Shown here piece by piece: positions 1 through 64,000 of a DNA stretch of 64,000 bases (its first letter is position 1; every line of letters starts with the position of its first letter). Both the position numbers and the translations under genes were made by a program. The notes beneath the pieces were generated by a model. The model did no database searches. It saw only the letters and a program-made list of their open reading frames with translations, and was not told the DNA's origin. The stretch spans positions 124,001 to 188,000 of the forward strand of contig CAMHSB010000002.1 of NCBI GenBank assembly GCA_946187695.1. Reading direction: 5' to 3'. This DNA is from an uncultured Bacteroidales bacterium. Its GTDB lineage: Bacteria; Bacteroidota; Bacteroidia; Bacteroidales; Paludibacteraceae.

Positions 1-878
1 TCGCGTACACGCAACTTGGTCTTTTCCAACTGATCAATCTGCTCATAGATGCGTTTCAAACTGCCGTTGTCTGTTGCCCGGAAATACTGACCTCCGGTCA
101 CCTCGGCAATACCCCGCAACGTGCCCTCGTCAAACTCCGAGTCCATCGTCACGTACTGCCGTCCCATCGGGGTATTCACCGGTACGCGGGTCTGTCCGTA
201 AGAACCGACACCCACCGTATAAACGCGTATCCCGAAGGTCTTGGCAATCTCGGCCGCCGTCTGCGGATCGATATCGCCGCGGTTATTCGAACCATCGGTC
301 AGCAAAATAACCACCTTGCTCTTCGTCTCGCTGTCTTTCATTCGGTTGACCGCATTCGCCAGACCCAGACCGATCGCCGTACCGTCCTCAATCATGCCGT
401 ACTCTACGGACTTGAAGAGGTTAACGAGCACCGCGTGGTCGGTTGTCAGCGGACATTGCGTGAAGCTCTCACCCGCAAAAACCACCAGACCGATCTGGTC
501 GTTCGGTCTCGCAATCACGAAGTCCGATGCCACCTGTTTGGCTGCCTCCAGACGATTCGGTTTCAGGTCCTCTGCCAGCATCGTGCCCGATATATCGAGC
601 GCCATCATGATGTCGATACCTTCGGTGCTCTCCGACGACCACCTATTGGTCAACTGGGGTCGTGCCAGCGCCAGACTCAACAAGGTCACTACCGCTACGC
701 GCAACACAAAAGGTACGTGCAGTAACCATATTCGCCAACTCTTCGGCTGCGCCGCCAAGGTCGTGGTGTCCGAGATCTGCACACTCGCATCGCTCTTCCA
801 CAACTCGTACGCGTACCAGCCGATAATCGGCAGCAGCAGTAGCAACAAAAACAAATATCCCGGATTAGCAAATGTCAT
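1..878 (-). CDS. batA: BatA-like von Willebrand factor A domain protein, 3' end off the window
   Basis: Reverse-strand frame open to the window edge, not in the ORF track: MTFANPGYLFLLLLLPIIGWYAYELW...ALDISGTMLAEDLKPNRLEAAKQV...LLTDGSNNRGDIDP. MIDAS-type DxSGTM motif; ATGA overlap with the next upstream gene of the operon. Confidence 0.88.
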   Translation of the reverse strand, partial: MTFANPGYLFLLLLLLPIIGWYAYELWKSDASVQISDTTTLAAQPKSWRIWLLHVPFVLRVAVVTLLSLALARPQLTNRWSSESTEGIDIMMALDISGTMLAEDLKPNRLEAAKQVASDFVIARPNDQIGLVVFAGESFTQCPLTTDHAVLVNLFKSVEYGMIEDGTAIGLGLANAVNRMKDSETKSKVVILLTDGSNNRGDIDPQTAAEIAKTFGIRVYTVGVGSYGQTRVPVNTPMGRQYVTMDSEFDEGTLRGIAEVTGGQYFRATDNGSLKRIYEQIDQLEKTKLRVR

Positions 879-1792
879 ACTTCTTCCTCCTTAACATCAT
901 TTCCATCATTTTCATCATTTGCATCATTGACGATCTTCGTCTCATTGACGAAATCGTACGCCGTAGTAAGGGCGCTCTCGTTCTCGTCGGGTGTCGTGTG
1001 CCATTTCGCAAACTTCACCAAATCAGCCAGTTGCAGCATCTTGCTTAACCGTCCGTACAGATCCTTGTCGATGAGCGTTTTCATCTCGCGCAGCGTCTCG
1101 TCACTCGTTTTCTCCGTGCTGTGCACCTCAAAACGGCGACCGATATACTCGCGCACGACATCTGTCAATTCGGTCTGGTATTCTTTCACCTTACCGTCTT
1201 TCCATATCTTCTGTGCTTTGATTTCGTCGAGTTTCTCAAGGGCTACCTCGTCCGCCGGACGCAGTAACTCCGGATCAATCGGTTCCTCTTCCTGCTTGCG
1301 GTATTTGTCGTATTTCTTCCACAACCAGAAACCGAGGTCGATCAGCAGCAGAATACCCAGCGCTAACAGAATCCAACGGATGATGCCCCACCACCAGATA
1401 GGTGCTTTCTCGATATCTTTGATATCGGTGATCGCATTCGTGCTGTCCACCTCAAAAGGCTGGATCACATTCAGCGCCAGCGGTTCTGTCCAGAACGTGT
1501 CCTCGCCGCTCGTCACGTACAGCGGCTCGATGGCGAACAAGCTGTCCTTAAACGACGTAAGCATCAAATCCTGCTTCAACTGCACACGCCCGTCGGGCAG
1601 GGTAGTGGTGTCCACCGCCGAGCGATCGACGATCTCGATGCCGTCTTGCAGCTGCTCGCCCAACGCCGGCCACACCACCTGTTCCGACGCGTCATGCGTC
1701 ACCTCCAGGTGCATCGCCGTCTGGTCGCCCAACATCAACATCGTCGAGTCGATGCTCGCGCTCACTACTATCGCTAATAATAAACTCATCAT
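875..1792 (-). CDS. BatD-like / aerotolerance-operon membrane protein (hypothetical)
   Basis: Signal-like N-terminus, single TM segment (WWWGIIRWILLALGILLLIDLGFWLW), position between DUF58 and BatA genes with overlapping start/stop. Confidence 0.7.
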   Translation of the reverse strand: MMSLLLAIVVSASIDSTMLMLGDQTAMHLEVTHDASEQVVWPALGEQLQDGIEIVDRSAVDTTTLPDGRVQLKQDLMLTSFKDSLFAIEPLYVTSGEDTFWTEPLALNVIQPFEVDSTNAITDIKDIEKAPIWWWGIIRWILLALGILLLIDLGFWLWKKYDKYRKQEEEPIDPELLRPADEVALEKLDEIKAQKIWKDGKVKEYQTELTDVVREYIGRRFEVHSTEKTSDETLREMKTLIDKDLYGRLSKMLQLADLVKFAKWHTTPDENESALTTAYDFVNETKIVNDANDENDGNDVKEEEV

Positions 1793-2676
1793 TGCTTAAA
1801 CAGTCTCATTAAAGCTTTCACATAATCTTCGTCCGTACGGATCGAAATATTGTGCATTCCCGTCTTCGTATAAATGGTCTCCAGCGCGTTCTGTTGCGCG
1901 AGCCAAGCCTGGTTATACGCCTCTCGAACACTCGCAATACCGGTGTCGGCCCACACACGCTTACCCGTCTCCGGATCGCGCAATTTGATTAGTCCCACGT
2001 TCGGCATCTCGGCGTCACGACGGTCGTAGATCTGAATCGCGTTCAGGTCATGCTTGCGGGCGGCGATCACCACCGGTGCTACCTCACCTTTCTTCTCGGG
2101 TGTCGCGCTGAAAGCCGGATCCATCATATCGCTTATCAGGAACGCCGCACAACGCCGCTTCTGTGCGTTCGTCAGGTACTGCAGCGCCGCGTTGATATTC
2201 GTCCCCGTGTGTTCGGGTTCGAAACTCAACAACTCGCGGATAATATGCAGCACGTGCGATTTACCTTTCTTCGGCGGGATGAATTTCTCCACTTGGTCGC
2301 TAAAGAAGATCACACCCACTTTATCGTTGTTCTCGATCGTGGAGAAGGCGAGGGTAGCGGCTACTTCGGCCATCGTGTCACGTTTCATCTGACTCACCGT
2401 TCCGAAATTCCGGCTGCCGCTGACATCGACGAGCAACATCACCGTCAACTCACGCTCCTCTTCATAGACCTTGATGTACGGCCGGTTCATGCGCGCCGTC
2501 ACATTCCAGTCTATCGATCGTACATCGTCGCCCGGTTGGTACTCACGCACCTCACTGAACGCCATACCACGACCTTTGAACTGGCTGTGGTACTCGCCTG
2601 CGAAGATGTTTCGACTCAACCCGTGGGTCTTTATCTCGATCTTCCTTACCCGTTGTAATAACTCTTCCGAAGTCAT
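1789..2676 (-). CDS. DUF58 domain-containing protein (vWA-like)
   Basis: FKGRGMAFSEVREYQPGDDVRSIDWNVTARMNRPYIKVYEEERELTVMLLVDVSGS is the classical DUF58 signature. Confidence 0.95.
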   Translation of the reverse strand: MTSEELLQRVRKIEIKTHGLSRNIFAGEYHSQFKGRGMAFSEVREYQPGDDVRSIDWNVTARMNRPYIKVYEEERELTVMLLVDVSGSRNFGTVSQMKRDTMAEVAATLAFSTIENNDKVGVIFFSDQVEKFIPPKKGKSHVLHIIRELLSFEPEHTGTNINAALQYLTNAQKRRCAAFLISDMMDPAFSATPEKKGEVAPVVIAARKHDLNAIQIYDRRDAEMPNVGLIKLRDPETGKRVWADTGIASVREAYNQAWLAQQNALETIYTKTGMHNISIRTDEDYVKALMRLFKQ

Positions 2677-2802
2677 TATTATTGTTTTTTATTTTCTTAT
2701 TTTTAGTGAGGAATGTACTCTGAGGGGGCCTGTTTTGGGGAATGGGTGCCCCAAAACTCGTAGGCATGGGGCCGGTACCCCGAAGAGTAGCATTCCGAAC
2801 GA

Positions 2803-3798
2803 TCAAGGTACTTGTACCGCATTCAATACCTCGGTGATAATATCCTCGGTCGTAATGTTATTGGCCTCCGCTTCGTACGTCAGGCCGATACGGTGACGCA
2901 ATACATCGTAGCAAACGGCACGAACATCTTCCGGCGTCACGTAGCCTCTCCTATGAATAAACGCGTACGCACGCGCAGCCTTCGCCAGATTAATCGAAGC
3001 ACGCGGACTACCGCCAAACGCAATCATCTGCTTCAGGTCCTTGAGCTCGTAGTTCTCCGGCTCACGCGTCGCAAATACGATATCGACGATGTACTTCTCG
3101 ATCTTCTCGTCCAGATAAACCTCCTCCACGATCTTACGTGCCTTGATGATATCCGCCGTACTCAGAATCGGCAGCACGGTCTTCTTCTCAGATGCGATGT
3201 TCTGACGAATGATCGCCTGTTCCTCCTCTTTCTTCGGATAACCGATCACTACCTTCAGCATGAAACGGTCGGTCTGTGCCTCGGGCAGCGGATACGTACC
3301 TTCTTGCTCGATCGGGTTCTGGGTAGCCAGTACCAGGAACGGATCGTCCAACTTAAAGGTCTGCTCACCGATTGTCACTTGACGCTCCTGCATGGCCTCC
3401 AACAATGCACTCTGCACTTTTGCCGGCGCACGGTTGATCTCATCAGCCAACACAAAATTAGCGAAGATAGGACCACGTTTGATCTTAAACTCTTCGCTTT
3501 TTTGGCTGTAAATCTGCGTACCGAGCACATCGGCAGGCAACAGATCCGGGGTAAACTGAATACGACTGAAATTAGCTTTAATCAAGTCACTTAAGGTCTT
3601 GATAGCGAGGGTTTTTGCCAAACCCGGCACGCCTTCCAACAATATGTGCCCATCGCTCAACAGACCAATAAGCAAACTCTCTACCAGATGTTTCTGGCCT
3701 ACAATGACTTGATTCATGCCTAATGTCAAGGCATCTACAAACGAACTCTCGCGCTCCACGCGCTCTTGCAGTTCTCTGATATCCACTGGATTTTGCAT
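2803..3798 (-). CDS. moxR: MoxR family AAA+ ATPase
   Basis: LLEGVPGLAKTLAIKTL (Walker A variant), FVLADEINRAPAKVQSALLEAMQERQVT, LATQNPIEQEGTYPLPEAQTDRF. Confidence 0.97.
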   Translation of the reverse strand: MQNPVDIRELQERVERESSFVDALTLGMNQVIVGQKHLVESLLIGLLSDGHILLEGVPGLAKTLAIKTLSDLIKANFSRIQFTPDLLPADVLGTQIYSQKSEEFKIKRGPIFANFVLADEINRAPAKVQSALLEAMQERQVTIGEQTFKLDDPFLVLATQNPIEQEGTYPLPEAQTDRFMLKVVIGYPKKEEEQAIIRQNIASEKKTVLPILSTADIIKARKIVEEVYLDEKIEKYIVDIVFATREPENYELKDLKQMIAFGGSPRASINLAKAARAYAFIHRRGYVTPEDVRAVCYDVLRHRIGLTYEAEANNITTEDIITEVLNAVQVP

Positions 3799-3874
3799 AG
3801 TATAATGTAATTATAAATTTTCCCAAATCTTTTCCTACAAATTCCGTGCCAAACTAAAATAATGCTCACACCTC

Positions 3875-3905
3875 TTGCATATGTCAATTTTTTGTTGTAC
3901 CTTTG
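3875..3905 (+). promoter_or_regulatory. Bacteroidota-type promoter (TTG-N20-TACCTTTG)
   Basis: TTG 3875-3877, 20-nt spacer, TACCTTTG 3898-3905, upstream of the 3931 start. Confidence 0.75.
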
Positions 3906-3930
3906 CAACCGCAAAGGTTGGATAATAACT

Positions 3931-4323
3931 ATGACCACATTATCGCATAAAGAAAAAGAGGCCATCATGGCGGATATGAAGTCTTTCGATGAGCCAATGC
4001 CGGCAGTCGGTATCTTTTGGTATGATCCTCAAGAGCACGACTTTTTCGGCGTTTACAAGAAAGAACTGACGCCCAAGATGGTAGAGGATGCGAAAACGAA
4101 TGGGATAGAGGTCATTAACTTTGAGAAGCCTGATCATAATAAGGAAACAAAAGGTCGTGTAGCCTGGGCGGTGGATCATTTCGTGGTCTTTGTCGGTAAG
4201 TGGGCACAAGATATCGAGGACGAATTGACAGCACTTTTAGAAAAGTACTTTGCCCTGCCGTATTTTGAGTTCCGTTATGACGAACATTGGGACTTAGGAC
4301 ACGGCTGGCCTGGAGATTTATAA
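3931..4323 (+). CDS. hypothetical protein
   Basis: Open frame MTTLSHKEKEAIMADMKSFDEPMPAVGIFWYDPQEHDFFGVYKKEL...; start trimmed to 3931, just after the promoter. Confidence 0.75.
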   Translation: MTTLSHKEKEAIMADMKSFDEPMPAVGIFWYDPQEHDFFGVYKKELTPKMVEDAKTNGIEVINFEKPDHNKETKGRVAWAVDHFVVFVGKWAQDIEDELTALLEKYFALPYFEFRYDEHWDLGHGWPGDL

Positions 4324-4377
4324 CCCTTCGCTGCCACCGACAGCGTAAAAAAGCGGTGAAAAACATATAGACGAAAG

Positions 4378-5199
4378 ATGGCAAAGCAAAAAGAAATAAT
4401 CGTCAAGGATACGACTATCCGTTCGTTTTCGCAGAACGGATGGGACTATATCTGTATTACGGATATTGCAAGGCAGAAGAATGCCATAGAACCAAAAGAT
4501 GTAGTCAAAAACTGGATGCGACTCAAAAATACTATCGAGTATCTTGGGATGTGGGAAGCATTAAATAATCCTCTTTTCAAAGGGGTCGAATTCGATCCCC
4601 TTTTGCGAGAAGCAGGTAGTAATGCCTTCACGCTTAGCCCGTCGCGCTGGATTGAATTAACAGGAGCTATAGGCATTATTTCTAAGAGTGGGAATAATGG
4701 CGGTACGTATGCGCAGCGCGATATAGCATTTAAGTTTGCGAGTTGGGTTTCTGTTGAGTTTGAACTCTATTTGATTAAGGAATTCCAACGCCTCAAAGAG
4801 GAGGAACAAAAGGCACTTGGTTGGTCTGCGAAACGCGAGTTGGCAAAGATCAACTACCATATTCATACAGATGCAATTAAGGAGCACCTTATACCGCAGG
4901 AGATTGATGCTTACCATCGCTCGCTTATTTATGCCAACGAAGCGGATGTGCTCAATGTGGCATTGTTTGGAATGACCGCCAAAGAGTGGCGCGACGCACA
5001 TCCTGAGGATAAAGGCAATATCCGCGATTACGCAACAATAAATCAGTTGATTTGTTTGAGTAATATGGAGAACCTGAATGCAGTATTCATCAATGAAGGC
5101 TTACCACAAGGCGAGCGTCTCCAGAAACTCAACCAAATAGCGATCCAACAAATGACCGTGCTGGAGAACGTCGAAAGCAAGCATATATTGAAAGCATAA
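4378..5199 (+). CDS. KilA-N domain-containing protein
   Basis: WDYICITDIARQKN...VVKNWMRLKNTIEYLGMWE...FTLSPSRWIELTGAIGIISKSGNNGGTYAQRDIAFKFASWVSVEFELYLIKEFQRL matches KilA-N architecture. Confidence 0.9.
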   Translation: MAKQKEIIVKDTTIRSFSQNGWDYICITDIARQKNAIEPKDVVKNWMRLKNTIEYLGMWEALNNPLFKGVEFDPLLREAGSNAFTLSPSRWIELTGAIGIISKSGNNGGTYAQRDIAFKFASWVSVEFELYLIKEFQRLKEEEQKALGWSAKRELAKINYHIHTDAIKEHLIPQEIDAYHRSLIYANEADVLNVALFGMTAKEWRDAHPEDKGNIRDYATINQLICLSNMENLNAVFINEGLPQGERLQKLNQIAIQQMTVLENVESKHILKA

Positions 5200-5341
5200 A
5201 ACATCGTCACTCCCTGACGTAAAACCGGAGTAAGCGCGTAGCGACGCGCGATAATAGTGCGCATTTTTGCTCTCTTAACACAATAAATTAGCACAAAAAG
5301 GCTACAAAATTAGCAAAAATTGCAGAATTTTCTATAAATAT

Positions 5342-5372
5342 TTGCGTAAACACAAAAAATATAGTACCTTTG
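5342..5372 (+). promoter_or_regulatory. Bacteroidota-type promoter (TTG-N20-TACCTTTG)
   Basis: TTG 5342-5344, N20, TACCTTTG 5365-5372; drives the structured leader and 5702 lipoprotein. Confidence 0.8.
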
Positions 5373-5378
5373 CAGCGT

Positions 5379-5700
5379 CATTTGAGAATGACCGTCTTTA
5401 ATTGACGTTAAACATGACATATTGATTTTCGCGTTTGCGATTTATTGACCATCTCAAAATGTAGGAAGTTTTGAACTATGTCAGTAAATAAGTCTGCAAG
5501 CGTCCATATTGTATATGGGCGTGACTTATCGACATAGTGGGCATTTCCTACAGCCTTGAGATGGGATAGGGAACGCTCATTTTCTTTTGTATTCTCCTTA
5601 TTCATAAAGCGCAGACGATTCAATAGAGAACCGTCACTCTCCAAACGGGGCAAGACCTGCGAAGCCCAAAGAACAGGAAAAACAATTAATTTTTAATCAA
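5379..5700 (+). ncRNA. Candidate structured RNA / long 5' leader of the Cys-rich lipoprotein gene
   Basis: Nested helices: CCATCTCAA 5449-5457/TTGAGATGG 5556-5564; TGTAGGAA 5460-5467/TTCCTACA 5545-5552; CTATGTC 5476-5482/GACATAG 5531-5537; ATAAGTC 5488-5494/GACTTAT 5523-5529; CGTCCATAT 5501-5509/ATATGGGCG 5513-5521. Further 3' helices CGCAG 5610-5614/CTGCG 5657-5661. Boundaries approximate. Confidence 0.6.
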
Positions 5701-5701
5701 A

Positions 5702-5917
5702 ATGAAAAAGAAAATCTTTTTAGTCGGCGCTTTAGTCGCAATCGCTATGAGCGCGATGTTCGTGAGCTGTAAAGGCGATGACAAAAATCAAAGTAACGGC
5801 AATCTTTGCACTTGTACTAATGGTCAAGAGACACATTATGTTAATCCAGCCAGTGAAGGGGCAAGCAGTTGTGCAGAACTGAATTCAATGGCGATCGATG
5901 GTGTACGCTGTTGGTAA
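5702..5917 (+). CDS. small Cys-rich lipoprotein / secreted peptide
   Basis: MKKKIFLVGALVAIAMSAMFVSC lipobox, then about 48 residues with four further Cys (LCTCTNG, SSCAEL, VRCW). Confidence 0.8.
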   Translation: MKKKIFLVGALVAIAMSAMFVSCKGDDKNQSNGNLCTCTNGQETHYVNPASEGASSCAELNSMAIDGVRCW

Positions 5918-5973
5918 ATTTTCATTGAGGGTGTGACAAATTTTTGACATACCCTCAATTTTTATATATAGCT

Positions 5974-6840
5974 ATGAATAAGATATTCCGCCTAATAGTA
6001 GGATTAATATTTCTTCTTTCTGCGCTTCTCAAAGCTATCGATAATGCTGCTTTTGCTGATCTCATGAGCAATTATGGCGCTTTATTGTTCGGCTTTGGCG
6101 CGCCTGTAATTGTCTTTGTGGAACTGATTTTAGGTGTTTTGCTTATATTCAATTTATACCCGCGGAAGGTATCTTTAGCAGCCTCTATATTTATTTTGCT
6201 CGTTTCTTCTATATTCCTTTATGGAGTACTTTATAAAGGCATCACAGATTGCGGTTGTTTCGGACCATTAACGTGGCTTAATTCAAAGCCCTGGATTACT
6301 TTCTTACGTAATGGAGTATTACTTGCTTTGCTAATTCCGTCTATACTGAAATCACTACAAGGTGCTAATCTTTCTATTCCAACCATTGTGTTTATGGCTC
6401 TAATTGGGATTGCGGTGATGTTTATGTGCGGCTTCTCAATGCACGGGGCAAAATGCTTGCAAAAGCAACAAAAACAATTTGAACCCATCTTGTTGTCCGA
6501 AAGTAAACTATCTGATTTGGTTTCCTGCTCTTCAGACTCTATCTATATGGTATTTGCCTTTTCCTATAATTGTCCGTATTGCCAGAACTCTATCGGCAAT
6601 GTAAATCAATATCAGCCTATGGGATATGTTGACAAAGTAATCGGAATAGCGATAGAAGATTCCGAGGCTCAAGAACGTTTTGATCGACTTTTTGATACCA
6701 ATTTTACCATTCAAGAAGTGTCAAAATGGACAATGGCACAACTGACAAATTCATTACCGACAGTGTACTTCATTCGCCACGATTCTGTTATTAACCAATA
6801 TTCAGGCTTAGTAGTGTCCCCCGCATTGTTAATACCATGA
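5974..6840 (+). CDS. MauE/DoxX-like redox membrane protein with C-terminal thioredoxin-like domain
   Basis: Four-TM N-terminal part with ITDCGCFGPLTW; C-terminal FAFSYNCPYCQNSIGNV (CPYC). Start chosen at ATG 5974 rather than ORF-track 5944. Confidence 0.75.
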   Translation: MNKIFRLIVGLIFLLSALLKAIDNAAFADLMSNYGALLFGFGAPVIVFVELILGVLLIFNLYPRKVSLAASIFILLVSSIFLYGVLYKGITDCGCFGPLTWLNSKPWITFLRNGVLLALLIPSILKSLQGANLSIPTIVFMALIGIAVMFMCGFSMHGAKCLQKQQKQFEPILLSESKLSDLVSCSSDSIYMVFAFSYNCPYCQNSIGNVNQYQPMGYVDKVIGIAIEDSEAQERFDRLFDTNFTIQEVSKWTMAQLTNSLPTVYFIRHDSVINQYSGLVVSPALLIP

Positions 6841-6911
6841 TGGTCTGATTGTTCTCGTCTTCCCCGCGCCTCGGTTTTTTCCATTTTCTTTATATTCTCT
6901 TGGTCAAAAAT

Positions 6912-6942
6912 TTGCATATATCAATTATTTTTTGTACCTTTG
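6912..6942 (+). promoter_or_regulatory. Bacteroidota-type promoter (TTG-N20-TACCTTTG)
   Basis: TTG 6912-6914, N20, TACCTTTG 6935-6942, upstream of 7138 CDS. Confidence 0.75.
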
Positions 6943-7025
6943 CACTCGATTTCAAACAAAAACTGATCAACTCTTCAGTATTATATACTACGTATATAAT
7001 ACCGACGAAAAAGCAACCAAAATTT

Positions 7026-7091
7026 AGTGCGTGATAAGTGCGCGATAAGTACGCGGTAAGTGTGTTATAAGTGCGCGGTAAGTGCGTTACA
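7026..7091 (+). repeat. 11-bp tandem repeat, six units, in the 5' UTR
   Basis: agtgcgtgata agtgcgcgata agtacgcggta agtgtgttata agtgcgcggta agtgcgttaca. Confidence 0.9.
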
Positions 7092-7137
7092 ATAGGTATA
7101 AAATGCAGTCAATGTAACCCTCTAATAACCATAAACA

Positions 7138-7581
7138 ATGGCTAAAATCGAACATTCCCCGGGTATTGAATCCATGATAGGTGCGCGGGGCAAAAAGCAA
7201 AAGCATCCCCTCGTGGAACGCCAAAAACACTTCCGTGACTATGACGGTAAAGTAACCCGCATAGGTCGCCTCGAAGCCTACGAGCCTCGCCGGCGCAACT
7301 ATGCTGCCGCGCCTGTCAGAGTAGGTGAACGTGCGAACCAGCAATCCTTTGGGAATGCCTCCCATCTTGCCCAGGAATTCATCAATTCCCTCCGTAACAA
7401 AACGCCCCTTCCGCCCGAAAAGCAAGCCTTCTTGGACGGCATCATGGCGCGCTTCTATGCCCAACTCAAAGGCAAACCCGATCCGATCGCCCCGAAGGAC
7501 AAGGAGGGCAATTATACCATCTATGCCCGACCGGACAATTTCATCCGAGCCGTGCTCCGCAAAGAACAACCGAACCTCTAA
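7138..7581 (+). CDS. hypothetical protein
   Basis: MAKIEHSPGIESMIGARGKKQKHPLVERQKHFRDYDGKVTRIGRLEAYEP...; promoter upstream; basic protein, family not recognised. Confidence 0.75.
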   Translation: MAKIEHSPGIESMIGARGKKQKHPLVERQKHFRDYDGKVTRIGRLEAYEPRRRNYAAAPVRVGERANQQSFGNASHLAQEFINSLRNKTPLPPEKQAFLDGIMARFYAQLKGKPDPIAPKDKEGNYTIYARPDNFIRAVLRKEQPNL

Positions 7582-7696
7582 CGGCTCGGTTTTTTCTTTC
7601 CTACATTCTTAAAAATGGTGCATTTTGCTAACTCTATTTGGCAACACTCTTTAGAGTGAGGCTTAATAATCGTATATCTTTTCATAATAATCGTTA

Positions 7697-7727
7697 TTGT
7701 GTACTTGACGAAATAGCAGTAATTTTG
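7697..7727 (+). promoter_or_regulatory. Bacteroidota-type promoter (TTG-N20-TAATTTTG)
   Basis: TTG 7697-7699, N20, TAATTTTG 7720-7727, upstream of the 2280-aa gene. Confidence 0.75.
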
Positions 7728-7791
7728 CAGGCGATAAAAAATGGCCCAATTTCGGCCCTAAAAACGTAATAAATTTAATAAAAATATTAAA

Positions 7792-10700
7792 ATGAGTAAA
7801 TTTTTGAGATCATTATCGGCTTTATTATTAGTCTGTTTCATGCCGGTAATGGCGCAACAACTTCCGGATCCCGGTTTTGAGGATTGGTCGGGAGCACAAT
7901 TTGCCAGCAACGCGCAACCTAAATATTGGAATTTTTCCAATGTGTCTCAGCTGGGTGTGGATAAGAACTTTGCCCATCAGGCAACCGGTCGTTCGGGTAA
8001 GGCCCTGAAGATCCAGGACCAATTCGTAGGAGTAGGTTCTATCGGCGCAACCTCCCCGGGTTATGTGGCTTTGGGTCATCCTTGGGCGTACGTGTCGAGT
8101 CTGACCTCCATCAACGATGCAACAGCCGGTACGTACGGCGGTATCAGTTGGACCCACCGTCCGGACTCGATGGTCGTTTGGATCAGACGTTACTACGACA
8201 GCAGTGTCGATCAAGCGGCCGGCGATCATACTTCGCAAGAGAATTTCCACTTGCTCTACTATGCTTGGACGGGTACTGCGCAAGGTGCGTCGTATAAGGC
8301 TAAGAACGGTTCCTGTACGAACCTTTCTTCCGCCGCACCGCAGTACTGCGTGGATGAGGAGTCGGATATCCGTATCGCGATGAACGGAAATGACTGCGGT
8401 ACCCCGACGCCGGGCAATCAGATTGCTGAGGGGTGGTTCTACCAAAAGAAAGCCTATAACAACTGGACCCGTATCTCGGTGCCTATCTATTACATGAGCG
8501 ACGCCGCGCCGCAGAAATGTAACGTCATCCTCTCGGCGGGTCGCTATCCGGAGTTCCGTGCCAACGACGGTATCTATGCCGGAAGTACGTTGGAGGTGGA
8601 TGATATCCAACTTATTTACTCCAGCAAGGCGCAAAAACTCTATATAGGCGGACGTGAGTGGAAGAATTTTGATCCGAACAACACCGGTGAGCAGACCTAT
8701 TCTTTGGGTGCGGGCGCAACGGCTATTCCGGAGATCTACGCCGTGCGTGGTGCCGGCTCGTTGACGAACGTACGCGGTAGCAAAGCTACGTTCGCCGGTC
8801 GTCGTCTGACCTCGAGCGAGTGTACGATCGTGTACGGCCAGGTGGATGGTGCAGCAACCACCGTCACTATCAAGGCAGGGGATAACTCCTCCACGACCAC
8901 CTATCGCATCAAGTTCGTCAGCCAGGCATCGAACAACGCCCGCCTGTCGGATATCCGGGTCAACGGCGAGACCGTCAGCGGCTTCAATGCGTACCTGCCG
9001 TCTTATAACGTCGCGCTGCCTTACGGCACGACTGCTGTGCCGGTTGTTACCGCTACCGCCCAGGATGCCGGCGCATCGGTGAAGATCACCCAACCGACCT
9101 CGGTCACCGGTACGGCTACCATCGTCGTCACGGCGGCAGACGGAACGACCAAGCAGACCTACACACTCTCGTTCTCCGTCGCTCCTTTGACGGACGTAAC
9201 GCTGAAGAATATCTTCGTGGACGGCAATCCCTTGACGGGTTTCCAGCCTTCCAAATCGAACTATACCGTATCGCTGCCTTTAGGCACCACCGCGGCTCCG
9301 ACCATCACTTGGGAGTCGGCGTACGCAGCGGGTGTACAGCAGATCAAGTTACTCAATAACTCGCTCGAGTCGGGTGCGCAGATCCAGGTCTCCCTCCCGA
9401 ACACCTCTCTGAGCAAGACCTACAAACTGACCTACAAGATCGAGGCTTCGTCATACTCCCTGCTGGCCGGCATCACGCTGGACGGTGAGCCGCTCGAAGG
9501 CTTCACCCCCGAGCAGACCGTTTATTCGATCACTTTACCGATGGGTACGACGACCCTGCCGACGATCGCTTGGACGGCCGGCGATCCGTACCAGACGATC
9601 CAGATGACCGAAGGTGGGGTAGAGGGTACGACCCGTATCGAGGTGACGGCAGCCAGCGGCGCCAAGACGACCTACCGTCTGCAGTTCAGCACGGAGAAAT
9701 CGACCAACAACGCCCTCGCAGGCATAGCCTGTGACATGGTAGCTATCGAAGGCTTCCAACCGGATAGTCTGACGTACACCATCTCGCTGCCTTCCGGAAC
9801 GACCACGATGCCGGCTATCAGCTACACCCCGGGTGATGCCTACCAGACAGTCAATATCACCCTCAACCCCTCGCTGATGACCGCTCGTCTGACGGTAACA
9901 GCCGGTGACGGCTCTACGCGCCAGTACATCCTCGTCTTCGAGGTGCAGAAATCGGAGAACGCGTTCCTGCAGATGATCTACCTCAACGGCACAGCGCTCG
10001 AAGGCTTTGAGCCGACCACGCTCGATTATAGCCTGACCTGGGCTTCCACGCCGATGCCGAAGATCACCGTCTTGCCGAACGAAGGACAGTCGGTGACTAT
10101 CTCCGCGCCCTCGAGTTACGGTACGGCACGTATCGTTGTGACGCCCGAAGAGGGAACGCCGAACATCTACCTCATTCATTTCGTTTCGCCTAACCAGGTG
10201 GTTTTGCCGCCGTTCCCCGTGGACTCTTTCCCGGCTTCGAGCGATGCAACGCTGTCTGCCCTCTATATAAACGGTGAGGCTTATGCGCCCTTCAAGGCGA
10301 ACCAGTATGACTATAGCTATCCTCTGACCAAGGGTACGCTCCAAGTGCCCGCAGTCGTGCCCGTTGCGGCTTCGACCGGACAGACCATCACCGTCGCACA
10401 CGGAGTAGTTGATCATACGACCACGATTCATGTCGTAGCAGCTGACGGTACGACAGCCAAGGATTATCGGATTGCTTTTCCGGTTGCTAAGTCGAACAAC
10501 ACGGCAGTCCTGTCCATCGAGATCGACGGTGTAGAGATCAATTTCAACCCTGCACAACATGCGTACAACGATATCGAGTTGCCTTACGGCACGACCCTCT
10601 CGCCGAGTATCTCGGTAGAGCGCGCAGAGCCGGTGCAGGCCCTGACAATCACCGAAGCCCCGATCGGACAGACTTCGTCTGTGGTCATCACTGCTGAAGA

Positions 10701-13700
10701 CGGTACGCAAGAGACCTACACCTTCACTTACCACGTAGCTCCTCCTTCGCTGCCGAACGAGTTACTCGGTATCGTGGTGGATGGTGTGGGACTGCTCGAT
10801 ATGACCCAAGGACCGAACTTTAACGTCGAACTGCCGTACGGTACGGACTCGCTCAAGATCGTCTCTGTCACCAAGAACTATAAGGAACAGGAAGTGCAAA
10901 TCATCAACGGCGGTATCGGTGCGCCGACAACCATCACGGTCAAGTCGCTCAACCCCGCGGAAACGGATAAAGTCTATACGATTACTCCTACTGTCTCGAC
11001 CCTCGATCCGGCGATGTTGACGGATCTGCAGGTGGGCGGTGTAACGGTGGCTAACTTCCGTCCGGATGTATATAATTATGTTGTTTCTTTGACGGGCACG
11101 GGTGCGAATCCGGAAGTGACCTGGACCAAGCAAACGGGTGCCATCGTTTACGACGATGTCAATGCCAAACGGGTTCAGTTGGAGGTGGAAGCTTCCGATA
11201 TCCTTCATACCTATACCGTGACCTTCTATTTCGCCAACGACCTGTCTTTCGATTTGGATTTTGAAAACTGGATCACCTATACCCAGCACCCGGAAGGAAA
11301 GAACGGTGATTATCCGTCCGGTTGGAACGCCACCATCAATGCCCCGACCACCTATCCGTCCGGAGTGTTCGGTGGTACGAAGGGTTATTACAATCCGCAA
11401 GATAATGTCAAATCCTCCACTAAGCACACTTCAGGATCCAAATCGGCGCAACTGCAGACGGTGTATATCACCAAGTCCTCGGAATCCATGCCGGGTATCC
11501 TGTCGCTCGCGCCGATGTCCATTCAATTGGGCTACTACACCGGTGCCGCTACCGAGATTTCTTACGGTGCGCAACGTGTCTTCCGGAATACACCGGATCA
11601 AGTTCAGTTGGATTATAATATCGAGGACTATAACAAAGTAACCGGTTGGCAATTGATCTATAAGGTTAATGGCAATGCGCTGGTTAGCGGTGCCAATAAT
11701 TTTAGCGGTAAGAACAAAAATCAATGGTACACGTTCTCGAAGGATCTCAAGTACGCAGCCGACTATGTACCGGATCTTTTGGATATCAAGATCGTTTCTG
11801 CGGAAACACTTACGCCGAATGACTATCGCATCACAGCCGGTGGTATATCGGAAAGCAATCAGTATTCCTCTTCGATGTATGTCGATAACCTGCGTCTGAA
11901 CTACAGCTCGGCTTTCGACAGTGTGAAGGTGAACGGCACGATGGCGACTATTAGCGGTACGGCGATTGACGTGACGATTGATGCCGATGCGATAGGAATC
12001 CCGCATCTGGTATTGGGTCATGCTGTAGCTGACCAGATGCCGATCGTAACGTGGGGCAACGAAGTCAACCGTGTCCGCACGGCAACCATCCGCAACTATG
12101 CAGAGAACCTCTCGTACACCGATTATACGCTGACCGTTACCCGTCCGCAATCGACCAATACGAATTGCAAATTTGCGGTGAGCGGTCGCGACCTGACGGT
12201 GGAGAAGGGCTCGCCCTATCAGACGATCGAGGTTGCCGAGAACGATACGGCCTATGTCATCACTGTGACCGCCGAGTCCGGTGCGCAGGCTGTTTACTAC
12301 GCAGCCTGGGAGCAAACAGCTTTGGAGGCGAAAGTCACCAATATCCCGGCAGAGACCGCTATCAGCGGTGAATCGACAGCCCACCTGATCAACCTCACCA
12401 ACAACCCTGTGCTCAATTACGAGCGCGAGTATGCGCTGGACAGCGTCTTCATGATCGAGACCGCGCAGACCTATGAGTTACATGTCTTCGGTGCGACCAA
12501 GGATACGACCTATATCATCGATCGTAACCCGTCGGACAATGCCCTCTTGGCTTCGATGACAACCAATAATCAATCCGTTCCCGACTTCTACGGCGAGACC
12601 TATAACTATACGATCTCCATTAGTTCCCTCGATTCGTTTGAGGCAACGGCCGAAGACCCCGATGCGGACGTAGCGTACACGATCGTGCCTGTTAATGAGG
12701 AGTACGCGGCGATATACGTAGAGGTAACAGCGGCGGACGGTGTGAGCAAGAAACGTTACTCCTTGCTGGCGAACATCCGTACCCTCTCTTCGGACGCGTA
12801 CCTGACGGCTATCAACGCAGATGATGTACTGCTGAACGGCTTTACGTCGAACAAGTACGATTACTCGGTTCAGTTACCGGCGCATTCGGCAATTCCGGAG
12901 TTGTCTTCGATCGCCTGTGAGGGTGCGTTCGTGGAGACCGCAACCGTCAAGAACGGCTCGTCGGCTGTAGTGACCTTCACTGTCACGTCCGAAGATGAGA
13001 GCGTGGTAAACACCTACACGGTGAATGTCCAAGTGCTGCCGTCGGATATCTGTGCGCTGAGCGACCTGCTCGTGGACGGTGTTACGGTAGAGAACTTTGC
13101 AGCTACCGACTTGCAGTATAATGTGGTACTGCCGTACAATACGACCACCTTGCCGGACATCGATTACGTCTTGACCGACAAGAACAGTACGGCTGTCAAG
13201 AGCGTGGACGATAAGACGGTGACTATCACCGTAACAGCCGAGGACGGTGTACACACCACCGATTATACGATTGTCTTCACGATTGCCAAGTCGAACAATG
13301 CCGACTTGCAGTCCATCTCCTTGGACGACGATCCGCTGGTTACTTTCTTCGCGGACGAGCATGCTTATACGGTCAATATTCCGTACGGTGCAGCCATCCC
13401 GACGATCACCGCGGTAGCGGCAGATCCGAAGGCGACGGTAGTCGTGAACGGTACTACGATCACCGTGACGGCCGAAGACGGTGTCACCACGGCGACCTAC
13501 ACGCTGACCTTCACTTACCTGCCGTCCACCAATGCCGAGCTCGTGGCCATTATGCTTGATAATGTCCTGCAGGCCGGTTTCCGTGCGGACTCGTTTGAGT
13601 ACAAGGATACGGTCGTTTATGGCGGTACCATGCCGGTGATCACTTGGACGGTCGGCGATGCGCAGCAGGTAGTGGATACGACCTGGGTAGGCGATACGGA

Positions 13701-14634
13701 ACTGACGATCCTTGTAACGGCCGGAGACGGCATCACGGTGTCGGAGTACGTCCTTACCTTCGAGCATCTGCTCTCGTCCAACAGCCTCTTGGCGGACCTG
13801 CGCGTGAACGGCACGACCATCGAGGGCTTTAACCCCGATACGGTAGCCTATACGATCTCTTATCCGATCGGTTCTTCGGAGTCCGATCTCATCAACGAGA
13901 CCAACGTCAAAGCGATTACCTCCGATCCGGATGCGACGGTATCCATCTCCATGGACGGCACGACGGTACTCATCCTCGTTACGGCACCGGACGGCTCTCG
14001 CAGCGTCTATGTCATCGAGCAGGAGATACTCGTGTCGCACGAGGCACGTCTGAAGATGATCTTCATGGACGATACCCTGCAGGTACGCGGTTTCATCCCC
14101 GACACGCTCCATTATACGATCGTGCTCACGCCGGGTTCACCGATGCCGACAATCACTGCAGAACCCCTTGATCCGCGTGGTTCATGGGAATTGGGCTTCC
14201 CGGAGAAACAGGAGGACGGTTCCACCACCATGGAAGTGTTCGGTATCGCAGAAGACAGCGTCACCATCCTGACCTACAAACTGACCTTCCGTGAGGCTAA
14301 CTGGACCGCATCGGCCACCGTAGATACGGACGATTATCTGTTCTTCCCCATCGGTAGCGGTCAGTTCAAAGCGGTCACCATCGGTATCCAGGTGCAGTTA
14401 GGTATCTATGACCTGAACGGACACATGTATATGCTGGGTGAAGTGCCGACCGCCGATCCGTCCGATGTGGAGGTGATGGTCGATGCACAGGGCAATAAGA
14501 AACTGATCTCTGCTTCTCCGAGTGCAGACGGACTCGTCTACACCGCCCCCGAAGGACTGCCGATGTTCTATGTCTTCTTCGATTCGAAGACCAAGAAGAT
14601 CGCCAAGGGCGGTAAGTTCGGTTGGAACAGATAA
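7792..14634 (+). CDS. giant secreted protein with many cadherin-like beta-sandwich repeats and PCMD-like (putative carbohydrate metabolism) segments
   Basis: Signal peptide MSKFLRSLSALLLVCFMPVMAQQ; repeats of type L.xI.VdG..v.gF.pd...Y.v.lP.GTt..P.i......VTA.DG....Y.l.F; FEDW and DLDFENW...PSGWN...GSKSAQLQT segments resemble PCMD. Confidence 0.9.
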   Translation: MSKFLRSLSALLLVCFMPVMAQQLPDPGFEDWSGAQFASNAQPKYWNFSNVSQLGVDKNFAHQATGRSGKALKIQDQFVGVGSIGATSPGYVALGHPWAYVSSLTSINDATAGTYGGISWTHRPDSMVVWIRRYYDSSVDQAAGDHTSQENFHLLYYAWTGTAQGASYKAKNGSCTNLSSAAPQYCVDEESDIRIAMNGNDCGTPTPGNQIAEGWFYQKKAYNNWTRISVPIYYMSDAAPQKCNVILSAGRYPEFRANDGIYAGSTLEVDDIQLIYSSKAQKLYIGGREWKNFDPNNTGEQTYSLGAGATAIPEIYAVRGAGSLTNVRGSKATFAGRRLTSSECTIVYGQVDGAATTVTIKAGDNSSTTTYRIKFVSQASNNARLSDIRVNGETVSGFNAYLPSYNVALPYGTTAVPVVTATAQDAGASVKITQPTSVTGTATIVVTAADGTTKQTYTLSFSVAPLTDVTLKNIFVDGNPLTGFQPSKSNYTVSLPLGTTAAPTITWESAYAAGVQQIKLLNNSLESGAQIQVSLPNTSLSKTYKLTYKIEASSYSLLAGITLDGEPLEGFTPEQTVYSITLPMGTTTLPTIAWTAGDPYQTIQMTEGGVEGTTRIEVTAASGAKTTYRLQFSTEKSTNNALAGIACDMVAIEGFQPDSLTYTISLPSGTTTMPAISYTPGDAYQTVNITLNPSLMTARLTVTAGDGSTRQYILVFEVQKSENAFLQMIYLNGTALEGFEPTTLDYSLTWASTPMPKITVLPNEGQSVTISAPSSYGTARIVVTPEEGTPNIYLIHFVSPNQVVLPPFPVDSFPASSDATLSALYINGEAYAPFKANQYDYSYPLTKGTLQVPAVVPVAASTGQTITVAHGVVDHTTTIHVVAADGTTAKDYRIAFPVAKSNNTAVLSIEIDGVEINFNPAQHAYNDIELPYGTTLSPSISVERAEPVQALTITEAPIGQTSSVVITAEDGTQETYTFTYHVAPPSLPNELLGIVVDGVGLLDMTQGPNFNVELPYGTDSLKIVSVTKNYKEQEVQIINGGIGAPTTITVKSLNPAETDKVYTITPTVSTLDPAMLTDLQVGGVTVANFRPDVYNYVVSLTGTGANPEVTWTKQTGAIVYDDVNAKRVQLEVEASDILHTYTVTFYFANDLSFDLDFENWITYTQHPEGKNGDYPSGWNATINAPTTYPSGVFGGTKGYYNPQDNVKSSTKHTSGSKSAQLQTVYITKSSESMPGILSLAPMSIQLGYYTGAATEISYGAQRVFRNTPDQVQLDYNIEDYNKVTGWQLIYKVNGNALVSGANNFSGKNKNQWYTFSKDLKYAADYVPDLLDIKIVSAETLTPNDYRITAGGISESNQYSSSMYVDNLRLNYSSAFDSVKVNGTMATISGTAIDVTIDADAIGIPHLVLGHAVADQMPIVTWGNEVNRVRTATIRNYAENLSYTDYTLTVTRPQSTNTNCKFAVSGRDLTVEKGSPYQTIEVAENDTAYVITVTAESGAQAVYYAAWEQTALEAKVTNIPAETAISGESTAHLINLTNNPVLNYEREYALDSVFMIETAQTYELHVFGATKDTTYIIDRNPSDNALLASMTTNNQSVPDFYGETYNYTISISSLDSFEATAEDPDADVAYTIVPVNEEYAAIYVEVTAADGVSKKRYSLLANIRTLSSDAYLTAINADDVLLNGFTSNKYDYSVQLPAHSAIPELSSIACEGAFVETATVKNGSSAVVTFTVTSEDESVVNTYTVNVQVLPSDICALSDLLVDGVTVENFAATDLQYNVVLPYNTTTLPDIDYVLTDKNSTAVKSVDDKTVTITVTAEDGVHTTDYTIVFTIAKSNNADLQSISLDDDPLVTFFADEHAYTVNIPYGAAIPTITAVAADPKATVVVNGTTITVTAEDGVTTATYTLTFTYLPSTNAELVAIMLDNVLQAGFRADSFEYKDTVVYGGTMPVITWTVGDAQQVVDTTWVGDTELTILVTAGDGITVSEYVLTFEHLLSSNSLLADLRVNGTTIEGFNPDTVAYTISYPIGSSESDLINETNVKAITSDPDATVSISMDGTTVLILVTAPDGSRSVYVIEQEILVSHEARLKMIFMDDTLQVRGFIPDTLHYTIVLTPGSPMPTITAEPLDPRGSWELGFPEKQEDGSTTMEVFGIAEDSVTILTYKLTFREANWTASATVDTDDYLFFPIGSGQFKAVTIGIQVQLGIYDLNGHMYMLGEVPTADPSDVEVMVDAQGNKKLISASPSADGLVYTAPEGLPMFYVFFDSKTKKIAKGGKFGWNR

Positions 14635-14650
14635 TAGAACCTATAAAAAA

Positions 14651-14677
14651 GAAAAGCAGCGTTGCGCTGCTTTTTTT
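14651..14677. terminator. Rho-independent, probably bidirectional terminator
   Basis: AAAGCAGCG-TTG-CGCTGCTTTTTTT with A-run on the 5' side, between convergent genes 7792 (+) and 14676 (-). Confidence 0.9.
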
Positions 14678-15500
14678 ATCTCCACCGGTAACCGAGCATC
14701 AGGCTGATGGACTGCGGATAGATCAGAGCGTCCGCGTCCGCCGTACCTTTCTTCTCGGAGTAGAAGCCGGCGATATCCGACAGACTCACTTTATACTGCG
14801 CATGGATCTGCATGCCGAACGGCAGTTCATAACCGACCGTTACGCAGACGCCGAAATGGTTGTCGTGCAGGGTATAGAGACGTGAATAGTCGTAGGTCAC
14901 CGTCGTGGGCTCTGTCGCTTTCTTGACGGGCAAGGTGGTCGTTGCTTCCGGCAACTCCTTATCCACGTTCCGGTACTTGTTCTTGATGTTGGACGCAAAG
15001 GTGAAGTGGGTAAAGATACCGCCGCCAAACTGGATATAGCCTTTCTCGAGGTTACCGAAACGACCTAAGAAATAGATCGGTATCTCCGCGCCGAAGGACC
15101 ATAAGTCATTACGGGATCCGTCCGCCTCTTTGAAGTAATTCTGGTGGGCGGTAAAGATGACCTGCGGTTGGATACCGAAATGCTTGGTCAGACTAAAATC
15201 CAGGAAGCCGCCTAACTCACCGCCGATACGCATATGCGAGCTCATCGGATGGTGATTGCGGGTGATGATGAAATTACTCATGTTTGCCCCGGCCAGTACA
15301 CCGCCCGATACGGGTTTGGGCAGTTTGTCCTGATCCAAGGAATCAAGCGTGTGCTCGATATCATAATTGACAATCTGCTTCTTTACATCGTCCAGTTTCT
15401 GCAGTAAGGTATTGTCGGTCGTCTGTGCCGACGCACCGAGAGACAGTGCCAACGCACCGCCTATAATCGCTAATCGATTGCTAATCGTTCTTCTTCTCAT
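14676..15500 (-). CDS. outer-membrane beta-barrel protein (PorT-like)
   Basis: MRRRTISNRLAIIGGALALSLGASAQ signal; GGELGGFLDFSLTKHFGIQPQVIF..., alternating strands, ends SLMLGYRWR*. Confidence 0.75.
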   Translation of the reverse strand: MRRRTISNRLAIIGGALALSLGASAQTTDNTLLQKLDDVKKQIVNYDIEHTLDSLDQDKLPKPVSGGVLAGANMSNFIITRNHHPMSSHMRIGGELGGFLDFSLTKHFGIQPQVIFTAHQNYFKEADGSRNDLWSFGAEIPIYFLGRFGNLEKGYIQFGGGIFTHFTFASNIKNKYRNVDKELPEATTTLPVKKATEPTTVTYDYSRLYTLHDNHFGVCVTVGYELPFGMQIHAQYKVSLSDIAGFYSEKKGTADADALIYPQSISLMLGYRWR

Positions 15501-15504
15501 GGTC

Positions 15505-18372
15505 TTACAAAGCAATTCTTATGGTCAGTTTAACACCGTTACGTCCCCAACCGCCGATCTTACGGCGACCGTGTATCATCACCGGTGAGCCGTCCTCGTT
15601 GGTAGCCGGGATATACTGCGTCTGGTTCGTCGGGTCGGGTACCATCTTCTGAATCATATACGGCAATTCATAGTCGTTGTATGTCAGACGACGGATATAA
15701 TCGATACGGATGAACTTAAAGATATTCTCCAGACCCACCGTCAGCTCCATGTACGGTAACTTACCGATCGGAGAGGAGGTGCGGTAGGCATCTTTGATGT
15801 AGCCGTTCTGGTCAAAAGCATTCTGTATATTGCCGTCTTCCCAGGGCGTGTGCGGGAACTCGTATAGTCCCGATCCGGTCTCCAGATAGGGGTTGTTCTT
15901 CTTGGTCAAACCGCCGTAGATACCGGCGAAGGACACGATACCGCGCAACTTGAGTTTATTGATACCCGGGATACGGTTGAGGATCCAACCCTTGAAGAAA
16001 TACGTGGCATACAGCGAGACATGCTCGTCCATGAGGAACTCCATCGGTTTCATGAGGTTGAACGCACGCTGCGCCAGCAGGATACTCGTACTGCTCTCCG
16101 GGATAAAGAGCTTCGTGAACGGTGCTTTCTGCCACAACATACCCGTCTGCACGCGCAGGTCCAAGTGACCGAACGCAGAGAACCAGAAACGTTTGTCGAA
16201 CAGGATCTCCGTGCGGTTATATACAAAACCGTCTCCACCGAAATGGCGGTCATCGAGGTAGCCTACATAGTGGGTCACCTGTACCGTCGGCGCATCTTTC
16301 TCCAGTGCGAAGGAAGTCGGTCGTCCCAGACGGTCGATCGTGATACGGCTGCCCGGTGAGTATTGGAAGGTCAGATAGCCCTCGTAGTTACGATAGGACG
16401 GGATATTGGTCTGCGTCAGGTTCCAGGTCGAGTCCGGATTCATGGTCCAGTTCATCTTATCGTACCGCAACGCACCCGCGGCTTCGTTATTGGTGAAGTC
16501 AAAACTGGTCTTGATGGAGAACTTGTTCGTCCACTCTTTCATGTACTCCAACCGTGCATGGAACACGTACTGGTTAAAACCGTAGGTCGGGGTACTGGTC
16601 GGGATGGACATCAAGATATGGTCGCGGCTGATGACATCCGTACGCATACCCGGTTCCTCCACGTCGTACTGCACTTCCGCCAAAATATGATGCCTCAAGC
16701 CGTCGTAGGGCTGGTACTTATGCTTGGCGAAGGTGTACATGAAGGTCGCGTTGTATTTGGGCCTTAGGTCTTTGGTGCCGAAAGCGGCATAACCGCGGAA
16801 GAAGATCTGCGGGTGCAGATTCGCTGTGCTCGCGCCACCGAAACGCAAACGGACACCCTCCAGCATGTTCCAGCTCACGAAGTTATAGATCGGACCCAAA
16901 TCGAACAAGCTCTCGTCCATCTCTTTGGAGGGCTTGGTGGGGATGAACTCTGTGGTGACGGCATTGACGAACAAGGCCAGGCTGTTGAACTTAGGCGTGT
17001 TGGTGAACTCATTCACCAGGTCCACCACCGAGCTCTCGTATTTCGTCAACGGCTCCGGTCGCAGGTCGTCCCATTTGGCGCCTACCAGACGGACGGCGGT
17101 CGAGTCGTTGATATCCACTCCTTCGTCCTTGAAGCCGGAGAAGACCTCCTTGGGTATCGGTGTCTCACGATCCCAGCCGGTGTATATCTTCGTCTGCCGC
17201 GCCAGGATACCGCGTTTGTTGTTGAAGATGTAGAACTTGGCGAACGTACTCGTCCGATCCGGTGCCCAGGTGCCGTCCTCTAACTGCTTATAACTGGCCT
17301 CGACGGAATAGTTGGATACGAAATTGAGGTTGATATCCGGCGGCACGTTGATCGCATATTTCTTGATGCGGTACGTGCTATCGTTCACGATATAGAGGTG
17401 ACCCGTAAAACCGTAACTCTCTGAGTTAACCGGCACGAAAGCCAGGTCGATACACGGATAACCGTCCACCATGATCGTGTCCATGATATAGTACTGGTAG
17501 AACGTCACGGCGAGGGTAGAGCTCAGCGGCGAGACGAAACGGTTAAAGAGTAGCGTCATACTGTTCTCATTCAGATCCACGTCCTTGAAGATCGCGTTCA
17601 CGTTCTCGTGGAAAGACTGCGAATCGATGATATCCTCTACTCCGAAGATACGTTTCTTGAGCAGCACTTTCTTCTCACGGTGCGGCTTGCGCTGGTAGTA
17701 CTCTTCGCCCAAATGCTCACGGATGGACACCGTCACACTCGGATAGACACCCGTCGAGTCGATGTATTTTTGCACAAACTGGAAGTTCTTCCAGAAGCCC
17801 TTTTGGAAGTTCATCTTCAGGTTATCCAGCGCAAAGGACATACGGCTGTAAGTCTGCGCCGTGTATTGATCGCCTCCGGTTACGTAGAACGAGTCTTTGC
17901 GCGCAATCACGTTCTTGATCAGCTCCACAGCCGGGTTGCCCTTACGTTTGTACTCGCGTTTGCGGTTCTTGGGCGTCACCACGATATCCTGCAATCCGTA
18001 CACGTCCGGCGTCAGTTTGACCTTCACGTTCTTACGGCTCTGCCCCTTACGGAGCGTCAACATCTCCGTCTTGTAACCGATCATCTGAAAGTTCAGGGTG
18101 TTGTATCCGGCGCTGTTGCTGATGCTGAAATTACCGTCTATATCCGAGGTCGTACCTACCTCCGAAGGGATCATTCCTTTGTTGGTGGTCGATTTGAGGA
18201 AGTAGATCTGCACGAAGGGTAGGGTCTCTCCCGTATCGCCGTCCACCACTATACCCGATATAGACGTCACTTCCTGTGCCATCACCATCCCGGCGAAGCA
18301 CAAGAATAAAAATATGTACCTTAAATGTCTCACTTTTGCTGTTTCAAACTTTCTTCGTGAATGATTTCCCAA
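15505..18372 (-). CDS. DUF5686 / carboxypeptidase-regulatory-like domain outer-membrane protein
   Basis: ISGIVVDGDTGETLPFVQIYFLKST... N-terminal CarboxypepD_reg-like domain followed by long beta-barrel; YNTLNFQMIGYKTEML. Confidence 0.85.
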   Translation of the reverse strand: MGNHSRRKFETAKVRHLRYIFLFLCFAGMVMAQEVTSISGIVVDGDTGETLPFVQIYFLKSTTNKGMIPSEVGTTSDIDGNFSISNSAGYNTLNFQMIGYKTEMLTLRKGQSRKNVKVKLTPDVYGLQDIVVTPKNRKREYKRKGNPAVELIKNVIARKDSFYVTGGDQYTAQTYSRMSFALDNLKMNFQKGFWKNFQFVQKYIDSTGVYPSVTVSIREHLGEEYYQRKPHREKKVLLKKRIFGVEDIIDSQSFHENVNAIFKDVDLNENSMTLLFNRFVSPLSSTLAVTFYQYYIMDTIMVDGYPCIDLAFVPVNSESYGFTGHLYIVNDSTYRIKKYAINVPPDINLNFVSNYSVEASYKQLEDGTWAPDRTSTFAKFYIFNNKRGILARQTKIYTGWDRETPIPKEVFSGFKDEGVDINDSTAVRLVGAKWDDLRPEPLTKYESSVVDLVNEFTNTPKFNSLALFVNAVTTEFIPTKPSKEMDESLFDLGPIYNFVSWNMLEGVRLRFGGASTANLHPQIFFRGYAAFGTKDLRPKYNATFMYTFAKHKYQPYDGLRHHILAEVQYDVEEPGMRTDVISRDHILMSIPTSTPTYGFNQYVFHARLEYMKEWTNKFSIKTSFDFTNNEAAGALRYDKMNWTMNPDSTWNLTQTNIPSYRNYEGYLTFQYSPGSRITIDRLGRPTSFALEKDAPTVQVTHYVGYLDDRHFGGDGFVYNRTEILFDKRFWFSAFGHLDLRVQTGMLWQKAPFTKLFIPESSTSILLAQRAFNLMKPMEFLMDEHVSLYATYFFKGWILNRIPGINKLKLRGIVSFAGIYGGLTKKNNPYLETGSGLYEFPHTPWEDGNIQNAFDQNGYIKDAYRTSSPIGKLPYMELTVGLENIFKFIRIDYIRRLTYNDYELPYMIQKMVPDPTNQTQYIPATNEDGSPVMIHGRRKIGGWGRNGVKLTIRIAL

Positions 18373-19283
18373 ATACGCAGGGCAAAATCACCTTTATCTT
18401 TTATTCGATCAACGATCTCTTTATACCTTTCCGGTTGTAACGGAGCTACGTGGTGCGCTTTCTTCCATTCCCCGATCCGTCGGCTCACGTCCATGCGTGC
18501 CGCAATCGTGTCCCATAACCGCTCATCCAACTCGTCAATCTCTGCCCGCAGCCAGTTGAGTTCGGTGTCTTTTAAATCTTCAATCTCCAATCTCCAATCT
18601 CCAATCTCATCCGGCCTTATCTGCTGCTTTCTGTCGGAAAGCGCTTGCTCCGGATGAGCGTGCACTTCGATCATTGCGCCGTCGAGCCCCAACTCCGCTA
18701 CCTTTTTGAGCAGTTCCGGCACTTGGGCGGCATCGCCGCTCATATGACTCGGGTCCAGCAACATCGGTATATCCGGCCGGGCAGTACGCACCTTATGCGC
18801 CATCGACCAGCACGGCTGGTGGTTACATCCGCGATGAATAGCCATCACCGGCACACCTGCTTTCTCCAATCGTGCGATATTCCCCAACCACAACTCCGCA
18901 TCCGCATTCACCGGGTTCTTGATAAAGATTCCTTTTAAATCAAAAATCTTAAATCTTAAATCTAAAATAGCGGAGCAAATAGATTGTACAACAATCGGAT
19001 TTGCGGAGCTCCTTGCTCCTATCCACAGATAGTCGATCCCAGCTTTCAATGCCGCCTCTACATGTTCGGGGGTCGCTACTTCGGTCGCTACCTGCACACC
19101 GTACGTGCGCTTCACTTCCTGCAACCACTCTAACGCAGGCGCACCTACGCCTTGGAACGTGTCCGGGCGCGTACGCGGTTTCCATACGCCCGCGCGAAAG
19201 ATAAACGACGTTCCGCAGATGTCCTTGAGGGCACCTGCGGTCGCGATCACTTGCTCACGCGTCTCTGCGGAACACGGACCCAA
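18330..19283 (-). CDS. bifunctional DAHP synthase / chorismate mutase
   Basis: GPCSAETREQVIATA...FRAGVWKPRTRPDTFQGVGAPALEWLQEVKRTYGVQVATEVATPEHVEAALKAGIDYLWIGARS...LDPSHMSGD; C-terminal chorismate mutase LRAEIDELDERLWDTIAARMDVSRRIGEWKKAH. Start at TTG 19283 uncertain. Confidence 0.93.
   Translation of the reverse strand: MGPCSAETREQVIATAGALKDICGTSFIFRAGVWKPRTRPDTFQGVGAPALEWLQEVKRTYGVQVATEVATPEHVEAALKAGIDYLWIGARSSANPIVVQSICSAILDLRFKIFDLKGIFIKNPVNADAELWLGNIARLEKAGVPVMAIHRGCNHQPCWSMAHKVRTARPDIPMLLDPSHMSGDAAQVPELLKKVAELGLDGAMIEVHAHPEQALSDRKQQIRPDEIGDWRLEIEDLKDTELNWLRAEIDELDERLWDTIAARMDVSRRIGEWKKAHHVAPLQPERYKEIVDRIKDKGDFALRIWEIIHEESLKQQK
18574..18608. repeat. 7-bp tandem repeat array inside DAHPS-CM linker
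   Basis: aaatctt + caatctc x4; encodes IGDWRLEIEDLK. Confidence 0.92.
18937..18964. repeat. 7-bp tandem repeat array inside DAHPS domain
   Basis: aaatcaa aaatctt aaatctt aaatcta; encodes LDLRFKIFDLKG. Confidence 0.88.
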
Positions 19284-19299
19284 TATGTAGATCGGCGTC

Positions 19300-19779
19300 T
19301 TAATAGGTCAACTGCATACGGAAGAAAGCGTCTTCCGGAGTAAAATCATCATAGAAATAATCGGAAATGGTAATGATGATCTCCACAAAACCGACACCGA
19401 GGGCATAGTCGATATGCTGCTGGTATTGATACGGACTCTGCGTGCCATCACCATTGTCCTGGTAGATCAACTCGTAAGTCGTCTCCGGCAGCGCTACTTG
19501 GAACGCACTCTTCGTGCCATGATGATACTCATGGAAGATGGTTACATCCCCAAAATCATATACGTCCTGTGTCAAACCCTCCACCGGTACATGGACGAAA
19601 TACTGGTTTGTGTTCGTGTCAAACTGCCATTCGTTCGCTGCCACCGGTATATCCACCGTCATCTTGTGGAACGAACAAGGTGTCTGCGTGTGGTTACACG
19701 TACACGGATCATTCTTCTCGCATCCGGCAAACACCATGCTCACCGCTGCTACCATTGCTATAAAAAGATATTTTTTCAT
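19300..19779 (-). CDS. hypothetical lipoprotein
   Basis: MKKYLFIAMVAAVSMVFAGC lipobox; start trimmed to MKKY. Confidence 0.8.
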   Translation of the reverse strand: MKKYLFIAMVAAVSMVFAGCEKNDPCTCNHTQTPCSFHKMTVDIPVAANEWQFDTNTNQYFVHVPVEGLTQDVYDFGDVTIFHEYHHGTKSAFQVALPETTYELIYQDNGDGTQSPYQYQQHIDYALGVGFVEIIITISDYFYDDFTPEDAFFRMQLTY

Positions 19780-19800
19780 ACTCCAAAACCTTTGCGGCTG

Positions 19801-19831
19801 CAAAATTACTACAAATATTTGGAATATGCAA
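19801..19831 (-). promoter_or_regulatory. Bacteroidota-type promoter (TTG-N20-TAATTTTG, minus strand)
   Basis: CAAAATTA 19801-19808 and CAA 19829-19831 on plus strand. Confidence 0.75.
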
Positions 19832-20012
19832 GATTTTTAGCAAAAAAAGAAGTCTAAGCTAGAAATCGCTATACTTACGGGGTTATGTCGGGTCAATAAC
19901 GCGACCATCACGGGACCACGTCCCGAGAACGACCTAAGGAGAACCCAAGCAAGTCCATTTTCATGCCTCTTGTCTGAGACTTTGACCTAAGTCTCATTCG
20001 CATCTCGTTCGC

Positions 20013-20077
20013 ATTACGGACGTCCTAGTCCGGTCCCTTTCCGGCTTTACGTCGTCTATTGTCCCGGCATTTGATGC
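20013..20077. repeat. Palindromic intergenic repeat, copy 1
   Basis: attacggacgtcctagtccggtccctttccggctttacgtcgtctattgtcccggcatttgatgccgg; near-identical to 20817-20880. Confidence 0.9.
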
Positions 20078-20086
20078 CGGTGTCAT

Positions 20087-20752
20087 TTATTCTTCGCCTA
20101 TCCGGAACACTTTCTTCACTTTCCTCTCCATCCGTTTGTTGATTTCGTCATAAATCTTCCGGGTGTACGGATGTAACTTCGCGCAATCTACTGTCTCAAG
20201 CGTCTCTTTGCATTCCTCGAACATACCGGCTTCGCGATATAGCTCCGCCTTAAACATTAGATCCTCAGGCCTTGTCATATCAGCTAAAGCAATATATCTT
20301 TGTATTTTGCTAACAAAGAATTCGAATTCCTCTTTGGGCGGATTCGGTTCAAACGGAGGTTCAAGGATGAATGTCCCGCTCTCGTCATAAAAACGATAAT
20401 AGGCATCGTTATACCCATGAATAAGGTTCATTAGAATGATGCATCTGTCGTGATCGTCAATAGTCGCGTCCTCTTTAAATTGTTCATAGGCTTCCTTCCA
20501 TTGGGAATACGAAAGTCTTCCCCGTTCATCAGACATGCTATCTCCTGTTCGTCCTTCCTGCTTGTAATGCAGATAATACTTGCTGCACCGAGGGCACTTC
20601 TGTACCGGCGAGACCCTGGGCATCATAGGACCCACGGTTTTTCCGTCAGACCAACTTGTTGCCCCCATTCCATTACCGGAAATCAGAGATAACAATTCCT
20701 TCTCCTCCCCGCAGAACGGACATTTGACGATTCGTGTATTACCTTTTTGCAT
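20087..20752 (-). CDS. hypothetical protein with two CxxC (zinc-ribbon-like) motifs
   Basis: VKCPFCGEEKELL...VQKCPRCSKYYLHY, then helical C-terminal part. Confidence 0.75.
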   Translation of the reverse strand: MQKGNTRIVKCPFCGEEKELLSLISGNGMGATSWSDGKTVGPMMPRVSPVQKCPRCSKYYLHYKQEGRTGDSMSDERGRLSYSQWKEAYEQFKEDATIDDHDRCIILMNLIHGYNDAYYRFYDESGTFILEPPFEPNPPKEEFEFFVSKIQRYIALADMTRPEDLMFKAELYREAGMFEECKETLETVDCAKLHPYTRKIYDEINKRMERKVKKVFRIGEE

Positions 20753-20816
20753 AAGAGATGTTTAACGTTATTAAAAACTTTGTTCTCCCTTCTATTTTCG
20801 CGACCATTTCGCGATC

Positions 20817-20880
20817 ATTACGGACGTCCTAGTCCGGTCCCTTTCCGGTTTTACGTCGTCTATTGTCCCGGATGCCATCC
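20817..20880. repeat. Palindromic intergenic repeat, copy 2
   Basis: attacggacgtcctagtccggtccctttccggttttacgtcgtctattgtcccggatgccatccgg. Confidence 0.9.
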
Positions 20881-20912
20881 GGTGCCCTTGACAGGCTATC
20901 CGCCAAGTCAAA

Positions 20913-21401
20913 TTATTTTACCTTTGAGAAGTGGAATACAACTTTCTTGTAGTCTTTCTCTCGATAGACTAAAGTATCGCTATTGGATAAAAGGATCTTA
21001 TAGCAATTATGAATAGGCACGTCCACAATATCCATCGTCGCGTATTCGCGCAACTCTTTCTTATTTTTCTCCCAGCGGAACCATCCGTTCCCATGATACT
21101 TCAGGTCTTCCTCCTGGACATCTTCTGACTCGTCCCATTCTTTTCCCCAGAACATCTGCGCCTCCTCATCGTAATCATCGTAATAGACCTTATACCATCC
21201 CGGCTTATCCGAACTATGCCATTTACCAACTAGCTTCGGATCCGCATGAGGAACATCCGCTTCCATATATCCGACACCATCCGTAGGATATTCATTCTCC
21301 ATGTGCATCCCGTGTGAACGATGATACAGCACATACCCAACGGTTGCCGCGGCAGCAAGGGCCAAGATACAAAGTATTATAATGACTATTCGCTTCTTCA
21401 T
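20913..21401 (-). CDS. hypothetical membrane-anchored protein
   Basis: MKKRIVIIILCILALAAAATVGYVLY N-terminal TM; overlaps next gene by 4 nt. Confidence 0.75.
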   Translation of the reverse strand: MKKRIVIIILCILALAAAATVGYVLYHRSHGMHMENEYPTDGVGYMEADVPHADPKLVGKWHSSDKPGWYKVYYDDYDEEAQMFWGKEWDESEDVQEEDLKYHGNGWFRWEKNKKELREYATMDIVDVPIHNCYKILLSNSDTLVYREKDYKKVVFHFSKVK

Positions 21402-22945
21402 TTGATTGCAATGATTTGTGCTTGTTGGTTATTCATACCCGGCATGGTCTTTCCAACCCCGGCATTGATATACGTCGGATCGCACACCACATACTTGCGG
21501 TTGTTATATCTCAACCAATCGCCGTTGACCTCATTATTAAATGCCACAGCTGCCGCCAGATGCCCCGGATAGTAGAGTAATACCACATCCAGTCCCACTA
21601 AATCGCGTACCAGTCGCGAGAACAGAATGGCGCGGTCTTCACAATCGCTATAGGGGTAATAGAGCGTCTCTTGCGGGAAGAAGGCACGGTCATGCCCCCA
21701 TATCTTATTGTCATACCCATACTCGAATGCAGTCTGTACCCAGTTAAGCAGTATGCCCACAGCCTCCTTTTCATTCATGTCAGCAATGGTCTTCTTCAGT
21801 GACGGATAGAGCATGTCCTTCACGGATTTCTCTATCGGTGTATTGACATAAGCAGCCCAGCGAGAGTTAGGACTACCGATGACGCACGACTGCGGATATT
21901 CGTTAAAGAAATCGATCATGTTCTTGTTCAGACTCACTGACGCCGTAACTCCCTTATTGGAAGAAAGCGTTCGCTTGGGTGTCGGTTCTTTGCTTAGGAG
22001 CGGTAACTGCTTCAACTGCAAGGAGATAGATTTCTCTTTGTTGTAGTTCGCCTTGGTAATCTGCATCTCCACAACTTTGGGAGTCGTCACGTTGTAAAAT
22101 TTGACGCCATCCAAGATGTAGTAATAGTAATCAAACAGGTCGTACAGACTAGCCGCTAACATATACAGATTCGTTTTATCCATCCCGAGTCGAATGCGAT
22201 AACCCGATTGTGTCATCAGAAAGGCCTGCGCCAAGACGGCTTCATTCGTTTTGCCGTATTGTTTTTCTGTCACGGCTCGCAACATCTGCATATATGCCCA
22301 ATCGCAAAGAGCATTCGCTTTGCGTGCATTAAGTGCCGTACTGATTGTGATATCATATCGGCTATCGGATAACTGCTTCCATGCATCAGCTATCGCGTTC
22401 TCACTCAGAGCTCGCAACTTGAGATTATCATTCTGAGGGAAGCCGATGGTTACTAAGTTCCCGAAATAACTGATGGACACTTTTTTATACGGCTCCTCTT
22501 TCGGTTGCACCGGAGCAATCGGTTCCGGAGCCGGTGGAGGTGTCGGAACAACCACTACTTTCGGCTTCACCGCGATCTCTATAGGCTTTGCATCTATTGT
22601 CGGTTTCGGCGTGTCTAATGGTTTGATATCCTCCTTTGGCTGCGGCTTCTCTTCTTCCTTCGGCTGTGGCGTAGGTTTCGGTTCCTCATACACTACCGGA
22701 GGAATCTCTTTCTCCTCTTTGGGCTTCTCTGCCTGATGAACAGGGAAAGACTCCCATTTCTGGCGCATGAAGTCAGCATACTCGTCATTGATGCGCTTAC
22801 GGAACGCATCAAATTCAGCCTGCTTGTCAGCCTTAAACTGATCAAACTGATCCGTTTGCTTTTGCTTGAACTTGTCAAACGCACTTTGCTGCGCCATCAT
22901 CGGCACGGCACATAGCATGATTCCCAATAAAATCCCTTTTCGCAT
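21398..22945 (-). CDS. secreted protein with transglutaminase-like C-terminal domain and Pro/Glu/Lys-rich linker
   Basis: Signal MRKGILLGIMLCAVPMMAQQ; PKPTPQPKEEEKPQPKED linker; YYPYSDCEDRAILFSRLVRDLVGLDVVLLYYPGHLAAAV (Cys/Asp transglutaminase-like). Confidence 0.75.
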   Translation of the reverse strand: MRKGILLGIMLCAVPMMAQQSAFDKFKQKQTDQFDQFKADKQAEFDAFRKRINDEYADFMRQKWESFPVHQAEKPKEEKEIPPVVYEEPKPTPQPKEEEKPQPKEDIKPLDTPKPTIDAKPIEIAVKPKVVVVPTPPPAPEPIAPVQPKEEPYKKVSISYFGNLVTIGFPQNDNLKLRALSENAIADAWKQLSDSRYDITISTALNARKANALCDWAYMQMLRAVTEKQYGKTNEAVLAQAFLMTQSGYRIRLGMDKTNLYMLAASLYDLFDYYYYILDGVKFYNVTTPKVVEMQITKANYNKEKSISLQLKQLPLLSKEPTPKRTLSSNKGVTASVSLNKNMIDFFNEYPQSCVIGSPNSRWAAYVNTPIEKSVKDMLYPSLKKTIADMNEKEAVGILLNWVQTAFEYGYDNKIWGHDRAFFPQETLYYPYSDCEDRAILFSRLVRDLVGLDVVLLYYPGHLAAAVAFNNEVNGDWLRYNNRKYVVCDPTYINAGVGKTMPGMNNQQAQIIAIK

Positions 22946-23125
22946 ATGTTATATATGTTTCTCTTTCTATTTGGCTTTTTACTTTGTAATCTGCTCTTTG
23001 ATGACAAAACAAATTACATCATTGTATATGCTTTGAGTCTCCCTGCGCTATCTTTTGGCCGTCATCAGTTGCCAGTACTTAGTTATGTACTCTCGATATC
23101 TAACATGAGTTCTCAAATGTGTGTA

Positions 23126-25666
23126 TTATTGAATTTTATCTTTTCTAACTGCACGAACTCGTGCATTTATTATATACCAAGACGAGTTTTGGCTCAAATG
23201 AGTTTGTTCATATGATCCATTATATATATATATCACATACGGATACTTTGTCCCTTTTGATGAGGTCCAATAGTTCGCATAGTAATATGCCGATCCTGGG
23301 CGTCCATATCCATCGTCATAATAAGTTTGTACCCATCCGGTGGTTACTTGTCGTGCTATTTGTTCAAGTTCATACATGTCTGGAAGATACCAGTCATCAT
23401 ATCCTGCAAGTGTATAATTTTGACATGTATTTACCGCAGTTTGCCAATCCATTTCGCCGAGATCTTGAGACACATGATACTTATATCCGCCATAACTAAC
23501 TATTGGAAGTAAAGAGTAAGCATACATTTCTTTAGTAACTAAGACCTGTTCTCCGTATACGGTTCCATTAATGTTAGTTGCATAAGCACGAATGTAATAA
23601 TTAGTAGATTGTAGATTAATCCCGGTGATTTGACTAGAATAGTATCCACCTCCCGTGCCATCTGAAGTTTTAGTATCGCTTATAGTTGGGTAAGGAAATG
23701 TACTCCAACATACACCTCGTTCAGTAATAGGGAAGCCACCATCATCTGTTATATTTCCACCTGAAATTGCTGATGTTCGGGTTATACTCTCTACTTCTAA
23801 TGTCTCTACAGTTGGTAAACCATCTTTAGTTATAAATGATTTTTGTGCACTATAACTAGTCGCTACATTAGTAGTAGCATATGCACGCACATAATAAGTC
23901 GTGTTAGGCTGTAGATTTGCCAAATAACACATATAATCGTTATTCAATTGTTTACCGCCCGCTGTATTTGTTTGATCTTCTATAGTCGGAGTTGGCAAAG
24001 TTGACCAGCACACTCCGCTTTCTAATAATTCGGACGCACCGCTTAAATCGGTTACTTTAATTGAAACGGATGCAGTGATCGCGGTAGTATCTGTAATATT
24101 ACCTAACGTCACGACAGCTTTACCGTCTTTAGTGGCAATTTTAATAACTTGACCATAAGAGGTTCCATTTTCGTTAATAGCATACGATCGAGTAAAATAT
24201 TCAGTTTCTGGTTGTAAATCTATGATGGTAGAACTGAAAACTCCCATCCCCTTACCATTAGGTATTTTAATATCCTCTGTGGTAGGTTCTGAATTTTGTT
24301 GACTATAAACAAAACCACGTTCTGAGACATTGTATCCCCATGTTTCAGTCACTTCTCCCTCAACACGAATAGTTGTTGCTGTGCTACTAACTTGCTTGGT
24401 TTTCACAATAGGTAAACCATCTGTTGTAGTGATGCTAATTTGTTTACTATACGTTGTTCCTGTCTCATTGGTCGCAAACGCGCGCACATAATACGTGGTG
24501 CCTATTTGTAGATTTCTGACATTTCCTTGATATGATCCTAATCCTCTTCCTACAGAAATAGTGGCATCTTCTGTTGTTGGATATTGTGTGGTAGCATAAC
24601 AGAAACCGCGCTCCGTAACAGCAATATCACAATCAGAGACAACCGTACCATACGCTGTGAAACCGGTTGCAGTTACGGAGGTTATTGAATCCGTTTTTAC
24701 TACAGCTAAACCATCCAATGTAGTGATAATAATCTGCTCTCCATAGGTCGTTTTAGTACTATTAGTTGCATACGTGCGGACATAATAAGTTGTATTCTCA
24801 GTCAAATCCTTCATCGTGCTGGTAAACTCACCTATACCAGATCCATCATCCGTACAGTCATCATCTACTGTCGGATCCGGACGCTTGCTCCAACATGTTC
24901 CGCGTTTAGTTACTGAGAATCCACCATCGCTGACCACTTTACCTTTACACTTCGCTGAGTGAGCAGTGATACGGATAACAGAATCGGTTACAACAACTGC
25001 AACACCTTCCTCTGTCGTGAACTTTATTTGTAACGTGTCATAGGCTGTACCCATTTTGTTTGTTGCATATGCACGAGCATAATAGATGGTGTTGTACTCC
25101 AAATTTTTCAAAGTACTTGTAAAAGCACCAAGACCAGCACCATCCGTTGTATGCAAGCCGTCTACAGTAGGATAAGGATCCGGCCCATAGCAGATACCGC
25201 GAGCAGTAACACGCAAACGTCCATCGGTCATAACTTCACCGCCCATGATAACCTCATCGGCTTTCAATGATTGGATCGGTGTTGTTTTTACGGTTGGTTT
25301 AGACGGTCCCTCAACCTCTATTACTCCTAAATCCACTTCAGCTTGGCCATAGCCACCCAATCCTACTTTTTTAGGAATACAGGTGGAATCCCCAGCAAGC
25401 AGGTAATATTCTCCATCTATTTCGTTAACTCGTACTTTGAGTGAGAATAATCCTCCTGCATCAGTTTGTGTCTGACAATGGGTGTCCTTTCCATTTGTCA
25501 CTTTAACAGTCAGATCCGCAAAAGGATTGGTGGTATTTATATACACCACTTGTCCGTGATATTCTACAACATCATTTAATTCATCTTTGTTACATCCAAC
25601 AAAGAATGTACTATTGCTAATAATAAGTGTGGCTAATAAGCCAAACCAAGTGAATTGTCTTTTCAT
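23126..25666 (-). CDS. modular lipoprotein: FnIII-like repeats plus C-terminal Lcl/DUF1566-like domain
   Basis: Lipobox ...STFFVGC; repeats G.v..DGG..VTeRG.CWs..p.PT..d..t..G.G.G.F.s....L...TTYYVRAYATN..GT.Yg; C-term GYDDWYLPDMYELEQI...YWTSSKG...ARVRAVRK. Confidence 0.88.
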   Translation of the reverse strand: MKRQFTWFGLLATLIISNSTFFVGCNKDELNDVVEYHGQVVYINTTNPFADLTVKVTNGKDTHCQTQTDAGGLFSLKVRVNEIDGEYYLLAGDSTCIPKKVGLGGYGQAEVDLGVIEVEGPSKPTVKTTPIQSLKADEVIMGGEVMTDGRLRVTARGICYGPDPYPTVDGLHTTDGAGLGAFTSTLKNLEYNTIYYARAYATNKMGTAYDTLQIKFTTEEGVAVVVTDSVIRITAHSAKCKGKVVSDGGFSVTKRGTCWSKRPDPTVDDDCTDDGSGIGEFTSTMKDLTENTTYYVRTYATNSTKTTYGEQIIITTLDGLAVVKTDSITSVTATGFTAYGTVVSDCDIAVTERGFCYATTQYPTTEDATISVGRGLGSYQGNVRNLQIGTTYYVRAFATNETGTTYSKQISITTTDGLPIVKTKQVSSTATTIRVEGEVTETWGYNVSERGFVYSQQNSEPTTEDIKIPNGKGMGVFSSTIIDLQPETEYFTRSYAINENGTSYGQVIKIATKDGKAVVTLGNITDTTAITASVSIKVTDLSGASELLESGVCWSTLPTPTIEDQTNTAGGKQLNNDYMCYLANLQPNTTYYVRAYATTNVATSYSAQKSFITKDGLPTVETLEVESITRTSAISGGNITDDGGFPITERGVCWSTFPYPTISDTKTSDGTGGGYYSSQITGINLQSTNYYIRAYATNINGTVYGEQVLVTKEMYAYSLLPIVSYGGYKYHVSQDLGEMDWQTAVNTCQNYTLAGYDDWYLPDMYELEQIARQVTTGWVQTYYDDGYGRPGSAYYYANYWTSSKGTKYPYVIYIYNGSYEQTHLSQNSSWYIINARVRAVRKDKIQ

Positions 25667-25681
25667 ATTTTTAGTTTAAAT

Positions 25682-28600
25682 TTATTGCGCTATATATTTG
25701 CGGACTGCACGAACCCGTTGAGATGAATCCCTGCTAAATTGGTCCATTTCGGTATATTTTTGTTGCGCTTCTCCACTAACTTGTCTTATTACAATATTGA
25801 ATGTAACTGCACCCCATGAACCATATTCTTCTGATGTCCAATACTGACCCTTTACTTCTATATAATAAGGTGCTTGATTATTAACTACATTCGTCTTCCA
25901 TCCCTCAATATCTTTAGTTGCAAGATAGCAGGCTTGTATTTCGTCTGGGGAGGGTAGATACCAGTCATCATATCCTCCAAATGAAAGAGCATCACAAGCA
26001 GACATGGCATTATCCCAAGTCATAATCCCCATATCAGGATATAGTTTATACGTATAACCTGCATATTGCAATGTTGGTAAATTGGCATAATCAAGATTTT
26101 CTTTACTTATTTTTACCGACTCTCCGTATACTGTACCATTGGCATTGGTAGCATAAGCCCGAACGTAATAAGTGTTATTTTCTGTTAAGTCAATTCCGGT
26201 AATAGTACTAGTAAAATAGCCCTTTCCTCCTCCATTAACGGTTTTGCTATCTGCTATAGTGGGGTTAGGTAATGTACTCCAACAAACACCGCGTGCTGTA
26301 ACTGCATATCCTCCGTCATCTGTCACATTTCCACCTCCAGTTGCTGTTGTGCTGGTAACATTCTCCCCTATAACCGTTGTTGTTACCGATGGCATACCAT
26401 TTCCTGTTGTTACAGAATATACATGACCATAACTTGTCCCTATACTGTTCGTTGCATATGCGCGGACATAATAAGTTGTACTAACAGACACATTTGTTAT
26501 TATTGATGTAAACGCCCCTGATCCTGTTCCGCTAGAAGTAAATGCATCACTCAAAGTGGGCTCTGAATTGTTGGTGCTATAGCATAAACCACGCGCAGTA
26601 ATAGGATAACCGCCATCACTGGTAATATTACCTCCTGCAGAGATTTTAACAGATGTCGCGGTAGGCTGCATTGTTGTTAGTTCTGGTAAACCACTGGCCG
26701 TAGTAAATGTCCGTTGCGGACTATACGATGTTGCGATATCTGTAGTTGCATATGCTCTGACATAATATACCGTACTTGGATTTAGACTGGATAAATTGCA
26801 TGTGTATGCTGTATTTACAACCTTTCCGCTTGCTACTGTCTTTTGATTGACTATAGTGGGGTTAGGCGTAGTTGCCCAACATATACCACAACTTTGTAAC
26901 GTTGCTCCATTTGCATCCGTTATAGTTACTATTCCGGAAGCCGTCAAAGCTGTAATATTAGCAATCGATCCTAATGTAACTTCTGCTGCGCCGGTCTTCG
27001 TCGTGAAAGTCTTCTGATCGCTATATGTCGTGGCTACATTTGTTGTGGCATATGCACGCACATAGTAAGTAGTGCCCGGCTGCAGTTCCGACATGTTGCA
27101 GGGATATGCGGTATTCAGTGCCTTGCCAGTCGCTGCAGTTTTGCTATCTGAGATAGTCGGTGTGGGATTGGTTGACCAACAGATACCACAACTTTGCAAC
27201 GTCGCACTTCCGGCATCGGTGACAGTTACAGACGCAGTAGCGGTCAACGCGGTAATATTGGTTATATTATCTAACAGGACACTCGCATTGCCTGATTTTG
27301 TTTGTATTGAGATTGGCGCACCATACGCAATACCATTTTCATTTATGGCGTAAGCGCGGATATGATAGGTAGTGTTAGCGGATAAGCCGGTAATAGAAAC
27401 ATTGTATCCCCCATTGCCGCTTCCACCTAATACTTTCTCATCTGTAATAGTCGGTAAAACGTTGGTGATACTATAGCATACACCACGTTCTGTGACAGCA
27501 TAACCGCCATTAGATGTTACATTACCTCCGGTAGATATCGATGTGGCAGTAGATGTGGCCTCCGCTGTCGTTACTTTTGCTAATCCATCTTGAGTGGTAA
27601 TTATCCGCTGCTCGCTATACCCAACTCCTATGCTATTTACTGCGTAGGCGCGAACGTAATAAGTGGTGTTAACATTCAACCCAGTTAAACTACCGGTAAA
27701 CTCTCCCATGCCACTACCAATCACCACATGTGCGTCTGTGTTTGTTGGATATTGTGAGACACTATAACAGAAGCCTCGCTCAGAAACGGTTAAACCGCCA
27801 TCACCGGTTACATTACCAGTACAAGATACACTATTGGCTGTCGGCTCTCCTATTTGTGAAAGAACAACTACAGGAATACCATCACTCGTCTTAAATGAAT
27901 ATACTTTACCGTATGCTGTTCCGGCATCTGTAGTAGCATATGCTCGGAAATAATAAGTTGTTTTATCTTGAAGATTTTTGAGATTGCTAACAAACTCTCC
28001 TTTACCTTTACCTTCTGTTGTATGCGTGTCTTCAGTGGTAGGTTGAGGTTCTGTGCTATAGCATATACCGCGTGCTGTTACGGTTAATGTGCCGTCATCT
28101 GTTACTTTTCCACCACATGTTGCTTTTACGGAACCTATGTTAGTTACTACGGAATCTGTCACGACGGAGGGCAGTCCTGTTCGCGTGGTAATTTCATATT
28201 GTATAGAATCATAAGTAGTTGCGGTAGCATTAATTGCATAGGCACGTACGTAATATGTAGTTCCATATTCTAAGCCGCTAATGGTAGCGTGGAACGAACC
28301 AAGTCCTTTACTAACAGGAGTACGCTTGTTTTCTGTTGTCGGATATTGACTTGTCGAGTAACAGAAACCGCGCTCCGTAACAGCAATATCACAATCAGAG
28401 ACCACCGTACCATACGCGGTGAAACCGGTTGCGGTGACGGAGGTTATAGAATCCGTTTTTACTACAGCTAAACCATCCAATGTTGTGATAATAATCTGCT
28501 CTCCATAGGTCGTTTTGGTACTGTTCGTTGCATATGTGCGGACATAATAAGTGGTGTTTTCAGTCAGATCCTTCATCGTACTGGTAAACTCACCGATACC

Positions 28601-29437
28601 AGATCCATCATCCGTACAGTCATCATCTACTGTCGGATCCGGACGCTTGCTCCAACATGTTCCGCGTTTAGTTACTGAGAATCCACCATCGCTGACCACT
28701 TTACCTTTACACTTCGCTGAGTGAGCAGTGATACGGATAACAGAATCGGTTACAACAACTGCAACACCTTCCTCTGTCGTGAACTTTATTTGTAACGTGT
28801 CATAGGCTGTACCCATTTTGTTTGTTGCATATGCACGAGCATAATAGATGGTGTTGTACTCCAAATTTTTCAAAGTACTTGTAAAAGCACCAAGACCAGC
28901 ACCATCCGTTGTATGCAAGCCGTCTACAGTAGGATAAGGATCCGGCCCATAGCAGATACCGCGAGCAGTAACACGCAAACGTCCATCGGTCATAACTTCA
29001 CCGCCCATGATAACCTCATCGGCTTTCAATGATTGGATCGGTGTTGTTTTTACGGTTGGTTTAGACGGTCCCTCAACCTCTATTACTCCTAAATCCACTT
29101 CAGCTTGACCATAGCCACCCAATCCTACTTTCTTTGGGATACAAGTGGAATCACCGGCAAGCAGGTAATATTCTCCATCTATCTCGTTAACTCGTACCTT
29201 CAACGAGAATAATCCTCCTGCATCTGTTTGTGTCTGACAATGAGTGTCCTTTCCATTAGTTACCTTAACTGTCAAATCAGGGAATGGATTGGTAGTATTG
29301 ATATACACTACTTGACCATGATAGACGATTACATCATTCATGTCGTCTTTGTTACATGCCACAAAGAACGTGCTAATAGTTACTAACAATGTGGCTACAA
29401 CTCCGAGCCATGTGAATCTTGTTTTCATTGTTGACAT
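25682..29437 (-). CDS. modular lipoprotein paralogue, 1251 aa, FnIII-like repeats plus C-terminal Lcl/DUF1566-like domain
   Basis: Same architecture; shares a 512-bp identical tract with the 23126-25666 gene; C-term GYDDWYLPSPDEIQACY...YWTSEEY...QRVRAVRK. Confidence 0.88.
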   Translation of the reverse strand: MSTMKTRFTWLGVVATLLVTISTFFVACNKDDMNDVIVYHGQVVYINTTNPFPDLTVKVTNGKDTHCQTQTDAGGLFSLKVRVNEIDGEYYLLAGDSTCIPKKVGLGGYGQAEVDLGVIEVEGPSKPTVKTTPIQSLKADEVIMGGEVMTDGRLRVTARGICYGPDPYPTVDGLHTTDGAGLGAFTSTLKNLEYNTIYYARAYATNKMGTAYDTLQIKFTTEEGVAVVVTDSVIRITAHSAKCKGKVVSDGGFSVTKRGTCWSKRPDPTVDDDCTDDGSGIGEFTSTMKDLTENTTYYVRTYATNSTKTTYGEQIIITTLDGLAVVKTDSITSVTATGFTAYGTVVSDCDIAVTERGFCYSTSQYPTTENKRTPVSKGLGSFHATISGLEYGTTYYVRAYAINATATTYDSIQYEITTRTGLPSVVTDSVVTNIGSVKATCGGKVTDDGTLTVTARGICYSTEPQPTTEDTHTTEGKGKGEFVSNLKNLQDKTTYYFRAYATTDAGTAYGKVYSFKTSDGIPVVVLSQIGEPTANSVSCTGNVTGDGGLTVSERGFCYSVSQYPTNTDAHVVIGSGMGEFTGSLTGLNVNTTYYVRAYAVNSIGVGYSEQRIITTQDGLAKVTTAEATSTATSISTGGNVTSNGGYAVTERGVCYSITNVLPTITDEKVLGGSGNGGYNVSITGLSANTTYHIRAYAINENGIAYGAPISIQTKSGNASVLLDNITNITALTATASVTVTDAGSATLQSCGICWSTNPTPTISDSKTAATGKALNTAYPCNMSELQPGTTYYVRAYATTNVATTYSDQKTFTTKTGAAEVTLGSIANITALTASGIVTITDANGATLQSCGICWATTPNPTIVNQKTVASGKVVNTAYTCNLSSLNPSTVYYVRAYATTDIATSYSPQRTFTTASGLPELTTMQPTATSVKISAGGNITSDGGYPITARGLCYSTNNSEPTLSDAFTSSGTGSGAFTSIITNVSVSTTYYVRAYATNSIGTSYGHVYSVTTGNGMPSVTTTVIGENVTSTTATGGGNVTDDGGYAVTARGVCWSTLPNPTIADSKTVNGGGKGYFTSTITGIDLTENNTYYVRAYATNANGTVYGESVKISKENLDYANLPTLQYAGYTYKLYPDMGIMTWDNAMSACDALSFGGYDDWYLPSPDEIQACYLATKDIEGWKTNVVNNQAPYYIEVKGQYWTSEEYGSWGAVTFNIVIRQVSGEAQQKYTEMDQFSRDSSQRVRAVRKYIAQ

Positions 29438-29488
29438 TGAATTATAATAAATTTACAACGATTAACCTATACATCGCGAGGTTTTTGA

Positions 29489-31489
29489 TTATTGATTATC
29501 AGTCCGATATTTACGGACCGCAAATACCAGCGATGTGGTTAAAAGACTTGTTCCTGATGTACTCCCTCTTTTCCAATATCTATATTTTAGATTATAACTA
29601 TTGTAATCATAATCATAAATATAAAAAAAGTAAGTCTCGCCACCTGCATCTTTATTCGAGGCCCATATTTCGTGTTCTCCCTCTATAAAAAGTTGAGTTA
29701 CATTGGGAGTAGAACTATAAGAATATCCATAATATGTGGCATTGCTTCCCCATTTATTATATACATACGTTATTATGGCTTGCACCTCTCCATCATCTGG
29801 CATAAACCAATCTGAATAACCTCCATACACCATATTTTCACAAGCATCATATCCTTCTTGCCATGCCATTGGACCAAGTGGTTTTATTTTATATGTATAA
29901 CCACCATAACTCATTGTCTTTAAACTTAGATATTCAGAACGCTCAGGGGTTACAACAACTTGATCACCGTATGCTGTTCCCAACGAATTGGTGGCGTACG
30001 CACGTATGTAATAGGTCTTTTTTGTCGGTGTAATATTTGTAATATTTGCCGAGAAATAACCGACACCACTACCGCTCGTCATATTAGTACTATTTTCCAA
30101 AGTCGGATAAGGTAATGTACTATATACAAATCCACGCGTTGAGATTTCAAAGCCGCCATCATCAATTACATTACCAACAGCAGATATAGAAGAAGACGTG
30201 ATATTCTCTCCCGGATCCAAGGTTTCAACTGTAGGTAACCCATTGCCAGATGTAAAGCTAACAGATGTACCATAAGCCGTTCCTACTTCATTAGTGGCAT
30301 ATGCGCGGACATAGTAAGTCGTATTTGCATCTAACTCAGTCATTAAACTGGTAAATACGCCATTATCCGCCACTTCATTAGTATGGCTGTCATCCGTTGT
30401 CGGCGTAGAGGTGATGCTACTCCAGCAGATTCCTCTCGCAGTAATGATATATCCACCATTATTTGTAACATTACCACCACCTAATGCGGACGTGGTTTTA
30501 ATATTCGTTACTTCTGCTGTCGTTACGGTCGGCATTCCGCTTAATGTGGTAAAAACTTTTGTTTCACCATAATTAGGACCTTTTTCGTTTACTGCATATG
30601 CACGAACATAATATGTGGTATTACGTTCCAAACCAATCATCATACTCTTAAAATGACCGGTTGTTGCTACTTCTTCTGTGTGATTACTGCTAGTCGTAGG
30701 TGAAGCGGTAGTGTTGCTCCAACATATACCACGTGCAGTGATCGGGTAACCGGAGTTGGCAGCTACTTCACCACCGCAAACGGCTGATGTGGCAAAAATC
30801 TCAGACACTGTGTCTGTTGTAACTTGCGGTAAACCGGTTGCGGTAGAGAATGAGAATTGATCACCATATGCCGTTCCTTGTTTATTTGTGGCGTATGCGC
30901 GGACATAGTAAGTAACGCCTTGTTCCAAATCTGTCATTTGGCAAGTGAACTCACCTAAACCTTTGCCGTTCTCTGTATGATCTCCGTCAATGGTCGGGTA
31001 CTCGGATTTTGCCCAACAAACACCTCGTGCCGTTACTTCTGATCGACCGTCTGCCGTTACGTTACCACCGCAAGTCGCTTTGCTATCCGATATGTTGCTG
31101 ACAGGTTTCGTCGTAACGGTCGGAATTGTCGGGCCCTCTATTTCTATGGTACCCAAATCAACTTTTGCCTGACCAAACCCGGACAATTCTATTTGTTTAG
31201 TTATACAACTTGCATCGCCAATAAGAATATAATAACTACCATTAACTTCTCCCACTTTTACTTGTAGCATAAACTCACCGGAAGTGTTCGTATGTTCAAT
31301 GCAATGGATTTTATCTCCATTGGTCACTTTTACTTCCAAATCGGCAAATGGATTGGTTGTCCCGGCATGCACCACTTTTCCGACATAACAAACCTCCGTA
31401 TTAACATCTTCATTGCACCCGATAAAACAAGTGCTGATGCCTATAATCATTGTGGCAATGATGCCGAACCTTGTAAAACGTTTCTTCAT
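29489..31489 (-). CDS. modular lipoprotein paralogue, 666 aa, FnIII-like repeats plus C-terminal Lcl-like domain
   Basis: Same architecture; lipobox ISTCFIGC; C-term GYSDWFMPDDGEVQAI...IWASNKD...LVFAVRKYRTDNQ. Confidence 0.88.
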   Translation of the reverse strand: MKKRFTRFGIIATMIIGISTCFIGCNEDVNTEVCYVGKVVHAGTTNPFADLEVKVTNGDKIHCIEHTNTSGEFMLQVKVGEVNGSYYILIGDASCITKQIELSGFGQAKVDLGTIEIEGPTIPTVTTKPVSNISDSKATCGGNVTADGRSEVTARGVCWAKSEYPTIDGDHTENGKGLGEFTCQMTDLEQGVTYYVRAYATNKQGTAYGDQFSFSTATGLPQVTTDTVSEIFATSAVCGGEVAANSGYPITARGICWSNTTASPTTSSNHTEEVATTGHFKSMMIGLERNTTYYVRAYAVNEKGPNYGETKVFTTLSGMPTVTTAEVTNIKTTSALGGGNVTNNGGYIITARGICWSSITSTPTTDDSHTNEVADNGVFTSLMTELDANTTYYVRAYATNEVGTAYGTSVSFTSGNGLPTVETLDPGENITSSSISAVGNVIDDGGFEISTRGFVYSTLPYPTLENSTNMTSGSGVGYFSANITNITPTKKTYYIRAYATNSLGTAYGDQVVVTPERSEYLSLKTMSYGGYTYKIKPLGPMAWQEGYDACENMVYGGYSDWFMPDDGEVQAIITYVYNKWGSNATYYGYSYSSTPNVTQLFIEGEHEIWASNKDAGGETYFFYIYDYDYNSYNLKYRYWKRGSTSGTSLLTTSLVFAVRKYRTDNQ

Positions 31490-31495
31490 TCTTTT

Positions 31496-32449
31496 TTAGA
31501 ATGTTATTTGTACACCAGCTCCAAAAGCATAAGTAGGTGTTGAATAATCATTTATAGGAATCATTGCGGGAACAAATGCTGTTTTTCCCATCAAATTTTT
31601 ATCTTTTACATACCATGCATGCACCATGTTTGCGATATGTACCGCGGCTCCAATTCCAAAAGCAGAGTACATAGCAATATCATAAACATTTTTCATTTTT
31701 TTTGCATGTTGATAGTTGGCATATGAAGTTCCTGTAGCCTTCATGGTCTTAACCTGCTCTTGACCGAGAAAATAGCAAGCGGCACCGCCACCAAATAAAG
31801 CAACTTCACTTACTAAAAAAGCAGCTCCCGTTCCTCCTTGACCTTTTAACATTTGACCCATGCCGGGAATGAATGTAGAAGCGGTTAATGCACGTGCATT
31901 ACTACTGCGAACAATGCGCAAAGAATCCTGCCGTTGTCTTTCTTTATATGCATTGATCTTATTTTTAATGGCTTCGTACTTCTCGAATTTGAAGCACTCA
32001 TTGAAATCATCGAATCGAGCACGGTCGGCATAACCGACTTCCGGAATCTGGCATAATATCCAGTAGTTCCAACCACCGATTTCTTCATTGCGGCGTGAAG
32101 TGTAACATACCACATTCATAGGAATAGTGAAACGCTGCGACAACATTTTAATGTTGGCTCCGCTAGCAATAGCTTCACTGATGTCCTCGGTGTTCAATGG
32201 AATACCTAATTTCAGTGCTACTTGCATGAATGCTTGTGTGTAGGCAGCATTACGGGCTTCTGTTTCAGTCTCACCGACACCTTTTTCTACATGATAATAA
32301 AATGTTGTGTTGCTACGCTGCGGCTTCTCGAAAACCCAGTCAGGCAAAGGGCGACGTTTGGCTTGTGCATACAAGTCGTTACTCACTGTTGTAATCATTA
32401 GCAACAGTAACATAAAGGGGATAAATTTACGCATAGTATTTATTGACAA
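31496..32449 (-). CDS. hypothetical secreted protein, LPP20-like N-terminal region plus C-terminal hydrophobic segments
   Basis: Signal peptide; RPLPDWVFEKPQRSNTTFYYHVEKGVGETETEARNAAYTQAFMQVALKLG; C-terminal GMGQMLKGQGGTGAAFLVSEVALFGGGAACYFLG. Confidence 0.7.
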   Translation of the reverse strand: MSINTMRKFIPFMLLLLMITTVSNDLYAQAKRRPLPDWVFEKPQRSNTTFYYHVEKGVGETETEARNAAYTQAFMQVALKLGIPLNTEDISEAIASGANIKMLSQRFTIPMNVVCYTSRRNEEIGGWNYWILCQIPEVGYADRARFDDFNECFKFEKYEAIKNKINAYKERQRQDSLRIVRSSNARALTASTFIPGMGQMLKGQGGTGAAFLVSEVALFGGGAACYFLGQEQVKTMKATGTSYANYQHAKKMKNVYDIAMYSAFGIGAAVHIANMVHAWYVKDKNLMGKTAFVPAMIPINDYSTPTYAFGAGVQITF

Positions 32450-32883
32450 TTAGTGAAATCTTCAAATCTCGGTTCAAAACGTCCATCGTCAGCAATCTGC
32501 CACAGCACGTATATGCGTACTTGTTTTGCAGAAGCAACAGGACGAAATTCCTCCCACCAATCACACACTTTATTGATGGGAATAGTCATGTTCTGTTCTT
32601 GTATATTGATAGCATCCGTTACTTGACCTTCTAGTGCGGTTACGTCATCGGACACATTAACTTTTACGCCCAGCTTCCATTTCGCCTCCATAATGGCTTT
32701 GGCAAAAGCATTAGCATACGCTTTATCATATGTAGCGCCTTCGCCCATGGTAACACGATAGTAGAAATGTTTTTGCGGATTAGCAGATGGCAATTGCATC
32801 ACCCATTGTGGCATTTCGCGACCTATTTGCGCGAAAGCCACAACGGGTAAATAAAACAATAGAGATAAAAGAATACGTTTCAT
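32440..32883 (-). CDS. hypothetical secreted protein (LPP20-like)
   Basis: Signal MKRILLSLLFYLPVVAFAQ; MPQWVMQLPSANPQKHFYYRVTMGEGATYDKAYANAFAKAIMEAKWKLGVKVN parallels the next gene. Confidence 0.7.
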   Translation of the reverse strand: MKRILLSLLFYLPVVAFAQIGREMPQWVMQLPSANPQKHFYYRVTMGEGATYDKAYANAFAKAIMEAKWKLGVKVNVSDDVTALEGQVTDAINIQEQNMTIPINKVCDWWEEFRPVASAKQVRIYVLWQIADDGRFEPRFEDFTNCQ

Positions 32884-32889
32884 GCTACA

Positions 32890-33708
32890 TTATTCTTCCA
32901 TTTCTGCACGTTGTTGTTTAAGTGAAGCATTTTCCTTAGCGGCATTAGCATCCAATTCTGCCTGCATACGTTTACGGAAGAGTGCCTTATCAATATCTAC
33001 GTCTTTTACCTCATCCAATATAGTATCCATTACTTTTTTCATTGGAACATACAATGCTTCGTAACATACCCATTGATTGTAACGGTCTTTTCCGAATTGA
33101 CGACAGTCAACCACATAAAACTCATTGATTGCTTTTTCTCCTGCTGAAAGAACCATTCCCTCTAATTGGCCTTCTGTAACACGGTTCATAGATGGTGTAC
33201 TAGTGTCTTTATTATAACTCTCCATGGCATTTTTTACTACACCAGCAAAACGCTGACCGATATCATCTATAGCTCTTTGATTGGCAACTTTTTGAGCCAA
33301 CTCTTGTGTTTGTTGCCCCGTACCAATTCCTTGTGCTGCCATTTGTTCAGGAATTTTATTTAAAGCAAGAAACTCATCCATACAAGGCGTATAAATTAAT
33401 TGAACGCCACCTTCCATCACTTGTGTCATGGCATTTTGGGATTGCATTTGGGCTCGCTGGCCTTCACGTTTCAAGTCTTTTTTCTCTTTTTCCCATGCTT
33501 CGTCCTCTGCTTTTTGTTGTTGAGCCTTTTTGATGCTGTCCATTCTCATTTGGTGAATAAGAGCAGCTTCTTCTGCTTTCTGCTTTTGCTCCATTTCCCA
33601 TTGAGCTTTAGCCGCAGCCTTTTTCTCTTTACGACTCTGTGCCTGCGCCGGCATGGCAATTGCTAATGACATTGCTACTACGGTAGCGAAAAAGAATAAT
33701 TTTTTCAT
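32890..33708 (-). CDS. hypothetical secreted coiled-coil protein, first gene of the repeat-lipoprotein operon
   Basis: Signal MKKLFFFATVVAMSLAIAMPAQAQ; Lys/Glu/Gln-rich helix; tight spacing with 32883. Confidence 0.75.
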   Translation of the reverse strand: MKKLFFFATVVAMSLAIAMPAQAQSRKEKKAAAKAQWEMEQKQKAEEAALIHQMRMDSIKKAQQQKAEDEAWEKEKKDLKREGQRAQMQSQNAMTQVMEGGVQLIYTPCMDEFLALNKIPEQMAAQGIGTGQQTQELAQKVANQRAIDDIGQRFAGVVKNAMESYNKDTSTPSMNRVTEGQLEGMVLSAGEKAINEFYVVDCRQFGKDRYNQWVCYEALYVPMKKVMDTILDEVKDVDIDKALFRKRMQAELDANAAKENASLKQQRAEMEE

Positions 33709-33793
33709 TGTTGTAATGATTTAATGATATTTGCCTACTCACTTGGCTTTTCGGCTTACTCCATTTATAATTGTTTGTTATTTTTCCATACAC

Positions 33794-33839
33794 AAAAAGC
33801 GTAGACCTCGTGTTGCTTACTTACACACGAGGCCTTCGC
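33794..33839 (-). terminator. Rho-independent terminator of the structured RNA
   Basis: 33799-33813 GCGTAGACCTCGTGT pairs with 33825-33839 ACACGAGGCCTTCGC (two mismatches); T5 on minus strand (33794-33798). Confidence 0.85.
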
Positions 33840-34134
33840 ATTGCCCTAAAAGTCAAATAAACAACAGGAAACCTACGCCGATATGACATACCGCTTGCTT
33901 AGATATAGCAAGACGGGTACTATAGTCATACCCATAGGCATCTACTGCTCACTTTGATTTTGACTTTTAATTCCGAAAGTTGCGAAGTTCCGTGTGTCAA
34001 ACACAAAGCGTCAATAAACGCTATTTCAATAAATTTTGAATCCCTCTAACCCTCTCCACAAGGAGATCGGCGTAGATAGATTCCGTGATTTGAGCACCTT
34101 ATTCTTCACGCGCGTCGCGTTCATGCACCCAAAT
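33794..34134 (-). ncRNA. Candidate structured RNA / attenuator leader upstream of the 33708-23126 operon
   Basis: Own promoter (34141-34171) and terminator (33794-33839). Closing stem AAAAGTCAAA 33848-33857/TTTGACTTTT 33959-33968; inner helices CCTA/TAGG, ATGAC/GTCAT, TACC/GGTA, CTTGCT/AGCAAG; long-range CTACGCCGAT 33873-33882/ATCGGCGTAG 34066-34075. Confidence 0.65.
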
Positions 34135-34140
34135 CGGGTG

Positions 34141-34171
34141 CAAAGATACATAATTATTCCGAAATACACAA
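34141..34171 (-). promoter_or_regulatory. Bacteroidota-type promoter (TTG-N20-TATCTTTG, minus strand)
   Basis: Plus-strand CAAAGATA 34141-34148 and CAA 34169-34171. Confidence 0.78.
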
Positions 34172-34232
34172 GTATTTTTACAAAATTCGTTCAGAAATCT
34201 TTCTTTTGTCTCCAATTTGCACATCTTGCCAC

Positions 34233-34257
34233 AAAAAAAGCGCACCTTTCGATGCGC
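34233..34257 (-). terminator. Rho-independent terminator of the mini DUF1016-like gene
   Basis: Minus strand GCGCA-TCGAAAGG-TGCGC-TTTTTTT. Confidence 0.8.
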
Positions 34258-34338
34258 AATATCTGTCGATTATCCCTGCTTATTACTGTCGATGAATGCC
34301 TTCTCTTATTGATCGTCTCTGGAGAAGATGATAGCGTT

Positions 34339-34521
34339 TTATTGATTCTCTATCAATCTCTTTAATTCTTCTTTACTCGGCAAGACCGTCTGATATTTGA
34401 GATAGTGCGACCAACTGAGGTAGAAGCGTTCTCCGGTGGGCAATGCAGGGTAATCCGCGAATTGGGGAAATAGTGTTTCCCGAATCTTGTCTTGCGAATA
34501 AACGACATAAAACCTACGCAT
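34339..34521 (-). pseudogene. Internally deleted DUF1016/YhcG-like (PDDEXK nuclease family) remnant or mini-protein
   Basis: MRRFYVVYSQDKIRETLFPQF...FYLSWSHYLKYQTVLPSKEELKRLIENQ joins an N-terminal DUF1016-like segment (RRFY...LSWSHY) directly to its C-terminal tail (YQT.LPSKEELKR.IE). Confidence 0.6.
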
Positions 34522-34557
34522 CAGTTTCAGGTATTTATGACCTTTGCAAATTTGCTG

Positions 34558-34588
34558 CAAAGGTACGACTTTTTTTGCATTTACGCAA
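34558..34588 (-). promoter_or_regulatory. Bacteroidota-type promoter (TTG-N20-TACCTTTG, minus strand)
   Basis: Plus-strand CAAAGGTA 34558-34565 and CAA 34586-34588. Confidence 0.78.
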
Positions 34589-34600
34589 GGAAAGCGTTAA

Positions 34601-34712
34601 TTTTTTGCTAATTTTATGACTTCTTCGGCGATGCGGCGGGCGGAGTCGGTTTATCCGGCATATCGGAGAGGGTTAGACCGCTTCGCTGTTAGAAGGTTCT
34701 GGCGGACGGGAT
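34601..34712 (-). pseudogene. Mosaic remnant of murG
   Basis: 34601-34652 identical (52/52) to 36269-36320 (murG 3' end); 34652-34666 matches 36591-36605 with 1 mismatch; 16-bp repeat unit; ggttctggcggacgggat matches 36860-36877; order collinear with murG. Confidence 0.88.
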
Positions 34713-34888
34713 GATGGTCGCATGAAGACCAAGAATGGCAAATGGTCAAAAAGTAATTCCCCCTCCAAAAAGATAAAATGTGATCTTTGAAATATTGGAT
34801 TACCGAAGAAACGTTCGCACATTTGTGCAGATAACAAGCCTTTTGTCACAAAAATATAAATAAACTTACATTTTTTTTGCCAAAATCC

Positions 34889-34919
34889 TTGTATATTTCA
34901 AACTTTTGTTGTATCTTTG
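34889..34919 (+). promoter_or_regulatory. Bacteroidota-type promoter (TTG-N20-TATCTTTG)
   Basis: TTG 34889-34891, N20, TATCTTTG 34912-34919. Confidence 0.78.
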
Positions 34920-35016
34920 TGCCGGTTTTTAACTTTTGAAAGTAAAATATGCACTTGTGTGTTAACTTTTGAAAGCACAAAACACCATAGCTATTAACCC
35001 TTACAAAGTAAAAAAC

Positions 35017-36216
35017 ATGGAGCAATTAATCAATTTCTATTATCGGTTATTGGAGCGTTATTCCGAGTTTACGCAGATGCGTTATTTGTATGATGAGATT
35101 AATTGGAAGAACCAATTGATTCTTATCCGCGGACCGAAAGGTTCCGGCAAAACGACCATGCTGATGCAGCATATCTTGCGTACTTTTCCCGACAAAAGCA
35201 AAGCGCTGTATTGTTCTGTAGATCATTTTTGGTTTGCCTCCCACAAGCTTCTGGACTTGGCGGAATATGCATATACGCATGATATAACGCATCTGTTTTT
35301 GGACGAGATACACAAGTACGGCAATTGGGCGCAAGAGCTCAAAAACATCTATGATGGTTATCCCACGTTACATGTGGTAGTAACCGGAAGTAACGCTTTG
35401 GACATCATCCATCAGATGTATGATTTGTCCCGCCGTTGCCGCGTTTATACCATGTATGGCATGAGTTTTTGTGAGTATCTCAAGTTGGAAGGAGTGGCGG
35501 ATTTGCCGCCTGTGACATTAGAGGAACTAGTGAAGAATCATGAGGCTATCAGTCGTGATATCACCTTAAAGCAGAACATCAAAGTGTTACTGCATTTTGA
35601 GCGTTATATCAAGGAAGGGTATTATCCGTTCTATCGCGATGAGTCCTTGAGCTTTGGAGAACGATTAAGCCAAGTGATAGACACTATCATCTTCAACGAG
35701 ATTCCTGCAGTCTCCAACCTGGAATACGAATCTGTCTATAAGATTAAACCTCTGCTTGCTATCTTGGCACAACAAAATCCGTACACACTAAACATCTCCG
35801 CTCTGGGCAAATCGCTGAACGCTTCACGTAATGTACTGCTAAAACTGATTGAACTATTGGATCAAGCAGCCTTGATTCGCCGGTTGTATGCTTCTGAAGA
35901 GGGGTGGGAGCAAGTCAATAAGCCGGAAAAGATTCTCTTCAATAACACAAACCTGATGTATGCGCTATCTCCCAATGCAGATACAGGTACAATGCGCGAG
36001 ACATTTTGTGCCTCTATGTTAGCGAAGGGACACAAGATAGCCATGCCTGAGAAAGGAGACATTGTGGCTGACAAGCAGTATTTGTTTGAAGTCGGGGGCA
36101 AAAGCAAAGGCTTTGGCCAGATTGCCAACATTCCGAATAGTTATGTAGTGGCAGATGGCATTGACATGGGATTTGAAAACAAAATCCCACTATGGATGTT
36201 CGGTCTGCTCTACTAA
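35017..36216 (+). CDS. AAA_14/DUF4143 family ATP-binding protein
   Basis: LILIRGPKGSGKTTMLMQHIL Walker A; HLFLDEIHKYGNWAQELKNIYD Walker B; C-terminal LFEVGGKSKGFGQI. Start set at 35017 ATG. Confidence 0.9.
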   Translation: MEQLINFYYRLLERYSEFTQMRYLYDEINWKNQLILIRGPKGSGKTTMLMQHILRTFPDKSKALYCSVDHFWFASHKLLDLAEYAYTHDITHLFLDEIHKYGNWAQELKNIYDGYPTLHVVVTGSNALDIIHQMYDLSRRCRVYTMYGMSFCEYLKLEGVADLPPVTLEELVKNHEAISRDITLKQNIKVLLHFERYIKEGYYPFYRDESLSFGERLSQVIDTIIFNEIPAVSNLEYESVYKIKPLLAILAQQNPYTLNISALGKSLNASRNVLLKLIELLDQAALIRRLYASEEGWEQVNKPEKILFNNTNLMYALSPNADTGTMRETFCASMLAKGHKIAMPEKGDIVADKQYLFEVGGKSKGFGQIANIPNSYVVADGIDMGFENKIPLWMFGLLY

Positions 36217-36249
36217 TCCCTCCGGCAAATACTTTTCAAAAACTCCTCT

Positions 36250-37362
36250 TTAGTCATGGGGTGAAGTCTTTTTTGCTAATTTTATGACTTCTTCGGCGAT
36301 GCGGCGGGCGGAGTCGGTTTGGGCGAGGGTGAGGATGTTGGTATGCAGGGTTTGGAGGCGGGCATCGTCGTGGATGAGTTTGAGGGCAGTCGGTACGAGT
36401 TGGGCTGCGGCGTCGGCATCGCGGACGAGTACGGCGGCATCCTTGTTGACGAGCGCCATGGCGTTATGGGTCTGGTGGTCTTCCGCTACGTTGGGAGAGG
36501 GGACTAAGATAGCGGGCTTGCCAAGGAGGCAGAGTTCGCTGATGGACGAGGCGCCGGCACGCGAGATGACGAGATCTGCGTTGGCGTATCTATCCGGCAT
36601 GTCGGCAAGGAAATCATAGATTTCCAGACCGGCTTCGCCTGTTAGACCGTTATCACTGTTAGACCGCTGCGCTGTAAGACCGCTACGCTGTAAGATATTC
36701 TCATAGTATAACTTTCCTGTTTGCCAGACGACATGGATGCCTGCGGCTTTAAGTTGAGGCAGGCCGGCGAGGATGGCTTCGTTGATGGTGCGGGCACCGA
36801 GCGAACCTCCAATTATGAGCAGATTCTTTCCACTTTCCACTTTCCTCTTTCCGCTCGTCAGGTTCTGGCGGACGGGATTGCCGGTGAGGATGATCTTGTC
36901 GGCGGGGAAGAAACGCTCCATGCCTTCGTAGGCGACGCAGATCTTGGCTGCTTTGTCCTTGAGGAGTTTATTGGTGACCCCGGCGAAGCCGTTTTGCTCC
37001 TGCAGGAGGATAGGGATACCCATGTTGGCTGCCTGCCACATGGCTGCACCGGAGGCGTATCCGCCGACACCGACGCCTACGTTCGGTTTGAAATCGCGGA
37101 TGATCTTCTTGACCTGGTGCAGGGACTTGAGCAGATCGGTCATGACGGACACGTTCTTCCAGGGTTGGGCACGGTTGAAGCCCCGTACGGGCAGTCCGAC
37201 GATCTGGTAACCGGCTTGCGGTACGCGCTCCATCTCCATGCGACCTAAGGCACCGACAAACAAAATCTGCGCCTCCGGATCCAGTTCCTTCAAGGCGTTG
37301 GCAATACTGATTGCGGGGAAGATATGGCCACCGGTCCCGCCTCCTGAAATTAAATACCTCAT
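36250..37362 (-). CDS. murG: UDP-N-acetylglucosamine--N-acetylmuramyl-(pentapeptide) pyrophosphoryl-UDP GlcNAc transferase
   Basis: MRYLISGGGTGGHIFPAISIANALK...VGVGGYASGAAMWQAANMGIPILLQEQNGFAGVTNKLL...LVISRAGASSISELCLLGKPAILVPSPNVAEDHQTHNA. Confidence 0.98.
   Translation of the reverse strand: MRYLISGGGTGGHIFPAISIANALKELDPEAQILFVGALGRMEMERVPQAGYQIVGLPVRGFNRAQPWKNVSVMTDLLKSLHQVKKIIRDFKPNVGVGVGGYASGAAMWQAANMGIPILLQEQNGFAGVTNKLLKDKAAKICVAYEGMERFFPADKIILTGNPVRQNLTSGKRKVESGKNLLIIGGSLGARTINEAILAGLPQLKAAGIHVVWQTGKLYYENILQRSGLTAQRSNSDNGLTGEAGLEIYDFLADMPDRYANADLVISRAGASSISELCLLGKPAILVPSPNVAEDHQTHNAMALVNKDAAVLVRDADAAAQLVPTALKLIHDDARLQTLHTNILTLAQTDSARRIAEEVIKLAKKTSPHD
36626..36695. repeat. 16-17-bp tandem repeat inside murG
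   Basis: ctgttagaccgttatca ctgttagaccgctgcg ctgtaagaccgctacg ctgtaagat; encodes LQRSGLTAQRSNSDNGLTGEAG. Confidence 0.9.
36823..36850. repeat. 7-bp tandem repeat array inside murG
   Basis: gattctt tccactttccactttcctctttcc; CCACTTT-type units; encodes GKRKVESGKN. Confidence 0.75.
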
Positions 37363-37371
37363 ATTGATTAT

Positions 37372-37399
37372 GAATTATGAATTTAGAATTTAGAATTTG
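37372..37399. repeat. 7-bp tandem repeat in ftsW-murG spacer
   Basis: gaattat gaattta gaattta gaatttg. Confidence 0.88.
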
Positions 37400-38632
37400 T
37401 TACTCCAAGGTGACGATGGGGGCATCGTCGAGGCTTTGTTCGATGGTTTCGTTGACGCGTTCACGGAGTTCGAGTTGTTCGCGGCTGACCGCCATCATGA
37501 TACCAAAATAGATGGAGGTGATGAGCACGGACGTACCGCCACGCGATATCAAGGGTAGGGGTTGACCCGTGACGGGTCCCAGACCGACAGCTACGAGCAT
37601 GGAGATGAGGGCCTGACAGGTGATCATGAGCGCGAGGCCCATCGTCATGAGCATTGCCGGCATGTCGTTGAAGCGGCTAGACACATAGCAGGCTCGGAAG
37701 AGGACTGCCAGATAGAGGAAGATGAGCACCGCCGCACCGATAAATCCGGACTCCTCGACGAAGATGGCGAAGATATAATCGGCAAAAGCCAAGGGTAAGT
37801 AATCGCGTTCTTTGGAGTTGCCGGGTCCGACACCCAGCGGGGTCTTGCCGCCCCGCGCGATGGCTACGGAGGCATACACTTCCTGGATATTCTCGTCCGT
37901 GAGGACATATTTGGATCCGTCGTCCTGATCAAAATGACGGTCGATACGGCTGACCCAGGTGGTGGCACGTTTGAAAGGACCGTGCATCTCGCGGTGCGGA
38001 CGCACGAATCCGAACTCGACGATGGCATAGCCCAGACCGAGCACGAGGATGGCAATACCTACGACCGACATCGTGTATTTCCACGGGATACGCGCCAGGA
38101 CCCATAGGCAGAAGATGATCAGGCCGATGAGCACCGCAGTGGATAAGTTCGACGCCATGACAGGCAGCATGACGATGCCCGCGATGATGAGCGTGCGGTA
38201 GAAATACTTGCTTTTATCTGCCTCGGTACGGATACGCGCCAGCTGGTCCGCGATGACGATGATGAGGGATAGCTTGGCTAACTCGGAAGGCTGGAAAGTG
38301 ATGCCGGCGATACGTACCCATCGAGCTGCACCGTTGATGGTGACGACAAGCGGATTGCCCGGTATCATGGTCGAATAGACGAGCAGGGTACTGATGCCCA
38401 AGAGCACATAGCCGCCCAGCCGCACCCAGTAGGTGGGGATGAACTGTATGACCCCTGCCGCAATGATGCCCAAGAGCAGGAAGAGCATCTGGGAGCCGAT
38501 GGGACCCAGTACCGATCCGCGCGAATAGACCAGCGTGGACGAAGCCGAGAACAGGGCGATGACCGCCATCACGATCAGGATGAGGAAGAGCGCCCAGAAG
38601 GATTTGTCAATATTATTAAATGACCATTTCAT
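37400..38632 (-). CDS. ftsW: SEDS-family peptidoglycan polymerase FtsW
   Basis: INGAARWVRIAGITFQPSELAKLSLI...; PLISRGGTSVLITSIYFGIMMAVSRE. Confidence 0.95.
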   Translation of the reverse strand: MKWSFNNIDKSFWALFLILIVMAVIALFSASSTLVYSRGSVLGPIGSQMLFLLLGIIAAGVIQFIPTYWVRLGGYVLLGISTLLVYSTMIPGNPLVVTINGAARWVRIAGITFQPSELAKLSLIIVIADQLARIRTEADKSKYFYRTLIIAGIVMLPVMASNLSTAVLIGLIIFCLWVLARIPWKYTMSVVGIAILVLGLGYAIVEFGFVRPHREMHGPFKRATTWVSRIDRHFDQDDGSKYVLTDENIQEVYASVAIARGGKTPLGVGPGNSKERDYLPLAFADYIFAIFVEESGFIGAAVLIFLYLAVLFRACYVSSRFNDMPAMLMTMGLALMITCQALISMLVAVGLGPVTGQPLPLISRGGTSVLITSIYFGIMMAVSREQLELRERVNETIEQSLDDAPIVTLE

Positions 38633-38694
38633 TGTAAGACCGTTTCACTGTAAGACCGTTACACTGTTGGACCGCTTCGCTGTTAGAGGGCTCT
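38631..38694. repeat. 16-bp tandem repeat (4 units) spanning the ftsW-murD spacer
   Basis: attgtaagaccgtttc actgtaagaccgttac actgttggaccgcttc gctgttagagggctct. Confidence 0.9.
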
Positions 38695-39966
38695 TACGGC
38701 TGCCATGAACTGTTCACCGCGATCTTCGTAGGACTTAAAGAGGTCGAAGGACGCGCAACAGGGCGAGAGCAGGACGGTGTCGCCTTCATGGGCGGCCTTG
38801 TAGGCGCCTTGGATGGCATCATGCAAATTATCGGTGTCAATAATTTGCAAACCAAAACCGCCGAAATGTTCTCTCAGTTTCTCGTTGTGCAAGCCCATAA
38901 AGACGAGGGTGTGGCATTTCTCGCGCACGAGCTCGTCGATCTCGGAGTAGTCATTGCCCTTGTCCTTACCGCCCAGGATGAGGACGGTTGGGGTGGTCAT
39001 GGACTCGAGGGCGTACCAACAGCTGTTGACGTTGGTGGCCTTGGAGTCATTGATATAACGTACACCTTTGACGGTCGCGACATACTGGAGGCGATGCTCC
39101 ACGCCCTGGAAGGTCTTGAGGGCTTCGCGGATGACCTCTTTCTTGATACCCACCACCTTGGCTGCGATTGTAGCGGCCATCGAGTTGAGGACATTATGCC
39201 GTCCCTTGAGTGCCAATTCGTCTTCGCCGACGGGCAGCGGGTTGGGAACAGTGAAGCCGTAGGGGTAGAGGGTGGCGCCCAGTTGGATCTTCTTCATCTC
39301 GCGATCGATGACGGGATCTTCCGCCCAGTAGATGAACGAATCCTCTTTGGTCTGATTGCGGGTGATACGGAACTTGGCGTCGATATAGTTCTGGAACTTA
39401 AAATCGTAGCGATCCAGGTGGTCCGGGGTGATGTTCAACAAAATGGCTACGTCGGCCTTGAAGTCGTACATGTTATCAAGTTGGAAAGACGAGAGCTCGA
39501 TGACGTAATAGTCATGGTCCTCATGGGCGACCTGCAAAGCCAGCGAGTTGCCGATATTGCCTGCCAGCCCGACGTTTAGACCTGCATTGCGGAGGATATA
39601 ATAGATGAGCGAGGTGGTGGTTGTCTTACCGTTCGAACCCGTGATACAGATCATTTTCGCATGCGTATAACGTGCGGCGAACTCGATCTCCGAGATGATG
39701 GGCGTGCCCTGTGCCTGCAGCTTCTGAATGAGCGGTGCGGTCAAGGGGATACCCGGCGATTTGACTACCTCGTCGGCATTGAGAATGAGGGATTCCGTGT
39801 GCTTGCCGTCTTCCCATGCTACGCCGTTCTGATCCAGCAAGGCGCGATAGGGATCGGAGATCGTACCGCAGTCGGATACGAAGACGTCAAAACCTTTCTC
39901 TTTGGCCAGGATGGCGGCTCCGCTGCCGCTCTCGCCGGCGCCCAGTATTACAATTCGTTTGCTCAT
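38683..39966 (-). CDS. murD: UDP-N-acetylmuramoyl-L-alanine--D-glutamate ligase
   Basis: MSKRIVILGAGESGSGAAILAKEKGFDVFVSD; CITGSNGKTTTTSLIYYIL; NDSKATNVNSCWYALESM; LILGGKDKGNDYSEI. Confidence 0.97.
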   Translation of the reverse strand: MSKRIVILGAGESGSGAAILAKEKGFDVFVSDCGTISDPYRALLDQNGVAWEDGKHTESLILNADEVVKSPGIPLTAPLIQKLQAQGTPIISEIEFAARYTHAKMICITGSNGKTTTTSLIYYILRNAGLNVGLAGNIGNSLALQVAHEDHDYYVIELSSFQLDNMYDFKADVAILLNITPDHLDRYDFKFQNYIDAKFRITRNQTKEDSFIYWAEDPVIDREMKKIQLGATLYPYGFTVPNPLPVGEDELALKGRHNVLNSMAATIAAKVVGIKKEVIREALKTFQGVEHRLQYVATVKGVRYINDSKATNVNSCWYALESMTTPTVLILGGKDKGNDYSEIDELVREKCHTLVFMGLHNEKLREHFGGFGLQIIDTDNLHDAIQGAYKAAHEGDTVLLSPCCASFDLFKSYEDRGEQFMAAVRAL

Positions 39967-39999
39967 ATTATTATATTAAAAGAAAATATCAAAAATAAT

Positions 40000-41271
40000 T
40001 TATCGGATCTTTAATGTTAAAATGGTGATGGCGGCAAGGATGAGGGTGACGATGCAGAAACGCAGGACGATCTTCGATTCGTGATGCAGGTTCTTGCTGC
40101 CTTTGAAACGGATGATACAGGTGGGGTCGTTCTTGAGGACCTGCTCCACGGAGGTACGGAAATGGTCGTGCAGCGGTGCCCTTTTCCATACGCGGACGTG
40201 CAGCCCGCGTTTCTTGTAAAACTTATAGACCTGGGTCTGCAGGATGACACTCACGCTCTCCATGAGGAAGACCCCGCAGAGGACGGGTACTAAAAGCTCC
40301 TTGTGGATGATCATGGCGCAGACGCCGATGATGCCACCGACGGTGAGGCTGCCGGTGTCACCGAGGAAGACCTGTGCGGGGAAGCCGTTGAACCAGAGGT
40401 AGCCCACCAGAGCGCCGACGAAAGAGGCGAGGAAGACTACCAACTCTTCGGAGCCCGGGATGTACATGACATCGAAATACTCCGCCCAGACGACACTACC
40501 GGAGGTGTAGGCGAGAATGAGCAGGGCAATCGCCATGATGGCCGAGTTACCGGCACACATGCCGTCCATGCCGTCGTTGAGGTTCGCACCGTTGCTGACT
40601 GCCGCTACGACGAAGACTGTCAGCAGCACAAAGAAGATCCAACCGAAGCGGTATTTATTGTTCTCGCCCGTCCAGGAGAAGAGGTCGGCATAATTGAAGT
40701 TATGATGCTTGACGAAGGGGATGGTGGTCTGGGTGGACTTGATCTCCGGACTCTTCTCGACGACGACCACATTGTTCTCGATATGACTTGTGACGACCTC
40801 GTTCATGCTGACAGCAGGGCAGAAACGAAGGGTGAGTCCGACGATGAGACCGAGGGTGATCTGACCGGCGATCTTGACCCAACCGTTCAGACCCTCTTTG
40901 TTCTTGCGGAAGGTCTTGATATAATCGTCCGCAAAGCCCAACGCGCCCATGAGAAGGGTCGTTATCAGCATGAGGATCATATAGACATTGCTCAGCTTGC
41001 CGAACAGCAGACAGGGCAGCAGGATGGCTACGATGACGATGATACCGCCCATCGTCGGCACGCCTTTCTTGCCCACGTTGAAGGGATCGGTTTTCTCATC
41101 GCGTTGGGTCTCCGAGATATGATGGCGTTTCATGAAATCGATGAACCAGTTGCCGAAACAGATACTGGTGATGAGTGCGATGATGCCCGCTACGATGGCG
41201 CGGAAGGAGATGTAGGTGAACAGGCGCGCACCGAGTACATCACTGAAATAGGTAAAAAAATGATAAATCAT
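40000..41271 (-). CDS. mraY: phospho-N-acetylmuramoyl-pentapeptide transferase
   Basis: KKGVPTMGGIIVIVAILLPCLLF; LGFADDYIKTFRKNKEGL; NLNDGMDGMCAGNSAIM; QVFLGDTGSLTVGGIIG. Confidence 0.98.
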   Translation of the reverse strand: MIYHFFTYFSDVLGARLFTYISFRAIVAGIIALITSICFGNWFIDFMKRHHISETQRDEKTDPFNVGKKGVPTMGGIIVIVAILLPCLLFGKLSNVYMILMLITTLLMGALGFADDYIKTFRKNKEGLNGWVKIAGQITLGLIVGLTLRFCPAVSMNEVVTSHIENNVVVVEKSPEIKSTQTTIPFVKHHNFNYADLFSWTGENNKYRFGWIFFVLLTVFVVAAVSNGANLNDGMDGMCAGNSAIMAIALLILAYTSGSVVWAEYFDVMYIPGSEELVVFLASFVGALVGYLWFNGFPAQVFLGDTGSLTVGGIIGVCAMIIHKELLVPVLCGVFLMESVSVILQTQVYKFYKKRGLHVRVWKRAPLHDHFRTSVEQVLKNDPTCIIRFKGSKNLHHESKIVLRFCIVTLILAAITILTLKIR

Positions 41272-41276
41272 TTTAT

Positions 41277-41311
41277 AATGTTTAATGTTTAATGTTTAGT
41301 GTTTAGTGTTT
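41277..41311. repeat. 7-bp tandem repeat (5 units) reaching into the murE stop codon
   Basis: aatgttt x3, agtgttt x2. Confidence 0.93.
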
Positions 41312-42779
41312 AGAGGTGTTTCTTTACTTGTTCGTGGTCGTCAAAATGGTGTTTGACGCCCTTGATGATCTGGTAGTCTTCGTGTCCTTTGCCGGCGATG
41401 AGGATGACGTCGTCTTTCTGCGCCAGTGTGCAGGCCGTCTGGATGGCTGCGGCTCGGTCTTCGATGACGAGGGTGGTGCGCAGTTCTTCTTCGGTGAGGC
41501 CGTCCGTCATATCCTTGAGGATGTCGGCCGGTTCTTCATCGCGCGGGTTGTCGGAGGTGAGGATCAGTTGCTCGCTGCCGCGTTTGGCGATCTGCGCCAT
41601 CATGGGTCGTTTGCCTTTGTCGCGGTTACCTCCGCAACCTACGACGGTTATGAGTTTGGCACTTTCTTTCTTGATCTCGCGAATGGTCTGGATGACGTTA
41701 TCGACTGCGTCGGGTGTATGGGCATAATCGACGATGGCTGTCCAGCCTTTGGGGCTATGGATGGTCTCGAAACGTCCGTTCACCGGTTTGAGGGTGGAGA
41801 GCACGCGCAGGACATCCATCTCGTCGAAACCGAGGCACAACGCTGCGCCGTAGATACAGAGCAGGTTGGATACATTGAATCGTCCTACGAGGGGAACAAA
41901 GACCTCTTTGCCGTTGATGGCAAGCATCATGCCGTCGAAGCCTTCTTCCAATATCTGCGCCTTGTAGTCGGCGAGCGAACGGGTGGAGTAGGTATGGACG
42001 GCCGCCTTGCAGTTCTGCGTCATGACGAGTCCGTTTTTGTCGTCTTTGTTGGTGACAGCGAATGCCGTTTTCTTCAGACCGTCAAAGAGCCGTTTCTTGG
42101 TGTCGCGGTAGTTATCGAAGGTCTTATGGTAATCGATATGATCGCGCGTGAGGTTCGTAAAGAGCGCGCCGTCGAAATCCAGCCCCGCTATGCGTTCCTG
42201 CGCGATCGCGTGGGAGGAAACCTCCATGAAGGCGTAGGTACAACCGGCATCCACCATGCGGCGTAGCAGGCCGTTCAGTTCGATGGCATCGGGGGTGGTG
42301 TGGGTGGCCGGTACCGCCTCGTCCTCAATATAATTGACCACGGTGGAGAGCAGGCCGGCTTTGTGGCCCAACGCGCGCACGAGTTTATATAATAAGGTAG
42401 CGATCGTGGTCTTGCCGTTCGTGCCGGTGACGCCGACGAGTGTCAGCGCTTTGGACGGTTCTCCAAACCATTTGGAAGCTAACAGACCGAGGGCACGGTC
42501 GGTGTTCTCCACCAAGATAAAGGTGGGGGATTGGTGATTGGTAATTGGTGATTGGTGATTGGTGATATATTCTCTCTTTGAGAGAACGACTGCTGTAGCA
42601 CCCTTGGCGACACAACCATCAATGAAAGTATGTCCATCTACTGCTGTGCCTACCTGGGCTACAAACATATCGCCTGTTTCGATCTTGCGACTATCGAAGT
42701 GCAGACCGTGGATCTCTTTGTCGGTGCGACCGATTACCTCAATCGGCTCAATCGCGTTTAATAAGTCTTTTAGTACCAT
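41310..42779 (-). CDS. murE: UDP-N-acetylmuramoyl-L-alanyl-D-glutamate--2,6-diaminopimelate ligase
   Basis: GVTGTNGKTTIATLLYKLV; FTNLTRDHIDYHKTFDNYRDTKKRLF; VDYAHTPDAVDNVIQTIRE; DNPRDEEPADILKDM (DNPR motif for mDAP). Confidence 0.97.
   Translation of the reverse strand: MVLKDLLNAIEPIEVIGRTDKEIHGLHFDSRKIETGDMFVAQVGTAVDGHTFIDGCVAKGATAVVLSKREYITNHQSPITNHQSPTFILVENTDRALGLLASKWFGEPSKALTLVGVTGTNGKTTIATLLYKLVRALGHKAGLLSTVVNYIEDEAVPATHTTPDAIELNGLLRRMVDAGCTYAFMEVSSHAIAQERIAGLDFDGALFTNLTRDHIDYHKTFDNYRDTKKRLFDGLKKTAFAVTNKDDKNGLVMTQNCKAAVHTYSTRSLADYKAQILEEGFDGMMLAINGKEVFVPLVGRFNVSNLLCIYGAALCLGFDEMDVLRVLSTLKPVNGRFETIHSPKGWTAIVDYAHTPDAVDNVIQTIREIKKESAKLITVVGCGGNRDKGKRPMMAQIAKRGSEQLILTSDNPRDEEPADILKDMTDGLTEEELRTTLVIEDRAAAIQTACTLAQKDDVILIAGKGHEDYQIIKGVKHHFDDHEQVKKHL
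42529..42563. repeat. 7-bp tandem repeat (5 units) inside murE
   Basis: gattggt gattggt aattggt gattggt gattggt; encodes ITNHQSPITNHQSP. Confidence 0.95.
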
Positions 42780-44547
42780 TTTCGTATATATAACATCCGG
42801 TATAAGCCATTGTTTTTTCTGCTATCACGCGTACGGTGGAGCCGCAGTCCTGTCCGGCATCGTAGGGGAATTGCGGGTCCTCGATCATGCAGATACAGGT
42901 GTATTGCGGGTTCTCTTCGGGGAAGTAGCCGACGAAGGTCATGCGGTGGCGTTTGGAGGAGTAGCCGTGTCCCGGGATGATGAGCTGTGCCGTACCGGTC
43001 TTGCCGGCGATAGACACGAGGTTGGACTGCGCTTTGCGGCTCCAGAGACGTGCCGCTGCCGTACCCAGGCGGTTGTCCCAGACGACATCGTGCAGGGCAC
43101 TGCGGATATCCTCCAGCGTGCGATTCGAGCAGATGGAGCTCTTGACGGTCTCGGGTCGGAAACGTTTGATGTTTTCTCCGTCCTGCTGGATGGAGGTGAC
43201 TAACATCGGCCGTACCATGCGTCCGTTATTGGCGATTGCGTTGTAGAACATGAGTATCTGCATGGGGCTCAGTTCGACCGAATAGCCGTAGGACATCTTA
43301 CTGAGTGTGACCGTATCTTTGGGGATGTCGATACGCACCTTGTCTGCGCCCGGAATCTCGCAATAGACACTGTCCATGAGGCCCATTTTCTCGATGCGGC
43401 GCACGAATTTCTTCGCCGAGCCTTCGTAAGAGCGGGTGATGAGTTTGGCGAGGGCGATGTTACTCGACACCGCGAGCGCCGAACGGACGGTGAGGATGGT
43501 GTCCATCTTATGGGCGTCGGTGTGCTTGACCGTGAAATAGCGCCAGGGTTCGCTGGTGATAGTGACCGTATCATCGATATCGATCTTGCCGTCGTCCAGT
43601 GCGGCTACGAGGGCAATCGTCTTGAAGGTGGAGCCCGGTTCTACGCGTTGTACGGCATGGTTCTGCGCCTCGTAATACTCGCCGTCTTCCTGACTGCGGT
43701 CGAGGTTGGCGATCGCACGCACATAGCCAGTCTTGGTCTCCATGAGAATGGCGCAACCCCATTTGGCGTTCCGCTCCTTGGTCTTGGCCAGCAGTGCGTT
43801 CTCTACGATATCTTGGAGGTTGGCGTCGATGGTGGTGACGATATCCAGTCCGTCCTTGGCTTCCTCCACGGTGACGGACTCATTGCGTCCGCCGATACGC
43901 TGGATGGAGCTCATACCGTCCTCGCCTTTCAGTTCCTTGTCAAACCGTTTCTCCAGGCCTGAGTTACCGCTACCGCCCTCGCCGTAGATACCGCCGATGG
44001 TGCGGCTGGCAAGGATACCGTATGGCTTGATACGACGGTGCTGGTCCTCGAAGAAGATGCCGCTTTTGTATTTGCCTTTCTTGATGAGTTTGTTCTGCTC
44101 CAGGGCCTGGCGCTGCAGGTAGTTGATGCGGTGGTCGCAGACTTTATAGCGCTTCTCGTTGCTCCGGTATGCCTGGGTGATACGCGCTTTGTACTCCGCC
44201 TGCGAATGTTCGCCGACGATGGTTGCCAGATCGAGCGCCAGGGTGTCGATATGCGCGGCGAACAAGGCACCGCTCTTCTCGCGCAACGCAGGTACGCGGG
44301 TATCCATATACATATAATATTGCGGCATACTGGAGGCGAGCAAGCGTCCGTTGCAGTCCAGGATATTGCCCCGCGTAGCTGCGATAGGCCGGTTGGTGGG
44401 CACTTGTTTCTCCGCCACTTTGAGCCAGTTGTCGCGCTCTACGGTCTGGATATAGACGATCTTACCCAGCACAGCTCCGAAGCCGAGCATGATCACAATG
44501 AAGATGATCGCAAACCGCCACACCGTATTTCTTTGTTCTTCGCTCAT
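42748..44547 (-). CDS. ftsI: penicillin-binding protein / division transpeptidase FtsI
   Basis: AATRGNILDCNGRLLASSMPQYYMYMDTR; VEPGSTFKTIALVAAL; SSNIALAKL; SIAGKTGTAQL. Confidence 0.95.
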   Translation of the reverse strand: MSEEQRNTVWRFAIIFIVIMLGFGAVLGKIVYIQTVERDNWLKVAEKQVPTNRPIAATRGNILDCNGRLLASSMPQYYMYMDTRVPALREKSGALFAAHIDTLALDLATIVGEHSQAEYKARITQAYRSNEKRYKVCDHRINYLQRQALEQNKLIKKGKYKSGIFFEDQHRRIKPYGILASRTIGGIYGEGGSGNSGLEKRFDKELKGEDGMSSIQRIGGRNESVTVEEAKDGLDIVTTIDANLQDIVENALLAKTKERNAKWGCAILMETKTGYVRAIANLDRSQEDGEYYEAQNHAVQRVEPGSTFKTIALVAALDDGKIDIDDTVTITSEPWRYFTVKHTDAHKMDTILTVRSALAVSSNIALAKLITRSYEGSAKKFVRRIEKMGLMDSVYCEIPGADKVRIDIPKDTVTLSKMSYGYSVELSPMQILMFYNAIANNGRMVRPMLVTSIQQDGENIKRFRPETVKSSICSNRTLEDIRSALHDVVWDNRLGTAAARLWSRKAQSNLVSIAGKTGTAQLIIPGHGYSSKRHRMTFVGYFPEENPQYTCICMIEDPQFPYDAGQDCGSTVRVIAEKTMAYTGCYIYENGTKRLIKRD

Positions 44548-44548
44548 G

Positions 44549-44866
44549 TCAGTTCCGGATTTTGGTGGGTGGTTTGGTGTTCTCTTGCAGATTACTTCCC
44601 TGCTCGTGGAGTACTTGTATGACTTGGCTCTGCCGCGTGGTGTTGGTCAGTTCGGCACTGATGGTCATGTAGCGGAACTTGGCATCGAGCATCTCTTTCT
44701 TGGTGTCCGTGAGGTGGTGTTGCTGCTTGGCGGACTGGTAGCCGGTCAGGATATACAAAAAGACCAACCCGACGATCAAGCCGATCAGCGGGTATTGTTC
44801 GCGGAGTGCTTTGCTACGCAGTTTGTCTCCGTTCAACCAGGATTGTATGTCGTGACTATTAGCCAT
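44549..44866 (-). CDS. FtsL-like small membrane protein
   Basis: Position between rsmH and ftsI; single TM LIGLIVGLVFLYILTGYQ followed by coiled coil. Confidence 0.75.
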   Translation of the reverse strand: MANSHDIQSWLNGDKLRSKALREQYPLIGLIVGLVFLYILTGYQSAKQQHHLTDTKKEMLDAKFRYMTISAELTNTTRQSQVIQVLHEQGSNLQENTKPPTKIRN

Positions 44867-44873
44867 GTAAGGG

Positions 44874-45761
44874 TTAGCGTTTAGCGGCGACTCGCAGTTT
44901 GGCGCTGCGGCTGCGGGGGTTACGTGCTACCTCTTCGGGTGAGGCTTCGCGGCCTTTCTCGATCAGTTCGAACGGGCTGAGGTTATTGCCGTAGAAATCT
45001 TTCTCTATCGTGCCTTCCAGATTGCCGCTGCGCAGGAAGTTCTTCACCAGCCGGTCTTCGAGCGAGTGGTAGGTGAGGATGGCGATCCGTCCGCCGGGTT
45101 TGAGCAGGTCTCTGGCGGCTACCAGCATCTCGCGTAGGGCGCCCATTTCGTCGTTCACTTCGATCCGCAGGGCTTGGAAAAGGCGTGCCAGCTCTTTGCT
45201 CATCTCCGCCGGGATACGGGAGGCTGCTACGAGGTCTTCGGTGCGCTCGATGCGTTTCTGCGCTCTGGCGCGGCAGATGTTTTTCGCTATGAGACGGCTG
45301 TTCTTCATCTCGCCGTAGAGGTACAGCACTTTCGCCAGTTCTTCCTCGCTGTAACTATTCACGATATCGGCAGCCGTCCGTTTGGCGGTCTGGTTCATAC
45401 GCATGTCCAGCGGGGCACTGAAACGGAAGCTGAATCCGCGTTCGGGGCAGTCAAAGTGGTGAAAACTAACCCCTAAATCCGCCAATAAACCGTCTATCTG
45501 TTCGATGCCGTAATAGTCCATCCAGTTGCGTAAGTAGCGGAAGTTACTGTGCACAAAGGTCCAACGGTCATCGTCGATCGCGTTCTGCAGGGCATCCGCG
45601 TCCTGATCGAAGGAATATAACTTACCGGCTCCTGCTTGGAGGATGGCGCGTGAGTGACCGCCGCCTCCGAAGGTGACATCGACATAGACGCCGTCGGGCT
45701 TGATGGCCAAGCCCTCGATCGTCTCGTGCAGCATTGCCGGTATGTGATAGACGGTGGACAT
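44874..45761 (-). CDS. rsmH: 16S rRNA (cytosine(1402)-N(4))-methyltransferase
   Basis: YHIPAMLHETIEGLAIKPDGVYVDVTFGGGGHSRAIL; LADLGVSFHHFDCPERGFSFRFSAPLDMRMNQ; ILTYHSLEDRLVKNF. Confidence 0.98.
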   Translation of the reverse strand: MSTVYHIPAMLHETIEGLAIKPDGVYVDVTFGGGGHSRAILQAGAGKLYSFDQDADALQNAIDDDRWTFVHSNFRYLRNWMDYYGIEQIDGLLADLGVSFHHFDCPERGFSFRFSAPLDMRMNQTAKRTAADIVNSYSEEELAKVLYLYGEMKNSRLIAKNICRARAQKRIERTEDLVAASRIPAEMSKELARLFQALRIEVNDEMGALREMLVAARDLLKPGGRIAILTYHSLEDRLVKNFLRSGNLEGTIEKDFYGNNLSPFELIEKGREASPEEVARNPRSRSAKLRVAAKR

Positions 45762-45764
45762 GTT

Positions 45765-45799
45765 CGATTAGCGATTAGCGATTTTCGATTTTCGGTTTG
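45765..45799. repeat. 7-bp tandem repeat at the mraZ-rsmH junction
   Basis: cgattag cgattag cgatttt cgatttt cggtttg, spanning the mraZ stop. Confidence 0.88.
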
Positions 45800-46248
45800 G
45801 ACATTTTTGCGCGGAGACGAGCTGCCAGTTCCGTCTGGCTGAGACGTTTGGCCGCGAAGTTCTCCGGTGCCCACAACGCGAAGCGGTTGAGCATGCCTAC
45901 AAAAAGCACGTCCTGTTGCGCACCGATCATCTCCAGGTTCTTTTTCTGGAGCAGGATACGACCTTGTCCGTCGAGTTCCATGTACTCGGCGTCTGCCATG
46001 AACTGCATGAGGATCAGTTGATCCTCGGGATTCCACTCATCCAGGGTCTGGCGCATCTGCTCCACTTTGTCGTTCCAGACTTGCTCCGGATAGAACATCA
46101 TACACTCGTTGTCCGTATCACGCCGCATGACCATGATTTTCGAGCCGGTCTCGGCCAGGATCTTACGGTAGGCGGCAGGCACGAAGATACGTCCCTTCTC
46201 GTCCAAACGAGCCTCTATATTTCCGATAAATGTACCCATATTCACCAC
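45775..46248 (-). CDS. mraZ: division/cell wall cluster transcriptional repressor MraZ
   Basis: FIGNIEARLDEKGRIFVPAAYRKIL; YMELDGQGRILLQKKNLEMIGAQQDVLFVGMLNRFALWAPENF. Confidence 0.95.
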   Translation of the reverse strand: MVNMGTFIGNIEARLDEKGRIFVPAAYRKILAETGSKIMVMRRDTDNECMMFYPEQVWNDKVEQMRQTLDEWNPEDQLILMQFMADAEYMELDGQGRILLQKKNLEMIGAQQDVLFVGMLNRFALWAPENFAAKRLSQTELAARLRAKMSKPKIENR

Positions 46249-46450
46249 TTTGGTTTAAAATCGGGTGCAAATATACAAAAAATAATTCAATTTCCCCACA
46301 TTTCCCCACAAAAAAATTTTTCAATTGTTTTATTAACATATTTTCGACAGAAGTGCATATGTTATAAAAAGCGTAAATTCATAGGTTTATAGCGGTTATT
46401 AACATTTTCGCGAAAATGTGGGGTAAAATGGGGAAAAGAAAGCAGATGGG

Positions 46451-46487
46451 CAAAAAGAAAGAAGCCCGCCGTGTGGCGAGCTTCTTT
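46451..46487 (-). terminator. Rho-independent terminator
   Basis: Minus strand AAAGAAGCTCGCCACACGGCGGGCTTCTTTCTTTTTG downstream of 46513 stop. Confidence 0.82.
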
Positions 46488-46512
46488 AGGAGGGGTGTGA
46501 AACGCGTCGGTA

Positions 46513-48375
46513 TCAGAGTTGAATACCGAGGACGTTATACGTTTTGTTACCCTTCTTGATAATCAGTTGGCCGTCGCGGATGAATTTTTCTGCTTTCACG
46601 TCGGCGCTGATAGCCTCTACAGCTGTCTGACCATTGATCTTATCGATCTGGAGCACGATATACTTACCTGCCTTACCGAACTTGATGCAATCGCCGATTT
46701 TCGGTTGGTCCGAAGCGTAGACATGCAAGGTGAAGAGGCGGTAGTAGGACCAGAGGGTGATCGGATCCTCCTCATCGTCGTTGAGAATCATCTCATAGTC
46801 GGCAATCATATGGATATAATCCGGTTGCTGAATATCGAAGAGCCAGGTGCGTTTATCGGCATCGTAGGGCTTGAACGTCGAGTAGAAAGCGAACTCATTG
46901 TAATCGGGACCTAACTTAGCGTAGGAAGCGACATACTGGTATCCGCTGCCGTGGTACGAAACCATATCGATAGAGATGGTATCGCCATGTTGACCGATCT
47001 CTTCGGGTTGGGTAGAGGAAGAGGAGATATAGTTCTCCAGGGTCGGGTAGATACCGTTGAGCATGATATAGGGCTCTGCCTTGATGGACTTCACGACGCC
47101 GCCTTCGTACAGCATTTCGGTCTTGGTGGGATGTACGACACACTCGGCTGCATAGATACCGAAGTTATGGGATTCCTTGAAGCCGGTGATGACTACGCGG
47201 AAGGGCTCTCCGACGAGCAGACCTTCGTTCATCAACTCGCCGTAGGCGCTGGTGTCACGGAGGTGGAAGGTAAGCATCTTACCTTTGGTGTAGCTGAGGT
47301 TGCTCAAGTCGTTGGCCGTAGCCATCGAAGCAGCCAGTTCGACACCCTGCTCGTTCTGAATACTGAGATAGAGCGTATCCAGTTTGAGGTCTTTGGGGTT
47401 GAAGGTGCTGTACTTATCGCTCGAGATCGCCAAGGAGACGCTCTTGATATAGAGCGGTGCCTGCGGCTTGTCATAGTGGGTGGTGATTTTCACCGGGTTG
47501 ACGCGCGTGTACACCATCGAGTCGGCCGTCATGTCGTGATTCGGTACGGCTGCCGAGTCGATCGTATATTTGGATGAACCGAAGAGGTAGTGTACATAGC
47601 CGTCAGCAGCGGTGTATTGGATGAGATTCATGCTGACACCCGATTGATTCGTACTCATCGCGTTGGTCAAGGGCCATAAACCGTCGGAGGTGTTTGCGCT
47701 GGGCAGACCGCCGATAGCCAGCGGACAATCCGAGGCTGAGGGGTTCTTCGACGAGCTGAGCATCAGGTATTTCTTCTCCGTACCGTCCAGGAATTTGGTG
47801 GTCTGGAGTGGCGTAGCGTTCTGCCAGTAATAGCTTCGTTCTACATCGACATCTGCATCTTTGGCATAGGCATCGAGCAGACCGCCGCTGGCTACAATCG
47901 TGTCGCAGAAATTACCCAAGAGGTCGATTTCGTAGTTCTCATCTTCGCAATTAGACGGATACTCCGCGGAGAAGGAAGTGAGATACTTGATGGATTTGTA
48001 AGTAGTACGTTGGTTGGTCCATATCCAGCACGGAATGGAATCCGACCATGCGCCGATCACACCGGGGTTCTTGATGAACGTACCCTTACCGGCCTCGTCC
48101 ATACCTAAGAACAGCGTTCCTGCAGGGTTGAGGTAACCTACATCCTGGGGCTCGTCTGCCTGTGCGGCAGCCGGAGCTTGTGCGGGTAATTGCGGGATGT
48201 CGGTGTCATCGACATACACATCCTGACCCATACTACGGGCATACTTGAGCGACTCCAAGAAGAGCTGCGAATGACCGGGGAAGGGCATGGAGGCCATTTT
48301 CTGCTGTGCGTTAAGCATCGCACAACAGCCGGCCAATAATCCTATAAGTAATGTCTTTTTCATTCTTTGTTTCAA
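46513..48375 (-). CDS. hypothetical secreted protein
   Basis: Signal MKQRMKKTLLIGLLAGCCAMLNAQQ; open 620-aa frame, last gene of the SusC/D operon; no family recognised. Confidence 0.78.
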   Translation of the reverse strand: MKQRMKKTLLIGLLAGCCAMLNAQQKMASMPFPGHSQLFLESLKYARSMGQDVYVDDTDIPQLPAQAPAAAQADEPQDVGYLNPAGTLFLGMDEAGKGTFIKNPGVIGAWSDSIPCWIWTNQRTTYKSIKYLTSFSAEYPSNCEDENYEIDLLGNFCDTIVASGGLLDAYAKDADVDVERSYYWQNATPLQTTKFLDGTEKKYLMLSSSKNPSASDCPLAIGGLPSANTSDGLWPLTNAMSTNQSGVSMNLIQYTAADGYVHYLFGSSKYTIDSAAVPNHDMTADSMVYTRVNPVKITTHYDKPQAPLYIKSVSLAISSDKYSTFNPKDLKLDTLYLSIQNEQGVELAASMATANDLSNLSYTKGKMLTFHLRDTSAYGELMNEGLLVGEPFRVVITGFKESHNFGIYAAECVVHPTKTEMLYEGGVVKSIKAEPYIMLNGIYPTLENYISSSSTQPEEIGQHGDTISIDMVSYHGSGYQYVASYAKLGPDYNEFAFYSTFKPYDADKRTWLFDIQQPDYIHMIADYEMILNDDEEDPITLWSYYRLFTLHVYASDQPKIGDCIKFGKAGKYIVLQIDKINGQTAVEAISADVKAEKFIRDGQLIIKKGNKTYNVLGIQL

Positions 48376-48398
48376 TTAATGTGTCCAACATCCGTAAA

Positions 48399-49709
48399 TT
48401 AGTAGATCATCTTGTCTGCGATGACATGGATCGTCCGGCTTTCACCTTTGAGCAAGAGCTGCGTCATGTTCAGCGCCGAGCCCGTATAGGACTCCGGTTT
48501 GTACGTACCGCAGAAGATATCGCAGAACAGTTTCGCTGCATCTGTCTCTGTATCCGCCAAACGTGCAAAGAGGGGCTTGAGGGCATCCTCGTGCGACTTG
48601 TAGGCGAAGGTCAGTTGCTCATTGGCGTTCTTATGGTTCAAGACGATACGTCCGCCGAAGACTTTACCGTCCACGAGGTAGGATACATAGAGGGCGTATG
48701 CATAGGTCTTGGAACCGCGGCTGTCGGTAGTGGTAGTACGCTCATAAGCGACTCCGTTGATATCCGCACCTTTGGCCAGACCGAGTTGACGGAGGGCCTC
48801 ATAATCGGCTTTTGTCTTCGCATCCGTATCCTCTGCTACATATGCCCAACGGCTGTAGGTGGTGAACTTATGCGCAAAGAAATCTGCAGCCGTATAACTG
48901 CTGCTGAGGAAAGCCTTGCCGTCGTCGGTCTTGAGGAGTTGCTTGTCTTCGGTAAGTTTGAAGTCCTTGGCGTAGGTGACGCTGTCGGCCATGAGGAAGC
49001 CCGAGTAGAAATGTACTCCAGTGGGGGTGATGATGAATCCGCGCGACAGTTCCTCGCCGTCTTTCTCGTAGGTGAACATACCGTCCTCGTAGGTCATCTT
49101 GATCTGCGAAGCACCGTCCCAGAAGAGCATATCTACACCGTCGTTATCGTCGAAGATATCGGCGTTGTAGTCATCAATCATATCGAAATACTCTTTCCAG
49201 ATGACGCCTGTCTCCAGTTTATTGAGTGAGATATACGCCTGGTTTTTCTTACCTTTGAGGCGGATATGGTCCTTATCCTCGCTTGTGAGCACCACAAACT
49301 CATAGTCGCCCGAATAACCGACGCCGTCGCTCAATGGGTCTGAGAAGACGGAGAAGAGGGTGTTGTACGAGTTGAAGGTCAGGATGCAACCCTGGGTACC
49401 GTCGATGTCCCACAAACTGGTCTCTTCCATGTAGTTATCCTTGGTGGAGATACGGTTTTTGGCAGCGATCTTAACCGATCCGTCTGCCTCGAACTTCATC
49501 AGGAACGCGTAGCCGGCAGCATCCGGATAGGGGAAATAGCATAACTCCCAACCGTTCTTCGCGCTGCACAGGTTGTCACGAAGGGCATCCTCCGTGGCAT
49601 GCAAACGCTCTGCGGCAGATTGGTCGAAAAGGTCCGCTTCCTGACGGCTGCAACCCATCGTACCTATCAGTACGACAGCTGCAAAAACATATAATAGAAT
49701 CTGTTTCAT
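48399..49709 (-). CDS. DUF4302 domain-containing lipoprotein
   Basis: MKQILLYVFAAVVLIGTMGC lipobox; LRDNLCSAKNGWELCYFPYPDAAGYAFLMKFEADGSVKIAAKN typical of DUF4302; adjacent Zn-peptidase. Confidence 0.85.
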   Translation of the reverse strand: MKQILLYVFAAVVLIGTMGCSRQEADLFDQSAAERLHATEDALRDNLCSAKNGWELCYFPYPDAAGYAFLMKFEADGSVKIAAKNRISTKDNYMEETSLWDIDGTQGCILTFNSYNTLFSVFSDPLSDGVGYSGDYEFVVLTSEDKDHIRLKGKKNQAYISLNKLETGVIWKEYFDMIDDYNADIFDDNDGVDMLFWDGASQIKMTYEDGMFTYEKDGEELSRGFIITPTGVHFYSGFLMADSVTYAKDFKLTEDKQLLKTDDGKAFLSSSYTAADFFAHKFTTYSRWAYVAEDTDAKTKADYEALRQLGLAKGADINGVAYERTTTTDSRGSKTYAYALYVSYLVDGKVFGGRIVLNHKNANEQLTFAYKSHEDALKPLFARLADTETDAAKLFCDIFCGTYKPESYTGSALNMTQLLLKGESRTIHVIADKMIY

Positions 49710-49721
49710 AGATCGCTCAAA

Positions 49722-50669
49722 TTATTTGTCATACGAATCATTCATCACAATGTCATAGGTAAGGGCATCCTGACGACGCTGTACTTCGGCGCGCAGCGAA
49801 TCGAGGGTGTAGTCGTATTTCTCCGACAACCAATCCTTACACATGTTGATCTTCGTCATAATAATCACGGTTCCGGGGTTATCCTCGTCAAAGCTGACGA
49901 TATGGGTATGGTCAGCAGCCATGACGATACCGCGTTTCTCCCAGGTCTCGCGCGTGTCCGTTATATAAGAGGAGATGACCTCTACGAAATCCTCGTGTGC
50001 CTCACTCATGGAGTACGGGGTTACGAAACCGAGCGCGTACGCTTCCTCGTCCGAGCGGTACTGCCAGGACTGCGAGTCATACAAACCTGCGGAGATCTGC
50101 TCGTACTCCTTGGGGAAGGACTTGGTCTGGTGCAGAATATGCGAGAACTCGTGGTGCATGACATGGAAGATATACTTGTTGAGCCATTTCATGTTGCTCA
50201 GGTCGATATCGTTCATGTTGTACAACGTGATCTTCACACCACCTTCTGCCACACCGAGGGTCTCTGTTTGCTGTGCGGCGTTGATAGCCGGTGAACCGAG
50301 CACATTGATGATACGCGGGGCGTACAACTTGAGGAACTCTTCGCCCATCTGAGTGCCGTACACATCCAGCCACAGGTATTTGATGGCATGGGCTACGATC
50401 TGTGCTTTGTCGTACGATACCGGCACGAGGTTGTAGTTCATATCCGTGGACTCGTCGTCTAACTTATACTGGAAAGCGATATTATACTTGAGTTGATAGT
50501 TTTCGTACAGATACTTGTCAAACTGATAGGTATAAGACGTGCTGTCCAAAACAGGTACATTCTTGAAAATCGATTCTTCATCCAATTTCTCTTTGCACCC
50601 CGTCATTCCCAGCGATACGATCGCTGTAAGAACTATATACTTGATATACTTTTTCATATGCTCGTCCAA
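49722..50669 (-). CDS. putative zinc-binding metallopeptidase (SusCD-associated lipoprotein)
   Basis: HVMHHEFSHILHQTKSFPKEYEQISAGLYDSQSW (HExxH-like HHEFSH); lipobox MTGC. Confidence 0.87.
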   Translation of the reverse strand: MDEHMKKYIKYIVLTAIVSLGMTGCKEKLDEESIFKNVPVLDSTSYTYQFDKYLYENYQLKYNIAFQYKLDDESTDMNYNLVPVSYDKAQIVAHAIKYLWLDVYGTQMGEEFLKLYAPRIINVLGSPAINAAQQTETLGVAEGGVKITLYNMNDIDLSNMKWLNKYIFHVMHHEFSHILHQTKSFPKEYEQISAGLYDSQSWQYRSDEEAYALGFVTPYSMSEAHEDFVEVISSYITDTRETWEKRGIVMAADHTHIVSFDEDNPGTVIIMTKINMCKDWLSEKYDYTLDSLRAEVQRRQDALTYDIVMNDSYDK

Positions 50670-50671
50670 TT

Positions 50672-52384
50672 TTATTCGTTAGCAGGAGTGGTAGTGAGGT
50701 TCTGCATTTCGCTCTGCAACTGCATAAAGAGCTCCAAACCGTTCGGTTCAGTGGTCGGACCACCGGTAGTGCTGACGGCGTTGTTATCGCCTACGATCAC
50801 GCGCTCGTTAGGTTTCTGACCACCCAGGATAGCTTCCTGCGGCAGCTGAATAGCACGGCGGTCGTCGTTCCATACCAGATGCTTGGTCTCTACCGGATAA
50901 CCGATCTCGTGCTTGATCTCAATACCGTACCGCTTGATATCGAAGAAACGCATACCGTCATGCAGGGTCTCGATACGACGCAGGTGCAATACGCACCAGA
51001 TATACGGCATTTGTGCATCCGAGATCTTCCAAGTCGGACACATGTCCTCGTTGTGCAATACCGGCGTGTGCTGTACGTTCTTGCCTTTCTTGAAGAAGCT
51101 CGTGATGCGGGAGTCGGTCAGGTCTTTGGTACACAGATAGCCTTTGGCCCATACATCCATATCCGATACGGCAGCTGCTATATCGCCCTTCATGATCTCT
51201 GCCTCGGAACGGCAAAGCAAGGTCTCACCCGTTGTGAACTCGCGACGCAGGCTGTGCGGAAAACCGATACCGGCCACCTTGTCCGTGTACTCGAACGGCT
51301 CATAGAGTTTGCTGAAGAAACCGCCGAAGTTGGCATCGAAATGCCAGATGCTGGCGCCCGGGAAACTACTATCCCAGCACGGACCTGCACCGTTTACCGT
51401 ATAATCACGCGGCGCGCGGTTGAAGGTGTAGCGGCATGAAGTGGAGGTGGAGCCGTAGAGGGCAAACGAATAGGTACTCTGGATGAGCAGGTTAGACGGC
51501 GAAGCGACGTCCGTCCATGCGTAGAGCTCCAACTCGATGTTACCTTTGTCCTTGCAGTTTGCGGCATCAAACATGACCGAAGCAGCCTCCGAAGCCGTGG
51601 TGCCCAGCACTTTGTTCGCATGGGCAATCACTTGGTCGTAATCGCGCTTGAACAGATAGAAACGGGCTGCGAAAGCGTGTGCTGCTTTCACGTTGAAGTG
51701 GTATTTGGGAACGGAGTAGTAGTCCTCGCTGACCAAAGGAAGTCCTTCCAAGAGGTCTTTCTCGATCAGGTCATACACTTCGGCTACGCTGTTACGCTCG
51801 TAAGCCGGTTTCACTTCGGTCTCGGCCTCTGTCATGTAGTGGATACCTACATCCGACTTGCTCTGCTCGGCATCTTTGTATGCCTGTGCGAAGATGTTGA
51901 CCAGAATGAAGTGGTTATATGCGCGGCAAAGCAGCGCTTCACCCTTCTCAGCACTCAGGTCTTCGCCTTGCTTCTCCAGCTCGTTAATAGCAGCCAGTGC
52001 CTGGTTGGCTACGGCGATGCTCTTGTAGCAATAGTCCCAAATCCAGTAAGGACTGTCCTGCGAAGAGAAGGCGGTTACGTCCTCCCATGCAAAAATCTGG
52101 TTGTAACCCTGGTTGAACGGTTGTTTGGTGTTGATATGACCGTAAGCATCCGGGGTGTTGTTATCTACGATATTGTCTGAGCTGAACTCGCACAACGGGC
52201 CGTAGTTGGCTGCATTGTATGCGTTAACGAGCAGCAGACGCACTTTTTTCTTGGTGTCTATCTCTGTACGGTTGTCCGGGTTCTTGTCCAAGAAGTTACA
52301 GCTCGTCAGCCCTAACACCAGTACCAATACGATATATGCTAAATTCTTTTTCATTGTGTTTCTGAATTTATGGTTAGTACTCAT
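50672..52384 (-). CDS. RagB/SusD family outer-membrane lipoprotein
   Basis: LGLTSCNFLDKNPDNRTEID; GEALLCRAYNHFILVNIFAQAY; CTERminal MRFFDIKRYGIE. Confidence 0.93.
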   Translation of the reverse strand: MSTNHKFRNTMKKNLAYIVLVLVLGLTSCNFLDKNPDNRTEIDTKKKVRLLLVNAYNAANYGPLCEFSSDNIVDNNTPDAYGHINTKQPFNQGYNQIFAWEDVTAFSSQDSPYWIWDYCYKSIAVANQALAAINELEKQGEDLSAEKGEALLCRAYNHFILVNIFAQAYKDAEQSKSDVGIHYMTEAETEVKPAYERNSVAEVYDLIEKDLLEGLPLVSEDYYSVPKYHFNVKAAHAFAARFYLFKRDYDQVIAHANKVLGTTASEAASVMFDAANCKDKGNIELELYAWTDVASPSNLLIQSTYSFALYGSTSTSCRYTFNRAPRDYTVNGAGPCWDSSFPGASIWHFDANFGGFFSKLYEPFEYTDKVAGIGFPHSLRREFTTGETLLCRSEAEIMKGDIAAAVSDMDVWAKGYLCTKDLTDSRITSFFKKGKNVQHTPVLHNEDMCPTWKISDAQMPYIWCVLHLRRIETLHDGMRFFDIKRYGIEIKHEIGYPVETKHLVWNDDRRAIQLPQEAILGGQKPNERVIVGDNNAVSTTGGPTTEPNGLELFMQLQSEMQNLTTTPANE

Positions 52385-52387
52385 TTA

Positions 52388-55300
52388 TTAGAAGCCAAGG
52401 CGCACCGTCAAGGTGAACTGACGCGGCACAGGCGAACTTACACCACCTGAACTGTAGAACTCAGGATCTTGACCGTTCAACTTCTTGTCGGCATAGAGCA
52501 GCGCTAAGTTCGTTCCGCTGATCTTGGCGGAGAAAGAAGAAACAGCCTTCTGTCCCTCAAACCATTTCTGGGGGAACGAATACTCGAGCGATACCTCTTT
52601 GAGACGGATGAAGCCGCCGTCTGCTACGCGGACGTCGCTGTAGTTATATGCCGAATAAGCGTAGTTCAAACCGTCGATGGTCTCAAACTGACGTTTGGAA
52701 GCAATCACCGGAATAGTGGTCTTTGCTTCATCACCTGCTACCATCCAACGGTTCTTCATCTCGCGCATGTTGGCGGAGATATCGTTGTACTCGCTTGCAT
52801 AGACGTTGCACAGGTCGTTCAGACGGATCTTGTTTCCACCACGGAAAGTGAGGAAGACACCAATCTTGAAGTTCTTGAAGATCGTGAACTCGTTGCTGAA
52901 ACCACCATCGATCGTCGGGTCAATCGTACCCTCGTACTTGAGGTAATCGAGGTTCTCGAAGTCCTGGAAGTTGATATCGCCGTAGTTCTCCGGGGTGTAC
53001 AACTCCGTTCCCTCTTTGTTGGCATAGAAAGTGGGCAGACCTTCGTCCGTCAGACCCGCAAAACGAATGGAATAGAGGGCGTACAGCGGACGATCGACTT
53101 GACGACCGTAACCGTTCAAGAGCGTGTATGCGCGGTCGTGCGAATCGAGCTTGGTGATCTTGTTCGTGATATGACTGAACGCCAGGTTACTCGTCCATTG
53201 GAAGTTCTCCAAGCGGACATTGACGGTCGAGAGTGCGATCTCTATACCTTGCGACTCCATCGTGGCATCGTTGGCATATTTTGTGATCTGACCACCCACA
53301 CCCGAAGTCTGAACCGGGCCGATCAGGTCGTAGTTGTTACGACGGAAATAGTCGACATCCAGATTGATGCGGTCGTCGATGAAGCCGAGGTGGGTACCGA
53401 TATTGAACTCATGTTTCTTCTCGTACGTCAACTCGGAGTTCGCCAGATCGACCAGCTCGATACCGGTCTCCGATACGTTCGCCAGCGGTCTCCACGGGTT
53501 GTAAGCCTCGAAGATAGCGAGCGAGTTGCTCACGCTCTCCGGACCACGGGTCGCCGTCAACGAATAGCTCAGTTTCAGGCTTGCTGCCGTCCACCATCTG
53601 CCGAAGGTCGGACGCCAGAAGCGCTCTGCGTCTGCGTTCCATACACCGCTGACGTTCCAGGTCGGCAACCAACGTGCTTTGGCCGAGTGACCCAACTTGT
53701 TCGATCCCTCGTAACGGATGGTTCCCGTAACCGAGTAACGCGACTGGTACGAATAGGTAGCCGTAGCAAAGAAAGCCAGGTTACGATCGTAGTAGTTCAC
53801 GTTCTCGTAGTACTGCGTACCTTCCTCTTTCATCTGCTTGAAGGCCTTGTAATCGAAGGACGGGATACCGCCGTTCTCATACTGATAGCCCCAGCCCTGG
53901 AACCAAGTGTCCTGACGGTCGGTGGAGTTGGACTCTACACCGGCGAAGAAATTGACGATATGATCGTCACCCTCGCTACCGTCATTGGCAAAACCGTGGT
54001 TATACGATACCGTTCCGCGGAAGTCCAAGGCCAACAGACGTTTGTGTGTATCCTTGATGATACCGCCGTCCGGCAGTACCGATACAGGCAGCGCACCGCT
54101 CACGTCCGGGTCCGTGTACAGGTACTCGTTCGCGTCGCGGATAAGGTCGTTCTCTACATCGCCTTCGTCCAAGCCCAAACCGGCACGGTAAGCGCGGGCC
54201 TGGTTGGAGAAGTCCATGATATTGTGCTGTAACTCATCGTGGTTGTAACGCACACTGGCCAGACCGGCAATCTCGAGGCCTTTGATCGGCTTCCATACCA
54301 ACTCACCCTGGAACTTCACATCCGTACGGGTAACGTCGATATAGTTCTGCTTCAACTCATCGAAGATATTGAAACCGCAGTAGTTGCGACGGTAGCTCTC
54401 ATTGGGATCCAGCGCACGCGAAGAGTTCATACAGTAGGAGAACGGGTTGATATCGAAATCACGACTGATAGCACCCGTTACAGGGTCGGTCGATTGACTG
54501 ACAGAACCCGGAGCTTCCTGTTTGATATAGCTGCCGCTGGTGTTCAAACGGAGCGTCAAGCCCTGCTTGCTGCCCTTCGGGAGCAACTCGAAGCTTGCTT
54601 TCGCACTACCGGTGTAACGCTGTACGCCCGACTTCTGATACCAGCCCGGATCATACAGCACCGAAGCCGAACTATAGAAATTAGCACGCTCGGTACCCGT
54701 TGCGAAAGAGAGCGAGTGGTTCATCATGACGTTTGTGTTGAACAGCAGATCAAACCAATCCGTATTGCGGTACTCTGCCTGACGCAGGTAGTTGTTGATG
54801 GCGCTCTCGTTGTTCGGCAGGCCGTATTTGCCCGTCGCAGGATCATAGCTGTCGATGAGGCTGAACATCTTACCGTACACACCCGAGTTCTTCGTTGTGT
54901 TCAGGTTCGATGCTTCCAACCAACCTTTCTGACGCAGCTCCTGGTAGATGGCCATCTGCTCTTGCGAGTTACTGATGTTATAATCCGAATAGCTCGGTTT
55001 CATACGCATGGTGAACTCACCGGTATAGTTGAGTGTCGTCTTTCCGGCCGTACCTTTCTTCGTCGTTACGACGATGACACCAGCCATAGCACGTGCACCG
55101 TAGATAGAGGTCGCCGAACCATCCTTCAGGATCTGGATGGACTCGATATCGTCCGGGTTCAAACCGGCAATTGCGTTCGACACCAGGGTCTCGGCATTTC
55201 CACTACTCAGGTCGTCCGCACCCATGTTGGCCGTACTCTCAACGATCACACCGTCCACCACCCAGATCGGGTTTGAGGTACCGTAAATAGAGGTAGCACC

Positions 55301-55789
55301 GCGGACACGGATTTTCGGCGCCGCACCGAACGTACCACTCACCGTTTGCACCGTCACACCGGCTGCACGACCATCGAGGCTGCGGCTGATATCCGCAATA
55401 CCGTCCAACTTTGTGTTCTCTGCATCGATCTTCGTCGCTGCACCTGAGAACAAACGTTTGTCCTGCTTGGCCATACCGGTTACGACCACTTCTTGAATCT
55501 TTTGTGTCTCCGTCTCCAGAGTCACTTTCATGTTGGGTTTCGCCGGGACTGTCACAGTTCTGTAACCCAAATACGAGATGACCAGCGACTTCTTCCCCTC
55601 AGGAACATTAATCTCAAAATGGCCATCAAAGTCTGTCACGGTTCCGATAGTCGTACCCTCGATCATAATGTTGGCGCCAATAACGCTTTCGTTATTCTCG
55701 TCGAGGATAATACCCGTCGCCTTAATCTGTGCCAATAAGCCGATCGGCAAAAAGCACAGGCAGACTAACAATACGTAAAATCGCTTCAT
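52388..55789 (-). CDS. SusC/RagA family TonB-linked outer-membrane protein
   Basis: IKATGIILDENNESVIGANIMIEGTTIGTVTDFDGHFEINVPEGKKSLVISYLGY; GADDLSSGNAETLVSNAIAGLNPDDIESIQILKDGSATSIYGARAMAGVIVVTTKKG. Confidence 0.96.
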   Translation of the reverse strand: MKRFYVLLVCLCFLPIGLLAQIKATGIILDENNESVIGANIMIEGTTIGTVTDFDGHFEINVPEGKKSLVISYLGYRTVTVPAKPNMKVTLETETQKIQEVVVTGMAKQDKRLFSGAATKIDAENTKLDGIADISRSLDGRAAGVTVQTVSGTFGAAPKIRVRGATSIYGTSNPIWVVDGVIVESTANMGADDLSSGNAETLVSNAIAGLNPDDIESIQILKDGSATSIYGARAMAGVIVVTTKKGTAGKTTLNYTGEFTMRMKPSYSDYNISNSQEQMAIYQELRQKGWLEASNLNTTKNSGVYGKMFSLIDSYDPATGKYGLPNNESAINNYLRQAEYRNTDWFDLLFNTNVMMNHSLSFATGTERANFYSSASVLYDPGWYQKSGVQRYTGSAKASFELLPKGSKQGLTLRLNTSGSYIKQEAPGSVSQSTDPVTGAISRDFDINPFSYCMNSSRALDPNESYRRNYCGFNIFDELKQNYIDVTRTDVKFQGELVWKPIKGLEIAGLASVRYNHDELQHNIMDFSNQARAYRAGLGLDEGDVENDLIRDANEYLYTDPDVSGALPVSVLPDGGIIKDTHKRLLALDFRGTVSYNHGFANDGSEGDDHIVNFFAGVESNSTDRQDTWFQGWGYQYENGGIPSFDYKAFKQMKEEGTQYYENVNYYDRNLAFFATATYSYQSRYSVTGTIRYEGSNKLGHSAKARWLPTWNVSGVWNADAERFWRPTFGRWWTAASLKLSYSLTATRGPESVSNSLAIFEAYNPWRPLANVSETGIELVDLANSELTYEKKHEFNIGTHLGFIDDRINLDVDYFRRNNYDLIGPVQTSGVGGQITKYANDATMESQGIEIALSTVNVRLENFQWTSNLAFSHITNKITKLDSHDRAYTLLNGYGRQVDRPLYALYSIRFAGLTDEGLPTFYANKEGTELYTPENYGDINFQDFENLDYLKYEGTIDPTIDGGFSNEFTIFKNFKIGVFLTFRGGNKIRLNDLCNVYASEYNDISANMREMKNRWMVAGDEAKTTIPVIASKRQFETIDGLNYAYSAYNYSDVRVADGGFIRLKEVSLEYSFPQKWFEGQKAVSSFSAKISGTNLALLYADKKLNGQDPEFYSSGGVSSPVPRQFTLTVRLGF

Positions 55790-55848
55790 TTTATATTATA
55801 ATTTTTTAATATTGATTACACACGTACGCACAAACGCGAAAAATCGCG

Positions 55849-55879
55849 CAAAGGTACGACTTTTTTTCGATATGACCAA
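55849..55879 (-). promoter_or_regulatory. Bacteroidota-type promoter (TTG-N20-TACCTTTG, minus strand)
   Basis: Plus-strand CAAAGGTA 55849-55856 and CAA 55877-55879, upstream of SusC. Confidence 0.78.
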
Positions 55880-55918
55880 ATTTTTAGGGGAAAAAATGCA
55901 AAAATTAATCCTTTTGTG

Positions 55919-57163
55919 TCAATTATATGTCAAAATGTAACGATTTTGATCGCAAAATAGATCATTTGCAACATCTTGAAGCGATTGCGCCGACGTTTGT
56001 GCAATTTTGGCAAAAGTCTCTTGCCATTCCGGTGCAGATCCGTGGTACAACATCGACTTGGCCATCGCCAAAGCGGAGTTCTCCTGGTTCTGTGCGGAGA
56101 TCGCCAACTGACCGCGTAACTGCTGCAGCGCGTGGTGTAAAGCGGAGTCGGATAGGGGCTTGGTGCGAAGGATTTCCTGTTCGTGCGCAATCAGTTCCAG
56201 GCTTTGCGTGTAGTCCTCCGGATCACACGCCCAATAGACGCACCAATAACCGGTGTCGCTCAAAGGCGTGTAGGTCGACTCGACCGTATAGACCAAGCCG
56301 CGCGATTCGCGCAGACTCAGGTTCAGCCGGCTGTTCAGACTCCCGCCGCCAAGGATATTATTGAGCAAAAAGAGCGCTAACTGTTTCTCGTGTCCCAAGG
56401 GGTACGCGCGTCCGCCTAACATCGCGTGCACCTGATGCGTGTGCTTTTTGAAAGACCGCTCCCGTTCAGCGGAATTTATTCCTAGGTTCCCAGGCAGCCT
56501 AGGATTCCTCGGATTCCTATTCAGGTTTCCGAATTCGCGCTCTGCGATACGGAATATCTTCTCCGGCTTCACGTTTCCCTGACAGAAAATGACCATTCGT
56601 TCCGGGGTGTAGTGTTCCGCCATCCAGCGGCGGGCATAGTCGGGTTTGGAACTGAGATGCCGCAGGGTCTTTCGCGTGCCTAAGATCGGCTGCGCCAGGC
56701 TGCTGCCGGCAAACACCAGGTTCTCAAAATCATCGTATATGAGTTCGCTCGGGCTGTCGTTGTAACTCTCGATCTCGTCCAGGATCACCATCCGCTCTTT
56801 GTCCGTCTCTTCCTTCTTGAAACTCGGTTCCAGCAGCATCTCGGCAATCAGATGCAGGGTCAGTTGGACGTGTTCGGCAAGGATGGCTGCATAGAAAGTG
56901 GTCTCCTCTTTGGTGGTATAAGCATTGATCTCGCCGCCGATACCTTCGATGGCGTGGATGATCTGTCGTGCCGAATGGTGATTCGTACCTTTGAATACGC
57001 AATGCTCGATGTAATGCGCCATGCCGTTTTCGGCCGGCTGTTCATCGCGCGTACCCGCACCTACCATCACCCCCACGTACGCTACCGGCGAGGGCGTCCA
57101 ACGGTGGACGATTTTCACACCATTTGGCAAAATATGGTAAAAAGTTTGCGAATTTTCTTGCAT
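55919..57163 (-). CDS. M16 family (insulinase-like) metallopeptidase
   Basis: NGMAHYIEHCVFKGTNHHSARQIIHAIEGIGGEINAYTTKEETTFYA (HxxEH). Start moved to MQENSQTFYHILPNGVK, because the longer ORF would read antisense through the tRNA 5' end. Confidence 0.93.
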   Translation of the reverse strand: MQENSQTFYHILPNGVKIVHRWTPSPVAYVGVMVGAGTRDEQPAENGMAHYIEHCVFKGTNHHSARQIIHAIEGIGGEINAYTTKEETTFYAAILAEHVQLTLHLIAEMLLEPSFKKEETDKERMVILDEIESYNDSPSELIYDDFENLVFAGSSLAQPILGTRKTLRHLSSKPDYARRWMAEHYTPERMVIFCQGNVKPEKIFRIAEREFGNLNRNPRNPRLPGNLGINSAERERSFKKHTHQVHAMLGGRAYPLGHEKQLALFLLNNILGGGSLNSRLNLSLRESRGLVYTVESTYTPLSDTGYWCVYWACDPEDYTQSLELIAHEQEILRTKPLSDSALHHALQQLRGQLAISAQNQENSALAMAKSMLYHGSAPEWQETFAKIAQTSAQSLQDVANDLFCDQNRYILTYN

Positions 57164-57188
57164 ATTCCAAAAAAAAGCAGTAATTTTG
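57158..57188 (+). promoter_or_regulatory. Bacteroidota-type promoter (TTG-N20-TAATTTTG) for tRNA-Leu
   Basis: TTG 57158-57160, N20, TAATTTTG 57181-57188. Confidence 0.72.
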
Positions 57189-57240
57189 CAAAAATTTTTA
57201 GCTCGGGAGGACTTCGTGAGTCCGACCGAAGAGTAAGCGA

Positions 57241-57322
57241 GCGGCATTGGCGGAATTGGTAGACGCGCCAGACTTAGGATCTGGTTCCGAGAGGAGTGAA
57301 AGTTCGAGTCTTTTATGCCGCA
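57241..57322 (+). tRNA. tRNA-Leu (anticodon TAG), CCA not encoded
   Basis: GCGGCAT/ATGCCGC acceptor; D arm GGCGGAATTGGTAGACGCGCC; CCAGA-CTTAGGA-TCTGG anticodon arm; class II variable arm TCCGAGAGGA; T arm GAAAG-TTCGAGT-CTTTT. Confidence 0.95.
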
Positions 57323-58083
57323 CGTTCCAGCGCTTTGGCTTCTTGCCAGAGCGCTTCCATTTCCTCCAGACTCATGTCCTGCAACTCGCGCCCCATCTCT
57401 TTCGCTTTCGCCTCCACGTAATTGAATCGTCGGATGAACTTGAGATTCGTCTGCTCCAGGGCATTATCGGGCTTCAGTTTGTACAGCCGCGCGGCATTGA
57501 TGATCGAGAAGAGCACATCCCCGAGTTCGGCTTCCGACGGGTCTTGTTCAAACTCCGCCATCTCTTCTTTCACCTTCTCCCAAACATCCTCGCGCTTCTT
57601 CCAGTCGAAGCCCACGTTCGCCACCTTGTCCTGTATCCGGTACGCCTTCACCAGACTCGGCAAACTATCCGGTATACCGCCTAACACGGTCTTGTTGCCG
57701 TCTTTCTCTTTCAGTTTCACCTGCTCCCACAGATGGCTTACCTCTTCCGCATTCGCGGCCGCCGCTTCGCCGTACACATGCGGGTGGCGGAAGATCAGTT
57801 TGTCGCTGATTCGGTTGCAAACGTCGGCGATATCGAACTCGCCTGTTTCGGAGCCCATCTTGGCGTAGAAAACGACATGCAACAGCACGTCCCCGAGTTC
57901 TTTGCTGATCTCGTTCATGTCGTGCCGACTGATGGCGGTTGCCAACTCGTAGGTCTCCTCGATCGTATTCTGACGCAGGCTGTCAAATGTCTGTTTTCGG
58001 TCCCAGGGACATTTCTCCCGCAGGTCGTCCATAATATCCAGCAGCCGCTCGAAAGCTTTTAGTTGTTCTTCTCTACGGCTCAT
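57313..58083 (-). CDS. mazG: nucleoside triphosphate pyrophosphohydrolase
   Basis: LREKCPWDRKQTFDSLRQNTIEETYELATAI; ELGDVLLHVVFYAKMGSE; FRHPHVYG. Confidence 0.96.
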   Translation of the reverse strand: MSRREEQLKAFERLLDIMDDLREKCPWDRKQTFDSLRQNTIEETYELATAISRHDMNEISKELGDVLLHVVFYAKMGSETGEFDIADVCNRISDKLIFRHPHVYGEAAAANAEEVSHLWEQVKLKEKDGNKTVLGGIPDSLPSLVKAYRIQDKVANVGFDWKKREDVWEKVKEEMAEFEQDPSEAELGDVLFSIINAARLYKLKPDNALEQTNLKFIRRFNYVEAKAKEMGRELQDMSLEEMEALWQEAKALERAA

Positions 58084-58861
58084 AGGTGTGCATGGTTAAC
58101 TGACCTTTATGGTCCAATTTGGCATAGGTCCATTGTTTGAAAGTGTCGCCGAGAATAACCACCCGCGCACCGGTCTCCAATTGTAGATCCAACTCGATAT
58201 GCCGATGGCCGAAGATATAGTAATCGCGGTGGTTGTTCTGTTTCTCCTGGTCCTTGGCAAACAGCACCAGTTCCTCTTTGTGCTCCCCTTTGTACGGGCA
58301 GGGATTAGCCAACTCTTTCAACCGGCTTTTCTTCGCCCAACTGTACCCCAGACGGTTGCCCCATCGCGGCGGAAGGCAACGGAAACAGAACTGCAGGAAG
58401 GGATTGCGGAAGACTTCGCGCAGGAACATGAAATGTTGTATTTTCTTGCGCACTCGGCTCGGATAATAAGTCATCCAGTCGCGCGGCAGCAAGCCGTCGC
58501 CATGCGCCAGAAAGAGCGTTTTGCCGTATCGCGAGATAGTGCACGAATCGTAATGGATCTCGGCACCCGTTAACTGTTGCAAGCCGCCGAACGTCCACAG
58601 ATCGTGGTTGCCGGTAAAGATATGAATATGAATACCTTTCTTGGTTAACTTACGCAACTCCTGGCAGAAAGGATGGTATTGGCGTTTGCTCTTGTCGTGC
58701 ACGAAATACTCCATCCAGAAATCGAACATGTCGCCCAGCATGTAGATCGACACGGCATCCTTGCTCATCTCTTCCAGCAAGTCAATCAACTTCTTCTGTT
58801 GCGCATACCCGCGCTCTATCGCCCAACTTCCCAAGTGGGCATCACTCAAAAAATATATCAT
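58073..58861 (-). CDS. UDP-2,3-diacylglucosamine diphosphatase (LpxH-like metallophosphoesterase)
   Basis: MIYFLSDAHLG...LGDMFDFWMEY...FTGNHDLWTFG...LAHGDGLLP...FGHRH. Confidence 0.9.
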   Translation of the reverse strand: MIYFLSDAHLGSWAIERGYAQQKKLIDLLEEMSKDAVSIYMLGDMFDFWMEYFVHDKSKRQYHPFCQELRKLTKKGIHIHIFTGNHDLWTFGGLQQLTGAEIHYDSCTISRYGKTLFLAHGDGLLPRDWMTYYPSRVRKKIQHFMFLREVFRNPFLQFCFRCLPPRWGNRLGYSWAKKSRLKELANPCPYKGEHKEELVLFAKDQEKQNNHRDYYIFGHRHIELDLQLETGARVVILGDTFKQWTYAKLDHKGQLTMHTYEP

Positions 58862-59172
58862 AAAAATCCTAATTCCAGTTTGGCTTCTTCTGACATCATA
58901 TCCTTCGTCCACTCAGGCTCAAAGACGATCGTAACGTTCACGTCCTTGATGCCATCCACACTTCCTACTTTCTGCCGGATATCCTCCACGATAAAGTCGC
59001 CGGCAGGACACGACGGCGCCGTGAGCGTCATCGTGATATCGCATACTCCGTCATCCTTCACCTCAATACCGTAGATCAAGCCCAAGTCATACACGTTCAC
59101 CGGTATCTCGGGATCAAAAACGGTCTTCAGCATCTTCAGAATGGCCTCTTCTCTTTCCAAAAACTCATTCAT
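58858..59172 (-). CDS. DUF59/MIP18-family Fe-S assembly protein (SufT/PaaD-like)
   Basis: VFDPEIPVNVYDLGLIYGIEVKDDGVCDITMTLTAPSCPAGDFI. Confidence 0.92.
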   Translation of the reverse strand: MNEFLEREEAILKMLKTVFDPEIPVNVYDLGLIYGIEVKDDGVCDITMTLTAPSCPAGDFIVEDIRQKVGSVDGIKDVNVTIVFEPEWTKDMMSEEAKLELGFL

Positions 59173-59200
59173 CTTTTTCTTTCAGCCGATAAAGCGGCTG

Positions 59201-59231
59201 CAAAGGTACTGCTTTTTTTCGAGATATACAA
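59201..59231 (-). promoter_or_regulatory. Bacteroidota-type promoter (TTG-N20-TACCTTTG, minus strand)
   Basis: Plus-strand CAAAGGTA 59201-59208 and CAA 59229-59231. Confidence 0.75.
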
Positions 59232-59239
59232 ATTTTTCG

Positions 59240-60508
59240 TCAAAAAAATGAGGGTATGCAGAAATGCATCGCTTCTTTTGTGATCGGGTGAATAAATCCG
59301 ATCTCCGCCGCATGGAGCATCAAACGTTCACCGGCTGTACCATATAACCGATCGCCCACGATGGGTGCGTTGAGACCTTCGGGATGTGCGGCATGTACCC
59401 GTAACTGGTGCGTGCGGCCTGTGAGCGGATAAAAATCCACGAGCACCGTTCCGTTGTCCCGTCTTTCCCGAATCATATACTTCGTGAGCGCCACTTTGCC
59501 GTGCTCTCGATCCACCATCTGTCGCGGCCGGTCATAGGGATTCGGTAAAAGGGGTAGGGGGATCTCTCCTTCACTCTTTAATTCTTTCACTCTTTCATTC
59601 ATTACGCAAACAGCCTCATATCGCTTGGGTATATCTCGCCTTTGGAAATAGGCTTGCAGTTCCTTATAGACTTCGGGGCTCTTTGCCAGCACGAGTAGGC
59701 CGCTTGTATCCTGATCCAGACGATGAACCGGTTTGGCGTGAAGCAGACTTTCTACCGAAGGCTCCTCGTTTTTGCCCGGCACAGACAGCATTCCTGCCGG
59801 TTTATTGACGACCATCAGATAATCGTCCTCGAAAAGGATCTCCGGCTTCTTCCAATCTTCAATCTTCAATCTCCAATCTTCAATTTCCAATCCTTCCAAC
59901 ATGTGACGAAGGATTGGAACACACTTCCCTGAACAGGGTGCATAGAACGCTCCTTCTTGCCGTATCTCCGTCTTCGAAGGTGCACCTACCCAGAACTCCG
60001 CCAGCGACAAGGGTTTCAATCCGTGCGTCAACGCATATTGCAGCAACTTCGGCGCACAGCATTCGCCTGCACCCGACGGCGGCATTCTTAATTCGTAATT
60101 TTTAATTTTTAATTTGGAAGAAAACCATTCCTCTGCAGGGATGATTGGTTTTTCTTCTTTGAATATCTCCAGCAGGTTCTTTGTCTCGCCCCTTCCGTTC
60201 ACAAATTGATAGTTCGCAAAGAGCAATCGCTGCAGCCGTCTTGACTCCTCTTTGCTGGTGCCGATCGGTTCTTCCGTCATCTCATAGACCGGTGGCACGA
60301 AACCCTCATGGTGATACGAGCCGTCCAGTTTGGCGGAGAACGCCGCCAGATATCCGCCATCATACACCAGCACGCCGAACATCTTGCCGCAACGATGTAA
60401 CTCGCTCTCCGGGTGCATGATCATATAGGCATGCACCTTCTCGATGAGCTCGTTAGCCGCTTCTTGCGCCTCCGGACTCGGCGGTATGACAAAGGGGTTG
60501 ACCATCAT
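59240..60508 (-). CDS. RluA family pseudouridine synthase
   Basis: LMVVNKPAGMLSVPGKNEEPSVESLL...KPVHRLDQDTSGLLVLAKSPEVYKELQAYFQRRDIPKRYEAV...PLTGRTHQLRVHAAHPEGLNAPIVGDRLYG. Start trimmed to MMVNPFVIPP. Confidence 0.93.
   Translation of the reverse strand: MMVNPFVIPPSPEAQEAANELIEKVHAYMIMHPESELHRCGKMFGVLVYDGGYLAAFSAKLDGSYHHEGFVPPVYEMTEEPIGTSKEESRRLQRLLFANYQFVNGRGETKNLLEIFKEEKPIIPAEEWFSSKLKIKNYELRMPPSGAGECCAPKLLQYALTHGLKPLSLAEFWVGAPSKTEIRQEGAFYAPCSGKCVPILRHMLEGLEIEDWRLKIEDWKKPEILFEDDYLMVVNKPAGMLSVPGKNEEPSVESLLHAKPVHRLDQDTSGLLVLAKSPEVYKELQAYFQRRDIPKRYEAVCVMNERVKELKSEGEIPLPLLPNPYDRPRQMVDREHGKVALTKYMIRERRDNGTVLVDFYPLTGRTHQLRVHAAHPEGLNAPIVGDRLYGTAGERLMLHAAEIGFIHPITKEAMHFCIPSFF
59853..59894. repeat. 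7-bp tandem repeat (6 units) inside rluA-family gene
   Basis: caatctt caatctt caatctc caatctt caatttc caatcct; encodes LEIEDWRLKIEDWK. Confidence 0.92.
60090..60117. repeat. 7-bp tandem repeat (4 units) inside rluA-family gene
   Basis: aattcgt aattttt aattttt aatttgg; encodes SKLKIKNYEL. Confidence 0.85.
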
Positions 60509-61785
60509 TAGAAAAGACGTAATTGGCGGTCTTGGAAGATCTGATAACCCACCTCGCAGTTGATGCACTCGTGGTGCTGGCAGTAGTTCTGATACAGATG
60601 CAGCAGCGCCTGCGTGTCGGCAGCGTTGTGGATGGTTTGCCCCAACACACGCCATTGGCGAACGATGGTGTTGTTCTCCGGCGCAATCTGCTCCATGAGT
60701 CGCATTGCCTCTTCCGCTGCAGCGGGGTTATTACGATGGCGCGCGTACGCGTATTTATAAGGAATGACAGTGTTAATCAACAGAATATCAATGCTGCTGC
60801 GCCCCACCGGTTTAGGAATAATCGTTCCGTTAGGATAAGAACCGGAGCAAGCCATCCATTCGGGTGATACCTCAAACAGCGGCACAAGTTCTTTCAGATC
60901 GTCGGTGTCGAGTATTTTACTGAGCAGCGATTCCGATTGGTATAGCAACTGCGCAAACTGGCGAATCCGCAACTCCGGACTGTTTTGTGGCCGTAAGCGG
61001 GCGTGCTTCCAAATCGACCCGTCCATCGGTGTCAAACTGAACTTCGTACGTAAAAACTCGTACTCCTTGGCGAGTGCCGTGTCGTCGCCGATTAAGCCTG
61101 CTTGACCCAGTAACAAAGCCGTCAACTGAAACAGATTATTCCGGTGTTTCTGCAGATAGGATAGGGGCGTGTTGATCGCTAGTTGCTCGAACGGCAGGCT
61201 GTTGGTGTGAAAACCGAAATTGCGTGCCAACGAGATATAGAGTGCGTGCTCCCAGCTGCCCTTGGTGATCTCCAAAAGCCTTTCAATCGAAGCTCGTTTG
61301 CATTCCAAACGCTTGTGCAGCAGGCTCTTACGCCAACCTTCCGTCAGCAACAGCGGATCGCGCAATAACTGCTCCGCACAACCGATTCGGCTGATTGCAC
61401 TATCCATCTGTTGCGCCGCTGCAAACAGGTCCGTTAGGTAGTCCTTGTCACTCGGATACTGCAACTCACATTGCGGCACGAGTTCGCCGCGGGAGTTGTA
61501 GATCGGTTTGTCGGCCGTGCGCACGACGTGCAGGATAACATTGTCGTACGCGCTGTCCAGATGGTGACGATGGCGCAACCAATCGCCGGAGCACACGTGG
61601 ATCTCGATGTTGCCGATCCATTCCTTTCCGTCTATCCGCACTCGCGCATGGCTGTAGTCAGGTCCCGCATCGCGGTTATGCTCCCCGACCGACAGAATCT
61701 CCACCGTCCGTCCATCCGTTGTTTGCTGTGCAAATCCCGCCCACAGACAATGCTCCCATATGTAATGTAAAACAATCTCCGGCAT
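60508..61785 (-). CDS. DUF2851 family protein
   Basis: MPEIVLHYIWEHCLWAG...GRTVEILSVGEHNRDAGPDYSHARVRIDGKEWIGNIEIHVCSGDWLRHRHHLDSAYDNVILHVV. Confidence 0.92.
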   Translation of the reverse strand: MPEIVLHYIWEHCLWAGFAQQTTDGRTVEILSVGEHNRDAGPDYSHARVRIDGKEWIGNIEIHVCSGDWLRHRHHLDSAYDNVILHVVRTADKPIYNSRGELVPQCELQYPSDKDYLTDLFAAAQQMDSAISRIGCAEQLLRDPLLLTEGWRKSLLHKRLECKRASIERLLEITKGSWEHALYISLARNFGFHTNSLPFEQLAINTPLSYLQKHRNNLFQLTALLLGQAGLIGDDTALAKEYEFLRTKFSLTPMDGSIWKHARLRPQNSPELRIRQFAQLLYQSESLLSKILDTDDLKELVPLFEVSPEWMACSGSYPNGTIIPKPVGRSSIDILLINTVIPYKYAYARHRNNPAAAEEAMRLMEQIAPENNTIVRQWRVLGQTIHNAADTQALLHLYQNYCQHHECINCEVGYQIFQDRQLRLF

Positions 61786-61806
61786 AGCGATCTTTCTTTT
61801 CGGCTG

Positions 61807-61837
61807 CAAAATTACAAAAAAAATCCCACATATGCAA
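61807..61837 (-). promoter_or_regulatory. Bacteroidota-type promoter (TTG-N20-TAATTTTG, minus strand)
   Basis: Plus-strand CAAAATTA 61807-61814 and CAA 61835-61837. Confidence 0.75.
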
Positions 61838-62042
61838 GATTTTTGCAAAAATAATCGTGCCCTTGCGGCTTTCTTTCTCGCGGTTTACCGCACCAACAAG
61901 CCGCGAACGAAGAGAGCACCTTATTAAAGGGGGAAAAGCTTAATAAACAAAGTCCGTGAGTGTAACGAAATCCTTATGGGGAAAAAGCAAAAGAAAAGGT
62001 AAAGACAAAAAGTTGTGTGAATCTGTGAATGTGTGAATCAAG

Positions 62043-62071
62043 AAAAACACCACGCTTTTGGTGGCGTGGTG
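62043..62071 (-). terminator. Rho-independent terminator
   Basis: Minus strand CACCACGC-CACCAAAA-GCGTGGTG-TTTTT, just downstream of 62086 stop. Confidence 0.85.
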
Positions 62072-62085
62072 CTCAACGAGATTCT

Positions 62086-62907
62086 TTAATTCATTTCTCG
62101 AATAGTAGAAAAATTTTTCCAACCGGCGGTCTTTTTATAAACCGATGCAGAGCCCTTAGGGACATACAACTCGCAGTTGGTAATTGTAAATGCTTCACAA
62201 TTACTGCCCTTCGAAGTAATAGTTGGAGGTTCTGTTGAATAACAATAAACATAAGACTTTGAGGTTGGATAATTTCTTCTTTCGAATGCAGCATAGCCAA
62301 TTTGTTTTACACCACTCTCAATATTCAGTCTCGTCCAATAGTAGCATTCTTCAAATGCACATTCGCCCATCTGTTCAACACTTCCCGGTATGGTGATAGT
62401 CGTACACTTTCTACAACCGCTAAATGCATGAGACTCTATTTTCTTTATTCCGTTGCACAAAGTCATTTTCTCCATATTGTAGCACATACGGAATGCATTG
62501 AATCCTACTTTCTCCACGCATCCCGGAATATAAACTGACTTCACGTTTTTATTATAGAATGCGCTTTCGCCTATAGCAGTCACAGCAAATTCAGCACCAT
62601 CATATGTTACAACGGCAGGGATTACGACCTCACCTTCGTACGGTGAGTCTGCATTATTTTGACTTGCAACTCGTTTCGGAACTGCAGACGATGATGCAGT
62701 ATATCCCTCCTTCTCAAGTTCCACCGTGTAGGGGTTAAAGTTATTTGTGATTTTGTAATAATAACCGTTGATGCAAATTACATCACCGATGTTGCCGTGT
62801 TGCACGTTTGCAGACGGCTCTGGGTCATTGTTGTCATTACTGCCAGGCTGGCAACCGAACAACACTAATGAGAGTGCTACTAAACCAAATAATCTAAATG
62901 TTTTCAT
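62086..62907 (-). CDS. BspA-type leucine-rich-repeat (LRR_5) lipoprotein
   Basis: Lipobox LVLFGC; VTAIGESAFYNKNVKSVYIPGCVEKVGFNAFRMCYNMEKMTLCNGIKKIESHAFSGCRKCTTITIPGSVEQMGECAFEECYYW. Confidence 0.92.
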   Translation of the reverse strand: MKTFRLFGLVALSLVLFGCQPGSNDNNDPEPSANVQHGNIGDVICINGYYYKITNNFNPYTVELEKEGYTASSSAVPKRVASQNNADSPYEGEVVIPAVVTYDGAEFAVTAIGESAFYNKNVKSVYIPGCVEKVGFNAFRMCYNMEKMTLCNGIKKIESHAFSGCRKCTTITIPGSVEQMGECAFEECYYWTRLNIESGVKQIGYAAFERRNYPTSKSYVYCYSTEPPTITSKGSNCEAFTITNCELYVPKGSASVYKKTAGWKNFSTIREMN

Positions 62908-62931
62908 ATTATATGTTTTTTTAATTAACTA

Positions 62932-63837
62932 TCAAAACCAAGATTTTCTTCTTCCGGATTGTTTGAAGAGGTTTGTACCATTCTTCTTTCTCCACCCTGC
63001 CGGATCATACTTTTTAATCTTCCAACCGGCTGTTAAGCTTCTACCTCTTGGCACACTCCAGAAAGAATATCCTTTGGAGCGCCTACCTCTGCTAGAAGAA
63101 TATGTCTCTCCATCCCCATATTTTGCGGAAAAATATCCTAATGGGATAAAAATAATTGCAAATATTATATATGATATTGCAAACCACGTAGGAAATTCTT
63201 CAGAAGTATCACCAACACTAAAAGCAGCGAATAAATATGCTGGAATAATTACTATAAATAAGCCCACAATGATTGCGGTTGCAAGAAGGCATCCATTCTC
63301 ATCTAGTTCATTTTCTACAGCAAGAGTAGATTCTGGTTGACCGATTGACTTTGTTTTTAATTCTACATCATATACAGCTTTAACTATACGAGCTTGTGCT
63401 AAACAGTCTGTTACTGGTTTTCTGCACATATAATCAAAAATCCTTAATTCAGATTTGTCGCATATTTCAATCAGTTTCCATAAGTCGTAGTAAGGACGAT
63501 ATTCTTTCTTTCTAGAATACGAAAAGAATTGGGCTATTACATCGCTTTGCATATGCGTGTTAAGTAGCATAATACCAATGTTTGTGTCCTTAAACTCCTC
63601 ATCAAACTTACTTAAGTCCATCTCTGCGGCAACTACATCTCCAAGTGTTACATTTAGAAGATTCTCCCACTCTTGTTTAAGTTCTTTGAGATTAGTTAAG
63701 AAGTTTGTAACATACATGGGACAGTTTATGTCGTATATATTTACTTCTCGGAAATAGTATTCAAATACCTGCTCATATAATTGATAGAATTTGAGCAAGT
63801 GCGCTTTTAGTTCCGAATAATTGATTTTAGTTGCCAT
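62932..63837 (-). CDS. hypothetical membrane protein
   Basis: Helical N-terminal domain followed by two TM segments (LLATAIIVGLFIVIIPAYLFAAF; WFAISYIIFAIIFIPLGYF) and a basic C-terminus. Confidence 0.75.
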   Translation of the reverse strand: MATKINYSELKAHLLKFYQLYEQVFEYYFREVNIYDINCPMYVTNFLTNLKELKQEWENLLNVTLGDVVAAEMDLSKFDEEFKDTNIGIMLLNTHMQSDVIAQFFSYSRKKEYRPYYDLWKLIEICDKSELRIFDYMCRKPVTDCLAQARIVKAVYDVELKTKSIGQPESTLAVENELDENGCLLATAIIVGLFIVIIPAYLFAAFSVGDTSEEFPTWFAISYIIFAIIFIPLGYFSAKYGDGETYSSSRGRRSKGYSFWSVPRGRSLTAGWKIKKYDPAGWRKKNGTNLFKQSGRRKSWF

Positions 63838-63861
63838 CGTTCAAATTTATACTTTAATATA

Positions 63862-64000
63862 TCAACACCCAAATAGCACAGCGAATGGATCATCCTTATC
63901 TATACCAAATGGCGGAGTCTTGGTTATAACTTGTGCAATTTCATCTTCATCATCGCAAATACATCTTGCGTCAATTTCTATTGAGACGCAATCAAATTCT
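63862..64000 (-). CDS. partial hypothetical protein, 5' end off the window
   Basis: Frame open to the window edge: ...EFDCVSIEIDARCICDDEDEIAQVITKTPPFGIDKDDPFAVLFGC*; 25 nt upstream of 63837 start. Confidence 0.6.
   Translation of the reverse strand, partial: EFDCVSIEIDARCICDDEDEIAQVITKTPPFGIDKDDPFAVLFGC

Follow-up and report, generated by a model that had tools for sequence, protein, structure and literature searches.

Pseudoknotted riboswitches that attenuate transcription, such as those for cobalamin, SAM and ZTP, occupy a leader position and combine a compact, conserved fold with mutually exclusive terminator pairings, and the leader-peptide attenuators of trp and his follow a strand-swap logic (1:2, 2:3, 3:4). 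Among the Bacteroidales, the FopS/GibS sRNA family of Bacteroides comprises multi-copy RNAs with their own promoters and terminators, of which FopS, a single-stranded 5' stretch plus a single terminator hairpin, targets susC-type mRNAs in trans (PMC11697453). The Bacteroidales also include the UpxY-controlled capsule leaders of Bacteroides, in which termination precedes surface operons.

The leader RNA analysed here is encoded on the minus strand of a 64,000-nt stretch of DNA from an uncultured Bacteroidales bacterium of the Paludibacteraceae (hereafter the window), and shares its position, its compact fold and its exclusive terminator pairings with the riboswitches and its strand-swap logic with the trp and his attenuators. 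However, compared with the riboswitches, it has no Rfam match, occurs in many copies per genome, precedes unrelated accessory targets and uses a terminator strand that pairs about 65 nt upstream, with a ligand that is unknown; compared with the trp and his attenuators, it lacks a conserved reading frame and its fold is far more complex. It resembles the FopS/GibS RNAs in being multi-copy, with its own promoter and terminator, but identity with FopS was rejected, as FopS differs in anatomy and has none of the helices of the leader RNA (PMC11697453). In contrast to what would be expected of an UpxY-type system, no specialised NusG paralogue was found in the carrier genome (96.6% complete), which yielded one NusG match in total, and UpxY-type antitermination was therefore rejected for this genome; upxY was not noticed as a first gene in any of the sampled loci. 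The riboswitch criterion of a conserved structured domain in a 5' leader is met, as is, by comparison and not by biochemistry, that of an expression platform with mutually exclusive terminator pairing. The RNA thus works like a riboswitch or attenuator, with its membership of the riboswitches unproven, as ligand binding has not been demonstrated and the targets share no pathway.

At the gathering threshold, no Rfam 15 family matched either the window's copy of the RNA or any of 16 distant members, and permissive Rfam scans returned only DUF805b and chance matches. Neither Rfam nor ARAGORN revealed a match to tmRNA, tRNA, RNase P, SRP or 6S RNA. DUF805b RNA (RF02914) is a separate 35-nt element by the start codon, which shares the 5' UTR and is not part of the leader RNA. 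No description of the leader RNA was found in the literature searched, which did not cover the motif tables of PMC8040213. That study lists 3161 HMP2 candidate motifs, one of which (HMP2_1881) lies near radical SAM genes of Bacteroidetes and measures 108 nt. Fragments of the leader RNA may be among these candidates, for example as an overlap with HMP2_1881. Similarly, the transcriptome map of B. thetaiotaomicron contains many long 5' UTRs and UTR-derived RNAs (PMC7366714), and family members could be present there under other names.

A preliminary description, made from the sequence alone, had proposed a structured, non-coding RNA of ~340 nt with a promoter, a 10-bp stem, complementary segments and a terminator ahead of a surface-lipoprotein operon, and all of these features were found where it had placed them (Table 1). 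The promoter, the perfect 10-bp stem, the terminator-like hairpin with its U-tract and the first ATG of the operon at 33708 were confirmed, as were the perfect complementarity of CTACGCCGAT (34075-34066) to ATCGGCGTAG (33882-33873) and the CTACGC of the terminator 3' arm (33804-33799). The fold proved real, and no reading frame was conserved among relatives. The nested hairpin of that description was only partly upheld, since the conserved fold is larger than described and pseudoknotted. The 378 nt examined contain three separated 10-mer reverse-complement pairs, where at least one was observed in 40 of 1000 dinucleotide shuffles, which indicates more long complementarity than expected by chance. 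The 344-nt transcript has a minimum free energy of -123.1 kcal/mol (z = -6.4), with none of 100 shuffles scoring as well. A simple terminator scan did not list the terminator of the leader RNA, presumably owing to its interrupted stem, and instead listed the small hairpin at 34022-34007. A separate strong terminator at 34240-34257 (-), ~90 nt before the RNA promoter, appears to belong to the upstream minus-strand gene.

Table 1. Elements of the leader RNA and of the operon behind it (window coordinates)
Feature	Position	Strand	Basis or remark
Promoter, Bacteroidota-type TTG-N20-TATCTTTG	34141..34171	-	Sequence; TTG 34171-34169, TATCTTTG 34148-34141; expected RNA start about 34137-34133
Optional 5' hairpin	34087..34137	-	Predicted fold; insert in several genus members and only a subset of relatives
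5' hairpin with 5' element CTACGCCGAT (34075-34066), complement of mid	34038..34083	-	119/139 genus-set copies
Conserved small hairpin AGCGT-TTATTG-ACGCT	34007..34022	-	97.6% paired, 98 sequences
P3, 5' strand (partner 33964-33952)	33996..34008	-	Native versus swapped pairing energy
Closing helix A, 5' strand (partner 33829-33823)	33991..33997	-	97.2% paired; double changes in 6/6 modelled pairs
Hairpin H	33975..33991	-	Loop 33987-33981 (CTTCGCA) kisses loop 33840-33834 (TGCGAAG)
R10, 5' strand of 10-bp stem (partner 33857-33848)	33959..33968	-	Native versus swapped energy
M1, 5' strand (partner mid 33876-33872)	33934..33938	-	95.0% paired; double changes in 5/5 pairs
Mid segment CGGCGTAGG	33872..33880	-	Partner common to M1, 5' element and terminator 3' arm
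Pseudoknot strand GTTGTTTATT (partner AGTAAGCAAC, 33821-33812)	33856..33865	-	About 90-92% paired
Hairpin h, kisses H	33830..33846	-	3' strand doubles as 5' arm of local terminator
Terminator region: local hairpin, T3' strand 33805-33799 (pairs with mid), U-tract 33798-33794	33794..33839	-	
DUF805b-like element (RF02914), between terminator and gene	33732..33764	-	33.8 bits, sub-threshold (cutoff 35.6)
First gene of operon, exported protein, 272 aa	32890..33708	-	
Remaining operon: 147, 317, 666, 1251 and 846 aa	23126..32883	-	FN3 and Lcl_C surface proteins

The RNA belongs to a dispersed family. In a DNA search, its 245-nt body gave many matches in relatives and more than one in its own genome, and profile alignment showed nearly all copies to be full length. 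From these searches and a pattern scan, 139 distinct full-length copies were assembled (the genus set), with a covariance model built from 37 of them. Within the genus, this model matched 40 of 41 genomes, with 1-22 copies per genome and five strong copies in the carrier genome; in the family it matched 38 of 61 genomes and 22 of 33 genera, and in the order Bacteroidales 51 of 295 sampled genomes and 31 of 183 genera. As strict filters were applied in the large-sample searches, the counts represent lower bounds. In a sample of 396 genomes of the phylum, matches were limited to the carrier genome, one other Bacteroidales genome, a genome from another order of the class (L328), whose member looks genuine, and a hit in another phylum member (L329), which was taken as false because it lies inside protein-coding sequence reading like engB. 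The pattern scan located the RNA in Paludibacteraceae from rumen and gut and in unnamed Bacteroidales MAGs. Relatives were also observed on plasmids of Phocaeicola and Bacteroides, for example at about 53944-54180 of NZ_CP072250.1 in a Phocaeicola dorei strain, and on three further records, two of them fecal 'Bacteriophage sp.' entries and the third an IMG/VR contig. The family is thus large and deeply conserved, reaches 10-20 copies per genome, extends to plasmids of the human gut and apparently has no Rfam entry.

The preliminary description had named two refuting outcomes, an Rfam hit to a known housekeeping RNA and helices without covariation; both were checked and neither was obtained, the helices showing strong covariation across the Bacteroidales. 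The fold consists of closing helix A, the H-h kissing loops, stem R10, helices M1 and M2, and a pseudoknot. For 93 non-redundant members, the pairing energy of two strands of one copy was compared with that of strands from different copies, an approach for which exact alignment is not needed. Native pairing was superior in 100% of cases for helix A (-10.7 versus -3.0 kcal/mol) and the kissing loops (-10.3 versus -5.1), in 99% for R10 (-10.7 versus -3.5), in 98% for P3 (-10.4 versus -6.1), and in 89% for both the pseudoknot (-11.4 versus -7.4) and the helix between the mid segment and the T3' strand, mid:T3' (-12.6 versus -10.6). In a model-based alignment of 99 diverse members, 92.2% of nested pairs were standard, 41 of 43 exhibited changes on both sides, and double-change cells numbered 977 against 310 expected; sliding the partners along this alignment reduced pairing to 33-49%. 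Such an alignment leans towards its own structure. However, of the 24 pairs outside the aligning model (kissing, pseudoknot and mid:T3'), 21 had changed on both sides, and 93.4% of this pairing was standard. Among them, kissing helix H-h was 96.6% paired, with double changes in six of seven pairs, and mid:T3' was 92.9% paired over 98 distinct sequences, again with double changes. A home-made tree-simulation covariation test on a sequence-only alignment had low power and returned seven pairs. Comparison therefore shows that the nested helices, the kissing loops, the pseudoknot and the long-range helix by the terminal U-tract are under selection. Terminal inverted repeats (ACATAT/ATATGT) were considered as mobile-element ends and rejected, as they gave no native-over-swapped signal.

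Central to the proposed function is the mid segment, for which M1 and T3' compete, as both use the identical five bases. At least four of the five pairs were kept in both helices in 80 of 99 members. Where position 33874 is A, its M1-side partner is U in nearly every member and its T3'-side partner U in most; where it is G, the partners are C or U. The 5' element provides a third partner in 119 of 139 genus-set copies, in which it covaries with mid (native better in 82%), whereas only about half of the distant members have a recognisable one. As M1, T3' and the 5' element all pair with mid, these pairings are mutually exclusive. The earlier claim that this segment pairs with both an upstream complement and the terminator 3' arm therefore held as a feature under selection, with its upstream half supported mainly within the genus.

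A U-rich 3' end was present in all 99 aligned members. The local terminator hairpin was rejected as the universal terminator, being only 76% paired and absent from ~11 divergent members, which nevertheless keep mid:T3' and the U-tract. The long-range helix is therefore probably the ancestral terminator stem, with the local hairpin a later addition. Fold prediction for the window suggested that helix A persists until the T3' side emerges, after which the terminator hairpin forms; nearest-neighbour folding ignores pseudoknots, and the energies of the states are thus unreliable. A 22-codon frame of the window that stops at the mid segment was rejected as a leader peptide. Read from the conserved ATG, the frame showed no preference modulo 3 (74/68/61) and was not open to a greater extent than the others, and the absence of a conserved frame excludes a leader peptide.

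The next ORF was codirectional in 127 of 129 informative genus-set cases (background 496 of 589, or 496:93) at a median distance of 87 nt from the terminator, and in 80 of 82 cases of an order-wide set at a median of 69 nt. When both sets, each of which counts the window copy, were pooled, 207 of 211 next genes were codirectional, and the usual distance to them was 50-130 nt. TAnnTTTG was present within 180 nt upstream of 122 of the 139 genus-set copies, compared with 24 on the antisense control strand, and a promoter preceded 72 of 83 order-wide copies, whereas just 9 of 127 and 6 of 80 cases, respectively, had one in the interval from RNA to gene. As the promoter precedes the RNA and rarely separates it from the gene, the gene is most likely expressed by read-through from the RNA promoter, although transcript data are not available. 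Not every copy has a promoter beside it, and some instead lie behind another gene (L042, L049, L052, L056, L061, L065, L153, L189 and L236); these are preceded by a stop codon and by repeated hairpin-like elements of unknown nature, for example CCGTCGCTTGCCGACGTAAAAC and CCGCTGGNNCCGACAGCGTAAAAAAGCGG.

Taken together, these observations suggest that the leader RNA is a cis-acting transcription attenuator of roughly 300 nt, a reading considered likely on the basis of covariation, the two exclusive partners of mid, codirectional genes, promoter placement, the U-rich 3' end, the hairpin-less members that keep mid:T3', the fold change predicted for the window and the lack of a leader peptide. Comparison establishes the fold, the exclusive partners of mid, the U-tract, the position and the RNA's own promoter; in the absence of transcript data, regulated termination is inferred. 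By comparison, the RNA starts at its own promoter, folds into a compact pseudoknotted domain and ends at the U-tract. When mid pairs with T3' next to the U-tract, transcription would stop about 85 nt before the gene, putatively assisted by the local hairpin in many lineages, including that of the window. Conversely, RNA polymerase would read through and transcribe the operon when M1 or the 5' element holds mid and the kissing and closing-helix fold retains the 5' arm of the local hairpin. The operon would then be switched by whatever stabilises the upstream domain, be it a ligand, a protein or a condition of RNA folding. That the intact upstream domain represents the read-through state is slightly favoured, though this polarity is a guess and the signal is unknown. 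The attenuator or riboswitch layout of the preliminary description is accordingly supported by comparison, with regulated termination, signal and polarity not shown. The model specifies three strands precisely and can be tested by mutation.

Certain points count against an attenuator. The exclusive pairings are inferred from sequence, and a three-dimensional fold could possibly use them in turn during folding and regulate nothing; the downstream genes have no pathway in common, as those of a metabolite switch usually do; and the 5' element is missing in many distant members. An alternative is a stand-alone, trans-acting or housekeeping-like structured RNA, present in multiple copies and merely located upstream of other genes, as the preliminary description had allowed in proposing a 6S-like RNA. 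The promoter and terminator that most copies possess, the complex conserved fold and per-genome copy numbers like those of an sRNA family would suit such an RNA. However, 207 codirectional against four opposite next genes, the short gap, a promoter almost never found in between and the recurrence of downstream gene families together with the RNA render this explanation unlikely.

A 5' leader that acts constitutively to stabilise or insulate the mRNA, and at which termination is partial but fixed and never switched, would fit the position and strand, and the diversity of downstream genes would suit a generic role; yet selection keeps two exclusive partners of mid, for which a static leader would have no need, and this reading is also improbable. 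Least plausible is that the RNA recruits a specialised, NusG-like factor for processive antitermination, of the UpxY, RfaH or LoaP type, to accessory operons. Although the accessory and surface operons, which include some polysaccharide operons (L053 and L054), and the leader position agree with it, the genome encodes a single NusG-domain protein. The ops or LoaP hairpins are far smaller and less structured than the leader RNA.

With respect to the genes that the attenuator would control, the 127 first genes of the genus set fell into 79 clusters, of which the one containing the first gene of the window comprised 16 members, and a simple rule classed 90 first genes as signal-peptide-like. Scans of 135 first genes with Pfam, NCBIfam and PADLOC identified neither a dominant function nor a shared metabolic theme. 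The largest group was formed by BspA leucine-rich repeat proteins (n=8), followed by radical-SAM peptide maturases and Cys-rich precursors, methyltransferases, TerY/vWA proteins, a protein kinase, and Hsp70-like, glycosyltransferase and other polysaccharide genes. Overall, surface, modified-peptide, restriction-modification, kinase and polysaccharide genes were represented. The identity of RNA copies was barely higher with homologous first genes (0.69) than otherwise (0.67), indicating that the RNA is not tied to a single gene family. If it indeed gates read-through, it would form a control layer shared by these kinds of genes and spanning a dominant gut order, and would be a candidate for a new riboswitch or attenuator class. 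A bolder reading, to which we give less than even credence, is a Bacteroidales-specific, multiply pseudoknotted switch class that senses one global signal (a second messenger, a stress metabolite, or an RNA-binding or transcription factor) and gates scattered accessory genes with a long-range-helix terminator. If true, this would constitute a common gate on the accessory genome.

In the window, the RNA is followed by exported proteins and then by large FN3/Lcl_C surface proteins, three of which end in Lcl_C domains (29489-31489, 25682-29437 and 23126-25666, minus strand). The Lcl_C fold is also used by targets of diversity-generating retroelements (DGRs). The idea of a DGR template, prompted by these domains, was set aside solely on the ground that the RNA is a dispersed family before unrelated genes. 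Elsewhere, Cys-rich peptide precursors (TIGR04117-like; L096, L270 and L274) or radical-SAM/SPASM maturases (e.g. L066) lie directly behind the RNA, which suggests control of ribosomally made modified peptides. A helix-turn-helix protein of 70-100 aa (MEIHIGKxIKxxLKxQGRSxxWFA...), mostly unmatched in Pfam, is a recurring early gene behind the RNA (L266, L280, L291, L292, L310, L314 and L246) and might represent a cognate regulator.

Short variants of ~155-170 nt (L304, L307, L308, L310, L314 and L328), in which the M hairpin is shortened, retain the kissing loops, the closing helix, the pseudoknot and the terminal helix, and represent a natural minimal form of the leader RNA. DUF805b-like elements also precede the start codon in a dozen genus loci (e.g. 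L060, L062, L046 and L052), and are found before many genes of the genus independently of the leader RNA. One family member is adjoined by an abiF RNA (RF03085; L221:907-943).
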